Origin: Prevotella sp.
GTDB taxonomy: Bacteria; Bacteroidota; Bacteroidia; Bacteroidales; Bacteroidaceae
Assembly: GCA_017619755.1 (NCBI GenBank)
Contig: JAFZRU010000017.1
Coordinates: 124,001-188,000 of the forward strand
Reading direction: 5' to 3'
DNA length: 64,000 nucleotides
Shown here: positions 1 through 64,000 of the stretch, in pieces
Layout of the letters: each line of letters begins with the position of its first letter
Numbering within the stretch: position 1 is the first letter of the stretch
Position numbers and translations under genes: made by a program
The notes under the pieces: model-generated
The model's database searches: none
What the model was told of the DNA's origin: nothing
Seen by the model: only the letters and a program-made list of their open reading frames with translations

Positions 1-3509
<3,509 letters not shown>

Positions 3510-3558
3510 TGACCGATATGGACCGCAAAGGCTTACAAAAACGGTAAAAATGAAGACT

Positions 3559-3591
3559 ATCCGCCTCAAAATTTTGTATTTTGAGGCGGAT
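3559..3591. repeat. 13-base perfect inverted repeat around the -33 box of the pulA promoter
   Basis: The arms ATCCGCCTCAAAA (3559-3571) and TTTTGAGGCGGAT (3579-3591) are exact reverse complements with a 7-base centre. That centre contains TTTG (3573-3576), the -33 element of the next promoter. No T-run follows, so a simple terminator for the GH97 gene is less convincing. An operator for a starch-responsive regulator is an inference from the position. Confidence 0.75.
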
Positions 3592-3603
3592 GTGTTATCT
3601 TTG
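3573..3603 (+). promoter_or_regulatory. Promoter of the pullulanase/SusA-like pair
   Basis: TTTG at 3573-3576, a 19-base spacer and TATCTTTG at 3596-3603 fit the Bacteroidota primary sigma consensus. Transcription should start near 3609, leaving a leader of about 50 bases before the ATG at 3661. Confidence 0.8.
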
Positions 3604-3660
3604 CATGCCGTTTCATGTTGAAAGGCGGCAAATCATCAACAACAACCAATCATTTAGATA

Positions 3661-5631
3661 ATGAAAAGACTTTTCGCCATCTTGGCAGTAGTGACCCTTA
3701 TGCAACCCATACACGCCCAGAAATTCGACTTCAACGAGTGCGACGTGGAACTTTACAAAACCACCTTCCGCCTCCTGGCGCCGCCCGACGTTCCAGAGGT
3801 GAAACTGCGCCTCTACACGCAAGCCGAAGGAGGGAAACCCATCAGAACCATCAAGATGACTTGCCAGGACGGCATCTGGACCGCCGTCGTGCCCATGGTG
3901 AAGGCATGGATGGTGGGCAAATTCTACACCTTTGATGTCTTGGGCGACAAGAAGAACTGGCGAGAGACACCCGGAGTCTTCGCAAAGGCTGTGGGGGTCA
4001 ACGGCAAGCGGGCCATGGTCATCGACCTGGCGGAAACCAACCCCTTCGAGTGGGACCGTGACGGGCAAAAGCTGCCCAAACTCAACTCACCCGCCGACTG
4101 GGTGATATACGAGATGCACCACCGCGACTTCTCCATTGCACGAAACATACACCTCGACCCATCAGAGCTCAACGGCGGGAGGGTCAGCACCGACTACCCG
4201 GGAAAGTTCGTAGCACTGGGTGAGGATTGGGCCATCGAACACCTCAAAAACTTGGGTGTCAACGCCGTGCACATGCTACCATCCTTTGATTTCGCATCCA
4301 TCGACGAGAGCAACGACGAGCCTCAATACAACTGGGGATACGACCCGCTCAACTACAACGTGCCGGAAGGCTCTTATTCCACCGACGCCACGGCACCCGC
4401 CACACGCATCCGCGATTTCAAACTCATGGTCAAGAAACTCCATGATGCCGGCATCCGCGTCATCCTCGACGTCGTTTACAACCACACTTTCAATGTAGAG
4501 AACAGCAATTTCCAACTCACTTGGCCCGACCATTACTACCGCAAGACCGCCGACGGGAAATACAGCAATGGTTCAGGATGCGGAAACGAGACGGCTTCCG
4601 AGAGACAGCACATGCGCGACTTCATGGTGGAGAGCGTGAAATACTGGATCAATGAGTACCATATCGACGGCTTCCGCTTCGACCTCATGGGGGTGCACGA
4701 CATCGAAACCATGAACACCATACGCGCCGAGGTGGACAAAATCAACCCCAACATCTTCATCTATGGAGAAGGATGGTCGGCAGGAGACTGTGCATACCCC
4801 AAGGAGAAGCTCGGCTTGAAGGCCAACATCCCCTCCATGCCACGCATCGCCGCCTTCAGCGACGAGTTGCGCGACGCCCTCCGAGGCCCCTTCGACAATG
4901 ACAACAAGGGTGCCTTCCTCGCCGGACTGCCCGGAGAGGAGGAGAGCCTCAAATACGGCATAGCAGGAGGCATCTCCCATCCGCAGGTGGACATGGCCAA
5001 GGTGAACTACACCCACACGCCGTGGGCCACCCAACCCACCCAGATGATTGCATACGTCAGCTGTCACGACGACCTCTGCCTCACCGACCGCCTCCGCGCA
5101 TCCATCCCCGGCATCACGCAAGACGAACTCATACGTCTCGACCTCCTCGCACAAACGGCGGTGTTCACCTCGCAGGGCGTGCCTTTCATCCTCTCGGGCG
5201 AGGAGATGCTACGCGACAAAAAAGGCGTGCACAACAGCTTCGAGTCACCCGACAGCATCAACCAACTCGAATGGAGGAACATCATGAGGTATCCTGAAGT
5301 GCTCAGCTACTATTCACGCCTCATCCAACTGCGCAAGAACCATCCCGCCTTCCGTCTCGCTGATGCCGACAAGGTGAGGAAGGCTCTTGAATTCCTGCCC
5401 ACCCAACCGTGCCTCGTGGCCTTCACCATCAAGGGCAATGCAGGGGGCGACACTTGGAAGGACATCACCGTCATTCTCAACGCCAGCAAGGAAACAAAAT
5501 TGGTGAACGTGCCAGCCGGGAAATACACCGTGGTGTGCAAAGGCGGGAAGATTGACGAGAACGGACTGGGCATCGTCAGCGGACCCACCGTGGAGGTGGC
5601 ACCGCAGTCGGCGCTCATCATGCACAACTGA
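3661..5631 (+). CDS. pulA: Type I pullulanase, GH13
   Basis: 656 residues with a signal peptide (cleavage near residue 19, IHA-Q), so it acts outside the cytoplasm on alpha-1,6 branch points of starch-like glucans. An N-terminal beta-sandwich of about 120 residues precedes the catalytic barrel. The type I pullulanase signature YNWGYDP is at residues 223-229. GH13 catalytic residues are Asp341 (GFRFDLMG, nucleophile), Glu370 (YGEGWSAG, acid/base) and Asp470 (SCHDDL). It has its own promoter with a palindrome around the -33 box and runs into the SusA-like gene 23 bases later. Together with GH97 and MalQ it gives debranching plus chain breakdown. Exact linkage preference is not provable from sequence. 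Confidence 0.93.
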   Translation: MKRLFAILAVVTLMQPIHAQKFDFNECDVELYKTTFRLLAPPDVPEVKLRLYTQAEGGKPIRTIKMTCQDGIWTAVVPMVKAWMVGKFYTFDVLGDKKNWRETPGVFAKAVGVNGKRAMVIDLAETNPFEWDRDGQKLPKLNSPADWVIYEMHHRDFSIARNIHLDPSELNGGRVSTDYPGKFVALGEDWAIEHLKNLGVNAVHMLPSFDFASIDESNDEPQYNWGYDPLNYNVPEGSYSTDATAPATRIRDFKLMVKKLHDAGIRVILDVVYNHTFNVENSNFQLTWPDHYYRKTADGKYSNGSGCGNETASERQHMRDFMVESVKYWINEYHIDGFRFDLMGVHDIETMNTIRAEVDKINPNIFIYGEGWSAGDCAYPKEKLGLKANIPSMPRIAAFSDELRDALRGPFDNDNKGAFLAGLPGEEESLKYGIAGGISHPQVDMAKVNYTHTPWATQPTQMIAYVSCHDDLCLTDRLRASIPGITQDELIRLDLLAQTAVFTSQGVPFILSGEEMLRDKKGVHNSFESPDSINQLEWRNIMRYPEVLSYYSRLIQLRKNHPAFRLADADKVRKALEFLPTQPCLVAFTIKGNAGGDTWKDITVILNASKETKLVNVPAGKYTVVCKGGKIDENGLGIVSGPTVEVAPQSALIMHN

Positions 5632-5654
5632 CTTTAACCATCAACTATCATACC

Positions 5655-7550
5655 ATGAGAAGAACACTTGTCACAGCAGCCATCACCATCCTCGCCACCA
5701 TGAACATGACGGCAGCCATTATTAACATCACACGTATCGACCCCACCGACTGGTACGCCGGGATGAAGAACCCGCAACTGCAACTAATGGTCTATGGGGA
5801 GGGCATCGCACAAGCCAACGTTTCCACCGACTACCCGTCCGTGGCCATCGACTCCGTCGTGCGTCTCGACTCGCCCAACTATCTCCTTGTGTATCTTAAC
5901 CTCAAGGGCGCACAGCCGGGTGAGATGACACTACGCTTCACCATCGGGAAGAAGAAACGCGACGTAAAATACACCCTCAAGAGAAGGGAGAAGGATGGAG
6001 CACAGCGCGTGGGATTTTCCAACGCCGACGTGTTGTACATGCTCATGCCTGACCGCTTCGCCAGCGGAAGCACCGACAATGACCAGGTGAAGGGCATGCG
6101 CACATACGTCAACGACCGCACGCAGCCCAGCCTCCGTCACGGGGGAGACTTGGAGGGCATACGGCAGCACCTCGACTATTTCAACCAACTGGGTGTCACC
6201 GCTTTGTGGTTCACCCCCGTCTTGGAGAACAATTCGCCCGACGGCAACGGCTTCAGCACCTACCATGGCTATGCCACCACCGACTACTACAAGGTGGACC
6301 CACGCTTCGGCACCAATGAGGAGTACCGAAGACTCATCGACGAGGCTCACCAGCACGGCCTTAAAGTCGTGATGGACATGATTTTCAACCACTGCGGCTT
6401 CGAGCACCCCTGGGTGGCCGACCAACCCTCCGCCGACTGGTTCAACCTGCCAGGATGGCTCGAGGAGAGCAAGGGTACCTCGGACCCCACAGGCACCTCC
6501 TTCCTCCAGACCAGTTACAAACTGACACCTGTGGTGGATCCCTACGCCTCCCAGGTGGATCTGAAGGAGACCGTCCAGGGATGGTTTGTGCCCACCATGC
6601 CCGACCTCAACCAGCGTAACCCGCATGTCATGACCTATCTCATACAAAACAGCATCTGGTGGATAGAGACCGTGGGCATCGACGGCATACGCATGGACAC
6701 CTATCCCTACGCCGACGAAGAGGGGATGGCACGATGGATGAAAACGCTCGACCAGGAATATCCCAATTTCAACACCGTGGGGGAGACGTGGGTCACAGAG
6801 CCGGCTTACACTGCCACTTGGCAGAAAGACTCCAAAATCGCCAAGCACAACAGCTACCTCAAGACCGTCATGGACTTCAGCTTCTACGACAAAATCAACC
6901 AGGCGAAAGACGAGGAGACCGACCCTTGGTGGAAGGGGCTCAACCGCATCTACAACAGCCTCGTATATGACTACCTCTATCCCAATCCGGCAAGCGTCAT
7001 GGCATTCATCGAGAACCATGACACCGACCGTTTCTTGGGCAATGGCACCGACACCCTCGCCCTCAAGCAAGCCCTCGCACTCCTGCTCACCATCAACCGC
7101 ACTCCACAATTATACTATGGAACAGAGGTGTTGATGAACGGCACCAAGGAAGTGACTGACGGAAACGTGAGAAAGGACTTCCCCGGAGGATTCCCCGGAG
7201 ATAAGAAAAACTGCTTTACCGCTGAGGGGCGCACCAAGGCGGAAAACGCCATGTTTGACTGGTGCAGCCGACTGTTGCACTGGAGGCAGGGCAATGACGT
7301 GGTGACAAAAGGAAAGCAGATACAATTCATTCCCTACAACGGCATTTACGTCGTCGCACGGCAATACAAAGGAAAAACCGTCATGACCATCATCAACGGC
7401 ACAAGGCAGGCAGCGGAAATGGACGTGAAACGATATGCAGAGGTGATTGGAAACACCAGCACCGCACGTGACATCACCGCCAACCGCAGTGTCCGCATGG
7501 ACAAAAACATCAACCTCCGCCCAAGGCAAACCATGGTCTTGGAGTTTTAA
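5655..7550 (+). CDS. susA: SusA-like neopullulanase/cyclomaltodextrinase, GH13
   Basis: 631 residues, close to B. thetaiotaomicron SusA. A signal peptide covers about residues 1-21. An N-terminal cyclomaltodextrinase-type sandwich domain (about 22-115) precedes the GH13 barrel. Catalytic residues are Asp348 (GIRMDTYPYAD), Glu377 (VGETWVTEP) and Asp456 (ENHDTDRFLG). The expected role is periplasmic hydrolysis of imported maltooligosaccharides, supplying GH97 and then MalQ. It is the last gene of the pair starting at 3661 and is followed by a 9-base tandem repeat. The gene symbol is used by similarity; no susC or susD is visible beside it. Confidence 0.9.
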   Translation: MRRTLVTAAITILATMNMTAAIINITRIDPTDWYAGMKNPQLQLMVYGEGIAQANVSTDYPSVAIDSVVRLDSPNYLLVYLNLKGAQPGEMTLRFTIGKKKRDVKYTLKRREKDGAQRVGFSNADVLYMLMPDRFASGSTDNDQVKGMRTYVNDRTQPSLRHGGDLEGIRQHLDYFNQLGVTALWFTPVLENNSPDGNGFSTYHGYATTDYYKVDPRFGTNEEYRRLIDEAHQHGLKVVMDMIFNHCGFEHPWVADQPSADWFNLPGWLEESKGTSDPTGTSFLQTSYKLTPVVDPYASQVDLKETVQGWFVPTMPDLNQRNPHVMTYLIQNSIWWIETVGIDGIRMDTYPYADEEGMARWMKTLDQEYPNFNTVGETWVTEPAYTATWQKDSKIAKHNSYLKTVMDFSFYDKINQAKDEETDPWWKGLNRIYNSLVYDYLYPNPASVMAFIENHDTDRFLGNGTDTLALKQALALLLTINRTPQLYYGTEVLMNGTKEVTDGNVRKDFPGGFPGDKKNCFTAEGRTKAENAMFDWCSRLLHWRQGNDVVTKGKQIQFIPYNGIYVVARQYKGKTVMTIINGTRQAAEMDVKRYAEVIGNTSTARDITANRSVRMDKNINLRPRQTMVLEF

Positions 7551-7574
7551 CTCTTAAGACACTCTTTTTCAATT

Positions 7575-7664
7575 AAGGTCTTTAAGGTCTTCAGGGACTT
7601 TAAAGACCTTAATGACTTTAATGACCTTAATGACCTTAACGACCTTAAAGACGTTAAAGTCCTT
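7575..7664. repeat. Ten 9-base tandem units between convergent genes
   Basis: Ten in-phase 9-base units of the form AAnGACnTT fill the gap between susA and the chromate transporter. The first two units (AAGGTCTTT, AAGGTCTTC) are inverted relative to the later ones (AAAGACCTT, AATGACCTT), so the array can fold back on itself and may act as a bidirectional terminator. Confidence 0.8.
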
Positions 7665-7668
7665 CAAC

Positions 7669-8244
7669 TCAATAAAGCAGGAGCAGTCCGGCGAAGCCGG
7701 CAAAGGCCATCATGAGGATGGGATTGATGCGCACCACCTTGACGCCCACCCATGTGGCGAAAAACAGTGCGACGCTGATGCAGAAGCGCCAGGGGTCGGA
7801 AGCGAAGGTGCCGAAATTCTCCTCGTTCATCAGCAGCAGGGCGGCGGCGGCCAGCAGGCCCACCACGGCGGGACGGAGGCCGGAGAAGATGCTTTCCATA
7901 AATGGGGTCTTCATGTATTTGAGGAAAAGCCTGGCGATGAGTATCATCAGGATGAAGGAGGGCAACACGAGGGCGAAGGTGGCCGTTGCGCTGCCCATGA
8001 CGGCCCACGTGGAACCCATGCCGGCGTTTTTCACAGCCGTGAAGCCACAGTAGGTGGCGGAGTTGATGCCGATGGGACCGGGGGTCATTTGACTGATGGC
8101 CACGATGTTGGTGAACTCTGCCGAGTTCATCCAATGATGATGATATACCACCTCGTTTTGGATGAGCGAGAGCATACCATATCCTCCGCCGAAGCCGAAG
8201 AGGCCGATTTCGAAGAACGTGATGAAGAGGTAGATGAAAATCAT
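7669..8244 (-). CDS. Chromate transporter family protein, half-size (second of pair)
   Basis: 191 residues, hydrophobic, of the half-length ChrA type. The family signature FGFGGGYGMLSLI lies near the N terminus, followed by NIVAISQMTPGPIGIN, the typical continuation of this domain. Several membrane helices follow, including LRPAVVGLLAAAALLL. The start overlaps the stop of the upstream half-gene by four bases (ATGA), so the two are translationally coupled. Split ChrA pairs probably work as heterodimers. The transported anion is unknown; chromate efflux is only the family name. Confidence 0.88.
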   Translation of the reverse strand: MIFIYLFITFFEIGLFGFGGGYGMLSLIQNEVVYHHHWMNSAEFTNIVAISQMTPGPIGINSATYCGFTAVKNAGMGSTWAVMGSATATFALVLPSFILMILIARLFLKYMKTPFMESIFSGLRPAVVGLLAAAALLLMNEENFGTFASDPWRFCISVALFFATWVGVKVVRINPILMMAFAGFAGLLLLY

Positions 8245-8789
8245 GGCTCTGTAGGTTGGATGAGACGGCCGTAGAGATACCCTCCCAGCCCTGCGACGAC
8301 GATGACCCATACCGGGTTGACACCCAAGAGCCAGATGGCCAAGGCTCCGGCGATGGGAATCCAGCAATTGGACAGTTTCACCTTTGCACTCTTTGCCAAG
8401 GAGAAGGTGGGGGCTGCGATGAGTGCCACCACCGCCGGGCGTATGCCTCGGAAGATGGACTCCACCACGGGGTTGTCTTTCACCGTGGTGAAGCACATGG
8501 CAATGAGCAGGATGATGACGAAGGAGGGGAGGGCGGCGCCGATGGTGGCGCAGATGGCTCCCGGGAGTTTTCGGAGCTTGTATCCTATGAAGACGCTCAT
8601 GTTGATGGCAAACACCCCCGGGCAGCTTTGGGCGATGGCGATGATGTCGAGAAACTCCTCACGGGCGAGCCATTTATGGCGGTCCACCACTTCGCTCTCG
8701 ATGAGTGGAATCATGGCGTAGCCGCCGCCGATGGTGAAGGCGCCGATGCGGAAGAATGTCTTGAAACTGTCCCAATAGAACCTGTCCAT
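8241..8789 (-). CDS. Chromate transporter family protein, half-size (first of pair)
   Basis: 182 residues of the ChrA half-domain. It starts MDRFYWDSFKTFF and carries FTIGGGYAMIPLI, AIAQSCPGVFAINMSVFIGYK and IFRGIRPAVVALI, each matching a segment of its partner downstream, which shows that the two arose from one duplicated domain. It begins 13 bases after purL, in the same direction, so it probably belongs to the purL transcript. A physiological link between purine synthesis and this transporter is not evident; co-location may only reflect shared expression. Confidence 0.88.
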   Translation of the reverse strand: MDRFYWDSFKTFFRIGAFTIGGGYAMIPLIESEVVDRHKWLAREEFLDIIAIAQSCPGVFAINMSVFIGYKLRKLPGAICATIGAALPSFVIILLIAMCFTTVKDNPVVESIFRGIRPAVVALIAAPTFSLAKSAKVKLSNCWIPIAGALAIWLLGVNPVWVIVVAGLGGYLYGRLIQPTEP

Positions 8790-8802
8790 GGATGTATTCT
8801 CC

Positions 8803-11800
8803 TTAAGGATGTTGCTCCACCCATCGACGGGCGTTGACGAAGGCCTCCAACCAGGGAGTCGCCTCGTCGCCCTGCCGTTCCACAGGATAATATCCGCACT
8901 GCCAGGGGTAGATGGCGCGCTCCAAGTGTGGCATCATGGCCAAGTGGCGGCCGTCGGTGCTGCAGATGCCGGCCACGGCGTGGTCGGAGCCGTTGGGGTT
9001 GCCGGGGTAGGTCTCGTAACTGTATTTCGCCACCACGTGGTAGTCGCTCTCCGCCTCCGGGAGGTGGAATTTCCCCTCTCCGTGGGCCACCCAGATGCCC
9101 AGTTGGCTGCCGGCGAGGGAGCGTAGCATCACGCTGTTGTTCTCGGGAATGGTCAGGCCTACGAAGGCGCTCTCAAACTTGTGCGAGTCGTTGTGCAGCA
9201 TGCGTGTGCGGCGTTCGTGCTCCGGGTTGATGAGGTTGAGCTCCACCATCAACTGGCAGCCGTTGCAGATACCCAATGACAAGGTGTTGGGTCGAGCATA
9301 GAACCTCTCAAGCGCCTCCTTGGCCTTGGGGTTGTAGAGGAACGCCCCTGCCCATCCCTTGGCACTCCCTAATACGTCGCTGTTGGAGAAGCCTCCGCAG
9401 AAGACGATCATGGAGATGTCGTCCAGCGTCTCGCGCCCGCTGATGAGGTCGGTCATCATCACGTCCTTCACGTCGAAGCCGGCGAGGTGGAGCGACCATG
9501 CCATCTCACGCTCGCCGTTGGTGCCTTTCTCGCGGATGATGGCGGCGCGTATGCCGGAGGCCTCGCGACGGCTTGTCTTGAGGTGCCAGGCACGGAGCTT
9601 GCCTTGGAACTTGGCCGGGAAACGCCACTGCAGGGGTTGCTCCTTGTAGTTGTCGTAGCGCTGACGGGCGCATCCGTTGAAACTCTGCTTGCGGTCGAGG
9701 AGGTAAGAGGTCTTATACCACACGTCGCGCAGGTGGTCAATGTCGAAATGATATTCTTGGTCGTCCTTGACGATGGTGAGGTTCCGGTTGTCGGGGGTGG
9801 GGTAGCCAATCTTGGCATATCCCACGCCGAGGTCGTCGAGCAACTCCCGCATCTCGAACTTGTATTTGTCGCTCACTTGCACGATGATGCCGGGGTTCTC
9901 TGCGAAAAGGGTCTTCACCAAGTCGTCCTTCATGTTGTAGAGGTTGATGCGCATGCCGCCGGTGGTGTTGGCGAAGCACATTTCAAGCAGGGTGGTGAGC
10001 ATGCCGCCGGCGCTGATGTCGTGTCCGGCCATCACCCATCCACGGCGAATCATTTCCTGCACGGCCTCGAAGCACCCGGCGAAGTATTCGGGATGCACCA
10101 CGGTGGGCACGTCGTCGCCCACCTTTCCAAGGGACTGTGCGAGGGCGGAGCCGCCCAAGCGGAGGGCGTCGAAGCTGAAGTCGATGTGGTAGATGGAGGA
10201 GTTCTTGTCGTTCACCAGTACGGGCGACACCACCTTTTTGATGTCGCTCACCTCGCCTCCGCTGCTCACGATGACCGTTCCGGGGGAGATGATTTTCTCG
10301 CCGTTGGGGTATTGCTGGCTCAGCGACAGGGAGTCCTTGCCCGTGGGGACGTTGATGCGTAGCTTGCGGCAGAAGTCGGAGAGAGCCTCCACGGCGGCGT
10401 ATAAGCGGGCGTCCTCACCCTCTTGCGAGCGGCAGGGCCACATCCAGTTGGCTGAAAGCGACACGCCTCTCAGGCCGTGTGCGAGTGGTGCCCACACGAG
10501 GTTGGTGAGGGCTTCGGCCACGGCAAGCACGCTGCCTTTCTCCGGCGAGGCCAGTCCGGCTTGTGGGGCGTGGCCCAAGGCGGTGGCGATGCCTTTGCGC
10601 CCCTGGTAGTCGAGGGCCACCACGCCGCAGTCGGAGAGCGGCAGTTGCAGTTCGCCCTGGCATTGCTGGCGGGCCACCTTGCCGCTGACGGAGCGGTCCA
10701 CCTTGTTGGTGAGCCAGTCCTTGCAGGCCACGGCTTCGAGTTGCAGTACGCGCTCGATGTATTGGTTCACGAGTGTGGCGTCGTAGTGCAGGTCGTCGTA
10801 GTGTCTCACCACGGTGCGGTCGGTCATCACGGTCTTTGGCGAGTGTCCGAACATCTGCGCCACGTCAAGGTCGAAAGGTTTCCTGCCGTCGGCCTGGCGG
10901 AAGGAGAAATGAGCGTCGCCCGTCGTCTCGCCCACCACGTATAAGGGTGCGCGCTCGCGCTCGGCGATGCGTGCCACTTGGTCGATGTGTCTCTCGTCGA
11001 TGAGCAGGCCCATGCGCTCCTGGCTCTCGTTGGCTATCACCTCCTTGGCAGAGAGGGTGGTGTCGCCGATGGGCAGGGCGGACATGTCCACCTCGCCGCC
11101 ACATTCCTCCACCAATTCGGAGAGGCAGTTGAGGTGTCCGGCGGAACCATGGTCGTGGATGCTCACCACCGGGTTGACGTCGGCCTCGCAGAGTGCTCGC
11201 ACCAGGTTGTAGGCACGTTTCTGCATCTCGGGGTTGGCACGTTGCACGGCGTTGAGTTCTATGCCGTTGGAGTAGCGTCCTGTATCTACTGACGAGACGG
11301 AGCCTCCGCCCAAGCCGATGCGGTAGTTGTCGCCGCCCACCACGACAATCTTGTTGCCCTTTTCGGGGGTCTTCTTCAGACAGTCGCGGCGAGTGCCGTA
11401 GCCCACGCCGCCGGCGAGCATCACCACTTTGTCGTAGGCGTATTTCTCAGAGCCTTCGAGGTGTTCGAAGGTGAGCACGGAACCGCTGATGAGGGGTTGT
11501 CCGAACTTGTTGCCGAAGTCGGAGGCGCCATTGGAGGCCTTGATGAGGATTTGTTCGGGCGATTGGTAGAGCCACTGCCTGACGGGGAGGATGTCTTCCC
11601 AGTCGCGCTCCGCGTCGCGTTCGCCATCGTCATTGAGGAGGCGGGGGTAGGCGGTCATGTAAACGGCTGTGCCAGCGATGGGCCACGAACCGACGCCGCC
11701 GCCCATACGGTCGCGGATTTCGCCTCCGGTGCCGGTGGCGGCGCCGTTGAAAGGCTCCACGGTGGTGGGGAAGTTGTGGGTCTCGGCCTTCAGCGAGATG

Positions 11801-12522
11801 ACGCTCTCCACATCCTTGATGACGAAATAGTCGGAGGTGGAGGGGTCTTGTGGGGCGAACTGCTCCACCTTGGGGCCTCGGGAGAAGGCGACGTTGTCCT
11901 TGTAGGCCGACAAAATCATGTTGGGGTTTTCCTGCGTCGTGCGCTTGATCATGGCGAAGAGCGACGACTCCTTCTCTTCGCCGTCGATGACGAAGGTGCC
12001 GCCGAAAATCTTGTGGCGGCAGTGCTCGGAGTTAATTTGTGCGAAGCCGAACACCTCGCTGTCGGTGAGGGGACGGCACAGTTGCCGTTCGATGTCGTGG
12101 AGGTATTCTATCTCTTCAGGAGAGAGTGCGAGACCCTCCTCCTCGTTGTATTGCTCCAAGTCAGTCACTTCCTTGATAGGTTCGGGCTGGTGCTTGACGG
12201 TGAACACTTTTTGGTCGAGGCCGTGGTACATGCGTTGCAACATGGGGTCGTGCGCTGCTTCCTCGCTCGCCACCGGGAAATATTCCTCGATGCGGCGGAT
12301 GCCGGCGATGTTCATGTTCTGGGTGATTTCCACCGCGTTGGTGCTCCATGGGGTGACCATTTCACGGCGTGGACCGATGAAAAAGCCTTCTATGGGGTTG
12401 GTACCTAAGGATGTGGCGTTGCCGAAGAGCCAGGAAAGGCGTGAGAGGGTGTCGTTGTCGAGTGTCTCTTTAGCTTCCGTGGCGATGATGCTCTTGGATG
12501 GTGTTTGGAAAAAATATATCAT
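8803..12522 (-). CDS. purL: Phosphoribosylformylglycinamidine synthase, single-chain
   Basis: 1,239 residues, the long form carrying synthetase and glutaminase in one chain. It makes FGAM from FGAR, ATP and glutamine in purine synthesis. The N-terminal region leads into the ATP-binding synthetase halves (GFAQINSEHCRHKIF and KAETHNFPTTVEPFNGAATG are recognisable). The C-terminal class I amidotransferase has its nucleophile at Cys1086 in GICNGCQLM and the histidine region VAHGEGKFHLPE. The ATG at 12522 lies 20 bases downstream of a TACCTTTG box, supporting this start. Long open frames on the opposite strand are composition shadows. Confidence 0.97.
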   Translation of the reverse strand: MIYFFQTPSKSIIATEAKETLDNDTLSRLSWLFGNATSLGTNPIEGFFIGPRREMVTPWSTNAVEITQNMNIAGIRRIEEYFPVASEEAAHDPMLQRMYHGLDQKVFTVKHQPEPIKEVTDLEQYNEEEGLALSPEEIEYLHDIERQLCRPLTDSEVFGFAQINSEHCRHKIFGGTFVIDGEEKESSLFAMIKRTTQENPNMILSAYKDNVAFSRGPKVEQFAPQDPSTSDYFVIKDVESVISLKAETHNFPTTVEPFNGAATGTGGEIRDRMGGGVGSWPIAGTAVYMTAYPRLLNDDGERDAERDWEDILPVRQWLYQSPEQILIKASNGASDFGNKFGQPLISGSVLTFEHLEGSEKYAYDKVVMLAGGVGYGTRRDCLKKTPEKGNKIVVVGGDNYRIGLGGGSVSSVDTGRYSNGIELNAVQRANPEMQKRAYNLVRALCEADVNPVVSIHDHGSAGHLNCLSELVEECGGEVDMSALPIGDTTLSAKEVIANESQERMGLLIDERHIDQVARIAERERAPLYVVGETTGDAHFSFRQADGRKPFDLDVAQMFGHSPKTVMTDRTVVRHYDDLHYDATLVNQYIERVLQLEAVACKDWLTNKVDRSVSGKVARQQCQGELQLPLSDCGVVALDYQGRKGIATALGHAPQAGLASPEKGSVLAVAEALTNLVWAPLAHGLRGVSLSANWMWPCRSQEGEDARLYAAVEALSDFCRKLRINVPTGKDSLSLSQQYPNGEKIISPGTVIVSSGGEVSDIKKVVSPVLVNDKNSSIYHIDFSFDALRLGGSALAQSLGKVGDDVPTVVHPEYFAGCFEAVQEMIRRGWVMAGHDISAGGMLTTLLEMCFANTTGGMRINLYNMKDDLVKTLFAENPGIIVQVSDKYKFEMRELLDDLGVGYAKIGYPTPDNRNLTIVKDDQEYHFDIDHLRDVWYKTSYLLDRKQSFNGCARQRYDNYKEQPLQWRFPAKFQGKLRAWHLKTSRREASGIRAAIIREKGTNGEREMAWSLHLAGFDVKDVMMTDLISGRETLDDISMIVFCGGFSNSDVLGSAKGWAGAFLYNPKAKEALERFYARPNTLSLGICNGCQLMVELNLINPEHERRTRMLHNDSHKFESAFVGLTIPENNSVMLRSLAGSQLGIWVAHGEGKFHLPEAESDYHVVAKYSYETYPGNPNGSDHAVAGICSTDGRHLAMMPHLERAIYPWQCGYYPVERQGDEATPWLEAFVNARRWVEQHP

Positions 12523-12541
12523 GATAGCCTGAAATTTGGTG

Positions 12542-12549
12542 CAAAGGTA
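12542..12549 (-). promoter_or_regulatory. -7 box of purL
   Basis: TACCTTTG on the minus strand fits TAnnTTTG. No clear TTTG is found at the -33 spacing; that position falls inside the first copy of a 31-base direct repeat. Confidence 0.6.
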
Positions 12550-12554
12550 GTTTT

Positions 12555-12649
12555 AAAATTCCGATTAAGCGAGAGAAAAGAAAAATTTTTTTCTCTTCCG
12601 AGCGTGAGGAATTTATCCAAAATTCCGATTAAGCGAGAGAAAAGAAAAA
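12555..12649. repeat. Two 31-base direct repeats upstream of purL
   Basis: Identical 31-base copies occupy 12555-12585 and 12619-12649, 64 bases apart. Each contains TTCCGATTAAGCGAGAGAAA followed by an A-rich tail. The first tail is followed by TTTTTTTTCTCTT, so it can also pair locally as an inverted repeat. They sit between the divergent purL and AAA-protein promoters. Confidence 0.85.
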
Positions 12650-12720
12650 CTTTTTTTGTTTTGTTTTCGCCCAAGATAAGCTGCGGTTCGGAAATGAAAA
12701 TAAAAAACTACGTCTTTTAT

Positions 12721-12751
12721 TTTGCATTTCGCTCACCTTGCACTATCTTTG
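12721..12751 (+). promoter_or_regulatory. Promoter of the AAA/PD-(D/E)XK gene
   Basis: TTTG at 12721-12724, a 19-base spacer and TATCTTTG at 12744-12751 give a close match to the Bacteroidota consensus. The predicted leader is about 38 bases. Confidence 0.75.
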
Positions 12752-12794
12752 CAAATTGTAAGGGTAATAGCACCTTTACCAAATCATCACCGCC

Positions 12795-14378
12795 ATGGGA
12801 ATCTACATCAACACCGGGAACGAGGGATTCCGTTCCGCCCGCAAAAGTGAATACGTTGATAAGTCTGGTCTTATCGCCGTGGTCAACAACACGCTCTTTT
12901 CAGAGGCTCGCTTCACCTGCGTGAGTCGCTGCCGCCGCTTCGGAAAGTCGATGGCGGCGAAGATGCTTTGTGCATACTATGACAAGTCGTGCAATTCACG
13001 GGAACTCTTCGCCGACTTGGAGATTGCCAGCCACCCATCTTTCGAGGAGCATCTCAACAAGTACCCGGTCATCTACCTTGACCTGTCGGAGTTCGTGATG
13101 CAGTTCCATGAAATAGACGTGGTGGAAATCCTCGAAAAAAAATTGCGGGAAGATGTGCTGCGAGCCTATCCGGACACAGAGCGATTGGAAGGTGAAGACT
13201 TGATGGACAACCTCATACACATCGCCGAACAGACGGGCGACCGTTTCGTCTTCATCATCGACGAGTGGGACGCCGTCTGCCGTGAGCACAAGCCAGGCAC
13301 ACGCACTATGGACCGTTATGTGGACTGGCTACGACGAATGTTCAAAGGAATGAACGCCGTAAGGGTCTTCGCCGGTGTATATATGACGGGCATCCTGCCC
13401 ATCAAGAAATACCAGACGGAGTCGGCCCTGAACAATTTCCAAGAGTATTCCATGGTGGATCCAGGTGACATGGCCTCGTTTTTCGGTTTCACCAACAAGG
13501 AGGTGAGAATGCTGGCGGAAAAATACAACATGGATTACGACGATTTGGCCAAGTGGTACGACGGGTATCAAATTGGCGACGAGCTGTCGATGTTCAATCC
13601 CAACTCTGTCATGCAGGCGCTCAGAAGAAAATGGTGTGGAAGCTACTGGGCCAAGACGGGTGCCTTTGATTCCGTGTCCGAATACATCTCCATGAACTTC
13701 GAAGGGTTGAAGGACGACATCATCGCCATGCTCGCAGGGGAAAGGAAAAAAGTGAACACTACCAAGTTCCAAAACGATATGGGCATAGTCAAAAGTCGAG
13801 ACGACGTGCTTACCGTACTCATACACTTGGGATACCTCACTTACGACAGACAGCGCAATGACTGCGGCATCCCCAACCGCGAGGTAGGAATGGAGATGGA
13901 GAACGCCGTGGAGAATACCAACTGGGCCAGCGTGGTGGAGACCCTCCAAAAGTCGGAACAACTCCTTCAGGCCACCCTCGACGGCGATGCGGAGGCCGTG
14001 GCAAGGGGCATCGACATCGCACACGACGAGGAAACGAGCATACTGTCCTACAATAACGAGAACTCCATGGCTTGCGTGTTAAGTATCGCATACTATTACG
14101 CCAAGAATGACTACATTATCCATAGAGAATTAGCGTCGGGTAGGGGCTTTGCCGACCTCGTGTTCATCCCGAGGAAGAACGTCGATTCCCCCGCCCTCGT
14201 CGTGGAACTGAAATACGACAAGGACGCCGACTCCGCCATCAACCAGATCAAGCGGAAGAAATATCCGACCAAGGTGGCGCAATACATCGACAATCTCCTC
14301 CTCGTGGGCATCAACTACGACAAGGAAACAAAGACCCATTCGTGCGTCATTGAAAGGTGGGGCGATATGACATCGTAG
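12795..14378 (+). CDS. AAA-like ATPase with C-terminal PD-(D/E)XK nuclease domain
   Basis: 527 residues of the family common in gut Bacteroidota (AAA-ATPase_like plus PD-(D/E)XK_9). The nucleotide-binding loop is SRCRRFGKS (44-52), a variant lacking the usual GxxxxGK spacing, typical of this family; Walker B is FVFIIDEWDA (151-160). The C-terminal nuclease-like core has Asp454 (GFADLVF) and Glu471-Leu-Lys473 (VVELKYD), then a glutamine-containing helix (INQIKRKKY). Biological role is unknown; members occur in many paralogous copies and have been suspected of mobile or defensive roles. It stands alone, followed by a repeat element rather than a gene. Confidence 0.88.
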   Translation: MGIYINTGNEGFRSARKSEYVDKSGLIAVVNNTLFSEARFTCVSRCRRFGKSMAAKMLCAYYDKSCNSRELFADLEIASHPSFEEHLNKYPVIYLDLSEFVMQFHEIDVVEILEKKLREDVLRAYPDTERLEGEDLMDNLIHIAEQTGDRFVFIIDEWDAVCREHKPGTRTMDRYVDWLRRMFKGMNAVRVFAGVYMTGILPIKKYQTESALNNFQEYSMVDPGDMASFFGFTNKEVRMLAEKYNMDYDDLAKWYDGYQIGDELSMFNPNSVMQALRRKWCGSYWAKTGAFDSVSEYISMNFEGLKDDIIAMLAGERKKVNTTKFQNDMGIVKSRDDVLTVLIHLGYLTYDRQRNDCGIPNREVGMEMENAVENTNWASVVETLQKSEQLLQATLDGDAEAVARGIDIAHDEETSILSYNNENSMACVLSIAYYYAKNDYIIHRELASGRGFADLVFIPRKNVDSPALVVELKYDKDADSAINQIKRKKYPTKVAQYIDNLLLVGINYDKETKTHSCVIERWGDMTS

Positions 14379-14425
14379 CCATAAGAAATGACAGTATGGC
14401 CAATATGTAAAAATTATTCATATTG

Positions 14426-14721
14426 TGCGGTTAAAATGCGCTATTATTTGTTCAGCGAATCACAAAAGTAGTCGCCTTCGGCGAGAACCAACGGTCGCGG
14501 ATGCAAAGCAGACGCAACCACTAATAGACGTAGTCAAATCTTACAAATCTATCCAAATCTTACAAATCTATTCGACCTGTACGAATGAAAATTTTGAGCT
14601 GTGCGGATGGATTTTGGTGCAAAGACGGCCTGCAAGGCCAACGAGATACCAGCCCAGGGCAACGCCCTGGGTAAATGGTAAATAACGGAGTAGATAGCGC
14701 CCTGCAAGGGCAAAAGCATTA
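14426..14721. repeat. Dispersed repeat, copy 1
   Basis: It starts TGCGGTTAAAATGCG and is nearly identical to 26313-26594; a shortened form is at 31875-31992. The left part holds a small hairpin (TCGCC-TTC-GGCGA) and repeated CAAATCT units. The right part holds three mini-hairpins with 3-base loops. A short peptide frame runs through all copies but changes ending in each, so I treat it as non-coding. Confidence 0.9.
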
Positions 14722-14838
14722 TGACAGCTATAAGGCTTTTGCCCTTGCAGGGCGATAATTGGCTCACTCTCTTCCCCAGGGCGTTGCCCTGGGCTGATTG
14801 CTTTTGGCCTTTCAGGCCGTTTTCATTCGCACAGGTCG
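14573..14838. repeat. Mirrored array of four hairpin modules (266 bp palindrome)
   Basis: Four modules occur in order and then again in reverse order and complement: 14573-14591 with 14820-14838 (18 of 19 match), 14625-14641 with 14804-14820 (16 of 17), 14650-14671 with 14775-14796 (22 of 22) and 14698-14717 with 14735-14754 (20 of 20). The inner three modules each fold on themselves as well, for example GCCCT-GCA-AGGGC. The spacers between modules are not conserved. The left half overlaps dispersed repeat copy 1. Confidence 0.92.
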
Positions 14839-14891
14839 GTTTTTTTTCGATGTTTTTTCTTCTTCTTCGCTTGCATGACGAAAAAAAATGC

Positions 14892-14899
14892 TAATTTTG
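14892..14899 (+). promoter_or_regulatory. -7 box of the triple-repeat secreted protein
   Basis: TAATTTTG matches TAnnTTTG, with a weak TTGC at 14871-14874 in the -33 zone. The leader would be about 80 bases. Confidence 0.6.
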
Positions 14900-14984
14900 C
14901 ACGGCGAAAGCTATCTACTAATAATCAATGCCTCAATTCTTGAGAATAACAAACTATATACTAACTATTTAAACCAAAAAGCTT

Positions 14985-17138
14985 ATGAAGAAATTATTAA
15001 CTTTGTGTGCCATCCTCGCCATGTGCCTTACCGCTTTTGGCCAGGAGACCGTGTTGTTTGATGCCGACGGCACGTATGGCAACGGGGCCATTTTGTCCTC
15101 GGAGAACACCGTACTCGAATTAGGCAACGACCGTGCGCTGACCAATTACACCTTAGGGTTGGCTGCCACGAAAGCCTACTGCTCCAACCTCTTCGGCCAG
15201 AAGGTGATGGTGGAGAATACCGACACACACGAGATGGAAGAGAAGACCCGTGTGGTGTATGTCGTAGGCAACAACAACCCCAAGGACGGCGAACTGGACG
15301 GTGACGACAAAAGTACCGGAAACGGCTACAGTCCAGAGGGCGCGAACCTGCCCCAATCAGGCACCTACTACATGATCACCCCTGCCAAGCCGGGTCACAT
15401 CACAGCCTTCGTCATCCTCAATGCCAGCAAGTCGCTCTATGTGGTGAAAGGCAGCAATGGCGAGTGCCTCCCCGTGAGTGCCCTCACCCTCAAGGGTGAC
15501 GGAGCAGAGCCTGTGTCCGTGTCTCTGAACAACGATTTCACCATTGCCTCCAAAATGACGGGAACGTTGGAGTTCGACGTGGAGGAGGGTGAGACCTACT
15601 ACGTCTTCTGCACCGGCTCGAAACTCAGTTTCGGAGGATACAAGTTTGTGGAAGGCGAATCCACTCCGACCATCACAAAGGAGAGGGTGCTATTCGATGC
15701 CAATGGCACGTATGGCAACGGTGCCATCCTGACCTCCGAGAACACCGTTCTCGAACTGGGCAACGACCGTGCGCTGGCCAATTACACCATAGGGCTGTCG
15801 GCCACGAAAGCCTACTGCTCCAACCTCTTCGGCCAGAAGGTGATGGTGGAGAATTCTGACACACACGAGATGGAAGAGAAGGTTCGCGTGGTGTATGTCG
15901 TGGGTGTCAACAACCCCAAGGACGGCGAACTGGACGGTGATGACAAGAGCACCGGAGTCAGCTATTCCCCCGAAGGGGCGAACTTGCCGCAGTCAGGCAC
16001 TTACTACATGATCACCCCCGCCAAACCTGGACATATCACCGCCTTCGTCATCCTCAACGCCGGGAAGAATTTCTATGTGGTGAAAGGCAGCAGTGGCGAG
16101 TGCCTCCCCGTGAGCGCCTTTACTTTCAAGGGTGATGGTGCCGAGCCTACCGATGTGAAGATGAACGACGACTTCACCCTCTCCAGCAAGATGACCGGCA
16201 CCGTGGAGTTCGACGTTGAAGCGGGCGAGACTTATTATGTCTTCTGTACCGGTTCCAAACTCAGCTTCGGTGGATATGAGTTTGTGGAAGGTGAAGAGCC
16301 TCCCGTACCCATTGTCGATACCCGTGAATTGGTGCTCTTTGATGCCGAGGGAGTTTACGGCAATGCCGCCGAACTGACCTCCGAGCACACCAAATTGGTG
16401 TTGGGCAACGACCGCGCCACCAAGAACTACGACGTGAAACTGGCTGCCACGAAAGCTTACTGCTCCAAACTCTTCGGCCAGAATGTGATGGTGGAGAACA
16501 CCGAGACGCACGAGATGGAAGAGAAGACCCGCGTGGTGTATGTCGTGGGTGGCAACAATCCCTTGGACGGTGAACTGGACGATGAGGACAAGAGCACCGG
16601 TGTCAGTTACAGCCCTGGTGGTTACAGGATACCGCAGTCGGGTACTTACTATAAGATCACCACTACGATTCCCGGACACATTACCGCTTTCGTCATTCTC
16701 AATGCCTCAAAGAATTTCTATGTGGTGAAGGGTAGCAATGCCGAGTGCCTGCCCGTGAGCGACCTCACCATCAAGGGCGACGGTGCCGCACCCGTCGATG
16801 TGACGCTGGGCGACGACTACACTCTCAAGGAGAAGACGACAGGCACCGTGGAGTTTGACGTGGTGGCTGGTGAGACCTACTATGTCTTCTGCACCGGCTC
16901 TAAACTCAGTTTCGGTGGATATGAGTTCGTCAGCGGCAACGGCGGTGAGCCGGAAGTTTTGCCGGGCGATGCCAATGGCGACGGTGACGTGAACATCACC
17001 GATGTGTCCTCCATCGTGGAATTTGTGCTTAGCGGAAAGGCGGCCTCCTTCAATTTCAAGAACGCCGATATCAATGGTGACGGAGATGTGAACATCACCG
17101 ACGCATCCGTCCTCGTGGGAATCATTCTCAACAATTGA
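14985..17138 (+). CDS. Secreted protein with three 212-residue repeats and a dockerin-like end
   Basis: 717 residues. A signal peptide (about 1-19, ending AFGQ) is followed by three tandem repeats starting near residues 21, 233 and 446. Each begins VLFDA-GxYGN and ends YYVFCTGSKLSFGGYxFV. Repeats 1 and 2 still share a 54-base identical DNA stretch (from 15165 and 15801, exactly 636 bases apart), so the duplication is recent or kept uniform. The last 60 residues form a dockerin-like calcium-binding pair (GDANGDGDVNITD and ADINGDGDVNITD). I do not recognise the repeat domain. It is probably a surface or extracellular protein; the dockerin may bind a partner or only stabilise the end. No neighbour explains its role. 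Confidence 0.85.
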   Translation: MKKLLTLCAILAMCLTAFGQETVLFDADGTYGNGAILSSENTVLELGNDRALTNYTLGLAATKAYCSNLFGQKVMVENTDTHEMEEKTRVVYVVGNNNPKDGELDGDDKSTGNGYSPEGANLPQSGTYYMITPAKPGHITAFVILNASKSLYVVKGSNGECLPVSALTLKGDGAEPVSVSLNNDFTIASKMTGTLEFDVEEGETYYVFCTGSKLSFGGYKFVEGESTPTITKERVLFDANGTYGNGAILTSENTVLELGNDRALANYTIGLSATKAYCSNLFGQKVMVENSDTHEMEEKVRVVYVVGVNNPKDGELDGDDKSTGVSYSPEGANLPQSGTYYMITPAKPGHITAFVILNAGKNFYVVKGSSGECLPVSAFTFKGDGAEPTDVKMNDDFTLSSKMTGTVEFDVEAGETYYVFCTGSKLSFGGYEFVEGEEPPVPIVDTRELVLFDAEGVYGNAAELTSEHTKLVLGNDRATKNYDVKLAATKAYCSKLFGQNVMVENTETHEMEEKTRVVYVVGGNNPLDGELDDEDKSTGVSYSPGGYRIPQSGTYYKITTTIPGHITAFVILNASKNFYVVKGSNAECLPVSDLTIKGDGAAPVDVTLGDDYTLKEKTTGTVEFDVVAGETYYVFCTGSKLSFGGYEFVSGNGGEPEVLPGDANGDGDVNITDVSSIVEFVLSGKAASFNFKNADINGDGDVNITDASVLVGIILNN

Positions 17139-17295
17139 TTTTTTCCAAGAGCAACACAAAGAATAAGTTGGTAAAAAACACGAATTATCACGAATTATAC
17201 GTTAATTCTGATGCACAGCAATTTATGAATAATTATATGGTAATTATATGTTGACAATCGTACCAAGTTATTTTTTCACTTTTTCTAAATAATAT

Positions 17296-17331
17296 AGAAA
17301 TCCCAGTCCGTCACGGCGGACTGGGATTTCT
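17296..17331. terminator. Strong hairpin after the triple-repeat gene
   Basis: A 15-base perfect stem (17297-17310 with 17317-17330, plus one closing pair) with a 6-base loop lies between the plus-strand gene and the minus-strand small RNA, so it may stop transcription from both sides. Confidence 0.8.
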
Positions 17332-17357
17332 TGAACATGGGGCTTCATCACCCTCTA

Positions 17358-17469
17358 TAAAACAAGGGCGTCTCTCCCGAGACGCCCCCTTAGTGCCCTC
17401 TGTCGGATAGATATGGCATTAACTCTCATAGAGGGCGAAGCCTTTGCCATATTTTGTCGGGGTGTTTGA
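17358..17469 (-). ncRNA. Candidate small RNA of about 112 nt, pseudoknot-capable
   Basis: This interval has a full transcription unit and no gene. On the minus strand a good promoter (17475-17506) leads into about 112 bases ending in an intrinsic terminator. The body contains two complementary pairs in pseudoknot order: ATATGGCA (17452-17445) with TGCCATAT (17418-17411), and GCCCTCT (17436-17430) with AGAGGGC (17401-17395). An alternative fold puts two small hairpins (GGC-TTC-GCC and CTCT-ATG-AGAG) inside the first stem. The upstream cvfB operon has its own terminator at 17519-17545, so this is not simply a 3' UTR. I do not recognise the family; it does not resemble the small SRP RNA or tmRNA. 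Confidence 0.6.
17364..17390 (-). terminator. Intrinsic terminator of the small RNA
   Basis: On the minus strand GGGCGTCTC, loop GGGA, GAGACGCCC (17387-17366), then TTGTTTTAT. The nine-pair perfect stem followed by a T-rich tract is a classic rho-independent terminator. Confidence 0.8.
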
Positions 17470-17474
17470 TGCTG

Positions 17475-17506
17475 CAAAAATATGCAATAATTCTCCATCA
17501 TCCAAA
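17475..17506 (-). promoter_or_regulatory. Promoter of the small RNA
   Basis: On the minus strand TTTG (17506-17503), a 20-base spacer and TATTTTTG (17482-17475), a close match to the Bacteroidota consensus. The predicted start is near 17469. Confidence 0.75.
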
Positions 17507-17518
17507 TAATAAGGAAGG

Positions 17519-17545
17519 AAAAAACGCCGAAGTCCACATTTCGGC
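17519..17545 (-). terminator. Terminator of the antiporter-lolD-cvfB operon
   Basis: On the minus strand GCCGAA, an 8-base loop, TTCGGC, then G and six T residues, 25 bases after the cvfB stop. Confidence 0.75.
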
Positions 17546-17570
17546 TACACTTTTTTGATGGAAATGGATG

Positions 17571-18407
17571 TCACACCAGTCGCAGCCCGTCCTCTTCGAT
17601 GACGAGCACCCTTCTGCGGTAGAGGTCTCCCACTGCCCGCTTGAAGGTCTTCTTGCTCACTCCGAACACCTCCTTGATGGTTTCTGGGTCTGTCTTGTCG
17701 CCGTAGGGACACTTGCCCCCGTGGGCGATGAGGTAGTCGGTGAGCGTGTCGGCGAAGTCGAGGGTCTGCTGGCGTCCGGAGGGTTGGAGCATGACGTCGA
17801 TTTTCCCGTCCGGCCTCACTTGGTCGATGTACCCCCGGAGCCTCTGGCCCACACGCACCTCCCGGAAGATTTGGTTGTCATAGACCAGCCCCTGGTGGGC
17901 GTTATCCACAATGACCTTGTAGCCCATGTCGGTTTTCTGCCACACCAGCACATCCACCGCCTCGTTGTGATAGTAGTCGGCTGGCTCGTCGCTCAGGTAT
18001 CGCTCCACCTTGGCGGAGGCCATGATGCGGTAGCTTTCCTCGTCGATATGGACATGGACGATGTGGCGGCTTCCCTTCTCCATTTTCCGCTTCTGCTCTC
18101 CGAAGGGGCAGAAGAGGTCTTTCATCAGCCCCCATTTCAGGAAGGCCCCGTATTGGTTGACCCATGCCACCTCCAAGTAGGCAAACTCGCCCACCTTGGC
18201 TAAAGGTCGCTCCGTGGTGGCCACCAAGCGCTCGTCTTGGTCGAGATAGACGAACACCTCGAGCGTGTCGCCGGGTTTCGCCCCTCGGGGGATGTATCTT
18301 GTGGGCAGGAGGATGTCGCCCTCTTCGCCGCCGTCGAGGTAGAGGCCGAAGTCCACCTCTTTCTTCACTTGCAGTTGGTTGTAGTTGCCTAAATGGATGG
18401 TGCTCAT
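17571..18407 (-). CDS. cvfB: CvfB/YitL-like S1-domain RNA-binding protein
   Basis: 278 residues. The arrangement matches CvfB: S1-like OB folds in the first two thirds (about 1-60 [13 protein letters not shown]...GDILLP; 65-135; 140-215 with [17 protein letters not shown]) and a C-terminal winged-helix segment ([27 protein letters not shown]). Family members bind RNA and influence expression of other genes; targets here are unknown. The start overlaps the lolD stop as ATGA, so it is the last gene of an antiporter-lolD-cvfB transcript. The close presence of a small RNA gene downstream is notable but no functional link can be shown. Confidence 0.9.
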
Positions 18408-19147
18408 ATCGTTGTTGTTTGGGGTTGAACAGGTTGCTCGGGTGTCTCCTCCTGGCTTGGTGCTTGTGGTGTCTCCTCCTGGCTTGACGTTTGCGGTGTC
18501 ACGATGACGCCGTCGTTGAGGCGGATGGTGCGGTCGGTGATGGCAGCCAGACCCTCGTCGTGGGTGACGATGATGAAGGTCATGCCGTATTTGTCGCGCA
18601 GGTCGAAGAAGAGTTGGTGCAGCTCCGCCTTGTTCTTGCTGTCGAGGCTGCCGGAAGGTTCGTCGGCGAGGATGACGTATGGCTCGTTGACCAAGGCGCG
18701 TGCCACGGCCACCCGCTGCTTTTCGCCGCCGGAGAGTTCGTTGGGTTTGTGATGCGCACGGTCGGAAAGCCCCATGAACTGCAGCAGCTCCTCCGCCCGG
18801 GCCTTGGCGGCGGCAGTGCTCTTTCCCGCGATGTATGCCGGAATCATGACATTCTCGATGGCGGTGAATTCCGGGAGCAGTTGGTGGAATTGGAAGACGA
18901 ATCCTATGTGGCGGTTGCGGAAGTCGGACAGTTGGTTGGTGGACAGGCGGCTCACGTCGTTGCCGTCGATGAGCACCGTGCCGCCGTCGGGGCGGTCGAG
19001 TGTTCCGATGATTTGCAGCAGCGTGGTCTTGCCGGCGCCGCTCGGGCCGACGATGCTCACGATCTCGCCCTTGTTGATGTGAAGGTCGATGCCCTTGAGC
19101 ACTTGCAAGTCGCCAAAACTCTTGGTGATGTTTTCTGTCTTGATCAT
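18404..19147 (-). CDS. lolD: LolD-type ABC transporter ATPase
   Basis: 247 residues from the ATG at 19147; a longer upstream frame lies over the antiporter and is rejected. Motifs: Walker [25 protein letters not shown], signature [15 protein letters not shown], Walker [13 protein letters not shown], and THDEGLA. The order and the ELSGGE context fit the lipoprotein-releasing LolD/MacB subgroup. The usual domain ends near residue 218; a proline/glutamine/glutamate-rich tail follows that contains a duplicated SQEETP unit, coded by 19-base repeats at 18441-18459 and 18468-18486. The membrane partner LolC/E is not in the window. It starts 11 bases after the antiporter stop. Confidence 0.88.
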
Positions 19148-19158
19148 GTTTCTTTTCT

Positions 19159-21276
19159 TTACCTTTTTCTTTTGAACCACTCCACCAGGCCTTGGTAGGC
19201 GCTCTTCTCCTCCTGGTGCTGAGGCTCGGCGAATGTCATGGCGTCCATGCGGTCGCCGTGTTGGTCGGGGAAGACAATCATGAGGCTCTTTCCGGCGTAG
19301 AACTGCTCGATTTCCTTTGGCAGTTTCTCGAAGGCCGTCTTGTAACTGATGTTGCCCTTTCTCGATGTGACGAACACCATGAGGTGGTCGTCGTTCATCC
19401 TGCTGGCAAGGTGGGGCAGTTCGTTCCAATGCTCCATGGTCTCAAATTCGCTCCTGACGTTGGGGTGGAGCGCCCGCACGTAGTCGCCGATGAGTTGGTT
19501 GCAATCGTGCCGGGCGTAGAAGAGGATGCGGCAGTCGAGATTGCCGGCGAGGCGTAGCAGGCGTTCGAGCCACCTGATGAAGCCCGGCTCGAACTCCGCC
19601 CTGGAAGGAACGGCCACCTTGATGCACCGGAGGGTGTTGAGGGGTTGCTTGAGGCGGACGAAGATGATTTGCCGGTTGAGTCCGTTGTAGAGGCTTTGGG
19701 CGAACTCTCCCCAGAATTTCGGGGATATTTCCTTGTGGATATGGAGGCCCATGATGATTTCGGAGGCGTCGAATTCCTTGAAGGCGTGCTTGATGCCGTT
19801 GGCGATGTTGGCGGCGATACGCACTTGCGTCTGCATGCGCACATCGTAGGCGCTTGCTATCTTCTCCAACTTTTCAAGCAACTGCCGGCCGCGCTCCTGG
19901 TTCTCCTGGCGGTTGTGGTCGTCATAGACGATGTTCAAGGCCACCAACCCTCGGTTGAGCTTCGCGTTGCGCATCATCACCGCCACGTTGAGCAGCCCCT
20001 CGGCCAGTTCAGGGTATTTCACGGGCAGGAGGATTTTCTCGTCGTCCTGGCTCTTGGAGATGGCGGGTCGTGCGTTGTCGCTCAGCACGATGCGCTTGGC
20101 GGCTCTCTCTGTGATGATGCTGCTGATGATGCATGTGAAGAGAATCATGATGACCACGCCGTTGAGTATCTCGTCGTTCACCAAGAAGACGCCGGGGGCC
20201 GTCTCCAAGCGCATGCCTACCATCACCATGGCGATGGCTCCTGCGGCATGGGCGGTGGTGAGGCCGCAGAGGAGATGCCCGGAGGAGAGCGGCATGCGGA
20301 AATGAAGGCAAGCCAAGTAGGCGGCCAAAGCCTTGCCGAAGGTGCCCACGAACACCATGAACAGCACCACCCACACGATGTTGCCCCCTTGGAACAGCAC
20401 GTGGACGTTGATGAGCATGCCCACGCCGATGAGGAAATAGGGGATGAAGAGGGCGTTGCCGATGAACTCGATGCGGTTCATCAGCGGTGAGAGCGTGGGG
20501 ATGTATCGGTTGAGGATGAGGCCGGAGAGGAATGCTCCGAGGATGCCCTCCAAGTTGGCCACCTCCGCCATGGCGGCACTGAAGAACATGACTGCCAAGA
20601 CGAAGATGAACTGCATCACGGCATCGGAATAACGGTGCAGGAACCATCTCGCGGCGCGTGGGATGAGCATGATGAGGATGAAGCTGAAGCCGGCAATCTT
20701 CACGATGAAGAGCAGCCAGAACGTCATTTCGCTCCCCTCGGAGAAGGTGCCGGCAAGGGCGGCGATGGCGGTGAGCGAGATGAACAGCGCGATCATGGTG
20801 GAGCCGACGCTCAGCGCCGACGCAGGGTGCTGCTGCAGGCCGTATCGGCCCACGATGGGGTAGGCCACCAGGGTGTTGGAGGCCATGATGCAGCCCAAAA
20901 GGAACGAAGCGGGATGGGAATAGCCCATCAGCCACAGCGCGATGACGTAGGTGATGACGAAGGGGATGCCGGCGGTGAGAAGGCCGAAGACGATGAACTG
21001 GTTCTTCGACTTGCGCATGCTCTCCATGTCCATCTCCAAACCGGCAAGGAACATGATGTAGTACATGCCCACCTTGCCAAACAGTTCGAAGCTGTCGTCC
21101 CGCTTGAGGATGTCGAGGCCGTACTCTCCCACCAGCACGCCGGCAAGCACCATCCCCACGATGTGGGGGATGCGGAGCTTGCCCATGATGATGGGGGCGA
21201 ACAATATGATGCACAGCACGACGAAGAATATCAACGTCGGGTTGCTGATGGGGAAGTATTGCGTCACGTCGGGCAT
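19159..21276 (-). CDS. CPA2-family cation:proton antiporter with C-terminal Usp-like region
   Basis: 705 residues from ATG 21276 (MPDVTQYF). A TACTTTTG box at 21298-21305 and an AGGAG ribosome site just upstream decide this start; a longer frame from 21324 would begin before the promoter box. About twelve membrane segments fill residues 15-390, including [22 protein letters not shown] and [18 protein letters not shown], typical of KefB/NapA-like exchangers. Residues from about 410 are soluble and resemble universal-stress-protein folds. It likely exchanges Na+ or K+ for H+ at the inner membrane; the ion is not predictable. First gene of the lolD-cvfB operon. Confidence 0.88.
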
Positions 21277-21297
21277 GGGAGGCTCCTTTTTCGCATG

Positions 21298-21305
21298 CAA
21301 AAGTA
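21298..21305 (-). promoter_or_regulatory. -7 box of the antiporter operon
   Basis: TACTTTTG on the minus strand. The transcript would begin about 18 bases before the ATG at 21276. No convincing TTTG at the -33 distance. Confidence 0.55.
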
Positions 21306-21395
21306 CGACTTTTTCTCCAAACAACTGCCGGACAAGGAAGATTTCATTTCATAAGTGAGCCAAACAACCAACTTTTCGCCATTTTTTTACACTTT

Positions 21396-21429
21396 TTTGG
21401 CCATGTTACGGGATTTTTCACTACATTTG
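21396..21429 (+). promoter_or_regulatory. Promoter of the PH-domain gene
   Basis: TTTG 21396-21399, a 22-base spacer and TACATTTG 21422-21429. Divergent from the antiporter promoter. Confidence 0.65.
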
Positions 21430-21481
21430 CACCAAATATCGCCCCCGAGGGGGCATTCAGTATGACCAAAACTTTCAGTCT

Positions 21482-21958
21482 ATGCGGAAAAACAATATGA
21501 TGGACGGTGAGACACTCATCTGCGAGGCAAGGTTCCACTATGTCATGTTCTGGCTGCCGGCCTTGCTCGTGTTGCTGGCCCTGGCCTTCCCCTTCGTTCC
21601 CACCGGCGATGGCACGCTCAACACCAGGCTGCTTTTCAGCGGCATCCTGCTGGTGCTGGCCCTGCTGTGGTACATCGTCATCAACAACGGCAAGCGCTTC
21701 CTCCTCACCAACAAGCGCATCATCCTCAAAACCGGCATCATCATGCGCAACTCCAAGGAACTCATGCTGAGGAAATGCGAGAGCATCAACGTCAGGCAGA
21801 GCATCATGGGGAGAATCCTCGGCTACGGCGACGTCATCGTCTCCACCGGCGAGGAGAAGGATGTCTTCAAGTACGTCAGGAACCCCATGTCCTTCAGCAC
21901 GAAAATCAACGAGCAGATTGACAAAGTCAGTTCCACTGCCTCCACGGACATCGTGTAA
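21482..21958 (+). CDS. Small membrane protein with bacterial PH (YdbS-like) domain
   Basis: 158 residues. Two membrane helices (about 20-40 and 47-67) are followed by a bPH_2 type domain: GKRFLLTNKRIILKTGIIMRNSKELMLRKCESI...GYGDVIVSTG. The family sits in the inner membrane with no established function. The gene is followed 28 bases later by the M48 lipoprotein gene, and the NfeD and SPFH genes come next, so this may be a membrane-quality-control cluster. Alternative in-frame ATGs exist at codons 6 and 7. Confidence 0.85.
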   Translation: MRKNNMMDGETLICEARFHYVMFWLPALLVLLALAFPFVPTGDGTLNTRLLFSGILLVLALLWYIVINNGKRFLLTNKRIILKTGIIMRNSKELMLRKCESINVRQSIMGRILGYGDVIVSTGEEKDVFKYVRNPMSFSTKINEQIDKVSSTASTDIV

Positions 21959-21986
21959 GATTATTCAACAGTAAACCTTTATCAAT

Positions 21987-22805
21987 ATGAAAACAAGAAA
22001 AAACATGCTCATGTTCCTCGCCGCCTTGGTGCTGGCGAGCTGCATCGGTACATCACGTGTCGTTCCCGTCACAGGGCGCAAACAGACGGTTTCGGCCGAC
22101 AACGCAACACTCCTCTCGGAGAGCCTTACAGAGTACAAGAAGTATGTCTCCAGTTCCAAACTCTCCACCAATGCCACCAACACCGCCATGGTGAAGAGGG
22201 TGGGGCAGAAACTGGCCAACGCCGTCATCACTTACCTGAAAAACAACGGCTACGCCAACGAGGTGAACAACTACAACTGGGAGTTCAACTTAGTGCAGGA
22301 CAAACAGGTGAACGCCTTCTGCATGCCTGGAGGGAAAATCGTCGTCTATGAGGGATTGCTGCCCGTCACACAGACGGAGGCCGCCTTGGCCATCGTCTTG
22401 GGACACGAGATTGCCCATGCTGTGGCCTACCACTCCTCCGAGCAATATGTCAAGGCGCAGAAGACCCAGATGATTGGTCAGGGCATCAGCGTCATCGGTT
22501 CGATGGTCACCGGCACCAACACCTCCGCCGCCGTCTCCACCATCTCGCAGCTGTATGGCTTGGGCTCGCAGATGGCCACCCTGAAATATTCGCGTGACAA
22601 CGAGACGGAGGCCGACCGCATCGGGCTTATCTTCGCCGCCATGGCTGGCTACGACCCCAACGTGGCTGTCTCTTTCTGGCAGCGCATGGCTTCCAACTCC
22701 AACAGCAACACGCCCACGTGGCTCAGCACACACCCCTCCGACGCACAGCGCATTGCAAACATCCAGAAATGTCTGCCGGAGGCTCTGAAGTACTATAAGA
22801 AATAG
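21987..22805 (+). CDS. M48-family metallopeptidase lipoprotein
   Basis: 272 residues. The signal peptide ends in a lipobox (LASC, Cys19), so the protein is a lipoprotein of the periplasmic face. The zinc motif HEIAH gives His140, Glu141 and His144; the third ligand is Glu206 or Glu208 in NETEADRIG. A late THPSDAQRI segment is typical of BepA/LoiP-like M48 proteases, which degrade or help fold outer-membrane proteins. Substrates here are unknown. It sits 3 bases before the NfeD gene. Confidence 0.92.
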   Translation: MKTRKNMLMFLAALVLASCIGTSRVVPVTGRKQTVSADNATLLSESLTEYKKYVSSSKLSTNATNTAMVKRVGQKLANAVITYLKNNGYANEVNNYNWEFNLVQDKQVNAFCMPGGKIVVYEGLLPVTQTEAALAIVLGHEIAHAVAYHSSEQYVKAQKTQMIGQGISVIGSMVTGTNTSAAVSTISQLYGLGSQMATLKYSRDNETEADRIGLIFAAMAGYDPNVAVSFWQRMASNSNSNTPTWLSTHPSDAQRIANIQKCLPEALKYYKK

Positions 22806-22808
22806 GCC

Positions 22809-23276
22809 ATGCTCGACTACCTCACTCAAAACGTATGGCTGATATGGATTCTCATATCAGTCTTATGCCTCATCATCGAACTGGGTTCCGGCGACCTCTT
22901 CGTCTTGTGCTTCGCCATAGGAGGACTGGCGGCTTCACTCACAGCCGCCGTGGGACTTGGCCTCGTACCACAGCTCATCGCCATGGCTCTCTGTGCACTG
23001 CTCAGCATCTATTTCGTCAGGCCCGTCGCGTTGAGATACCTGCATCGGAACGACGAAAACAAGGTGAGCAACGCCGACGCCATCCTTGGACAGATGGGGC
23101 AAGTGACGCAAACCATCGAGAAGGGGGGCTTCGGCCGCGTCAGCGCAGGAGGCAACGACTGGAAGGCCGTCTCTGCCGACGGTGAGCGCATAGAAGCCGG
23201 TGCCAAGGTGAGGGTGGTGGCTCGTGAGAGCATCGTCATCACCGTGGAGCCAGTCATCACATCCAACAACTCTTAA
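22809..23276 (+). CDS. NfeD-family membrane protein
   Basis: 155 residues. Three N-terminal membrane segments (about 8-70, including GSGDLFVLCFAIGGLAASLTAAVGL) precede a soluble OB-fold region (GQMGQVTQTIEKGGFGRVSAGGNDWKA...GAKVRVVARESIVITVEP). This short form is the NfeD1b type, which is nearly always encoded next to a stomatin/SPFH protein, as here: the SPFH gene starts 12 bases downstream. The pair is thought to organise membrane microdomains. Confidence 0.9.
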   Translation: MLDYLTQNVWLIWILISVLCLIIELGSGDLFVLCFAIGGLAASLTAAVGLGLVPQLIAMALCALLSIYFVRPVALRYLHRNDENKVSNADAILGQMGQVTQTIEKGGFGRVSAGGNDWKAVSADGERIEAGAKVRVVARESIVITVEPVITSNNS

Positions 23277-23288
23277 AACACCCAAAAC

Positions 23289-24245
23289 ATGTCCACAACC
23301 ACCATCGTACTACTCGTCATCATCGTCCTCGTGGCCATCCTTGCCAAGAAGACGCTGGTCGTCATACCGCAGTCGGAAACAAAAATCATCGAGCGTCTCG
23401 GGAAATACCATGCCACGCTCGAACCGGGTATCAACATCATCATCCCGTTCATCGACGCCGCCAAGAACATGGTCTCCATGAGCGGCGGGCGGTATGTATA
23501 TACCAACTCCATCGACCTGAGAGAGCAATTGTATGACTTCAGCAAGCAGAACGTCATCACCAAGGACAACATACAGATGGAAATCAACGCCTTGCTCTAT
23601 TTCCAAATCTACGACCCCTTCAAGGCTGTCTATGAAATCAGCAACCTCCCCGCCGCCATCGAGAAACTCACGCAGACGACGCTGAGAAACATCATCGGCG
23701 AGATGGAACTCGACCAGACGCTCACCTCACGAGACACCGTGAACACCAAGTTGCGCGCCGTGCTCGACGAGGCTACGGACAAGTGGGGCGTCAAGGTGAC
23801 CCGCGTGGAGCTGCAGGACATCATGCCGCCGCAAAGCGTGTTGATGGCCATGGAGAAACAGATGCAGGCTGAGAGAAACAAAAGAGCTGTCATCCTCACC
23901 AGCGAGGGAGAGAAGCAGTCGCAAATCCTGCAATCGGAGGGCGACAAGGCGGCCACCATCAACAGGGCGGAGGCTCTCAAGCAGCAAACCATCCTTGAGG
24001 CGGAGGGTGTTGCACAGGCTCGTATCAGAAAGGCGGAGGCGGAGGCCATCGCCATCCAGAAAATCACCGAGGCAGTGGGGGACTCCTCCAACCCGGCCAA
24101 CTACCTCCTTGCGCAGAAATACATACAAATGCTGCAGGAACTGGCCTCCGGACAGGACAGCAAGACCATTTATCTGCCTTACGAGGCCACCAATCTCTTG
24201 GGCAGTTTGGGAGGCATCAAGGACCTCTTTAACACCAAGCCATGA
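23289..24245 (+). CDS. SPFH/stomatin-like (band 7) membrane protein
   Basis: 318 residues. One N-terminal membrane helix (about 4-20, TIVLLVIIVLVAILA) is followed by an SPFH domain starting at VVIPQSETKIIERLGKYHATLEPGIN and continuing to VELQDIMPP. A charged coiled-coil (about 195-265, rich in EKQSQILQSEGDKA-type repeats) and the tail follow. This matches paraslipin/QmcA-like proteins that form large membrane rings. The stop overlaps the start of the epimerase gene (ATGA). NfeD upstream is its expected partner. Confidence 0.92.
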   Translation: MSTTTIVLLVIIVLVAILAKKTLVVIPQSETKIIERLGKYHATLEPGINIIIPFIDAAKNMVSMSGGRYVYTNSIDLREQLYDFSKQNVITKDNIQMEINALLYFQIYDPFKAVYEISNLPAAIEKLTQTTLRNIIGEMELDQTLTSRDTVNTKLRAVLDEATDKWGVKVTRVELQDIMPPQSVLMAMEKQMQAERNKRAVILTSEGEKQSQILQSEGDKAATINRAEALKQQTILEAEGVAQARIRKAEAEAIAIQKITEAVGDSSNPANYLLAQKYIQMLQELASGQDSKTIYLPYEATNLLGSLGGIKDLFNTKP

Positions 24246-25345
24246 GGATTTGCATCGTAGCGGGGGCCAGGCCTAATTTCATCAAGGTGGCCCCCATCAC
24301 CAAGGCCATCGACAAGGCGCGGGAGGCAGGACACGACGTGGAGTGCCAACTCGTCTATGCCGGCGGGGAGGATGACAAGACGTTGGAGCAGTCGCTCTTC
24401 GACGACTTGCAGATGCGTAGGCCCGATGTATTCATGGGGGTGGACTGCGCCAGCCTCAACGAACTGACCGGACGTGTCATGGCGGAGTTTGAGAAATACC
24501 TTGAAGCCAATCCCACCGACGTCGTCATCGTCGTCGATGACCTCGCCTCCACCATGGCGGCGGCCATCGTCACGAAAAAACAGGGTGTGAAACTGGCTCA
24601 CCTCGTGGCCGGCACGCGCTCCTTCGACATCTCCATGCCCAAGGAAATCAACCGCCTCGTCATCGACGGCCTGTCCGACCTCCTCTTCACCGCCGGTCCC
24701 GGAGCGAGCAACACCGTCACGAGGGAGGGGGTGCAGCTTTCGCAGGTCTATCAGGTGGGCAACATCCTCATGGACACCCTCAGGGCCAATTACTCTCGTA
24801 TGAGAAGGCCCGCTGTCTTGGCGGGTCTGGGCATCGCCGATGACGAATACCTCGTCTTCACGCTCAACAGGAAGGCGCTCATCTCCAACACCGGTAATCT
24901 CAGGGAGATGCTCAAGGCCATTCTCTTGGCATCGAAAGGCATGCCTGTCATAGCGCCGCTCCGCTCTTTGGCTCGCGAGGCGGTGGCTAAACAGTTGGCT
25001 ACCATCAATGCACCGCTTCACAACTTCCACTTGGTGGAGCCTATGGGGTATTTGGAGTTCGGATACCTCACGGCCCATGCCAAGGGCGTGGTCACGGATT
25101 CGGGCAACGTCGCGGAAGAGGCCACCTTCAACGGCATACCATGCACCACCCTCAACAGCTACACGGAGCATATCGAGACCGTCAGCCGAGGTACCAACAT
25201 CCTCGTGGGTGAGGATGCCGGGCGTTTGGGCGAGGCCGTCGCCGATATGGTGGAGGGGAAATGGAAGAAAGGCAACATCCCCGACCGATGGGACGGAAGG
25301 GCCTCCGAGCGCATCGTGCAAATACTGCTCTCAGAAGCAAGATAG
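24242..25345 (+). CDS. wecB: UDP-N-acetylglucosamine 2-epimerase (non-hydrolysing)
   Basis: 367 residues. N-terminal RICIVAGARPNFIKVAPI matches the GTRPE-type start of this family; FTLNRKALISNTGNLREML and VVTDSGNVAEEATFNGIPC are the later UDP-binding and catalytic regions. The enzyme interconverts UDP-GlcNAc and UDP-ManNAc for surface polysaccharides. The start overlaps the SPFH stop by four bases. The family usually has TxHRxEN at the nucleotide site; here it reads TLNRKAL, so the substrate could differ from UDP-GlcNAc. A strong terminator follows at 25363. Confidence 0.87.
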   Translation: MRICIVAGARPNFIKVAPITKAIDKAREAGHDVECQLVYAGGEDDKTLEQSLFDDLQMRRPDVFMGVDCASLNELTGRVMAEFEKYLEANPTDVVIVVDDLASTMAAAIVTKKQGVKLAHLVAGTRSFDISMPKEINRLVIDGLSDLLFTAGPGASNTVTREGVQLSQVYQVGNILMDTLRANYSRMRRPAVLAGLGIADDEYLVFTLNRKALISNTGNLREMLKAILLASKGMPVIAPLRSLAREAVAKQLATINAPLHNFHLVEPMGYLEFGYLTAHAKGVVTDSGNVAEEATFNGIPCTTLNSYTEHIETVSRGTNILVGEDAGRLGEAVADMVEGKWKKGNIPDRWDGRASERIVQILLSEAR

Positions 25346-25362
25346 TCACGTTCATACTCTAT

Positions 25363-25390
25363 GCTCGGGCGGATTTCAATCCGCCCGAGC
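25363..25390 (+). terminator. Terminator after wecB
   Basis: Nearly perfect 13-pair stem (GCTCGGGCGGATT at 25363-25375 with its complement at 25378-25390) with a tiny loop, 17 bases after the stop. Confidence 0.8.
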
Positions 25391-25459
25391 GTCGTTCTAC
25401 CCATTTTAATTCTATAATTCGAAAATTCTTGATAAATGGATTACAAAAGAAGAACAGAA

Positions 25460-26233
25460 ATGAGAAAAGTATTTCTGACTATCGGATTGTTTTTGGCCTT
25501 TATGACCGCTGCCGCCCAGACATACAATTACGATGTCAACAATGACGGCTTGGTTAGCATCATCGATGTGGCATACTTGGTCAACAAAATCTTGGGCGTT
25601 CCCAATCCCGGAGAAGAACAACAGCCTTTCCTGACCTGCCCCGATGACCAACATCCACATCTCATTGACCTTAACCTGCCCTCTGGCACGAAATGGGCTT
25701 GTTGCAACGTGGGTGCTGAAGCCCCTGAAGGTTTCGGCGACTACTACGCCTGGGGCGAGAGGGAGGAGAAGGTCATTTACGACGAGAGCACCTACATCTT
25801 TGGCTATGGGGGGAGCGGTGGCCCCAACGCCGATCGCGAAATGAGCATCGGCGGCACGGAGTTTGACGTGGCGTATATGGAATGGGGCCACTCATGGAGG
25901 ATGCCGTCATCAACCCAGGTGGAAGAGTTGCTTGCCAACTGCACCTCCGAGTGGACGACCCTCAACGGCGTCGCCGGGCGGAGATTCTATGGCGACAACG
26001 GCAACTCCATCTTCTTGCCGGCGGCAGGTATGCGCATAGAGGATAGTCTTTCTTACGATGGAAAATCTGGTTTTTACTGGTCATCTACCCTCACTTTGTT
26101 CCCTCAAGATAAAATAAACTCGTTCTCTTTCGATTCTGAGAATTATGCCCCCAGCAGCGAACTTGGTCACTATGGCCTGACTGTTCGCCCTGTGGGGGGC
26201 GTCCTTCCCACCCTCTCCACACCCTCCTTCTGA
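25460..26233 (+). CDS. Secreted protein with dockerin-like repeat and FISUMP-like domain
   Basis: 257 residues from ATG 25460 (MRKVFLTIGLFLAFMTAAAQ is a clean signal peptide; an ATG 24 bases upstream would put charged residues before it). A dockerin-like calcium loop follows directly (YDVNNDGLVSIIDVAYLVNKIL). Residues from about 60 resemble Fibrobacter-major-paralogous (FISUMP) domains: DLNLPSGTKWACCNVGA, YYAWGE, WRMPSSTQVEELLANC, IFLPAAGMR, YWSST and GLTVRPV. Function unknown; such proteins are extracellular. The first bases of this gene recur as a remnant at 29168. Confidence 0.82.
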   Translation: MRKVFLTIGLFLAFMTAAAQTYNYDVNNDGLVSIIDVAYLVNKILGVPNPGEEQQPFLTCPDDQHPHLIDLNLPSGTKWACCNVGAEAPEGFGDYYAWGEREEKVIYDESTYIFGYGGSGGPNADREMSIGGTEFDVAYMEWGHSWRMPSSTQVEELLANCTSEWTTLNGVAGRRFYGDNGNSIFLPAAGMRIEDSLSYDGKSGFYWSSTLTLFPQDKINSFSFDSENYAPSSELGHYGLTVRPVGGVLPTLSTPSF

Positions 26234-26285
26234 CTTGACTATCCCACCCTTGAATAGTTTGTATTATTTTGTTTATCAAGAATTT

Positions 26286-26613
26286 AAGAATTAGAGAATT
26301 GATGACCAACCCTGCGGTTAAAATGCGTAATAGTTGTTCAGCGAATCGCAAAAGTAGTCGCCTTCGGCGAGAACCAACGGTCGCGGATGCAAAGCAGACG
26401 CAACCACTAATAGACGTAGTCAAATCTTACAAATCTATCCAAATCTTTCAAATCCATCCAAAAGCTTTCGTACTGTGCGGATGGATTTTTTGCAAGGACG
26501 GCCTAAAAGGCCAACGAGATATCAGCCCAGGGCAACACCCTGGGTAAATGGTAAATAACGGAGTAGATTGCGCCCTGCAGGGGCAAAAGCATTACAAAAA
26601 TTCTCTAATTCTT
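26286..26613. repeat. Dispersed repeat, copy 2, bounded by 15-base inverted repeats
   Basis: AAGAATTAGAGAATT at 26286-26300 and its exact complement at 26599-26613 flank the repeat core (26313-26594). The core follows copy 1 base for base for long stretches but stops at the centre of the copy 1 palindrome, so only the left half is present. Stems of the mini-hairpins are kept although loops differ (GGCCT-AAA-AGGCC here). No transposase is nearby; no clear target-site duplication was seen. The stretch 26234-26763 holds no convincing gene otherwise. Confidence 0.85.
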
Positions 26614-26688
26614 GATGAAAAATCTTGAGTTATATAGGCTTGTCCATACAATAAAATTAGGTGATTCGTACAATCATAGGGAAAAGTT

Positions 26689-26719
26689 TTTGCCTCTTAA
26701 AGACAAAAAGGTATCTTTG
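26689..26719 (+). promoter_or_regulatory. Promoter of the CHAP/NlpC-like gene
   Basis: TTTG 26689-26692, a 19-base spacer and TATCTTTG 26712-26719; an excellent consensus match about 40 bases upstream of the start. Confidence 0.8.
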
Positions 26720-26763
26720 CAGTTATATGTCAATCCGAATAATGAATTGGAAAAATAAAGCTT

Positions 26764-27300
26764 ATGAACTTACCAAAAATGAAAAAGAAAACCAAAAGTG
26801 TCATCATCATTGTGACCGCCATCCTTATTTGGAATCACATACCATTCTATTACAACAATAACATGGCAGTATCTTACGTGACATCCCACACAGCGCTACA
26901 CTCACGATCCATGTGTGCTTGGTATGTGATCAAGGCAATGTGGCTCGGTGGTTGTCCTATTGGACTTGTTCCTGCATACGCATACGAGAAAACCTTGCCA
27001 CAAATGGGGTTTGAAGAAATACCTTCAAAAGGATACGTTCCCCAAAAAGGTGACATCTCTGTTCTTCCTCAAAACGAAGAAAGCAGTTTCGGCCACATCG
27101 CCATTTATAATGGAAGCAATTGGGTATCGGACTTCAAACAGAAAGACGTATATCCCGGATATTACTATCGTAAGAAAGGTCAAGTAAAATACTTCCGGGC
27201 CGACAACGGTTGGCATTGGAAACATGTGTGGACATCACCTATGGATTGGTATGATTGGATGAAATCGTTGGTGATGGGATTTAATAAAATCAAATTTTGA
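26764..27300 (+). CDS. Membrane-anchored CHAP/NlpC-P60-like cysteine peptidase or amidase (putative)
   Basis: 178 residues. An N-terminal hydrophobic helix (about 12-30) would place the rest outside the inner membrane. Residues 47-125 resemble papain-like peptidoglycan amidases: SRSMCAWYVIKAM with candidate nucleophile Cys51, GYVPQKGDISVL, FGHIAIYNG with His111, and NWVSDFKQ with Asp123. The context of these motifs suggests cleavage of cell-wall peptides; related proteins include interbacterial amidase effectors and phage lysins. The gene is visibly AT-rich compared with the neighbouring wecB and anSME genes, which suggests transfer. No immunity gene was recognised. An alternative start is Met6. 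Confidence 0.65.
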   Translation: MNLPKMKKKTKSVIIIVTAILIWNHIPFYYNNNMAVSYVTSHTALHSRSMCAWYVIKAMWLGGCPIGLVPAYAYEKTLPQMGFEEIPSKGYVPQKGDISVLPQNEESSFGHIAIYNGSNWVSDFKQKDVYPGYYYRKKGQVKYFRADNGWHWKHVWTSPMDWYDWMKSLVMGFNKIKF

Positions 27301-27426
27301 TGGATATGCGAACACATTGCCAAAAAATGGCATTTTGCTGAAAAAAAATATATCTTTTGGAACCCACTTCAGAATCTTTCATCTTGATAAGACCACTTTC
27401 AAGAGTATCAGCAAGTATGCGTGATG

Positions 27427-27831
27427 CTACAACCACGACAGTAAGTTTGGCAAAAAAATTATAACAAAATCTCCCATACAAATGACATCCATACCGATTA
27501 CCACATCATACTCATCGCTATCAAATTCCATAGCCATAATATTGGTAACAATGTCACCTGTTGGCAAGCCAATATGGACACAAAAAGTGTCTTTCACGTC
27601 CACACCATCGTTATAGCCAGACACACCTGTCTTGCCGATGGACTTCAATGCCAAAACTTTAGCCACTCTGGTTGAGATAAGCGAAATAGAGGCTCCTGTA
27701 TCCCAAAGCGAGCGGACTACTTTCACGCGTTTGATTTCAGAATTGGCAGAAAGGTCAACAGGAGAGTAGATATAACTTTCCGTCATAATACAATCGACCT
27801 TTTTCTCAAATCTTCGTGTAATAGTCCCCAT
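27427..27831 (-). CDS. Retropepsin-like aspartic protease, possibly frameshifted near its end
   Basis: 134 residues. The active-site motif SLWDTGASISLIS has Asp44-Thr-Gly, followed by a flap-like region and the hydrophobic DVVIGMD motif (109-115), the order expected for a single-lobed retropepsin that must dimerise. Bacteroidota encode small proteins of this type with no known role. After GDF (120-122) the frame ends in FLPNLLSWL. A +1 shift in the seven-A run at 27452-27458 would open another 45 or so residues, so the tail may be broken or a sequencing slip may exist. It begins 4 bases after a 57-residue gene and shares its promoter. Confidence 0.72.
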   Translation of the reverse strand: MGTITRRFEKKVDCIMTESYIYSPVDLSANSEIKRVKVVRSLWDTGASISLISTRVAKVLALKSIGKTGVSGYNDGVDVKDTFCVHIGLPTGDIVTNIMAMEFDSDEYDVVIGMDVICMGDFVIIFLPNLLSWL

Positions 27832-27835
27832 TCTT

Positions 27836-28009
27836 TCAACCTTTGTATATATTCACACCGTTGGGAATAATCTCGCTGGCAAGAATCTCTACATCAAGTT
27901 TTTGCCATAAGATCTTTGCTATACCCAAACGACGTATGCTGATGCCATCTAAATTAGCACCACTTGGTATAGTTTTTTCTTCACCCATTTTAATAGTCTG
28001 AAGTTCCAT
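27836..28009 (-). CDS. 57-residue protein of unknown function, partner of the retropepsin
   Basis: The ATG at 28009 has a good ribosome site (GGAG, about 8 bases upstream) and lies 27 bases downstream of a consensus promoter. A longer frame from 28066 starts before the promoter and is rejected. The protein is MELQTIKMGEE... with a central SGANLDGISIRRLGIAK and an acidic C-terminal half; no helix long enough to span a membrane. I do not recognise a family. It is the first gene of a two-gene operon with the aspartic protease, so it may be its substrate, inhibitor or partner; that is inference from position only. Confidence 0.6.
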   Translation of the reverse strand: MELQTIKMGEEKTIPSGANLDGISIRRLGIAKILWQKLDVEILASEIIPNGVNIYKG

Positions 28010-28035
28010 TTTTATACTCCTTTCAAAAAACAATT

Positions 28036-28067
28036 CAAAGATAGCCAATTTCATCCTGCTATCCAAA
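28036..28067 (-). promoter_or_regulatory. Promoter of the 57-residue/retropepsin operon
   Basis: On the minus strand TTTG (28067-28064), a 20-base spacer and TATCTTTG (28043-28036): a perfect consensus. Confidence 0.82.
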
Positions 28068-28141
28068 TATTTTGATGTTTTTTTGATTATAAAAAAACTT
28101 AAAAAACGGGATTAAACAAACATTTTCTGAAAGAAAAGATT

Positions 28142-28149
28142 TAAATTTG
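28142..28149 (+). promoter_or_regulatory. Possible -7 box and structured leader of the OMP gene
   Basis: TAAATTTG about 200 bases upstream of the ATG at 28350. The intervening leader holds two small hairpins (CATAGTTT... near 28164-28183 and TGACA-TAT-TGTCA near 28199-28211). No -33 TTTG was found, so this is weak. No gene seen in 28068-28349. Confidence 0.4.
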
Positions 28150-28349
28150 CAGTCTTGCATATAGCATAGTTTGACAAAACTATGAAATAAAGCATCCAAT
28201 GACATATTGTCAATAAAATTGTGATGATGGATTTGGCAAATAAACAAGCCATTTTGAATAAATGATTATTGGGGATATTTCTCAAAAATCACAAATACTA
28301 TTGGACTAAGTGTGAATTAGCATAATCAATCAAAGTTAAAACTGAGAAG

Positions 28350-28982
28350 ATGAGAAAAGTTGTGTTATTCTGTTTGCTTGTTGTTTCCATTGCTCTTTAT
28401 GCGCAAGGGCAGGTCGGGAACAATACCATGGATAACTCCGTCAAAACCAAGACAGAGATGAGGTCGCTGTCCGTTGAGATGGGGCGATCGTGGATAACGT
28501 CGAAAGTATATACCTCTGAAGGAAACTTCAAAGGGCAACCTGGAATGGAATTGGGTATAGAATACGCTGGCATCAAAGTGGGAGGATTTGATTATGGCCT
28601 TTCTTTCTATCATAACTACACCGATGTCCATGGTTGCAAAGTCAGTCTCAACTATGTCGGCCCCTCTTTGACCTATGCCCATCTCTTCCACCAGAAATGG
28701 CTTGGTAAAATTTCCCTCGGACTGGGCTTGGGAACCGCTCATGGCAAGGAAGATGTCTATAATAATTCTGTCTTAAGTAGTGAAAAAATGCGAGTTGGAT
28801 TGGGCACACGTGTGGCCGTGGGCATGGTTTACCTTGTTTCTGACCATATTGGCTTAGGTCTCAATTTGCATGACATGGCCATCATCCTTGGCAAGAAAGA
28901 TGGTTCGTATTTCGGCAATTCAAACGAAATCAATGGCGTTATGCGTATTGGTGGCACCTTTGCCTTCCACTATTTCTTCTAA
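28350..28982 (+). CDS. Small outer-membrane beta-barrel protein
   Basis: 210 residues. Signal peptide about 1-20 (MRKVVLFCLLVVSIALYAQG). The rest alternates polar and hydrophobic residues with many glycines and aromatics (LGIEYAGIKVGGFDYGLSFYHNY, ISLGLGLGTAHG, RVGLGTRVAVGMVYLV) and ends in Phe-Phe, as expected for a barrel inserted by the BAM machinery. It resembles small eight-stranded OMP families. No ligand or partner can be named. It lies in the AT-richer accessory stretch next to the retropepsin operon, transcribed divergently from it. Confidence 0.75.
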   Translation: MRKVVLFCLLVVSIALYAQGQVGNNTMDNSVKTKTEMRSLSVEMGRSWITSKVYTSEGNFKGQPGMELGIEYAGIKVGGFDYGLSFYHNYTDVHGCKVSLNYVGPSLTYAHLFHQKWLGKISLGLGLGTAHGKEDVYNNSVLSSEKMRVGLGTRVAVGMVYLVSDHIGLGLNLHDMAIILGKKDGSYFGNSNEINGVMRIGGTFAFHYFF

Positions 28983-28988
28983 CTGTCT

Positions 28989-29105
28989 CTAACTTGCTAC
29001 ATCAAAGTAGTGGAAAGCAGTTTGGCCTGCAAAGACAGCGATGACAACAACGGCAATGATAAACAACAATCGTTGGAAACGTAAGTTCTCGTTGAGATTG
29101 TCCAT
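28989..29105 (-). CDS. Possible 38-residue single-helix membrane protein
   Basis: An ATG at 29105 opens 38 codons to a TAG at 28989. The product has a polar start (MDNLNENLRFQR), one strongly hydrophobic helix (about 13-26, LLFIIAVVVIAVFA) and a short tail. It fills most of the gap after the OMP gene. There is no clear ribosome site or TAnnTTTG box, so it may be a remnant of a longer membrane protein. Confidence 0.3.
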   Translation of the reverse strand: MDNLNENLRFQRLLFIIAVVVIAVFAGQTAFHYFDVAS

Positions 29106-29167
29106 AGCAAGAAATGCTGGTAACCGTCATAAGAAATGGAAATTAAGAATCGCCATGAGTATTTGAA

Positions 29168-29221
29168 ATGAGGAAAGTATTTCTCACTATCGGATTAACA
29201 AAAACGTACTTCATCCCGTGA
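29168..29221 (+). pseudogene. Remnant of a signal-peptide start, overlapping the anSME start
   Basis: Seventeen codons reading MRKVFLTIGL then TKTYFIP and stop. The first ten codons and the bases just before them match the start of the secreted gene at 25460 almost exactly (AAATGAG-AAAGTATTTCT-ACTATCGGATT). The homology then ends abruptly. Its TGA overlaps the GTG start of the next gene. It is either a duplicated gene fragment or, after the event, a short translated leader. Confidence 0.6.
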
Positions 29222-30474
29222 CAGAGAAGCCCCTTGTTGTTTCACCCTTCGCCCATCCTCTCTATGTGATGGCGAAGCCGGTGGGAGCCCGCTGCAACTT
29301 GGCGTGCTCCTACTGCTATTACTTGGAGAAGGGCGGTATGTATGGCGATGGTGGCCCGGGCGTGATGACCGATGACTTGTTGGAACTTTTCATCAAGCAG
29401 TATTTGGCGTGTCAGACGCAGCGGGAGGTGCTTTTCACGTGGCACGGTGGCGAACCGTTGCTTCGCCCTTTGTCGTTCTACCGCCGTGTGGTGGAATTGC
29501 AGCGCAAACATGCCGGGGGGCATGTCGTAGATAACTGTATCCAGACCAACGGCACGCTCCTCACGGAGGAGTGGTGCCGTTTCCTCAAGGACAATAACTG
29601 GCTCGTGGGCATCTCGCTTGACGGCCCGCAGTGGATGCACGACCAATTCCGCAGGAACCGCCAAGGCGAGGGGGCTTTCCAGAAGGTGATGCAGGGGGTG
29701 GAGTTGCTCGACCGTCATGGGGTGGAGTGGAACGCCATGGCGGTGGTCAACAGCCACAATGCCGACCATCCGCGTGAGTTCTATCATTTCTTCCGCGACC
29801 TTGGATGTCGTTTCATTCAGTTCACGCCCATCGTGGAGCGTGTCTGCGCCCCCTTGTCGCCGCCTTTGCATGACTTGCCTTCAGACGGCGAGGTGGCGGT
29901 GACGGCGGAGACGGTGACACCCCGGCAGTGGGGCGAGTTCCTTTGCGCCGTGTTCGACGAGTGGGTGGTGCGCGACGTGGGTGAATGTTTCGTGCAACTT
30001 TTCGACGCCACGTTCGCCAACTGGGTGGGCGTGGAGCCGGGGGTGTGTTCCATGGCGGCTTTCTGTGGCAACGCGCTGGCGATGGAGCATAATGGCGATG
30101 TCTTCTCGTGCGACCATTTCGTCTTCCCACAATACCACTTGGGCAACATCCGGCAAAAGCCGTTGGCATCGATGGCCTACGGGGAGCAACAAGACGGATT
30201 TCGTCGCCTCAAGGGGCGGTTGCCGGCGCAGTGTCGGCGATGCCGTTTTGAGTTTGCCTGCCATGGTGAATGTCCGAAAAACCGCCTCCTGCGGACTTCC
30301 GACGGGGAGGCGGGTCTCAATTATCTCTGTGAGGGCTATCACCGCTTTTTCGCCCATGCGGCACCTTACATGGATTTTATGGCACGGGAATGGCGTGAGG
30401 AGGATGGTTCGCCGGCTCGTGTGATGGAAGCCGTGGCTCGTGGGCTATTCGTCGGGCAGGGGCCAGTTGGGTGA
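29218..30474 (+). CDS. Anaerobic sulfatase-maturating enzyme (radical SAM)
   Basis: 418 residues. The radical SAM motif is CNLACSYC (Cys26, Cys30, Cys33) directly after the family start PLYVMAKPVGAR. The central region fits anSME (FTWHGGEPLLRP, IQTNGTLL, VGISLDGP, FIQFTPIVER). Further cysteines near the end (CSMAAFCGNALAMEHNGDVFSCDHFVFP and CRRCRFEFACHGECPKN) bind two auxiliary clusters in the SPASM domain. It converts Cys or Ser of sulfatases to formylglycine. GTG is chosen as start because the conserved N terminus needs it; no ATG upstream is in frame. Its 3' end overlaps the convergent sulfatase gene by 30 bases. Confidence 0.93.
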   Translation: MTEKPLVVSPFAHPLYVMAKPVGARCNLACSYCYYLEKGGMYGDGGPGVMTDDLLELFIKQYLACQTQREVLFTWHGGEPLLRPLSFYRRVVELQRKHAGGHVVDNCIQTNGTLLTEEWCRFLKDNNWLVGISLDGPQWMHDQFRRNRQGEGAFQKVMQGVELLDRHGVEWNAMAVVNSHNADHPREFYHFFRDLGCRFIQFTPIVERVCAPLSPPLHDLPSDGEVAVTAETVTPRQWGEFLCAVFDEWVVRDVGECFVQLFDATFANWVGVEPGVCSMAAFCGNALAMEHNGDVFSCDHFVFPQYHLGNIRQKPLASMAYGEQQDGFRRLKGRLPAQCRRCRFEFACHGECPKNRLLRTSDGEAGLNYLCEGYHRFFAHAAPYMDFMAREWREEDGSPARVMEAVARGLFVGQGPVG

Positions 30475-31851
30475 GGGGGTGCGCATCAGGCGCATCTCGC
30501 GGTCGAACTCCTCCACCATCTCCGGGTGCTCGGAGGCCAAGTTGTGGCTCTCTGCGGCATCCTCGCGAAGGTTGTAGAGTTCCAAGGGGGCTCCGCGCTT
30601 CACCGTCACGCATTTCCAATCGCCCTTGCGGGCGGCTCGCTGCACACCGGGAAACTCCCAGTATAACATTCGATTGTCGGTTTCTACTTGCCGCCCGTAA
30701 AAGAGCGGGAGGATGTCCATACCGTCCACCTGACAAGGCAGGTGTTTAGTGGCTCCGGCAAGTGCTGCGAGTGTGGGCATGATGTCGGGGAAATAAATGA
30801 TGTTGTCGAGCGACTGCACAGGGACCTTTCCGGGTTGGTTGACGATGAGCGGCACGCGGATGCCTCCCTCGTAGAGCTGCCCCTTGCGCCCTCTGAAACC
30901 GGCGTTGCAGTTGAACAGTTGCAGGGGGGCTTGCACGGCGGCTCCGTTGTCGGAGGCGAAGATGACGAGGGTGTTCTCCCGAAGGTGGAGGCGGTCGAGG
31001 GCTTCAAGCAACCGTCCGATGGCGGCGTCCATGTGGGTGATGAGTGCTGCGTAGCGTTTCGTGTTCATGTCCCAAGTCTCGTCGTCGTACCATACGGTGT
31101 TGTCGATGATGTATGGTTCGTGGGGGGCGTCGAAGGCCAAGTAGAGGAAGAAGGGGTTGTTTTTGTTGCGCTTGATGAAGCGGATGGCGTCGTCGGTGGA
31201 GAGGTCGGTGTTGTGCTTCACATGGCGGTCGTGGGCGTTGGCCTTGATGTGGATGAGCTTGTCGTTGTCGAAACGGTAGTAGGGGTAGTAGTAGGGGGAG
31301 TTGGAGTGTACCGTGGAGATGGTCCATCCATAGAACTCATCGAAGCCTCGGTGATTGGGCGAGGCACCTGGGTCGTAGCCGTCGAGGTGCCATTTGTTCA
31401 CCAAGCAACTGCGGTAGCCGGCGGTGCCGAGCACGGTGGCGATGGTGGTGTCTTCTGGCAGGAGGTTGGCCCGTCTGATGTAGGTGGTGTCGCCGCGTGT
31501 GTTCACCTTGATTCCCTTGATGCCTCCCGCTGTGCATTGGTTGTCGCGGATGCGTGTGTGTCCGCTGTTCTTGCCCGTCATGAGAGAGCATCTTGACGGC
31601 GAACTGATGCCACTGCCGGCGTAGCATTGGTTGAAGCGTGTGCCGGTGGCTGCCAACTGGTCAATGTTGGGGGTCTTCACGTGTTGGCTGCCGTAGCAGG
31701 AGAGGTCGCCGTAGCCCATGTCGTCGGCCAAGATGAAGATGATGTTGGGCCGTTCAGGCGTTGCCTTCACCTTCGGCTCGCTGCCCTCCGAGACTTGTGG
31801 GACGGCAAGGCCGGAAACCAGCAGTCCGCCATAGCTCAATATTTTTTTCAT
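30445..31851 (-). CDS. Ser-type arylsulfatase, secreted
   Basis: 468 residues from ATG 31851. A signal peptide covers about 1-20. The metal site begins IIFILADDMGYGDLSCYG; the modification motif is Ser83-Ser-Pro-Ser-Arg87 followed by CSLMTGKNSGHTR, so Ser83 is the residue expected to become formylglycine. Later DAPHEPY, FASDNGA and GRKGQLYEGGIRVPLI segments are typical of S1 sulfatases. It should remove sulfate esters from glycans; the substrate subfamily is not clear. The maturase lies convergently with its 3' end overlapping this gene by 30 bases, a natural functional pair. Repeat copy 3 lies just upstream. Confidence 0.93.
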   Translation of the reverse strand: MKKILSYGGLLVSGLAVPQVSEGSEPKVKATPERPNIIFILADDMGYGDLSCYGSQHVKTPNIDQLAATGTRFNQCYAGSGISSPSRCSLMTGKNSGHTRIRDNQCTAGGIKGIKVNTRGDTTYIRRANLLPEDTTIATVLGTAGYRSCLVNKWHLDGYDPGASPNHRGFDEFYGWTISTVHSNSPYYYPYYRFDNDKLIHIKANAHDRHVKHNTDLSTDDAIRFIKRNKNNPFFLYLAFDAPHEPYIIDNTVWYDDETWDMNTKRYAALITHMDAAIGRLLEALDRLHLRENTLVIFASDNGAAVQAPLQLFNCNAGFRGRKGQLYEGGIRVPLIVNQPGKVPVQSLDNIIYFPDIMPTLAALAGATKHLPCQVDGMDILPLFYGRQVETDNRMLYWEFPGVQRAARKGDWKCVTVKRGAPLELYNLREDAAESHNLASEHPEMVEEFDREMRLMRTPSPNWPLPDE

Positions 31852-31874
31852 ATGTTTCAAATTATTACGTACAA

Positions 31875-31992
31875 GTGCAGTTGAAATGCACAAATATTTG
31901 TTCTACGAATCGCAAAAGTAGTCACCTTCGGCGAGAACCAACGGTCGACGAATGTCAAATCTTTCAAATCTATCCAAATCTTTCAAATCTAT
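31875..31992. repeat. Dispersed repeat, copy 3, shortened
   Basis: About 118 bases align with the left domain of copies 1 and 2 (TTCTACGAATCGCAAAAGTAGTC- and -CTTCGGCGAGAACCAACGGTCG are kept) but an internal stretch of about 35 bases is missing and the hairpin modules are absent. CAAATCT units end it, and inverted counterparts (GATTTGTTAGATTTG) follow at about 32040-32070. No gene is seen in 31852-32140. Confidence 0.8.
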
Positions 31993-32140
31993 TTTGTAAA
32001 ACATAAAAAAAGGATTACGTTTCTTGATAACAAGTTCTTATGATTTGTTAGATTTGAACAGATTTGTATGATTTTTGCCCGTTAGGGCACTCCATAAACG
32101 AATTGTTGAAAAGCGTAGATTTCAACCGTAGGTTAAATTT

Positions 32141-32668
32141 TTACAGCCAGATGTCCATCATTCCGCCGCAGGGGGGCTGGTGGGCGAAGGCGTCGGTCTC
32201 GGGAAAGAGGCCGACGTGGAGGCCGGCGGCGACGATGACGCCGGCGTGTGTGAAGACGGCCACGTGGCGGTAGGGCATGGCGCGCAAATCGTTGAGGAAT
32301 TCTCCCACGCGCTGGCGAAGTATGGGGAAACTCTCCCCACCGGTGGCCGGGAGGTGCATGTAGTCGTCATACCATCGTTGGAGGGCCTCGTCTTGGATGT
32401 CGTCGTAACGCTGCATCTCCCAGGTACCCATGTGCATCTCTCGTAGGCGCGGGTCGGGCGTGGCATGGGGGAAACCGCAATATTCTGCCAACTTCCAGGC
32501 ACGTGTCAGCGGAGAGGTCCAGGCATGGTCGATGGTCATCGTCTGTAGGGCGCGGCGCGGAATCTCAGCCTCTTCCTCGAAGGTGTCGGCCAGCGGCACG
32601 TCGCTCCATCCATAGCAGGTGCCTGGAGGCACTGCCACTTTGGTGTGTCGTATGAGCGTCACCCTCAT
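32141..32668 (-). CDS. cobC: Alpha-ribazole-phosphatase-like histidine phosphatase
   Basis: 175 residues from ATG 32668. Histidine-phosphatase signature LIRHTKV near the N terminus, later LREMHMGTWEMQRYDDI and the second histidine in VFTHAGVIVAAGL. In its operon it should remove phosphate from alpha-ribazole-5'-phosphate or adenosylcobalamin-5'-phosphate. The start overlaps the cobS stop (ATGA). A longer frame running back over cobS is a shadow. Last gene of cobUTSC. Confidence 0.87.
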   Translation of the reverse strand: MRVTLIRHTKVAVPPGTCYGWSDVPLADTFEEEAEIPRRALQTMTIDHAWTSPLTRAWKLAEYCGFPHATPDPRLREMHMGTWEMQRYDDIQDEALQRWYDDYMHLPATGGESFPILRQRVGEFLNDLRAMPYRHVAVFTHAGVIVAAGLHVGLFPETDAFAHQPPCGGMMDIWL

Positions 32669-33468
32669 GGCGTTGCGTTGTAGAGGGTGATGCAGAAGGT
32701 GAGATAGACGCTCAGTTCCACCAAGAGGAAGGTGGCTCCGCAGCAGTCGCCGGTGTAGCCGTGGAGTGTGCGCCACATCTTCAAATAGAGGAAATACATC
32801 ACTAAGCAGGGGGTGAACACCACGATCTCCCAGTGGGGCATGGCTGGCCCGTAGAGGAGCAGTGGTATGACGGGCAGCAGCCCTTGGACGGCGAGGGAGA
32901 GACCTCCCGCCACGCTCACCTTTCTATAGACCACCTTCGCCTTCGCCTCGTTCTCGTCGCGGGCGTAGGGCATCATCTGCACCAGTTGGCTGGCGAGCAT
33001 CTTGGAGAAGGGGTCGGCGGCGAGGATGACCAAGGCGGCGGTCTTCATTGGGAGGCTCCAGAGGCAGAGAAAGAGGATGGCGAGATAGGCTGTGAGACCC
33101 AACACGCCGTAGGTGCCAATGTGTGAGTCTTTCATGATGGCAAGCACGCGCTGCCGGTCTTTTCCACCGCCTCCGAAACCGTCGATGAAGTCGGCTAAGC
33201 CATCTTCGTGGAAGGCTCCGGTGAGCAGCAGGCGCACCACGATGGCCAAGGCCACCGCCAAGGCGTGGGGCATCGCCATGGAGCCGAAATAAAGGGTGGC
33301 GGCCATCACGGAGCCGGTGACCCATCCGGCGAGTGGCCAGAACTCCACCACGGCGCGGTATGCCGACTTGGGTGGTTGATAGACTCTCCACAACGGCAGG
33401 CGGGTGAAATAGATGAGAGCCGCCCACGCGTTGTTATACCATTTAGAAGTATTTAGTGATTTTTGCAT
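32665..33468 (-). CDS. cobS: Adenosylcobinamide-GDP ribazoletransferase
   Basis: 267 residues, integral membrane protein. The family start AWAALIYFTRLPLWR and the motif GAFHEDGLADFIDGFGGGGKDR (the acidic metal-binding loop) are clear; several helices follow. It joins adenosylcobinamide-GDP with alpha-ribazole to make the lower ligand loop of B12. Its first 26 bases overlap the end of cobT in another frame, suggesting translational coupling. Confidence 0.95.
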   Translation of the reverse strand: MQKSLNTSKWYNNAWAALIYFTRLPLWRVYQPPKSAYRAVVEFWPLAGWVTGSVMAATLYFGSMAMPHALAVALAIVVRLLLTGAFHEDGLADFIDGFGGGGKDRQRVLAIMKDSHIGTYGVLGLTAYLAILFLCLWSLPMKTAALVILAADPFSKMLASQLVQMMPYARDENEAKAKVVYRKVSVAGGLSLAVQGLLPVIPLLLYGPAMPHWEIVVFTPCLVMYFLYLKMWRTLHGYTGDCCGATFLLVELSVYLTFCITLYNATP

Positions 33469-34489
33469 GTTCGAAGTTGTTCATTTCGTTAATCATTCTC
33501 ACTGCGCTTTCCACCAAGGGGTAAGCGCAAAGGGCTCCCGTGCCTTCGCCCAAACGGAGCCCCAGGTTGAGCAGCGGACGGGCATTCATCAGTTGGAGCA
33601 TGCGCTGATGCCCGCTTTCGTCGCCACAGTGTCCGAAGATGGCGTAGGACAGCACGGCGGGGTACAGGCGTGAGGCGGCGAGCATGCAGGCGGTCATGAT
33701 GAAGCCATCTACCAGGATGAGCATTCCACATTCGGCGGCGGTGAGCATGGCCCCGATGGCACCCACCATCTCGAAGCCTCCGAAATGCCGTATCACCTCT
33801 TCCACGCTGTCGCCCTGTCGCGTTTGCAGGAAATGGTCGAGGGCTTCGTGTAGTACGCGACGTTTGTGTGCCAGACCAGGTGTGTCGAGGCCGGCGCCGG
33901 CGCCGATGCACTCGTCGAGCGGCAAGTCTCCCAAGAGGCTCATCCAGATGCTTGATGGCGAGGTGTTGCCGATGCCCATTTCTCCCACGCAGAGGATGTT
34001 GCAACCGGAGGCATGGCAGTCTCGGACCAGTTGGGCACCTGTGGACATGGCCTGCTCCATTTGCTCCTCGCTCATCGCCGGGCCATGGAGGAAATTGGCG
34101 GTGCCACGAGCCACCTTGTAGTGAAGAATGCTGGGGTGGGGGCTGAGGTCGTGGTCCACGCCCATGTCAATAATTTTCAAGTCGAAGCCGTGTTGGCGGC
34201 AGAACATGTTGACACCGCCGCCGCCATGGGTGAAATTCACCATCTGTTGCCAGGTCACCTCGCGGGGCGACACGCTCACGCCTTCGCGTTCGATGCCGTG
34301 GTCGCCGCCTATGAGCAGGTGACAGGGATGGGAGAGGGTGGGGGTGAGGGTTTGCTGCACCAAGCATACTTGCATGGCCAACTCTTCCAATCTCCCCAAT
34401 GAGCCTTTGGGCTTGTTGAGGTTGTCTATCTTGGACTGGATGAGGGGCTGTATGCCCTGGTCAGGGGTGTGGATGTCGAAATGTTTCAT
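33443..34489 (-). CDS. cobT: Nicotinate-nucleotide-dimethylbenzimidazole phosphoribosyltransferase
   Basis: 348 residues from ATG 34489. Recognised by LNKPKGSLGRLEELA near the N terminus, GDHGIEREGVSVSPREVTWQQ, GEMGIGNTSPSS and the C-terminal LRLGEGTGA, where the catalytic Glu lies. It activates the lower-ligand base as alpha-ribazole phosphate. The start overlaps the cobU stop as ATGA. A longer frame extending to 34726 lies over cobU and is rejected. Confidence 0.96.
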   Translation of the reverse strand: MKHFDIHTPDQGIQPLIQSKIDNLNKPKGSLGRLEELAMQVCLVQQTLTPTLSHPCHLLIGGDHGIEREGVSVSPREVTWQQMVNFTHGGGGVNMFCRQHGFDLKIIDMGVDHDLSPHPSILHYKVARGTANFLHGPAMSEEQMEQAMSTGAQLVRDCHASGCNILCVGEMGIGNTSPSSIWMSLLGDLPLDECIGAGAGLDTPGLAHKRRVLHEALDHFLQTRQGDSVEEVIRHFGGFEMVGAIGAMLTAAECGMLILVDGFIMTACMLAASRLYPAVLSYAIFGHCGDESGHQRMLQLMNARPLLNLGLRLGEGTGALCAYPLVESAVRMINEMNNFEHAKITKYF

Positions 34490-35052
34490 GGCATGGTGAT
34501 GTTGGAGGAGGTGTCGCTGGCCGTCTTGCCCTTGATGACGACGGGGATGCCGCTCACCATGAGGACGACGCTGTCGGCTCTTGCCGCCACGTATTGGTTG
34601 ACCCATCCCAAGAGGTCGGTGAAACGTCGCTGCACGGCGTTGGGACTGACGCCGCCGCTGCCTATTTCGTTGGTGACGAAGATGAAGGTGGCGTCTTGGG
34701 AGACGAGGCGGTCGAACTCCTTGCACACCTCCTTGAAGACGGTGTCGATATCGGGAAGGGTGTCGCCATTAGAGGCTTCGTGAAAGAAATTGGTGCACCA
34801 CAGCGTGAGGCAGTCCACCAACACCACGCGACCGCCCACGTCGTGGCTCGACAGGCGTCGCTCTTCTTCGATGTTCTCCCAGGAGGGGCCGCGGCGGGCT
34901 TGATGCCGCCGCACGCGCTCGCGGAACTCATCGTCCCACACGTGGGCGGTGGCCATGTATACGGGGTGGGTGGAGAGGCTGAACGCCAATCGCTCGGCGT
35001 AGGCACTCTTCCCGGAGCGTTGCCCGCCGGTGATGAGGATGACTTTGCTCAT
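34486..35052 (-). CDS. cobU: Adenosylcobinamide kinase/guanylyltransferase
   Basis: 188 residues from ATG 35052. P-loop ITGGQRSGKSAYAE at the N terminus; the guanylylated histidine is probably in RVRRHQARRG; VDCLTLWCTN and FVTNEIGSGGV are family motifs. It phosphorylates and guanylylates adenosylcobinamide. It is first in the overlapping cobUTSC operon. A TATTTTTG box lies 35 bases upstream, leaving no room for a cobalamin riboswitch. Confidence 0.95.
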   Translation of the reverse strand: MSKVILITGGQRSGKSAYAERLAFSLSTHPVYMATAHVWDDEFRERVRRHQARRGPSWENIEEERRLSSHDVGGRVVLVDCLTLWCTNFFHEASNGDTLPDIDTVFKEVCKEFDRLVSQDATFIFVTNEIGSGGVSPNAVQRRFTDLLGWVNQYVAARADSVVLMVSGIPVVIKGKTASDTSSNITMP

Positions 35053-35086
35053 GAGACTGGCAATGTTTGTTGTCGTTTTTTCTGGG

Positions 35087-35094
35087 CAAAAATA
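35087..35094 (-). promoter_or_regulatory. -7 box of cobUTSC
   Basis: TATTTTTG on the minus strand, about 35 bases before the cobU ATG. No TTTG found at -33. Confidence 0.5.
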
Positions 35095-35168
35095 CATAAA
35101 ATAGCTGAATTATCTACAGGAATTTTGCACTTTTTCTTCCAAAATGTCTATGGTTGGGAATTTTTTGT

Positions 35169-35176
35169 TATATTTG
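35169..35176 (+). promoter_or_regulatory. -7 box of the DUF4160/DUF2442 pair
   Basis: TATATTTG, 20 bases upstream of the ATG at 35197. No clear -33 element. Confidence 0.5.
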
Positions 35177-35196
35177 CAGCCTAAAGCAACGAAGTG

Positions 35197-35448
35197 ATGA
35201 GTCCTGTTTTCAGACGCGAGAGAGAATATACATTCAAGATATACTCCAATGAGGAGGAGCGGATGCACATTCATGTCATCTGCGGTGGCTACGAGGCCAA
35301 ATATTGGCTGGAGCCACGTGTGGAACTCGCAAAAAATACGGGGATTCCAGAGCATAAACTGAGTGAAATAAAGAAAATCGTAGAGAAATATGCAGACAGT
35401 TTTAAAGAACAATTCCGCCAACACATTGGTAAGCGTATTAATGATTAA
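35197..35448 (+). CDS. DUF4160-like small protein
   Basis: 83 residues from ATG 35197 (a GTG one codon earlier is possible). The sequence EERMHIHVICGGYEAKYWLEP followed by VELAKNTGIPEHKLSEIKKIVEKY is the DUF4160 pattern. Such genes are commonly found directly before a DUF2442 gene, as here, and the pair has the size and overlap of toxin-antitoxin modules, but no activity is established. Its last 8 bases overlap the next gene. Confidence 0.8.
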   Translation: MSPVFRREREYTFKIYSNEEERMHIHVICGGYEAKYWLEPRVELAKNTGIPEHKLSEIKKIVEKYADSFKEQFRQHIGKRIND

Positions 35449-35680
35449 CGCACAGGGCATCATGCTTTCGGTGTTGGGATGCGACTATTTTCTGTCTTAT
35501 AATCGCATCCCTTGGATGCAAGACGCTCCTGTCCGTAGTGTGTTAAACGTCCAAATGAGCGGTCCTGAATCCATCGAGTGGCCCGACCTTGACGTAGATC
35601 TCGAAATCGACAGCCTCCGCCACCCCGAGCGTTATCCACTCGTCATCAAGCGTAATGCGCTTGACTTTGTAGGGGTGTAA
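35441..35680 (+). CDS. DUF2442-like small protein
   Basis: 79 residues from ATG 35441, a start that overlaps the upstream stop by 8 bases; an earlier in-frame ATG at 35390 lies deep inside the upstream gene. The pattern CDYFLSYNRIPWMQDAPV...WPDLDVDLEIDSLRHPERYPLV fits DUF2442. It follows and probably interacts with the DUF4160 protein. Function unknown. Confidence 0.78.
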   Translation: MINAQGIMLSVLGCDYFLSYNRIPWMQDAPVRSVLNVQMSGPESIEWPDLDVDLEIDSLRHPERYPLVIKRNALDFVGV

Positions 35681-35731
35681 CATTAAAAATATCAGTTTCG
35701 GGTGGTTGAAATCAAGAAAAGGGGCTGCTTT

Positions 35732-35763
35732 TTTGGTGGATTCGTTTTTTTTTCCTAAATTTG
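35732..35763 (+). promoter_or_regulatory. Promoter of the OmpA-like/lptB pair
   Basis: TTTG 35732-35735, a 20-base spacer and TAAATTTG 35756-35763, a perfect consensus. The leader before 35875 is about 105 bases. Confidence 0.8.
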
Positions 35764-35874
35764 CGCTTTGAAGAGAGGATAATGACCAATGGCCGGGCGG
35801 TGTGGCAATGGAGCATCCCGTTAGGCTTGTTGGTTTATCATTCTTGTATTTGCATCACACAAAAAGAAATAACT

Positions 35875-36975
35875 ATGAAACGAATCATGCTTTGGCTTGC
35901 AGTAGCCCTCATGGCGACTACGGCATCTGCCCAGACGTTGGTGGGCAGCAAGTTCTCCGACAATGTGTACATCGGCTTCAACGGTGGCGTTGCTACAAAG
36001 GCCACGGGAGTGAAATGGATGGACAACCTCAACGCCAACGCCGGGCTTCGCATTGGCAAGTGGATCACACCTTCGTTCGGACTCGCTCTCGACGGGACAG
36101 CGTATTTCGGCAACAAACCATGGTGCTCCACCGGCACTGCCGTCAGGGCCAGCAATGTCTCGCTACTCGGAACGGTGAATTTCACCAACCTGTTCGGCGG
36201 CTACCCCGGTGAGCCTCGCTGCTTTGAGGTGACGGGTCTCTATGGCTTGGGCTGGGGGCGCCTTTACACTTCCAATCACACCTGCAACGAACCGGTCAAC
36301 AAGATGACTTCCAAGGCGGGCATTGACTTCACCTTCAACTTCGGTTCCGACAAGCAGTGGCAGTTCTACATCGAGCCGTCTGTCACATGGGCCTTCCTTG
36401 GCTCCAACAGTCAGCCAATAGGACAACCCACCTACAAACTCTCGTGGAGCGACGACCAACCACGCTACAATGTGAACAACGCCGCCGTACAACTCAATGC
36501 CGGCCTTGTCTATAAGTTCCGCAACTCCAATGGCTCGCATAATTTCAAAATCTTCCGGGGAGTGGTGGACAACAGCGACGAAATCAACCGCCTCAACGGC
36601 ATCATCAACGACCTGAGAGCACAACTTGATCAAAAACCGCGTGAGGTTGTCAAGGAAGTGGTGCGCGAGGTGCAGGTCGGTGGAAAGGAAGTGAGGGTGG
36701 AGAACCTCGTTTTCGTCACCTTCGCACAAGGAAAGTCGCTGCTCACCAAGGAGGCCATGGAAGCACTCAACGGCGTAAAGCCCGGTTCACACGTGCAAAT
36801 TGTGGGTACGGCATCGCCGGAAGGTTCCCCGGAACTCAACCAGAGGCTCTCGCAAGCACGCGCAGACGCCGTGGCGGCATATCTCAGAGACCGTGGCGTC
36901 ATCGTGGACGAGGCATTGGGCAAGGGCGTCCAAGGCAACACTTCCAACCGTCTGGCCGTCATCTATGTGAAATGA
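35875..36975 (+). CDS. OmpA-family outer-membrane protein
   Basis: 366 residues from ATG 35875, where a signal peptide begins ([20 protein letters not shown]). An upstream in-frame extension would start at or near the promoter and hide the signal. Residues about 20-230 look like an eight-stranded barrel; a short coiled-coil ([17 protein letters not shown]) leads to a C-terminal OmpA-like peptidoglycan-binding domain ([20 protein letters not shown]...[27 protein letters not shown]). It tethers the outer membrane to the wall. Its stop overlaps the lptB start as ATGA. Confidence 0.88.
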
Positions 36976-37802
36976 CCAGCAACGACCAAGGAATGGAAAT
37001 CGAAACGAAGGCGGAAGGCGGAATGATGCTCCGCACGGAAGGCCTGGTGAAGAGGTACGGCAAGAGGACCGTCGTCAACGACGTGTCCATCAACGTCAGA
37101 CAAGGAGAAATCGTGGGATTGCTCGGCCCCAACGGGGCGGGCAAGACCACCTCCTTTTATATGACCACGGGCCTTATCGTACCCAACGCAGGACACATCT
37201 TCCTCAACGACAAGGACATCACCAAATACCCGGTGTACAAACGGGCAAGGGCGGGGATTGGCTATCTCCCGCAGGAGGCCAGTGTCTTCCGCAAGATGAG
37301 CGTGGAGGACAACATCCTCTCCGTGTTGGAGATGACCTCGCTCACACGAAGCCAGCAGCGGGAGAAATTAGAGAGCCTCATCGGGGAGTTCCGGTTAGGG
37401 AAGGTGCGCAAGAACAAGGGCGACCAACTCTCGGGTGGAGAGCGCCGACGAACGGAGATCGCACGCTGCCTCGCCATCGACCCCAAGTTCATCATGCTCG
37501 ACGAACCTTTCGCCGGCGTGGACCCCATTGCCGTGGAGGATATCCAGCACATCGTATGGCAACTCAAATACCGCAACATCGGCATCCTCATCACCGACCA
37601 CAACGTGCAGGAGACGCTCACCATCACCGACAGGGCGTACCTCCTCTTTGAAGGCCGAATACTCTTCCAGGGAAGCCCGGAGGAACTGGCGGAGAACAAA
37701 ATCGTGAGGGAGAAATACCTCAGCAACAGTTTCGTGCTTCGGAAAAAGGATTTCCAAACGCTCGACGAGGAGCGAAAGGCACGAGAGGCCGCCATGGAGT
37801 GA
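36972..37802 (+). CDS. lptB: LptB, lipopolysaccharide export ABC ATPase
   Basis: 276 residues; core domain starts at about residue 18 ([22 protein letters not shown]), so a second start there is possible. Motifs: Walker [10 protein letters not shown], signature [13 protein letters not shown], Walker [16 protein letters not shown], and [10 protein letters not shown], the last two typical of LptB rather than other ABC ATPases. It powers LPS transport from the inner membrane with LptFG and LptC. An extended C-terminal tail ([21 protein letters not shown]) is highly charged. Confidence 0.94.
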
Positions 37803-37929
37803 CTCCGGCGCCCTCTCTCTTCTGTAGCCATCAACACAACAACGTCATGGCAGACAAGACCTTCTATCCATCCATGTTAAAAAATCACATTTTTACTCAT
37901 AATAATTAGGTGTTTAGACGAATTATCTG

Positions 37930-37937
37930 TAATTTTG
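37930..37937 (+). promoter_or_regulatory. -7 box of tig
   Basis: TAATTTTG about 64 bases upstream of the ATG, with an imperfect TTAG at 37906-37909 at -33 spacing. The gap 37803-38000 shows only a 20-codon frame (37847-37909) with no support. Confidence 0.55.
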
Positions 37938-38000
37938 CACCCCAATTGGGAAAATCCCGCTTTTTAGAAACAACGATCAACAAAACATCAATACGAGAAG

Positions 38001-39362
38001 ATGAAAATTTCAATGGAAAACCCCGACAAGGTCAGCGGACTTCTGACCATCGTCGTCGAGGAAAATGACTACAAGAGCAAGGTAGAACAGAAACTGAAAG
38101 AATATCGCCGGAAAGCCAACGTGCCTGGCTTCAGGCCGGGACAGGTGCCCATGGGCTTCATCAAGAGGCAATATGGCGAACTCATACAAAGGGATGAGAT
38201 AGGATCCATCGTCAACGATAGCATCAACAAGTATTTGCAAGAGAACAAAATCGGCGTTCTCGGGACGATTTTGCCTTCAGAAACCCACCAAATGGAGGTT
38301 TCTGATACCGACAAGTCGTACACCTTCTATTTCGACCTCGCCTTGCCCCCACAGTTCAGCATCGACCTCTCCAAAAAAGACCATATCACCTATTATGACA
38401 TCGAGGTGAGTGATGACATCATCGACCAGCAGGTGAGCATGATTGCCAGCCAAAACGGGAAGTATGAGAATGTTGAACAGTTTGACACCAGCAAGCCCGA
38501 CAGAATGGTGGGTGACCTCAGACAACTCGACGAAGAGGGCAACACCCTTGAGGATGGCATCACCGTGGCCGATGTGTCGCTCATGCCCCAATATATTAAG
38601 GTGGAAGAGCAGAAAGCACTCTTTGAAAATGCCAAACTCGGCGACATCATACAATTCAACCCCAAAAAGGCATATCCCGACAACGACGCCGAGGTGGCTG
38701 CCTTGCTCAAGATGAAGAAAGAAGAGGTGGCAGACCTCACTTCTGACTTCAGCTTCCAAGTGACAAGCATTACGAGATACACACCGGCTGTCGTGGACCA
38801 GCAGCTTTTCGACAAGGTGTTTGAACCCGGTACGGTGACCACGGAGGAGGAGTTCCGCCAGGAAATTGCCAAAGGCCTCAAGCCGCAGTTCGTCTCCGAG
38901 GCCGACTACCGCTTCTATGAGGACGTGCGCAAGTATGCCGAGGAGAAAGTGGGCGAGTTGGAGTTCGCTGAGGACATCCTCAAGAGGGTCATGCGCCTCA
39001 GACTGAAGGAGGAGAAGAAGGATGATGCATCGGTGGACGACAATTTCGATGCCAGCCTGAAGATGCTCAAGTGGCACCTCATCAAGGAGCAGCTCGTGGA
39101 AAAAACTGGCATGCAAGTGACCGACGACGATGTCAAGCTCACCGCTAAGGCCATGGCAAGGGCGCAGTTCGCACAATATGGCATGAACAACATCCCCGAT
39201 GACTACTTGGAGAAATATGCTGGCGACCTCCTCAAAGATGAAAAGTCAAAAGAGGGAATCGTTGACCGCACCGTGGACAATATTCTCGCACAAACACTCA
39301 AAAACACCGTCACTCTTGATGTGAAAAAGGTGACAATGGAGGAATTTCAGCAAATCAAATAG
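38001..39362 (+). CDS. tig: Trigger factor
   Basis: 453 residues. The N-terminal ribosome-binding domain contains FRPGQVPMGFIKRQYG (the usual GFRxGxxP loop), followed by a divergent FKBP-like middle domain (about 150-245) and a long helical C-terminal region. The protein is a ribosome-bound chaperone that shields nascent chains. Bacteroidota trigger factors are divergent, so the middle domain may lack isomerase activity. It is upstream of clpP and clpX, a common arrangement, but clpP has its own promoter. Confidence 0.93.
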   Translation: MKISMENPDKVSGLLTIVVEENDYKSKVEQKLKEYRRKANVPGFRPGQVPMGFIKRQYGELIQRDEIGSIVNDSINKYLQENKIGVLGTILPSETHQMEVSDTDKSYTFYFDLALPPQFSIDLSKKDHITYYDIEVSDDIIDQQVSMIASQNGKYENVEQFDTSKPDRMVGDLRQLDEEGNTLEDGITVADVSLMPQYIKVEEQKALFENAKLGDIIQFNPKKAYPDNDAEVAALLKMKKEEVADLTSDFSFQVTSITRYTPAVVDQQLFDKVFEPGTVTTEEEFRQEIAKGLKPQFVSEADYRFYEDVRKYAEEKVGELEFAEDILKRVMRLRLKEEKKDDASVDDNFDASLKMLKWHLIKEQLVEKTGMQVTDDDVKLTAKAMARAQFAQYGMNNIPDDYLEKYAGDLLKDEKSKEGIVDRTVDNILAQTLKNTVTLDVKKVTMEEFQQIK

Positions 39363-39398
39363 AAATAAACCACTTTTTTTAAAAAAATAACTCCTTTT

Positions 39399-39432
39399 TT
39401 TGAAGGTTATCAACTTTTTTTTCGTAACTTTG
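39399..39432 (+). promoter_or_regulatory. Promoter of clpP-clpX
   Basis: TTTG 39399-39402, a 22-base spacer and TAACTTTG 39425-39432. The -7 box is the inner end of the left arm of a long inverted repeat. Confidence 0.7.
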
Positions 39433-39463
39433 TTGCAAAGTACGGAAAAAAGTCGATAACCTT
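39403..39463. repeat. Near-perfect 61-base palindrome over the clpP promoter
   Basis: The left arm (39403-39432, AAGGTTATC...TAACTTTG) and right arm (39436-39463, CAAAGTACGG...GATAACCTT) are reverse complements apart from one substitution and small length changes in the T/A run, with a 3-base centre. Transcription should start just after the centre, so only half would be in the mRNA; the symmetry fits a protein-binding operator better than an RNA hairpin. Confidence 0.8.
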
Positions 39464-39545
39464 TAATTTATGGTCTGATTTTTGTACTTTTCATTTGCGG
39501 TGGAAGGAGGGATACATCCTACCGCTTATGTATAATAAAAGAAAA

Positions 39546-40223
39546 ATGAAAATGAACGATTTTAGAAAGTACGCTACAAAGCATTTGGGAATCAACGGAA
39601 TGGTGCTCGACGATGTCATGAGTGCCCAGGCACAATATCTCAACCCCTACATCCTGGAGGAGAGACAGCTCAACGTGACGCAGATGGATGTCTTCTCACG
39701 TCTTATGATGGACCGCATCATCTTCCTCGGTACGGCCATCGACGACTACACTGCCAACACGCTCCAGGCACAGTTGCTGTACCTCGACTCCGTAGATAGC
39801 GGAAAGGACATTTCCGTGTACATCAACTCCCCCGGTGGTAGTGTCACCGCCGGACTGGGCATCTACGACACCATGCAGTTCATCACCAGCGACGTGGCCA
39901 CCATTTGCACCGGCATGGCTGCTTCCATGGCCGCCGTGCTACTCGTGGCCGGTGCCGAGGGGAAGAGGGCCGCATTGACACACAGCCGCGTGATGATACA
40001 CCAACCGCTTGGCGGGGTGCAAGGACAGGCATCCGACATCGAAATCGAGGCTCGCGAGATACTCAAATACAAGAAAGAACTCTACAACATCATCGCAGAA
40101 CACTCCCACACTCCCTTCGAGAAGGTGTGGAACGACTCCGACCGCAACTACTGGATGACCGCCGAGGAGGCCAAGGAGTATGGGATGATTGACAATGTGC
40201 TGAAAAGAAAGACCAGTCTATGA
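39546..40223 (+). CDS. clpP: ATP-dependent Clp protease proteolytic subunit
   Basis: 225 residues from ATG 39546 (or 223 from 39552); an upstream in-frame start at 39495 adds 17 non-conserved residues. Catalytic Ser127 ([11 protein letters not shown]) and His152 (VMIHQPLGG) are clear, as are [17 protein letters not shown] and [19 protein letters not shown]. It forms the barrel protease with ClpX, whose gene overlaps the stop by four bases. The N-terminal extension [19 protein letters not shown] is typical of Bacteroidota ClpP. Confidence 0.96.
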
Positions 40224-41446
40224 ACAAATGCAGCTTCTGCGGAAGAAATGAGAAGGAGGTGAAACTGCTCATCTCCGGCATCAACGGCTATATCTGCGAG
40301 TCGTGCTCTCAGCAGGCTTACGAGATTGTGCAGACCTCCGGCGTGTTGGCATCCAGCGCCGCCGGGACTGCCAAACTCGACTTGGACAAGCTGCCCAAAC
40401 CCAAGGAAATCAAGGACTATCTCGACCAATACGTCATCGGACAGGACGAGGCCAAGCGCTTCCTGAGCGTGGCCGTCTATAACCATTACAAACGCCTCAA
40501 CCAGGTGGGAAACACCGACGATGTGGAGATTGAAAAGAGCAACATCATCATGGTGGGCACCACAGGCACGGGAAAGACTTTGCTCGCACGCACCATCGCC
40601 AAACTGCTCGACGTGCCTTTCACCATCGTCGATGCCACCGTCTTCACCGAGGCGGGATATGTGGGAGAGGACGTGGAGAGCATCCTCTCACGACTCCTCC
40701 AGGTGGCCGACTACGACGTGGAGGCGGCACAGAGGGGCATCGTCTTCATCGATGAAATCGACAAGATTGCACGCAAAAGTGACAACCCCTCCATCACACG
40801 CGATGTCAGCGGTGAGGGGGTACAGCAGGGACTGCTCAAACTCCTGGAAGGAACGATGGTGAACGTGCCGCCGCAGGGAGGGAGAAAGCACCCCGACCAA
40901 AAATACATCCAGGTGGACACGCGAAACATCCTCTTCATCTGCGGTGGGGCCTTCGACGGCATTGAGAGAAAGATTGCCCAGCGCCTCAACACACACGTCG
41001 TGGGGTACAACTCCGTGCAGAACGTGAGGAACATCGACAAGGAGGACCTCATGAAATATGTCATGCCGCAAGACCTCAAGTCTTTCGGACTCATACCCGA
41101 AATCATAGGAAGGCTCCCCGTGCTCACCTATCTCAATCCCCTCGACAGGGAGGCACTGAAGAAAATTCTCGTGGAACCCAAAAACTCCATCGTCAAACAG
41201 TATGTCAAACTCTTCGACATGGACGGCATCAAACTTACCTTCTCCGAAGAGGCTCTCGACTACGTCGTGAGCAAGGCATTGGAGTACAAACTCGGCGCCA
41301 GGGGACTGCGCTCCATCGTGGAGACGGTCATGATGGACGCCATGTTTGACATGCCGTCGGAGAAGGTGGACAAGTTTGAGGTGACACTTGACTACGCGAA
41401 ACAAAAACTCGACAAAGCACATTTCCAGAACCAGGCCGTGGGGTGA
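40220..41446 (+). CDS. clpX: ATP-dependent Clp protease ATP-binding subunit
   Basis: 408 residues. N-terminal zinc finger (CSFCGRNE...CESC), Walker [17 protein letters not shown], Walker [11 protein letters not shown], the [26 protein letters not shown] segment and the sensor 2 region [10 protein letters not shown]. It unfolds substrates for ClpP. The start overlaps clpP as ATGA, so the two are made together. Confidence 0.97.
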
Positions 41447-41492
41447 CAGCACTCCCACGTGCCGGGCGACGGCTCGACAAAGGAACACACAC

Positions 41493-43667
<2,175 letters not shown>

Positions 43668-43672
43668 AATCC

Positions 43673-43702
43673 TCTGCCAGTCGGGGCAACCTGACTGGCA
43701 GA
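43673..43702 (+). terminator. Terminator after recQ
   Basis: Ten-pair stem TCTGCCAGTC / GACTGGCAGA with a 10-base loop, followed by a T-rich stretch. Confidence 0.8.
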
Positions 43703-43743
43703 ACTGTCTTTCTCACCCCCATGGAACACGCTTACTCCGTTAA

Positions 43744-45309
<1,566 letters not shown>

Positions 45310-45327
45310 CAAACAAACCATAAGAAA

Positions 45328-46749
45328 ATGAGACTGAAGACTTTAGCAGCATTGCTCGCTTTCTCTGCGGCAGCATTCGCCCAAACCGACCCCACCATCA
45401 TGACCATCAATGGTGTTCCTGTGTCCAGGTCGGAGTTTGAGTACTCTTTCAATAAAAACAACTCCGAGGGGGTCATCGACAAAAAGTCCGTCGAGGAATA
45501 CGTGGACCTCTTCATCAACTACAAACTCAAAGTGGCGGCGGCCATCGACGAAGGACTCGACACGCTCACTTCTTACAAGACGGAGTTCGCTCAGTACCGC
45601 GACCAGCAGGTGAGGCCGTCGTTCATCACCGACAACGACATCGAGGAGGAGGCGCAGCGCATCTACCAACGCACACAGCATTTCGTGGACTCGTTGGGCG
45701 GACTGGCCAAGCCGGCACACATTCTCATCGCCGTCAACCAGCGTGATACAGAGGACAAGAGGGAGAAGGCCAAGCAGAAGGCAGACTCCATCTACCAAGC
45801 CATCATGCAAGGGGCTGACTTCGCCACCTTGGCCAAAGAACATTCCGACGACCCCGGCTCAAAGGTCAATGGGGGAGAGATAGGATGGATACAACCCCAA
45901 CAGACCGTGCCTCAATTTGAAAAAGCCGTCTATTCGCTCAATATCGGACAGGTGAGCCAGCCCGTGCTCTCCGACTTCGGATACCATATCATCAAGCTGG
46001 AAGACAAGAAAAACTTCGTGCCTTACGACTCCGTCAGGGCCGACATCATCACCTTCATCGACAGAAGGGGAATCCGTGAAAAAATCATCGATGAGAAGAT
46101 AGAGGAGTATATGAAGGCCAACAACTACCAATCGGCTGACAAACTGCTTGAGGACAGGTCTGTTGAGCTTTCCGCCAACGACAGCGACTTGGCCAACCTC
46201 ATACGAGAGTACCACGACGGACTGCTGCTCTTTGAAATCAGCAACCGAGAGGTGTGGGAGAAGGCGCAGAAGGACGAGGCCGGACAGGCCGCCTTCTTCA
46301 AGAAGAACAAGAAGAAATACACTTGGGATGCCCCACGCTTCAAGGGCATTGCCTACCATGTGAAGGACGCCGCTGATGTCAAGGCGGTGAAGAAATGCGT
46401 CAAGGGACTCGCCTTCGACAAGTGGGCGGAGAAACTGCGTTCCACCTTCAACGCCGACTCTGTGAAGCGCATCCGCGTGGAAAAGGGACTCTTCAAGGCC
46501 GGTGACAACCCACTCGTGGACAGGGAGGTGTTCAAGAAAAAGGACGCCCAAGTGAAGTCCAACCCCGACTATCCCATCGACGCCACCTTCGGCAAGGTCA
46601 TCAAGGCTCCACAGGAATACACCGATGTGAAAGGCCAGGTGGTGGCCGACTACCAGGACATGTTGGAGAAGGAATGGGTGGCGCAACTGAGAAAGAAATA
46701 TGCCGTGGAGGTGAACAAGGACGTTCTGGCCACCGTCAACAAACACTGA
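45328..46749 (+). CDS. Periplasmic parvulin-type peptidyl-prolyl isomerase
   Basis: 473 residues with a signal peptide (about 1-18, AAFAQ). A SurA-like N-terminal segment is followed by a clear parvulin domain at about 130-230 (AHILIAVNQRD...FATLAKEHSDDPGSKVNGGEIGWI...FGYHIIKLEDKK). The C-terminal half is not obviously catalytic. It likely helps fold or deliver outer-membrane proteins. First of two adjacent parvulins; the second starts 19 bases downstream. Confidence 0.9.
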   Translation: MRLKTLAALLAFSAAAFAQTDPTIMTINGVPVSRSEFEYSFNKNNSEGVIDKKSVEEYVDLFINYKLKVAAAIDEGLDTLTSYKTEFAQYRDQQVRPSFITDNDIEEEAQRIYQRTQHFVDSLGGLAKPAHILIAVNQRDTEDKREKAKQKADSIYQAIMQGADFATLAKEHSDDPGSKVNGGEIGWIQPQQTVPQFEKAVYSLNIGQVSQPVLSDFGYHIIKLEDKKNFVPYDSVRADIITFIDRRGIREKIIDEKIEEYMKANNYQSADKLLEDRSVELSANDSDLANLIREYHDGLLLFEISNREVWEKAQKDEAGQAAFFKKNKKKYTWDAPRFKGIAYHVKDAADVKAVKKCVKGLAFDKWAEKLRSTFNADSVKRIRVEKGLFKAGDNPLVDREVFKKKDAQVKSNPDYPIDATFGKVIKAPQEYTDVKGQVVADYQDMLEKEWVAQLRKKYAVEVNKDVLATVNKH

Positions 46750-46768
46750 CCAACGAAGCACTGACGAC

Positions 46769-48208
46769 ATGGACGGACTGAGAACATTGGCTCTTACGGC
46801 TCTCATCGCTGCCATGGCACCCTTGGGGGCTGCCATACAGCACCACGGCGCCCACTCCCTTGGTACGGGGGAGGCGGCCGACACCGCCACTACGGAAGCT
46901 GTCGAGGTGAACGAAGGCAGCATCATCGACGAGGTGGTGTGGGTGGTGGGTGACGAACCCATCCTCAAGTCTGACATCGAGGCCCTGCGCCTTCAGGCGG
47001 AGACGGAGGGTGTCAGGTGGGAAGGCAACCCCGACTGCGTCATCCCGGAGCAGCTCGCCGTGCAGAAACTCTTCCTCCACCAGGCGGCCATCGACAGCAT
47101 CGAGGTCACGGAGTCGGAAATCACCCAGAGCATCGACGAGCAAATCAACTACTGGATTCAACTGGCCGACGGCTCCAAGGAGAAACTTGAGGAATACCGC
47201 AAGATGAGCATCGCCCAGATGAGACAGTCCATGCACGACGAATTCAAAAACCGCGAACTCATCCAGAAGATGAAGATGAAGCTGGTGGAGGACATCAAGG
47301 TGTCGCCAGCCGAGGTGAGACGCTATTTCCAGGATTTGCCCGAAGACAGCATCCCCATGGTGCCCACCACCGTCGAGGTGCAGGTCATCACGCGCCAGCC
47401 GAAAGTGAAGGTGGAAGAGGTGAACAGGGTGAAGGACCAGTTGAGGGAGTTCACCGACCGTGTCAACAAGGGAGAGACCACGTTCGCCACACTCGCACGA
47501 CTTTATTCCGAGGATGGCTCGGCACGACAGGGAGGCGAGATAGGCTTCACTCCTAAGGCCGTGCTCGACCCTTCTTTCGCAGCCGTGGCCTTCAACCTCA
47601 CCGACCCCAACAAAATCTCCAAAATCGTTGAGTCGGAGTTCGGCTTCCACATCATCCAGCTTATTGACAAGCGGGGAGAGCGCATCAACGTCAGGCACAT
47701 CTTGCTCAAGCCGAAGGTGGACCGTGAGGCCCTCGAAGAGGCTTCCAACCAACTCGACTCAGTGGCAAACAACATCCGTGAGGGAAAATTCACCTTCGAC
47801 GATGCCGCCACTTACATCTCCGACGACAAGGACACGCGCAGCAACCACGGACTGATGGCCAACGTCACCGAGGACCGCACCAGAACCTCGAAATTCCGCA
47901 TGCAGGACCTTCCCACCGAGGTGGCTCGCCAAGTGGAGGAACTGCAGGTGGGCGAGGTGTCGAAACCCTTCGAGATGGTCAACAGCCGAGGGAAGACCGT
48001 CGTGGCCATCATCAAACTCAAGAGCCGTGTGGAGGGGCACCGGGCCACCATCACCGAGGATTTCCAGTCGATGAAGGACGTGGTGCTGGCCAAGCAGAGG
48101 GAGAAGATGCTTGACGAGTGGGTGGCCAACAAACTCAAGAACACATACGTAAGAATGAACGAGCGATACAAGGACTGCAAGTTCCAATACCAAGGATGGG
48201 TGAAATGA
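46769..48208 (+). CDS. surA: SurA-like periplasmic chaperone/isomerase
   Basis: 479 residues. A hydrophobic N terminus (about 3-23) serves as export signal. The SurA N domain begins IIDEVVWVVGDEPILKSDIE. Two parvulin-like domains follow: about 200-300 (TFATLARLYSEDGSARQGGEIGF...FGFHIIQLIDKRG) and about 305-415 (VRHILLKP...FTFDDAATYISDDKDT). Only the first keeps the full set of typical residues. The stop overlaps the OstA-like start (ATGA). It should escort barrel proteins to the outer membrane. Confidence 0.9.
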   Translation: MDGLRTLALTALIAAMAPLGAAIQHHGAHSLGTGEAADTATTEAVEVNEGSIIDEVVWVVGDEPILKSDIEALRLQAETEGVRWEGNPDCVIPEQLAVQKLFLHQAAIDSIEVTESEITQSIDEQINYWIQLADGSKEKLEEYRKMSIAQMRQSMHDEFKNRELIQKMKMKLVEDIKVSPAEVRRYFQDLPEDSIPMVPTTVEVQVITRQPKVKVEEVNRVKDQLREFTDRVNKGETTFATLARLYSEDGSARQGGEIGFTPKAVLDPSFAAVAFNLTDPNKISKIVESEFGFHIIQLIDKRGERINVRHILLKPKVDREALEEASNQLDSVANNIREGKFTFDDAATYISDDKDTRSNHGLMANVTEDRTRTSKFRMQDLPTEVARQVEELQVGEVSKPFEMVNSRGKTVVAIIKLKSRVEGHRATITEDFQSMKDVVLAKQREKMLDEWVANKLKNTYVRMNERYKDCKFQYQGWVK

Positions 48209-49953
48209 GGCGATGTAAGCGACATATCACCCTTACATGCCGGCACAGGACCATGCTCGCCACGGTCTTGTGCCTGCTTGCTCTTTGTATGGCCTTGCCG
48301 GCCCACTCCCAACGGAAAAACACGAGGGTGGAGGACGAGAGAATCTACCTCGACCATGCCGACTCGCTCTATTACGACAAGTTCCGCCTCGGAGACAAGC
48401 AAATCGTCAGGGGGAACGTGAAATTCCGACACAAAGGTTCCACACTGCTCTGCGACAGCGCCTATTTCAAACAGATGGAAAACAAGTTCGAGGCTTACGG
48501 ACATGTGAGGATGTATCAGGGCGACACGCTCGAAATACGTTGCGACACCGCCCTTTACGACGGCAACGCCGAGATGGTGCATGCCCAGCACAACGTCGTC
48601 GTCATACACAGAAAGACCTCGCAACTGCATACCGACAACCTCGTCTTTGACCAGAAATTCGACATCGTCTATTACGACCAGGGGGGAAACTATGTTGACA
48701 AGGTGAAGGGAATGACGCTCAGCAGCGACTGGGGAAAATACAACCTCGACACCAAGGAAGCCGAATTTTTCTACGACGTCACGTTGAAGACGAAAACGCA
48801 TGTCGTACACACCGACACCTTATTATATGATTCACAGCAGGAGAAGGCGCATGTGAAGGGCGGCATCACCAAAACAAGCCCGGATGGTGGAAGAACCTCG
48901 TGGAAAAAGTCCGTCGTGCATTCCATCAAGGACGGATATGACGTGGAAACCACCAACTGCTTCTTCTATATGAAGAACGACAAGGTGGAACTGTTTGACA
49001 AGTCGAGCATCGTCACCGACACGCGCTCCATCTCGGGCGACAGCCTTTTCTATGACAGTGGGAAGAAGATCAGCCGGGGTTTTGGAAAGGTGGATTATGT
49101 GGACCACAAGAACAAGAACCAACTCGTAGCCGACGCCGTGGACTACAACGAAGCCACTGGCACGGGTTTGGCCTCGCGCAATCCTGTGTTCATTGACTTC
49201 TCGCAGAAGGACACGCTTTACATGCACGCCGACACCATACGTTTGGAGACCTTCTACATCAACACCGACTCCGTCTATCGAAAGGTCCATTGCTACAAGA
49301 AGGTGAGAATGTACCGCAACGACGTGCAGGCGGTGTGCGATTCTCTCGTGCTGTGCACACGCGACTCCACCCTCACCATGTATTTCGACCCCATCGTGTG
49401 GAACACCACGCGGCAGCTCATGGGTGACAGCATCAAGGTGTTCATGGCCGACTCCACCGTGCGCGAGGCAAACATCATGTCCAAGGCACTCTCCATCGAA
49501 ATGATGAACGACCACGAGCATCCGGGGAAGGTGTACTACAACCAGGTGGCGTCGCAGAGGATGAATGCTTATTTCGACCAAGGGAAACTGCGCATGAGCG
49601 AGGCCGTGGGCAACGTGCAGACGGTCTATTACCCGGTGGAGGAAAGAGACACTTCCCTCATCGGAATGGTTTATTTGGAGACCGACACCATGAGGATGTA
49701 TCTCAGCCCCGAGCGCAAGTTGGACAAGATATGGGCCTCGAAGTCGGAAGGCGTGTTATATCCCATGACGCAGATACCGCCGTTGAAGGACCGACTGCCC
49801 AACTTCGGGTGGTATGACTATATCCGTCCGGCCAACAAGGACGACATCTATTATATAGAGGGACGCCACGACAAGAGATACGGCGGAGGTGGGGACTCCA
49901 CCACGCCCAAGGCTTTGAGCAAGCGCATGCGGCAGGTGCCTTTGAGGCGGTGA
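48205..49953 (+). CDS. OstA/LptA-like periplasmic protein
   Basis: 582 residues from ATG 48205; a start at codon 17 (MLATVLCLLALCMALPAHSQ) would give a cleaner signal peptide and is also possible. The body has repeated OstA-type beta units (YYDKFRLGDKQIVRGNVKFRHKGSTLLCDSAYF and similar), expected to form a beta-jellyroll that carries LPS between membranes. It is larger than E. coli LptA, as in other Bacteroidota, and lacks the LptD barrel. It overlaps surA and precedes mutL by 30 bases. Confidence 0.85.
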   Translation: MRRCKRHITLTCRHRTMLATVLCLLALCMALPAHSQRKNTRVEDERIYLDHADSLYYDKFRLGDKQIVRGNVKFRHKGSTLLCDSAYFKQMENKFEAYGHVRMYQGDTLEIRCDTALYDGNAEMVHAQHNVVVIHRKTSQLHTDNLVFDQKFDIVYYDQGGNYVDKVKGMTLSSDWGKYNLDTKEAEFFYDVTLKTKTHVVHTDTLLYDSQQEKAHVKGGITKTSPDGGRTSWKKSVVHSIKDGYDVETTNCFFYMKNDKVELFDKSSIVTDTRSISGDSLFYDSGKKISRGFGKVDYVDHKNKNQLVADAVDYNEATGTGLASRNPVFIDFSQKDTLYMHADTIRLETFYINTDSVYRKVHCYKKVRMYRNDVQAVCDSLVLCTRDSTLTMYFDPIVWNTTRQLMGDSIKVFMADSTVREANIMSKALSIEMMNDHEHPGKVYYNQVASQRMNAYFDQGKLRMSEAVGNVQTVYYPVEERDTSLIGMVYLETDTMRMYLSPERKLDKIWASKSEGVLYPMTQIPPLKDRLPNFGWYDYIRPANKDDIYYIEGRHDKRYGGGGDSTTPKALSKRMRQVPLRR

Positions 49954-49983
49954 CAATTTTTCATCTAAACTGAACGACATCAC

Positions 49984-51798
49984 ATGAGCGACATCATACA
50001 ACTGCTTCCCGACTCCGTAGCCAACCAAATCGCCGCCGGCGAGGTGATACAACGCCCCGCATCGGTGGTGAAGGAGTTGGTGGAGAACGCCCTCGACGCC
50101 GGTGCGCACGAGGTGCACGTCATGGTGACCGATGCCGGGCGGACATCCATCCTCGTCATCGACGACGGTTGTGGCATGTCGGCCACCGACGCACGGCTGT
50201 CGTTCGAGCGGCATGCCACGTCGAAAATAAGAAAGGCCGATGACCTCTTCGACCTCCACACCATGGGCTTCCGGGGAGAGGCTTTGGCGTCCATCGCCGC
50301 TGTGGCGCAGGTGGAACTCACCACTCGAATGGCCGCCGACGAGGTGGGCACTGTCACCACCATTCACGCCTCGCGCTTCATCTCACAAGAGCCTGTGCAA
50401 TGTGCCGCAGGGAGTCAGTTCAAGGTGGACAACCTCTTTTATAACGTTCCGGCAAGGAGGAAATTCCTCAAGTCGAACGCCACGGAACTCAACAACATTC
50501 TCGCGGCATACGAGCGCATCGTACTCGTCTATCCCGATGTGGCCTTCTCCCTCCACAGCAATGGGGCGGAGCTTTTGGCTCTCAGACCCTGCGGACTGCG
50601 ACAACGCATCATTGACGTCTTCGGCAAACGACTCAACCAGGAACTGCTGCCCGTGGCGGTGGACACCACTCTCTGCCGCATCAGTGGCTTTGTGGGGAAA
50701 CCGGAGGCGGCAAAGAAGAAGGGGGCGCACCAGTTCTTCTTCGTCAACGGGCGATACATGCGGCATCCCTATTTCGCCAAGGCGGTGATGGCTCCCTTCG
50801 AACGACTTCTGCCACAGGGGGAGCAAGTGCCTTTCTTCATCTATTTCGACATTGACCCGGCAGACATCGATGTCAACATCCACCCGACAAAGACGGAAAT
50901 CAAGTTCAACAACGAGCAAGCCATCTGGCAAATCCTCGCCGCCGCCGTCAAGGAGGCCGTGGGGAAATTCAACGACGTGCCGTCCATTGACTTCGACACA
51001 GAGGGGAAACCCGACATCCCGCTCTTCGTCCAAGGAGGCGCGACTTCCACGCCCTCGCAGGGCGTCAACCCGCGATACAACCCCTTCAAGGACAACAGGG
51101 GGTCGAGGGAGGCTTCCAACGCCGGGAAATGGGAGGAACTGTTCCCGCCTGTCGGGGATGCCGAGACGCAGGAGCGTTCCCTTTTCGACGACCCGGGGGA
51201 GGAGAGGACTGCCACGGAGGACATCATCGAGGAGAAGTCGCCCGCCCACTACCAGTACAAGGGAAGGTGGGTGATGACGGCTGTCAAGTCGGGCTTGATG
51301 GTCATCGACCAGCATCGGGCGCACCTGAGAGTGCTTTACGAGGAGTATTTTGACAAGATGGTGCACCATCGGTGGGCGTCACAGAGCATGCTCTTCCCCG
51401 ACATCGTGGCTTACCCGCCGGCGGAGGCCGAGGTGGTGAGGCAGATCATACCCGAACTGCGGGAGGTGGGTTTCTCCATCTCCGACCTCGGGGGAGGTTC
51501 CTTCTCCATCGACGGCGTGCCGGCAGACATCGAGGGGGTGGATCCCACCACCATGTTTCGCGAAATCGTCGCGGCGGCGAAGGACAAGACAGGTCGGCCG
51601 AAGGAGGAGGTGGATGCTGCCGTGGCTCTCACACTGGCAAGGGGGGCGGCCATACCACAGGGGCAGGTGCTCTCCAACGAGGAGATGGAGAGCTTGGTCA
51701 ACCGACTTTTCAGCTGTTCCAACGTCAATATGACCCCCGACGGCAAAACCATCCTCGCCATCCTCAGACAAGAGGAAATGGAGCGTTTGCTCGCTTGA
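49984..51798 (+). CDS. mutL: DNA mismatch repair protein MutL
   Basis: 604 residues. The GHKL ATPase is complete: [41 protein letters not shown] and [23 protein letters not shown] ends the N-terminal half. The C-terminal dimerisation half starts near residue 420. The endonuclease motif DQHAxxExxxxE reads [12 protein letters not shown] here, so two of its positions differ. It links MutS recognition to downstream repair. It sits at the end of the guaB-ppi-surA-ostA run. Confidence 0.96.
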
Positions 51799-51896
51799 GA
51801 GGCCTCGAAAACGCGATTTTTCCAAGAAAATTCACGTTTTTTGGGCAAAAAACAAAAATTTCTTAAGAAATAATAATAATATTTGAAAAAAAATAG

Positions 51897-51904
51897 TATC
51901 TTTG
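51897..51904 (+). promoter_or_regulatory. -7 box of the OmpA porin gene
   Basis: TATCTTTG about 65 bases upstream of the ATG, behind an unusually A/T-rich tract (51830-51895), as expected for a strongly expressed gene. No standard -33 element. Confidence 0.6.
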
Positions 51905-51969
51905 CGGCGGAAAAAGTAGGATAAACAACGATTACAAATATTTTTTGATTTTTAAAAACATAAAAGGTT

Positions 51970-53124
51970 ATGAAAAAACTATTAATGATGCTGGCTTTGG
52001 TCGGCGTGTCTTTTTCAGCCAGTGCACAGGATGATCCCACACTGAAATACAGCGTGGCCACCAATTCATTCTGGAGCAATTGGTTCATTCAAGTAGGCGC
52101 CCAGTGGAATGCTTGGTATTCTGCTGAGGAGCATGGACAAGACCTGGACATCAGTCCGCTGGAGGGCTTCCGTTCAAATCCCGGAGCTTCCATCGCCATT
52201 GGCAAGTGGTTCACACCGGGTCTCGGACTTCGCACCAAGGTCATGGGTATCTGGGGTCGCCAGGTACGCGGCATCGCTGGAAATGACGTGAGCAAGTTCA
52301 ACAAGTTCTGGCTCGCCAACGAGCAAATCCTCTTCAACGTGAGCAACATGTTGGGTGGTTACAACCCCGACCGCGTGTGGAATTTCATTCCATTCGTTGG
52401 TGCTGGTGTCGGTCGTTCCATGACCTACAACCGCTATGCCATGGACCTCAACATCGGTATCCTCAATGAGTTCCGCCTCAGCCGCAAGGTGTTCCTCAAC
52501 CTCGAATTGGGTTGGAACCGTATTGAGAGCGACATCGACCATGACGACGTGATCCTCGACCCGGGTCATCGCGGATGGGACAGCCACGACAACCTGCTCT
52601 ATGCTGAACTGGGCTTGACTTTCAACCTGGGCAAGGGCACATGGGACAAAGTGCCTGACCTCGCTGCCATCAAGGCCCTCCACCAGTCACAGATCGACGC
52701 CCTCAACGGACAGCTGGATGACGCCAACGCTGAGATCGACCGTCTGAACAACCTGATCAAGAACCACAAGTGCCCAGAGCCAACTCCCGTTGTTAAGGGC
52801 ATCGCCGCTCCGGCTACCGTGTTCTTCTACTGCGACAAGACGAAGAGTGGTCCTTCCTACTCTCGTGACATGGTTGACGTTCGCACCGTCGCCAAGTTCG
52901 CCTTGGACAACAACTCCAACCTCCTCGTCACCGGTTATGCTGACAGCGCTACCGGCAAGCCCGACCACAACCAGTGGCTTTCCGACGAGCGTGCCAAGAC
53001 CGTCGTAGAGGAAATCGTTGGCATGGGTGTTAGCCGTGACAAGATCACCGCTGTTGGCAAGGGTGGTGTGGACATCCTCTCACCGTTCGAGCTCAACCGC
53101 CGTGCTACTGTTGAGATTCGCTAA
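51970..53124 (+). CDS. Major OmpA-like outer-membrane protein
   Basis: 384 residues; signal peptide about 1-20 (SFSASAQ). Barrel region about 30-215 with WFIQVGAQWNAWYS, FTPGLGLRTKVMGIWG and AELGLTFNLGKG; then a coiled-coil (DALNGQLDDANAEIDRLNNLI), a proline hinge and a C-terminal OmpA domain (VDVRTVAKFALDNNSNLLVTGYADSATG...KDKITAVGKGGVDIL). Codons such as GGT, GCT and CGT are commoner than in its neighbours, suggesting high expression. It has its own promoter and terminator. Confidence 0.93.
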   Translation: MKKLLMMLALVGVSFSASAQDDPTLKYSVATNSFWSNWFIQVGAQWNAWYSAEEHGQDLDISPLEGFRSNPGASIAIGKWFTPGLGLRTKVMGIWGRQVRGIAGNDVSKFNKFWLANEQILFNVSNMLGGYNPDRVWNFIPFVGAGVGRSMTYNRYAMDLNIGILNEFRLSRKVFLNLELGWNRIESDIDHDDVILDPGHRGWDSHDNLLYAELGLTFNLGKGTWDKVPDLAAIKALHQSQIDALNGQLDDANAEIDRLNNLIKNHKCPEPTPVVKGIAAPATVFFYCDKTKSGPSYSRDMVDVRTVAKFALDNNSNLLVTGYADSATGKPDHNQWLSDERAKTVVEEIVGMGVSRDKITAVGKGGVDILSPFELNRRATVEIR

Positions 53125-53149
53125 TCCGAAATCAATTCAACCAACCTAT

Positions 53150-53180
53150 AAAGGCGTCTCCACAAGGGGGCGCCTTTTTT
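53150..53180 (+). terminator. Terminator of the OmpA porin gene
   Basis: AAAGGCG...CGCCTTTTTT hairpin with a T-run, 26 bases after the stop. Its sequence is closely related to the hairpin at 54416. Confidence 0.85.
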
Positions 53181-53203
53181 GGGTGTTTTTTATTCCGCCA
53201 AAA

Positions 53204-53235
53204 GTTGTGTTTTTCTCATAAAATTGCTACCTTTG
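53204..53235 (+). promoter_or_regulatory. Promoter of pfkA
   Basis: GTTG 53204-53207, a 20-base spacer and TACCTTTG 53228-53235. The leader to 53382 is about 140 bases and contains a 37-codon frame whose ATG falls before the predicted start site. Confidence 0.6.
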
Positions 53236-53381
53236 CCATGTCATTCATTCCAAACACCAAGCTACCGTTGAAAGAATGTCGCTTAGAAGACTATGGCGGC
53301 TTTCTCAATGGAAACGGTACGAAAGGATTTCCAGAAAACAATACCAAATAACTGAAAAACAAATATCTAAACATTACTACC

Positions 53382-54359
53382 ATGAGCAAGATTAAAACTA
53401 TCGGTATTTTGACATCCGGCGGCGACTCCCCCGGTATGAATGCTGCCATCCGTGCCGTGACACGCACCGGCATTTACAACGGATTTACAATCAAGGGTAT
53501 TTACAGAGGCTACGACGGCCTCATCAATGGTGATATGAAGACGTTCACCACCGAGGATGTCAGTGGTATCATCACCAGGGGCGGCACCATCTTGAAGACG
53601 GCAAGGAGCAAGGAGTTCATGACCCCGGAGGGCATGCAGAAAGCCTACGATACCTGCCAGCGAGAGGGGGTTGATGCTCTCATCGTCATTGGCGGCAACG
53701 GCTCGCTTACCGGCGCATGGAAATTCGGCATGGAGTTCAACTTCCCCATCATCGGTCTGCCTGGCACCATCGACAATGACCTCTATGGCACTGATTCCAC
53801 CATCGGTTACGACACCACGATGAATACTATCATGGAATGTGTGGACCGCATTCGCGACACGGCCAATTCTCACGAGCGCATCTTCTTCATCGAGGTGATG
53901 GGACGTGATGCCGGCTTCCTGGCTCAGAACTGCGCCATCGCCTGCGGTGCCGAGGCTGCCATCGTGCCAGAGGAGGTGACCAATGAGGACCAGTTGGCTG
54001 AGTTCATGCACCGTGGCATCCGCAAGTCGAAGAAGTCGTGCATCGTCATCGTCAGCGAGAGTCCCAAATGTGGCGCCTTCTACTATGCCGACCGTGTGAA
54101 GAATGAGTTCCCGGGGTTCGATGTGCGTGTCTCCGTCCTTGGCCACTTGCAGCGCGGTGGTACTCCGTCGGCTCGCGACCGCATCCTCGCCAGTTGCATG
54201 GGCGTGGGCGCCATCGAGGCCATTATGCAGGGACAGCGCAACGTCATGGTGGGTTATCGCTTCAACGAGGTGGTATATGTGCCTTTCTCCGAGTGCATAC
54301 GCACCGACAAACGTTTTGACAAGCGACTCATCAAAGTTCTCGATGAGTTGAGTATTTAA
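53382..54359 (+). CDS. pfkA: 6-phosphofructokinase, ATP type
   Basis: 325 residues. Family motifs: [70 protein letters not shown] and [20 protein letters not shown], rather than GGDDT, favours ATP over pyrophosphate as phosphate donor. It commits fructose 6-phosphate to glycolysis. Single gene between its own promoter and a terminator. Confidence 0.95.
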
Positions 54360-54415
54360 CGTCTTGCACGTTGGTGGACCATCTCGTTTATCCGAACTTC
54401 ATTCAAGCAATACAT

Positions 54416-54443
54416 AAAGGCGTCTCCATTGGGGGACGCCTTT
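54416..54443. terminator. Hairpin between pfkA and the convergent PIG-L gene
   Basis: Stem AAAGGCGTC / GACGCCTTT with a 10-base loop. Placed to terminate both convergent genes; shares ATAAAGGCGTCTCCA with the hairpin at 53150. Confidence 0.8.
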
Positions 54444-54477
54444 AGACTTTGTGATGCTTTGTTTGCGGGTTGTGACT

Positions 54478-55668
54478 TTAGAAGTGGTATTCCACAAACG
54501 CCTCCATGGCCTCATAGCAAGCCAGCCCCAACTCGTCGTATCGTCTCGCGGTCTCGCGGTTGCGGTCTTCGGCACGCTGCCAGAAGAGCCGCTCGTCGTT
54601 GCCTAAGAAGGGGGCGCTCTCCATCTGACTTTGGTGCTTGAGGATGGCATTGCGCTTCTCGCGAAGTTCTTCGGGGCTCATAGGCACACACATTTCGATA
54701 TCGGCAATGTCCCATTCCGCCCAGGCACCGCGATACATCCACACGCGGCAGTCGGCGAGCCATTCGGCGTCAAGGTGCTTTTCCTCATCGATGGCGGCCA
54801 GTACGGCGTCGGTGCATTTGCGGTGTGTGCCGTGCGGGTCGGCCAGGTCGGCGGCCACGTAGATTTGGTGAGGTTGGATGGTGGATAGCAATTTTTGGAT
54901 GGGTTGTACGTCCTGCTCCGTCATAGGGAGTTTCTCGATGGTGCCCGACTCGTAGAAGGGGAGGTCGAGGAAATGGATGTGGTCGCTGGGGATGTTGTTG
55001 TAGGCACATGCCAAGCGTGCCTCGCCGCGACGGATAAGTCCTTTGAGTGTCAGCACCTCGGGGATGTCCGCCATCACCGGGTCCATCTGCGTGGGGTGAA
55101 GGTATTTGTTGTCGCCGTAGGTCTCACGCTCCGCCTCCCGCTTTTTCTCCATGAATTGCTTCATTTGTTGATACACACGGCCTATGACTTCATCGGCTCC
55201 ATTGGCAAACAACTGGTTGAACCCCTTGATGAAATGCATGAAACGCGTCACCTCGTCGTCGTTGACGGCGATGTCGCCGCTTGTCTCGTAGGCCACGTGG
55301 ACGTCGTTGCCCTGTTGGATGAGCCGGCGGATGGTGCCTCCCATGGAGATGACATCATCGTCGGGGTGGGGTGAGAAGACCACCACGCGCTTGGGGAAGG
55401 GTTTGGCACGCTCAGGACGCAAGGTGTCGTCGGAGTTGGGCTTGCCGCCCGGCCATCCGGTGATGGTGTGCTGCAACTCGTTGAACACCTCGATATTCAC
55501 AAGGCCGGCGGAGCCGAATTGCTCCACATAGTGCCGCATGCCATGGTCGATGTAGTCTTTGGTGGACAATTTCAGGAGAGGCTTGCCGGTGAGACGGCAA
55601 AGCTCTACCACTTCCCGGCGCAGCTTGTGTTCGGGCATCGTGATGGTTGAGGTGAGGTGGAGATTCAT
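54478..55668 (-). CDS. PIG-L/LmbE-family deacetylase-like protein, lacking the NagB half
   Basis: 396 residues. It matches the C-terminal half of the two-domain glucosamine-6-phosphate deaminase proteins of Bacteroides, including the inter-domain linker (LCRLTGKPLLKLSTKDY and LQHTITGWPGGKPNSDD) and the PIG-L domain with zinc motif SPHPDDDV and the later DPHGTHRKC. The N-terminal deaminase is absent: trpS ends only 20 bases upstream. The likely activity is hydrolysis of an N-acetyl sugar or related amide; substrate unknown. It is second in a transcript after trpS. Confidence 0.85.
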   Translation of the reverse strand: MNLHLTSTITMPEHKLRREVVELCRLTGKPLLKLSTKDYIDHGMRHYVEQFGSAGLVNIEVFNELQHTITGWPGGKPNSDDTLRPERAKPFPKRVVVFSPHPDDDVISMGGTIRRLIQQGNDVHVAYETSGDIAVNDDEVTRFMHFIKGFNQLFANGADEVIGRVYQQMKQFMEKKREAERETYGDNKYLHPTQMDPVMADIPEVLTLKGLIRRGEARLACAYNNIPSDHIHFLDLPFYESGTIEKLPMTEQDVQPIQKLLSTIQPHQIYVAADLADPHGTHRKCTDAVLAAIDEEKHLDAEWLADCRVWMYRGAWAEWDIADIEMCVPMSPEELREKRNAILKHQSQMESAPFLGNDERLFWQRAEDRNRETARRYDELGLACYEAMEAFVEYHF

Positions 55669-55688
55669 GGATGGTCGAGTGAAGTGTA

Positions 55689-56678
55689 TTATCCCACTCT
55701 AAAGCCAATGATGCGTCTTACTTCCTTGATGGTGGCCAGTGCGCTCTCGCGTGCCCGCTCGGCGCCCTCCTTGGCGATGCGGTCGAGCAGTTCGCGGTTG
55801 GAGCTGAATTCCAAGATGCGTTCACGGATGGGAGCGACGGTTTTCACCAAGTTGGCGGCGATTTCCTTCTTGAGGTCACCATACCGTAGCGTGCAGTCAT
55901 TCCATTTCTCGTCGTAATAGCGATAAGCCTCTTCGTTGGCGCACAGCAGCAGGAAGGTGAAGAGGTTCTCGATGATTTCAGGACGCTCACTGTTGGGGGT
56001 CTGGGGGCCTAAGTCGGTGACGGCCTTCATCACTTTCTTGGTGATGGTCTTGTCGTCGTCACGCAGGTAGATGCAGTTGCCCTCGCTCTTTCCCATCTTG
56101 CCAGTGCCGTCGAGACCCGGTACTTTCACCGCCTTTTCAGCGAAGTAGAAATTCTGTGGTTCGGGGAAAAACTCCACCCCGTAGATGTTGTTGAACCTTC
56201 TGGCACATTTGCGTGCCATCTCCATGTTCTGCTCCTGGTCCTTTCCCACTGGCACCTTGTTGGCTCTGTGCTGCAGGATGTCGGCGGCCATGAGGGTGGG
56301 GTAGGTGAGCAGGCCGGCGTTGACGTTGTTGGGTTGCTTGCGGGCCTTTTCCTTGAAGGTGGTGACGCGCTCCAGCTCTCCCAAGTACATATTCATGTTG
56401 AGGAAGAGGTAAAGCTCGAGGGTTTCCTTCACGTCGCTTTGAATGTAAATGGGGGCTTTTTGGGGGTCAAGGCCGCATGCGAGGTATTCGGCCAAGATGG
56501 TTCGTGCACTTTCTTGGATGTCTTCCGGTTTGGGGTGGGTCGTCAGGCTGTGCCAATCGGCAATGAAGAACATGCAGTCGTATTCGTCTTGCATTTTCAC
56601 AAAACTCTTCACCGCACCATAGTAGTTGCCAAGGTGAAGGTTGCCGGTGGGCCTGATGCCGCTTACTACTTTTTCCAT
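55689..56678 (-). CDS. trpS: Tryptophan-tRNA ligase
   Basis: 329 residues. Class I motifs: GIRPTGNLHLGNYYG (HIGH-type) and GTGKMGKSEGNCIYL (KMSKS-type with Gly in place of Ser, usual for many TrpS). Other family segments are FFIADWHSLTTHP and PVGKDQEQNMEMARK. It charges tRNA-Trp. It starts about 30 bases downstream of a TAATTTTG box and is followed closely by the PIG-L gene. Confidence 0.97.
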   Translation of the reverse strand: MEKVVSGIRPTGNLHLGNYYGAVKSFVKMQDEYDCMFFIADWHSLTTHPKPEDIQESARTILAEYLACGLDPQKAPIYIQSDVKETLELYLFLNMNMYLGELERVTTFKEKARKQPNNVNAGLLTYPTLMAADILQHRANKVPVGKDQEQNMEMARKCARRFNNIYGVEFFPEPQNFYFAEKAVKVPGLDGTGKMGKSEGNCIYLRDDDKTITKKVMKAVTDLGPQTPNSERPEIIENLFTFLLLCANEEAYRYYDEKWNDCTLRYGDLKKEIAANLVKTVAPIRERILEFSSNRELLDRIAKEGAERARESALATIKEVRRIIGFRVG

Positions 56679-56710
56679 TGTCTTTTCTCTTGTTTTTTTC
56701 GTTTCGGCTG

Positions 56711-56745
56711 CAAAATTACATCAATTTCGTGAAATATGCCACAAA
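56711..56745 (-). promoter_or_regulatory. Promoter of trpS
   Basis: On the minus strand TTTG (56745-56742), a 23-base spacer and TAATTTTG (56718-56711). Confidence 0.6.
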
Positions 56746-56801
56746 TATGGTGCTTTTCTTTTCTTTGAGCACGGATTATGGTTGTGGAGGATAAAAAGAA
56801 A

Positions 56802-56823
56802 GAGGCACCCTTTCGGATGCCCC
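56802..56823 (-). terminator. Terminator of ddh
   Basis: On the minus strand a GC-rich hairpin GGCATCC-GAAA-GGGTGCC with one mismatch, followed by TCTTTCTTTTT, 27 bases after the stop. Confidence 0.75.
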
Positions 56824-56849
56824 ATTGAGATATGGTTGATGAAAAAGCT

Positions 56850-57749
56850 TCACACCAAGTGGCTGATGAGGCTCTCACGGTCGCCGGGCAGCATGTCGAT
56901 GACTGGAATCTCAATCATGGTGTAGCATCCGGGCTGTTGGCGCATGGAGGCCCTGGCCACGTTGACAAGCACCTGACCGGTGAGTGCCGGGTTGTTGATG
57001 CTCATGTTGAACTCCAACTGCTGGTTTTGCGTCTGTCCGCTCACACCCTTGCGCACAAGGTTGACACCGTGACCCATGTCCTTCACCTCGTCCACGGAGT
57101 CCACGGCGAAGACGTGTGTCTCGTCATTGGCGAAATAGGGGTCGGCCTTGATGGCGGCTGTCACCTCTTCAAGCGAGGCTCCCTCCTCCAACTCCACATA
57201 CACCATGCGGCGATGGAGACCCTCGCCCTTGGGAATGGTCATGGAAAGAGCGTCTTTCACACCGGCTTTGGAGCGCACGCACACGGAATGGCCCATTGAC
57301 ATGCCGGGGCCGAAGTTGGTGTACGACAACCCCTTGGGTGCCAAACTCTGCATCAGTGTGCGCACGATGCTGTCGCTACCCGGATCCCATCCGGCGGCGA
57401 TGACTGATACGGTGCCTGTATCCTTGTTAATGGGGGTGAGGGCTGCGCGGTAGTCGAGGATGCTCGTGTGGATGTCGAAGCTGTCCACCGTGTTGATGCC
57501 TAAAGGGAGGATTTTGCGGGCGTATTCCTCGCAACTGCGCGTGGGGGTGGCCAGGATGGCCACATCGACGTCCTTCAACTCGGTGATGTCCTTCACCACC
57601 TCGTAGGGTGCCAACTCTGCGGGCTTATTTGTGCTGCCGTTGCGGCGTACGATGCCGGCAATCTCGAAGTCAGGGGCGGCCTCCAAGGCCTGGATGGTGA
57701 ATTTGCCAATGTTGCCGTAGCCTACTACGGCGGCTTTGATTTTCTTCAT
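56850..57749 (-). CDS. ddh: meso-diaminopimelate D-dehydrogenase
   Basis: 299 residues. NADP-binding start KAAVVGYGNIGKFTIQALEAAPDF, then SCEEYARKILPLGINTVDSFDIH, SVIAAGWDPGSDSIVRTLMQ and GPGMSMGHSVCVRS, all typical of Ddh. It makes meso-diaminopimelate in one step from tetrahydrodipicolinate for lysine and peptidoglycan. Found in many Bacteroidales. Single gene with its own promoter and terminator. Confidence 0.96.
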   Translation of the reverse strand: MKKIKAAVVGYGNIGKFTIQALEAAPDFEIAGIVRRNGSTNKPAELAPYEVVKDITELKDVDVAILATPTRSCEEYARKILPLGINTVDSFDIHTSILDYRAALTPINKDTGTVSVIAAGWDPGSDSIVRTLMQSLAPKGLSYTNFGPGMSMGHSVCVRSKAGVKDALSMTIPKGEGLHRRMVYVELEEGASLEEVTAAIKADPYFANDETHVFAVDSVDEVKDMGHGVNLVRKGVSGQTQNQQLEFNMSINNPALTGQVLVNVARASMRQQPGCYTMIEIPVIDMLPGDRESLISHLV

Positions 57750-57828
57750 GTGGGTGAAATGATTATTGTTATGGATGTTTTTTTCTGTGATTAATGTTGT
57801 TTTGCAACCTAATTTCCCTTTCGGCTTG

Positions 57829-57836
57829 CAAAATTA
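57829..57836 (-). promoter_or_regulatory. -7 box of ddh
   Basis: TAATTTTG on the minus strand, with TTTG at 57863-57860 after a long 23-base spacer. Leader about 75 bases. Confidence 0.55.
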
Positions 57837-57980
57837 CATATTATTGCCGAATTACCTTACAAAATGACAACTTTTTTTTGATTTTTTCACACGCTATGAA
57901 ATATGTGTAACTGATGCTTGGTATGACACGGGTTGGTTCAAAAACTACCTGTAGATTGTTGGCTTTTCCCAAAAAGTCAC

Positions 57981-57988
57981 TAACTTTG
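57981..57988 (+). promoter_or_regulatory. -7 box immediately before the gluQ start
   Basis: TAACTTTG ends only 4 bases before ATG 57993, so the transcript would begin at or beside the start codon. ATTG at 57955-57958 is a weak -33 element. Confidence 0.5.
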
Positions 57989-57992
57989 TGCC

Positions 57993-58934
57993 ATGAAAGA
58001 AGAAATAGATGCAGCGAGGCAAGGCGGCGATGTCATCCGTGGACGCTTCGCACCTTCGCCCACGGGGCGCATGCATTTGGGCAACATGTTTTGTGCGCTC
58101 CTCTCCTGGCTCTCCGCCAAGAGTAGGGGTGGCGAGTGGCTGTTGCGCATTGAGGACCTCGACCCCGGACGCTCGCGGGCAGAGCATGCCACCATGCTGA
58201 TGGACGACCTGCAATGGCTTGGGTTGCAGTGGGATGGAGAACCAGTGTGGCAGAGCCGACGTTCTGAAATCTACGAACATTATTTCAAGCTGTTGCAGCA
58301 GAAGGGACTCACTTATCCATGCTACTGCACACGTGCCGACCTCTTGGCTACGCAAGCTCCCCACGAGAGCGACGGACGGGTGGTGTATAAAGGCACGTGC
58401 CGTCACCTCCCCCCGCAGCCCGGACGGAAAGGAGCCACTCGCCTGATGGTGCCTGACAGCGACATCACCTTCACCGACGGACACTACGGTTCCTTCACCG
58501 TCAACCTCGCCCGACAGGTGGGCGATTTCATCATCCGCCGCAAGGACGGTGCATGGGCCTATCAGTTGGCCGTGGTGGTGGATGACGCGCTGACGGGTGT
58601 CACCGAGGTGGTGCGCGGGCGTGACTTGCTCCTCTCCACGCCCCAGCAGATGTATGTGGCACAACTCCTCGACTTTCCTGCGATGCGGTTCACCCACCAC
58701 CCACTGCTCTGCAACGATGCGGGACAACGGCTCTCCAAGCGCGACAAAAGCCTCGACATGGGATGTCTGAGGCAGCAATTCACCTCTCGGCAGCTCATCG
58801 GTTGGCTCGCCTTCCTGGCCGGCATCATCCCCATGCCCGACGCCATCAGCCCCGAGGAATTGCTGCCATTGTTCAGTTGGGAGAAGGTGCCATGTGAAGA
58901 CATCATCCTCAAAAATCCGCCCTCCATGCAATAA
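57993..58934 (+). CDS. gluQ: Glutamyl-Q tRNA(Asp) synthetase
   Basis: 313 residues, the short GluRS paralogue without an anticodon-binding domain. Motifs: RGRFAPSPTGRMHLGNMFCALLSWL (HIGH region), LRIEDLDPGRSR, CYCTRADL, GDFIIRRKDGAWAYQLAVVVDDAL and LSKRDKSLDMG (KMSKS-type). It attaches glutamate to queuosine of tRNA-Asp. The first conserved residue is near position 16, so no later start is possible. A promoter box ends 4 bases upstream, implying a leaderless message. Confidence 0.93.
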   Translation: MKEEIDAARQGGDVIRGRFAPSPTGRMHLGNMFCALLSWLSAKSRGGEWLLRIEDLDPGRSRAEHATMLMDDLQWLGLQWDGEPVWQSRRSEIYEHYFKLLQQKGLTYPCYCTRADLLATQAPHESDGRVVYKGTCRHLPPQPGRKGATRLMVPDSDITFTDGHYGSFTVNLARQVGDFIIRRKDGAWAYQLAVVVDDALTGVTEVVRGRDLLLSTPQQMYVAQLLDFPAMRFTHHPLLCNDAGQRLSKRDKSLDMGCLRQQFTSRQLIGWLAFLAGIIPMPDAISPEELLPLFSWEKVPCEDIILKNPPSMQ

Positions 58935-58987
58935 ACCACCCCTTTTCATCGTTATTCTATCGTATATATACAAAAAAAGAGACTATA

Positions 58988-59605
58988 ATGATAGAATACA
59001 TCAGGGGCGAGCTCACCGACATCACCCCGACGATGGCCGTTGTCGAGGCGGTCGGAGTGGGCTATGCGCTCAATATTTCACTTAACACCTACACTGCCAT
59101 ACAAAAAAAGAAAGAGGTGTTGCTCTACGTGCATGAAGCCATCGTCACCGGAGGGCGCGACGACTCCTTCACCTTATACGGCTTCGCCGCCAAGGCGGAG
59201 CGTGAACTTTATCGCCAGCTCATCACCGTCTCGGGGGTGGGGGCCAACACGGCGCGGATGATCCTCTCGTCGTTCACACCGGCAGAACTTTGTGCTGCCA
59301 TCACTGGCGGCGACGAGCGCGCACTAAAGAACGTTAAGGGCATCGGTTTGAAGACGGCCCAGCGCATCATCGTGGACCTGAAGGACAAGGTGTCGAGCAG
59401 CGAACTGGCTCAGCAACTGCCGGGAGGTGTCGCCAAACCCGCCGACAATGTCAACCAAGAGGTGCGCAACGAAGCCGTCAGCGCACTCACCATGCTCGGC
59501 TTCTCCCCCGCACCGTCGGCCAAGGTGATGGGAGAAATCCTGCGCCAGCAACCCGACCTCCACGTGGAGCAAGTCATCAAACTCGCCCTCAAGCAAATCA
59601 AGTAA
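58988..59605 (+). CDS. ruvA: Holliday junction branch migration protein RuvA
   Basis: 205 residues. Domain I begins MIEYIRGELTDITPTMAVVEAVGVGYALNIS; helix-hairpin-helix motifs ITVSGVGANTARMIL and NVKGIGLKTAQRIIVDLKDK are present; domain III is at the end (NEAVSALTMLGFSPAPSAKVM). It binds four-way junctions and recruits RuvB, whose gene is not in view. It is followed 19 bases later by sprA, a pairing often seen in Bacteroidota. Confidence 0.97.
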   Translation: MIEYIRGELTDITPTMAVVEAVGVGYALNISLNTYTAIQKKKEVLLYVHEAIVTGGRDDSFTLYGFAAKAERELYRQLITVSGVGANTARMILSSFTPAELCAAITGGDERALKNVKGIGLKTAQRIIVDLKDKVSSSELAQQLPGGVAKPADNVNQEVRNEAVSALTMLGFSPAPSAKVMGEILRQQPDLHVEQVIKLALKQIK

Positions 59606-59624
59606 AAACCAACACTGCAAGAAT

Positions 59625-62600
59625 ATGCAACTCAATCTGCGTCTCATGGGATTCATCGCCTTGTTGTGCGCCATCAGCGTGATGGCGGGCAACCGATGGG
59701 TCGCGCCCCAGGACGACCCCACCCGGAGGCAGCAGAAAACCTCGCCGCAGGACGACCGCACAAGACGCAGGGCAAACAACAACAACCAGGCTGGTGATGA
59801 CAAGAAGGGCAACAAGAAAGACGACAAGAAGGAAGACATCAAGGCCCAGCCCATCTTGGAGGAGGATGAGGAAATTCCCGATTCCCTGCTCCATCCGCGA
59901 TGGAAGATCCAGCGCACGCAGCCTCTCACCGACGACGACCTCTCGCAAGGCTCCGCCGACCTCCAAAGGCCGGAGAACATGAAGCAAAAGGTGGAGTACA
60001 ACGACACCATCGATAGATACATCATAGGCAACAAGGTGGCCGGCACATACGTATGGGCACCCACCATGATGACCTACGACGAATATTTCAAGTGGAGTGA
60101 GAAGAAGGCACTTTATGATTTCTTCCGCTCCAAGAACGAGGAGGCCGCCAAGACAAAGGGAAAGGAGAAGTTCGACTTTACTGACATGCACTTCGACCTC
60201 GGACCGGCAGAGAAAATCTTCGGACCGGGCGGCGTGCGCATCAAGACGCAAGGTACGGCGGAACTCAAGTTCGGAGCCACCCTCAAGAACATCGACAACC
60301 CCTCGTTGCCCATCCGCAACAGGAAGACCACCACCATGGACTTCGATGAGAAAATCAACCTCAACGTCAACGGCAAGGTGGGTGACAAGGTGAATATGAA
60401 CCTCAACTACAACACTGACGCCACCTTCGACTTCGATGCGCAGAACATGAAGTTGAAATACGACGGAAAGGAGGATGAGATGATCAAACTTGTGGAGGGT
60501 GGCAATGTCTCGTTCCCAGGCAGTTCGTCGCTCATCGCGGGTTCCAGTTCGCTCTTCGGCCTTCGTACGGACTTCCAGTTTGGCAAACTCAAACTGCAAA
60601 CCGTTGTCTCGCAGAAAAAGTCCAACTCTTCCAGCGTCTCTTCCAAGGGAGGTGTGCAACTCACACCCTTCGAAATCGACGTGGCCAACTACGAGGACAA
60701 CCGGCACTTCTTCCTCTCACACTATTTCCGTGGCAAATACGACGCTGCCATGAAGACGCTCCCCAACCTCACCACTGGCATCACCATCAACCGCGTGGAG
60801 ATATGGGTGACCAATAAGACCGGAACCACCTCCAACACAAGAAACATCATTGCACTGCCTGACTTGGGAGAGGGTGGTAGTGCCATGCCGCCCTCCAACG
60901 GGGCCAACGCCCTTTATCAGCAGTTGAACTCGGCCCTCGTGGGGGCACGTGACATCGACCAGGCCTCCACCGTCCTCGACGGACAGTTCGTAGGAGGCGT
61001 GGATTATGAAAAACTGGAGAGCGCCAGACTGCTCAACTCCTCGGAATACACCGTCAACAATGCTTTGGGATATGTCTCGCTCAAGACGGCTCTGCAGACC
61101 GACCAGGTGCTCGCCGTGGCTTTCGAATACACCCACGGAGGCGTCACCTACCAGGTGGGAGAGTTTGCAAGCGACGTCACCGATGTCACCAAGTGCCTGT
61201 ATGTCAAGTCGCTCAAAAACACCAGCAACAACCCCACACAGGCCAACTGGGACTTGATGATGAAAAACGTGTATTACCTTGCTTCATCGGTGGAGAAGGA
61301 CAAGTTCCGGTTGGACATCAAGTTCCAAAGCGACACCGCTGGCGTCTATCTCTCTTACCTCCCAGAGCCGCAGGTGAAGGAACAACCCATCATACGCTAC
61401 ATCGACGCCGACCGCCTCGACAACAATATGAAAGCTCACGCCAACGGATATTTCGACTATGTGGCGGGATACACCGTGGCCAACGGACGAGTGTTCCTCC
61501 CCAAGGCGGAACCCTTCGGGTCCTATATGTACAGCTACCTCGTCTCCAAGGGAGTGGCTCCGCAAACGGCGGAGAAATACTGCTACACAGAACTCTACGA
61601 CTCCACCAAGACGGTGGCCAAGCAAATTGCTGAGAAGGACAAATACATCCTCACCGGCTTCTTCCGTGGCACATCTGCCAACGTCATCTCCCTCGGAGCA
61701 TACAACGTGCCGCAAGGTTCCGTCGTCGTCACTGCGGGAGGTGTGACGCTCACCGAGGGCTCCGATTACTCCGTGGACTATTCCGCAGGAGAGGTGACCA
61801 TTCTCAACCAGAGCATCATCGATGCCGGAACGGCCATCAACGTCTCCTTGGAGAGCAACACCGACTACGGGCAGTCGAGGAAAACCATGTTCGGCGTCAA
61901 CTGGCAGTACGACTTCAACCGCAATTTCCAGTTGGGAGGCACCGTCAGGCACCTCTCGGAGCAATCCCTTGTCACCAAGGTGGCCATGGGTTCCGAACCG
62001 CTCAACAACACCATCTGGGGACTCAACCTCAACTGGAAAAAGGAGAGCCAGTGGCTCACCAACGTCCTCAACAAGGTGCCGCTCCTCCATGTCACCCAGC
62101 CCTCCAACATCTCCCTCTCGGCAGAGTTTGCACAGCTTATCGCAGGGCAGGCACATGGCACGCAGGACAACGCTTCCTACCTTGACGACTTCGAGAACAC
62201 CAAGAACACCATCGATGTCTCCACGCCCACCTCGTGGTTCATCTCCAGCTGCCCCACCATGTTCCCGGAGTACAAGGACAAGACGGGGCTTACCAGCGGT
62301 TTCAACCGAAGCCTCCTCGCCTGGTATAACATCGACCCGCTCTTTACAAGGAGAAGTTCGTCACTCACGCCGCCACACATCAAGAGCGACCTCGACCAAC
62401 TCTCCAACCACTACGTGAGAGAGGTGTATGTCAGGGAGTTGTACCCCAATCGTGACCAAAGTTCGTATAGCGGAGCCACCTCCACCCTCCCCATCCTCAA
62501 CCTGGCCTACTATCCCGACGAGCGAGGACCCTACAACTTCAGCAAAGATCTCAACTCCTTGGGAAGGTTCGACAACACGCAGAGCAAATGGGGAGGTATG

Positions 62601-64000
62601 ATGCGGAAACTCGACACCAACGATTTCGAGACAGCCAACATCGAATACATCGAATTTTGGCTTCTCGACCCCTTCATCTACACCAACGAACGTGATGACG
62701 CATCGGAATACGGCGGCGACTTCTACATCAACCTCGGAGAGGTGAGCGAGGACATCCTGCGCGATGGGAAGAAATTCTATGAGAGTGGCATGTCGGTCAA
62801 TGGCTCCGACACCTACACCTCCACGCAGTGGGGCAAGATTCCCACCTCCTCCACCGTCACCTACGCTTTCGCCACCACCTCTGGCTCCAGGGCACAGCAG
62901 GACGTGGGCTTCAACGGCCTCACCGACCAAGAGGAGCAGACCTTCGACTACTACCAGGATTTTCTCAACGACATCAGGGGAAAGGTCTCGCAGGAGGTAT
63001 GGGACAGCATCTACGCCGACCCGGCCAACGACAACTACCACTATTTCAGGGGAAGGGACTACGACCAGATGCAGGCATCCATCCTCCAGAGATACAAGCG
63101 CATCAACAACCCCCAGGGCAACACGCCCGACTCCGACATGCGCAGCGAGAGCTACGACACCTCTTACAAGACCACCCCCGACGTGGAGGACATCAACCAG
63201 GACTACACCCTCAACGAGTATGAGAAATACTACCAGTACCATGTCTCCATACGGCCCGAGGACCTCGTCGTGGGACACAACTTCATCGTTGATAGCCGCG
63301 TGGGAAGCGGGACGCTCAGAAACGGCGATCGTTACGAGGTGACTTGGTACCAGTTCAGGATACCACTTGACAGGTATGAGCAGAAGGTGGGAGCCATCAA
63401 CGACTTCACCTCCGTCAGGTTCATGAGGATGTTCCTCACCAATTTCAAGAGACCCATCGTCATGCGCTTTGGAAGTCTCGACCTCGTCAGAGGAGAGTGG
63501 AGGGTCTATACGCAGAACCTCACCAACAGTTCCTCCAATTCCGGATATATGTCGGTGAGTGCCGTCAACATCGAGGAGAACAACGACAAGACCCCCGTCA
63601 ATTACGTCCTCCCGCCGGGTATTTCTCGCGTGCAGGACCCCACGCAGCCACAACTCGTGGAGAGCAACGAGCAGGCCCTTGACATCGTCGTCAACGACCT
63701 TGGAACAGGGGAGTCCAAATGTGTTTACAAGAACACCACCCTCGACCTGCGCCATTACAAGAGACTGCAGATGTTCGTTCACGCCAACACGCTCAACGAG
63801 AACACCACCAACCTGACTGACAATCAATTGGCGGTCTTCATCAGGCTTGGAAGCGACTATAAGAGCAACTATTACGAGTATGAAATCCCGCTCAAGCTCA
63901 CCGCACCCGGGCACTACGACAAGTACTCCACGTCTGACAAACGAACGGTGTGGCCGGAGGAGAACATGGTGGACATCCCACTCGACATCTTCACCACCAT
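59625..64000 (+). CDS. sprA: SprA/SovA, outer-membrane translocon of the type IX secretion system, N-terminal part
   Basis: The frame opens at ATG 59625 and stays open to the window end (1,458 codons), so the gene is cut; the full protein is usually about 2,400 residues. A hydrophobic start (about 5-21) serves as signal. A low-complexity stretch rich in Asp, Lys, Asn and Arg (about 27-75) precedes conserved SprA segments: GPGGVRIKTQGTAELKFG, FDEKINLNVNGKVGDKVNMNLNYNTDATFDFD and GSSSLFGLRTDFQFGKLKLQTVVSQKKS. SprA forms the very large barrel through which T9SS cargo leaves the cell. Downstream of ruvA, probably co-transcribed. No T9SS C-terminal cargo signal was recognised in this window. Confidence 0.93.
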   Translation, partial: MQLNLRLMGFIALLCAISVMAGNRWVAPQDDPTRRQQKTSPQDDRTRRRANNNNQAGDDKKGNKKDDKKEDIKAQPILEEDEEIPDSLLHPRWKIQRTQPLTDDDLSQGSADLQRPENMKQKVEYNDTIDRYIIGNKVAGTYVWAPTMMTYDEYFKWSEKKALYDFFRSKNEEAAKTKGKEKFDFTDMHFDLGPAEKIFGPGGVRIKTQGTAELKFGATLKNIDNPSLPIRNRKTTTMDFDEKINLNVNGKVGDKVNMNLNYNTDATFDFDAQNMKLKYDGKEDEMIKLVEGGNVSFPGSSSLIAGSSSLFGLRTDFQFGKLKLQTVVSQKKSNSSSVSSKGGVQLTPFEIDVANYEDNRHFFLSHYFRGKYDAAMKTLPNLTTGITINRVEIWVTNKTGTTSNTRNIIALPDLGEGGSAMPPSNGANALYQQLNSALVGARDIDQASTVLDGQFVGGVDYEKLESARLLNSSEYTVNNALGYVSLKTALQTDQVLAVAFEYTHGGVTYQVGEFASDVTDVTKCLYVKSLKNTSNNPTQANWDLMMKNVYYLASSVEKDKFRLDIKFQSDTAGVYLSYLPEPQVKEQPIIRYIDADRLDNNMKAHANGYFDYVAGYTVANGRVFLPKAEPFGSYMYSYLVSKGVAPQTAEKYCYTELYDSTKTVAKQIAEKDKYILTGFFRGTSANVISLGAYNVPQGSVVVTAGGVTLTEGSDYSVDYSAGEVTILNQSIIDAGTAINVSLESNTDYGQSRKTMFGVNWQYDFNRNFQLGGTVRHLSEQSLVTKVAMGSEPLNNTIWGLNLNWKKESQWLTNVLNKVPLLHVTQPSNISLSAEFAQLIAGQAHGTQDNASYLDDFENTKNTIDVSTPTSWFISSCPTMFPEYKDKTGLTSGFNRSLLAWYNIDPLFTRRSSSLTPPHIKSDLDQLSNHYVREVYVRELYPNRDQSSYSGATSTLPILNLAYYPDERGPYNFSKDLNSLGRFDNTQSKWGGMMRKLDTNDFETANIEYIEFWLLDPFIYTNERDDASEYGGDFYINLGEVSEDILRDGKKFYESGMSVNGSDTYTSTQWGKIPTSSTVTYAFATTSGSRAQQDVGFNGLTDQEEQTFDYYQDFLNDIRGKVSQEVWDSIYADPANDNYHYFRGRDYDQMQASILQRYKRINNPQGNTPDSDMRSESYDTSYKTTPDVEDINQDYTLNEYEKYYQYHVSIRPEDLVVGHNFIVDSRVGSGTLRNGDRYEVTWYQFRIPLDRYEQKVGAINDFTSVRFMRMFLTNFKRPIVMRFGSLDLVRGEWRVYTQNLTNSSSNSGYMSVSAVNIEENNDKTPVNYVLPPGISRVQDPTQPQLVESNEQALDIVVNDLGTGESKCVYKNTTLDLRHYKRLQMFVHANTLNENTTNLTDNQLAVFIRLGSDYKSNYYEYEIPLKLTAPGHYDKYSTSDKRTVWPEENMVDIPLDIFTT

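Follow-up and report, generated by a model that had tools for sequence, protein, structure and literature searches.

The gap that follows cvfB on the minus strand of a 64,000-nucleotide stretch of Prevotella sp. DNA (hereafter the window) holds signals for the start and the end of transcription with no gene between them. This raises the question of whether these signals delimit an independent RNA gene, as the original prediction had it, and what such an RNA might do.

Each part of the proposed unit was located where it had been placed. The transcript of the preceding genes, lolD-cvfB, ends at a terminator of its own at 17519-17545 of the minus strand (stem 17526-17545, T run 17519-17525), and the unit of promoter, body and terminator spans 17359-17506 on the same strand. 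Its promoter is composed of a -33 element TTTG (17503-17506), assigned by comparison of TTTG and TTG across 19 loci, a spacer of 20 bases, and a -7 element TATTTTTG (17475-17482) that follows TAnnTTTG, the consensus cited in PMC7366714. Based on the positions of promoter and terminator and on 18 homologous loci, the RNA gene was assigned to 17359-17470; the transcript is expected to be about 110 nt long, with a 5' end near 17470, as placed from the promoter position, and a 3' end in the T tail. The body contains two interlocked complementary pairs of 8 and 7 bases. In the order of transcription, it comprises the 5' strand of stem S1, ATATGGCA (17445-17452), the 5' strand of stem S2, GCCCTCT (17430-17436), loop L2, ATGAGAGTTAA (17419-17429), the 3' strand of S1, TGCCATAT (17411-17418), which lies within an invariant segment, loop L3, CTATCCGAC (17402-17410), and the 3' strand of S2, AGAGGGC (17395-17401). 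The unit closes with an intrinsic terminator (17359-17387), in which a nine-pair stem joins 17379-17387 to 17366-17374 around the loop GGGA and is followed by the tail TTGTTTT (17359-17365).

The gene directly upstream, cvfB (17571-18407, minus strand), encodes a protein with an S1 domain and a winged helix (Pfam S1_2, 1.2e-26; CvfB_WH, 9.6e-21). It is preceded by a gene for a LolD-like ABC transporter ATPase (18404-19144, minus strand; ABC_tran, 1.5e-37), whose best NCBIfam match is LolD, below the LolD cut-off. A terminator scan returned 6 sites versus 1.9 in shuffled sequences, ARAGORN found no tRNA or tmRNA in the window, and the Bacteroidota-type promoter of the RNA lies outside the scope of a simple sigma-70 scan. 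On the far side of the unit, a palindromic hairpin at 17296-17331 (15 pairs, loop of 6, T-rich flank on the minus-strand side) is probably a terminator between the RNA gene and the plus-strand gene at 14985-17138. The product of the latter gene has a signal-like N-terminus on visual inspection and ends in a type I dockerin domain (Pfam, 1.2e-10); it also contains three internal repeats, each about 200 amino acids long (shifted copies match at 78% over 367 amino acids and 75% over 205 amino acids).

To find out how far this RNA is distributed, related genomes were searched by sequence, by pattern and by covariance model. A blastn search of 100 relatives yielded two other homologues, and a core pattern with up to three mismatches occurred at 29 places in 27 of 299 genomes of the genus, eight of which were true loci on inspection, including the locus in the window. 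A covariance model built from four loci, our own among them (R1), gave strong matches (E <= 5e-8) in nine of the 299 genomes, again including our own, and the RNA is single copy in each of these nine carriers. The next best match had an E-value of 5e-4 and was part of a weak tail that takes in another 84 genomes with E-values no higher than 0.1, from which two stretches were inspected and found to resemble ordinary terminators. The pattern GCCATATCTATCYGN{1,4}GAGGGC was then applied to a collection of 84,980 species and retrieved 21 stretches, 18 from Prevotellaceae or Prevotella and three from unrelated organisms; 14 of the 18 carry RUG isolate names, which we take to stand for rumen uncultured genomes, and one carries a sheep omasum name. 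A second model built from nine loci (R2) scored these 18 stretches and our own copy at 69-97 bits, recognised none of the three non-Prevotellaceae stretches at E <= 0.001, and gave one extra weak match (23 bits) on the opposite strand of locus L063. Since eight of the 18 stretches were already among the R1 matches, the homologues comprise 18 further loci in public Prevotellaceae genomes, or 19 with our own. Ten of the 19 were fetched only via the pattern, which demands GCCATATCTATC and GAGGGC, so that for these ten the invariance of exactly those letters follows in part from the search itself. Applied to 301 family genomes, R2 found our own copy and three matches in other genera (E 9e-6 to 3e-5); the core segment is absent at the matched position in all three, and they were taken as ordinary terminators. 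A viral contig collection contained neither a match to the core pattern nor a relative of cvfB. Judged by sequence, the set of matches at this locus is more than chance would give.

Conservation across the 19 loci is concentrated in the body of the RNA, upstream of the terminator and outside it. Mean pairwise identity of the 43-column core is 0.867 over all 19 loci and 0.859 over the 17 loci with full-length cvfB, as compared with 0.479 at the fourfold sites of the same 17 cvfB genes, in which third positions agree at 0.516 and the proteins at 0.743. The nine R1 loci, for which exact letters were not demanded, have a core identity of 0.782 next to 0.361 in the leader and 0.299 in the spacer; the corresponding values over 19 loci are 0.374 for the leader, 0.647 for the S1 5' strand, 0.381 for loop L1, 0.350 for the spacer and 0.591 for the terminator. 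Identity is highest in the S1 3' strand together with L3 (0.947 over 19 loci, 0.897 over the nine R1 loci). Both GCCATATCTATC and GAGGGC are identical in the nine loci found by R1 and also in the other ten, where the pattern required them. Columns 43-62 of the core, which lie outside the pattern demand, show an identity of 0.755 over 19 loci, 0.613 over the nine R1 loci, where three rows are shifted in the alignment, and 0.915 over the ten pattern-fetched loci. The S2 5' strand appears as GCYCTC in all 19 loci. Some form of the S1 5' strand is found in 16 of the 19 inside the otherwise variable leader, with the variants TATGGT (L063, L075), AATGGC (L066, L082) and TATAGGC with one extra base (L070). 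A CCC run in the same leader (17459-17462, minus strand) recurs in 15 of 19 loci and might pair with the G run of the terminator, which would make it a possible antiterminator.

The flanking signals are retained along with the core. A TAnnTTTG box lies upstream of the core in all 19 loci, preceded by TTTG or TTG at a distance of 18-20 bases in 14 of them and of 24 bases in one, with neither in the remaining four. Paired letters occupy 98.2% of the cells of the terminator stem, and seven of its nine pairs have changed on both sides. As sequence features, a promoter of its own and an intrinsic terminator are thus both present, as would suit a stand-alone small RNA. Promoter, core and terminator are very probably one unit under purifying selection.

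No match to Rfam 15 was obtained at the gathering threshold for the window or for eight loci, our own included, which is what the prediction of no known class had led one to expect. Permissive scans of window positions 17100-17620 and of the stretches of L072 and L078 gave sub-threshold matches only. Among these, BTnc231 matched 17361-17527 of the minus strand with 16.1 bits versus a gathering score of 80.4. Matches to NrrF and Aar over 17174-17347 fall on the opposite strand, stem from the palindrome at 17296-17331, and were rejected. No account of an RNA following cvfB in Prevotella turned up in an abstract-level search of the open-access literature. With conservation, promoter, covariation in the terminator and the absence of an Rfam match all pointing the same way, the proposal of an independent RNA gene outside the known classes stands at the level of sequence.

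The fold of the body is less uniform. S1 is formed by AUAUGGCA and UGCCAUAU and S2 by GCCCUCU and AGAGGGC, and the two interlock. The resulting H-type pseudoknot is possible in 16 of the 19 loci, where L1 measures 7-9 nt and L3 measures 10 nt. S1 cannot form in L062, L074 and L078, which keep GCCATATCTATC nevertheless, and needs a bulged base in L070. Among cells with letters, 97.3% are paired in S1; the value for S2 is 93.2% in the alignment with three shifted rows and 98.4% in the model alignment of nine. S1 is part of the best nested fold in 11 of the 19 loci, S2 in five and neither in three, so the two stems are of similar strength. Compensatory change, which had been proposed as the test in aligned relatives, is found in the terminator stem; across the 19 loci no pair of S1 or S2 has changed on both sides, and G-U type changes affect two pairs of S1 and four of S2. 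The RNAalifold consensus replaces both stems with a small local hairpin (GCC-UCU/AGA-GGC), whose pairs are nearly invariant, so that covariation cannot separate it from S2; the hairpin is kept as an alternative fold. When 17345-17490 is folded simply for minimum energy (z -4.2), the core pairs with bases beyond the terminator; as those bases are not conserved, this fold was set aside. The predicted pseudoknot capability draws support from 16 loci with near-constant loops and is weakened by the three loci without S1, the missing covariation and the preference of RNAalifold for another hairpin. An H-type pseudoknot of S1 and S2 is plausible on these grounds.

As to genomic context, 18 of the 19 loci have cvfB immediately before the RNA in the same orientation, with 45-131 bases from it to the -7 box; in just three of these 18, our own included, does a simple scan detect a comparable hairpin with a following T run in the gap between the two. 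The sole locus with the RNA (1145-1225) away from cvfB is L076, which has purL downstream and another gene upstream, within the stretch available. Across the genus, cvfB is present in 227 of 299 genomes and the RNA in nine. The RNA is absent from 20 non-carrier cvfB neighbourhoods, a set that takes in almost every top-scoring cvfB match from genomes lacking the RNA (G148, at a contig edge, was passed over, and the stretches L084 and L090 are only 659 and 953 bases long), and two of them fall inside the carrier clade. One empty site (L083, genome G103) has a cvfB 84% identical to that of the window and purL 157 bases past the cvfB stop, with no RNA in between. In a tree of 37 CvfB proteins, including 17 carriers with full-length cvfB (L070 and L076 were left out), one clade with support 99/98 unites 16 carriers with the non-carriers G103 and G217; the carrier L082 is weakly placed outside it. 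The presence of the RNA changes four times on this tree, three of the changes being forced by well supported branches, and one gain followed by losses fits. The RNA would have passed down mainly by vertical descent, together with the lolD-cvfB locus, within a single clade of rumen-type Prevotella. Its rarity (nine of 299) and the two cvfB lineages without it inside the carrier clade mark it as dispensable. The S1 5' strand is missing from L074 and L078, and both fall next to the RNA-less G103 in the tree; this fits, and does not show, that S1 matters.

The RNA probably regulates something; that it is switchable or binds a protein, as the original prediction proposed, has the standing of a suggestion. 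The explanation that we favour as a whole, with somewhat better than even confidence, is a stand-alone, trans-acting pseudoknot RNA that uses a contact segment to meet an mRNA or a protein. A single-copy gene would be transcribed from a sigma-ABfr-type promoter into an RNA of about 110 nt that ends at the intrinsic terminator. AUAUGGCA and GCCCUCU would pair with UGCCAUAU and AGAGGGC as an H-type pseudoknot, which we regard as reasonably probable. The invariant segment around GCCAUAUCUAUCCG would be divided between S1 and the third loop, and this same segment (around GCCAUAUCUAUC) may be the contact site of the trans-acting regulator. The S1 5' strand in the leader would serve as an internal lock on this segment and be displaced by the target.

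That the contact segment acts via base pairing with an mRNA is a tenable though tentative reading. The complement of the segment, GGAUAGAUAUGGCAUU, contains a start codon (AUG GCA), so the segment could pair with translation starts. A target scan for at least 14 of 16 matches to the complement, run in the nine carrier genomes with the own locus excluded, returned 20 sites for the middle stretch versus seven in the reversed control; nine of the 20 are in one genome (G277), and about four fall where a gene seems to begin, rplW in two of these cases. The rplW (L23) start was rejected as a target, as its pairing is similar in four carriers (-12.0 to -16.9 kcal/mol) and six non-carriers (-11.9 to -15.1 kcal/mol), a comparison for which the query found nothing in eight of 18 genomes. 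With the flanking stretches close to their controls (13 versus 11 and 19 versus 18 sites) and rplW pairing alike in non-carriers, the scan points to no shared long target; a shorter pairing or a protein partner may be involved. A more specific version appears rather improbable to us, namely a self-locked RNA in which the leader AUAUGGCA mimics a translation start and holds the anti-start UGCCAUAU until an mRNA start or CvfB opens it; if true, such a self-locked anti-start RNA would be a new class of regulatory RNA.

A protein that reads the same invariant segment is nearly as likely as base pairing. The invariant segment and the pseudoknot might bind a protein, perhaps CvfB, and act as a sponge or a feedback signal, a possible but doubtful account. 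The position behind cvfB in 18 of 19 loci and the S1 domain of CvfB speak for it, as does the invariance of the segment even where S1 of the RNA is lost, which suits recognition of the sequence as such. However, adjacency to cvfB is expected from vertical inheritance alone, most of the 227 cvfB-bearing genomes do without the RNA, and L076 carries it before purL with no cvfB upstream in the available stretch.

It is very unlikely that the leader AUGGCA starts a short peptide such as MAKTTPSMRVNAISIRQRA, in a dual-function or coding transcript. Among the 16 loci with this ATG, nine place it in frame with the core, for peptides of 18-36 amino acids, and RVNAISIRQRA is common to eight of those nine, but the other seven read other frames (2-26 amino acids) with much the same core DNA and three of the 19 loci lack such an ATG. 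The frame is thus kept in nine of 16 homologues, unlike that expected for a small protein. Identity at codon positions 1, 2 and 3 over 18 rows is 0.952, 0.988 and 0.947, the third no freer than the first, in an alignment where many letters are fixed by the fetching pattern. A conserved peptide is unlikely on this evidence.

A riboswitch or attenuator that controls the downstream gene, for example purL, is likewise very unlikely. H-type pseudoknots before terminators occur in riboswitches, and the Prevotella RNA resembles the pseudoknot riboswitches of the SAM-II, preQ1 and guanidine-III classes in having a compact predicted H-type pseudoknot close to a terminator; it differs from them in having no constant gene behind it and no Rfam match. 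In eight loci the start of purL is less than 700 bases past the core, and in L077 it is at about 2 kb, but each of the eight nearby purL genes has a TAnnTTTG box of its own that follows the RNA terminator, and in the window and seven other loci (L064, L066, L070, L072, L077, L081 and L082) a different or a convergent long frame comes next; L063, L075 and L079 have too little downstream sequence to judge. No conserved gene directly downstream in the same transcript was found, and with a varying downstream gene and a nearby purL that has its own promoter box, the RNA does not appear to be a riboswitch of its neighbour.

That the locus is merely a conserved terminator region, with the promoter and pseudoknot resemblance due to chance, is hardly credible, since the most conserved part is upstream of the terminator and separate from it, the promoter box is present in 19 of 19 loci and the preceding operon in the window has its own terminator, even though the two inspected stretches of the R1 weak tail look like ordinary terminators and most carriers show no other terminator between cvfB and the RNA in the simple scan.

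A stand-alone, trans-acting RNA would have counterparts among the intergenic small RNAs of Bacteroides (GibS, the FopS family and the BTnc RNAs). FopS has a transcription start site with a sigma-ABfr promoter and an intrinsic terminator (PMC11697453), and in GibS and FopS a conserved seed pairs with translation starts (PMC7366714, PMC11697453). As described, FopS is about 65-70 nt long, is present in 14 copies and has its seed single-stranded at the 5' end (PMC11697453), while the Prevotella RNA is single copy in nine genomes and has its segment inside a predicted interlocked fold. FopS has been deposited in Rfam (PMC11697453); the Prevotella RNA matches no family in the copy of Rfam searched, GibS and FopS included as far as that copy contains them. 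Two candidate structured RNAs from the human microbiome are said to be exclusive to Prevotella, mostly near uvrC (PMC8040213); this location sets them apart by description, and overlap with other candidates of that report is possible. Seen in this company, the RNA appears to be a new small-RNA family of an ordinary, familiar kind.

Prevotella are abundant in the rumen, where they degrade fibre, and in our judgement post-transcriptional control has been little explored in Bacteroidota other than Bacteroides. The family is ready for use, with 19 aligned members and a precise segment to mutate. It also offers a natural loss series, in which the S1 strand is missing in L074 and L078 and the whole RNA in G103, and L076 provides a natural test of whether the link to cvfB matters.
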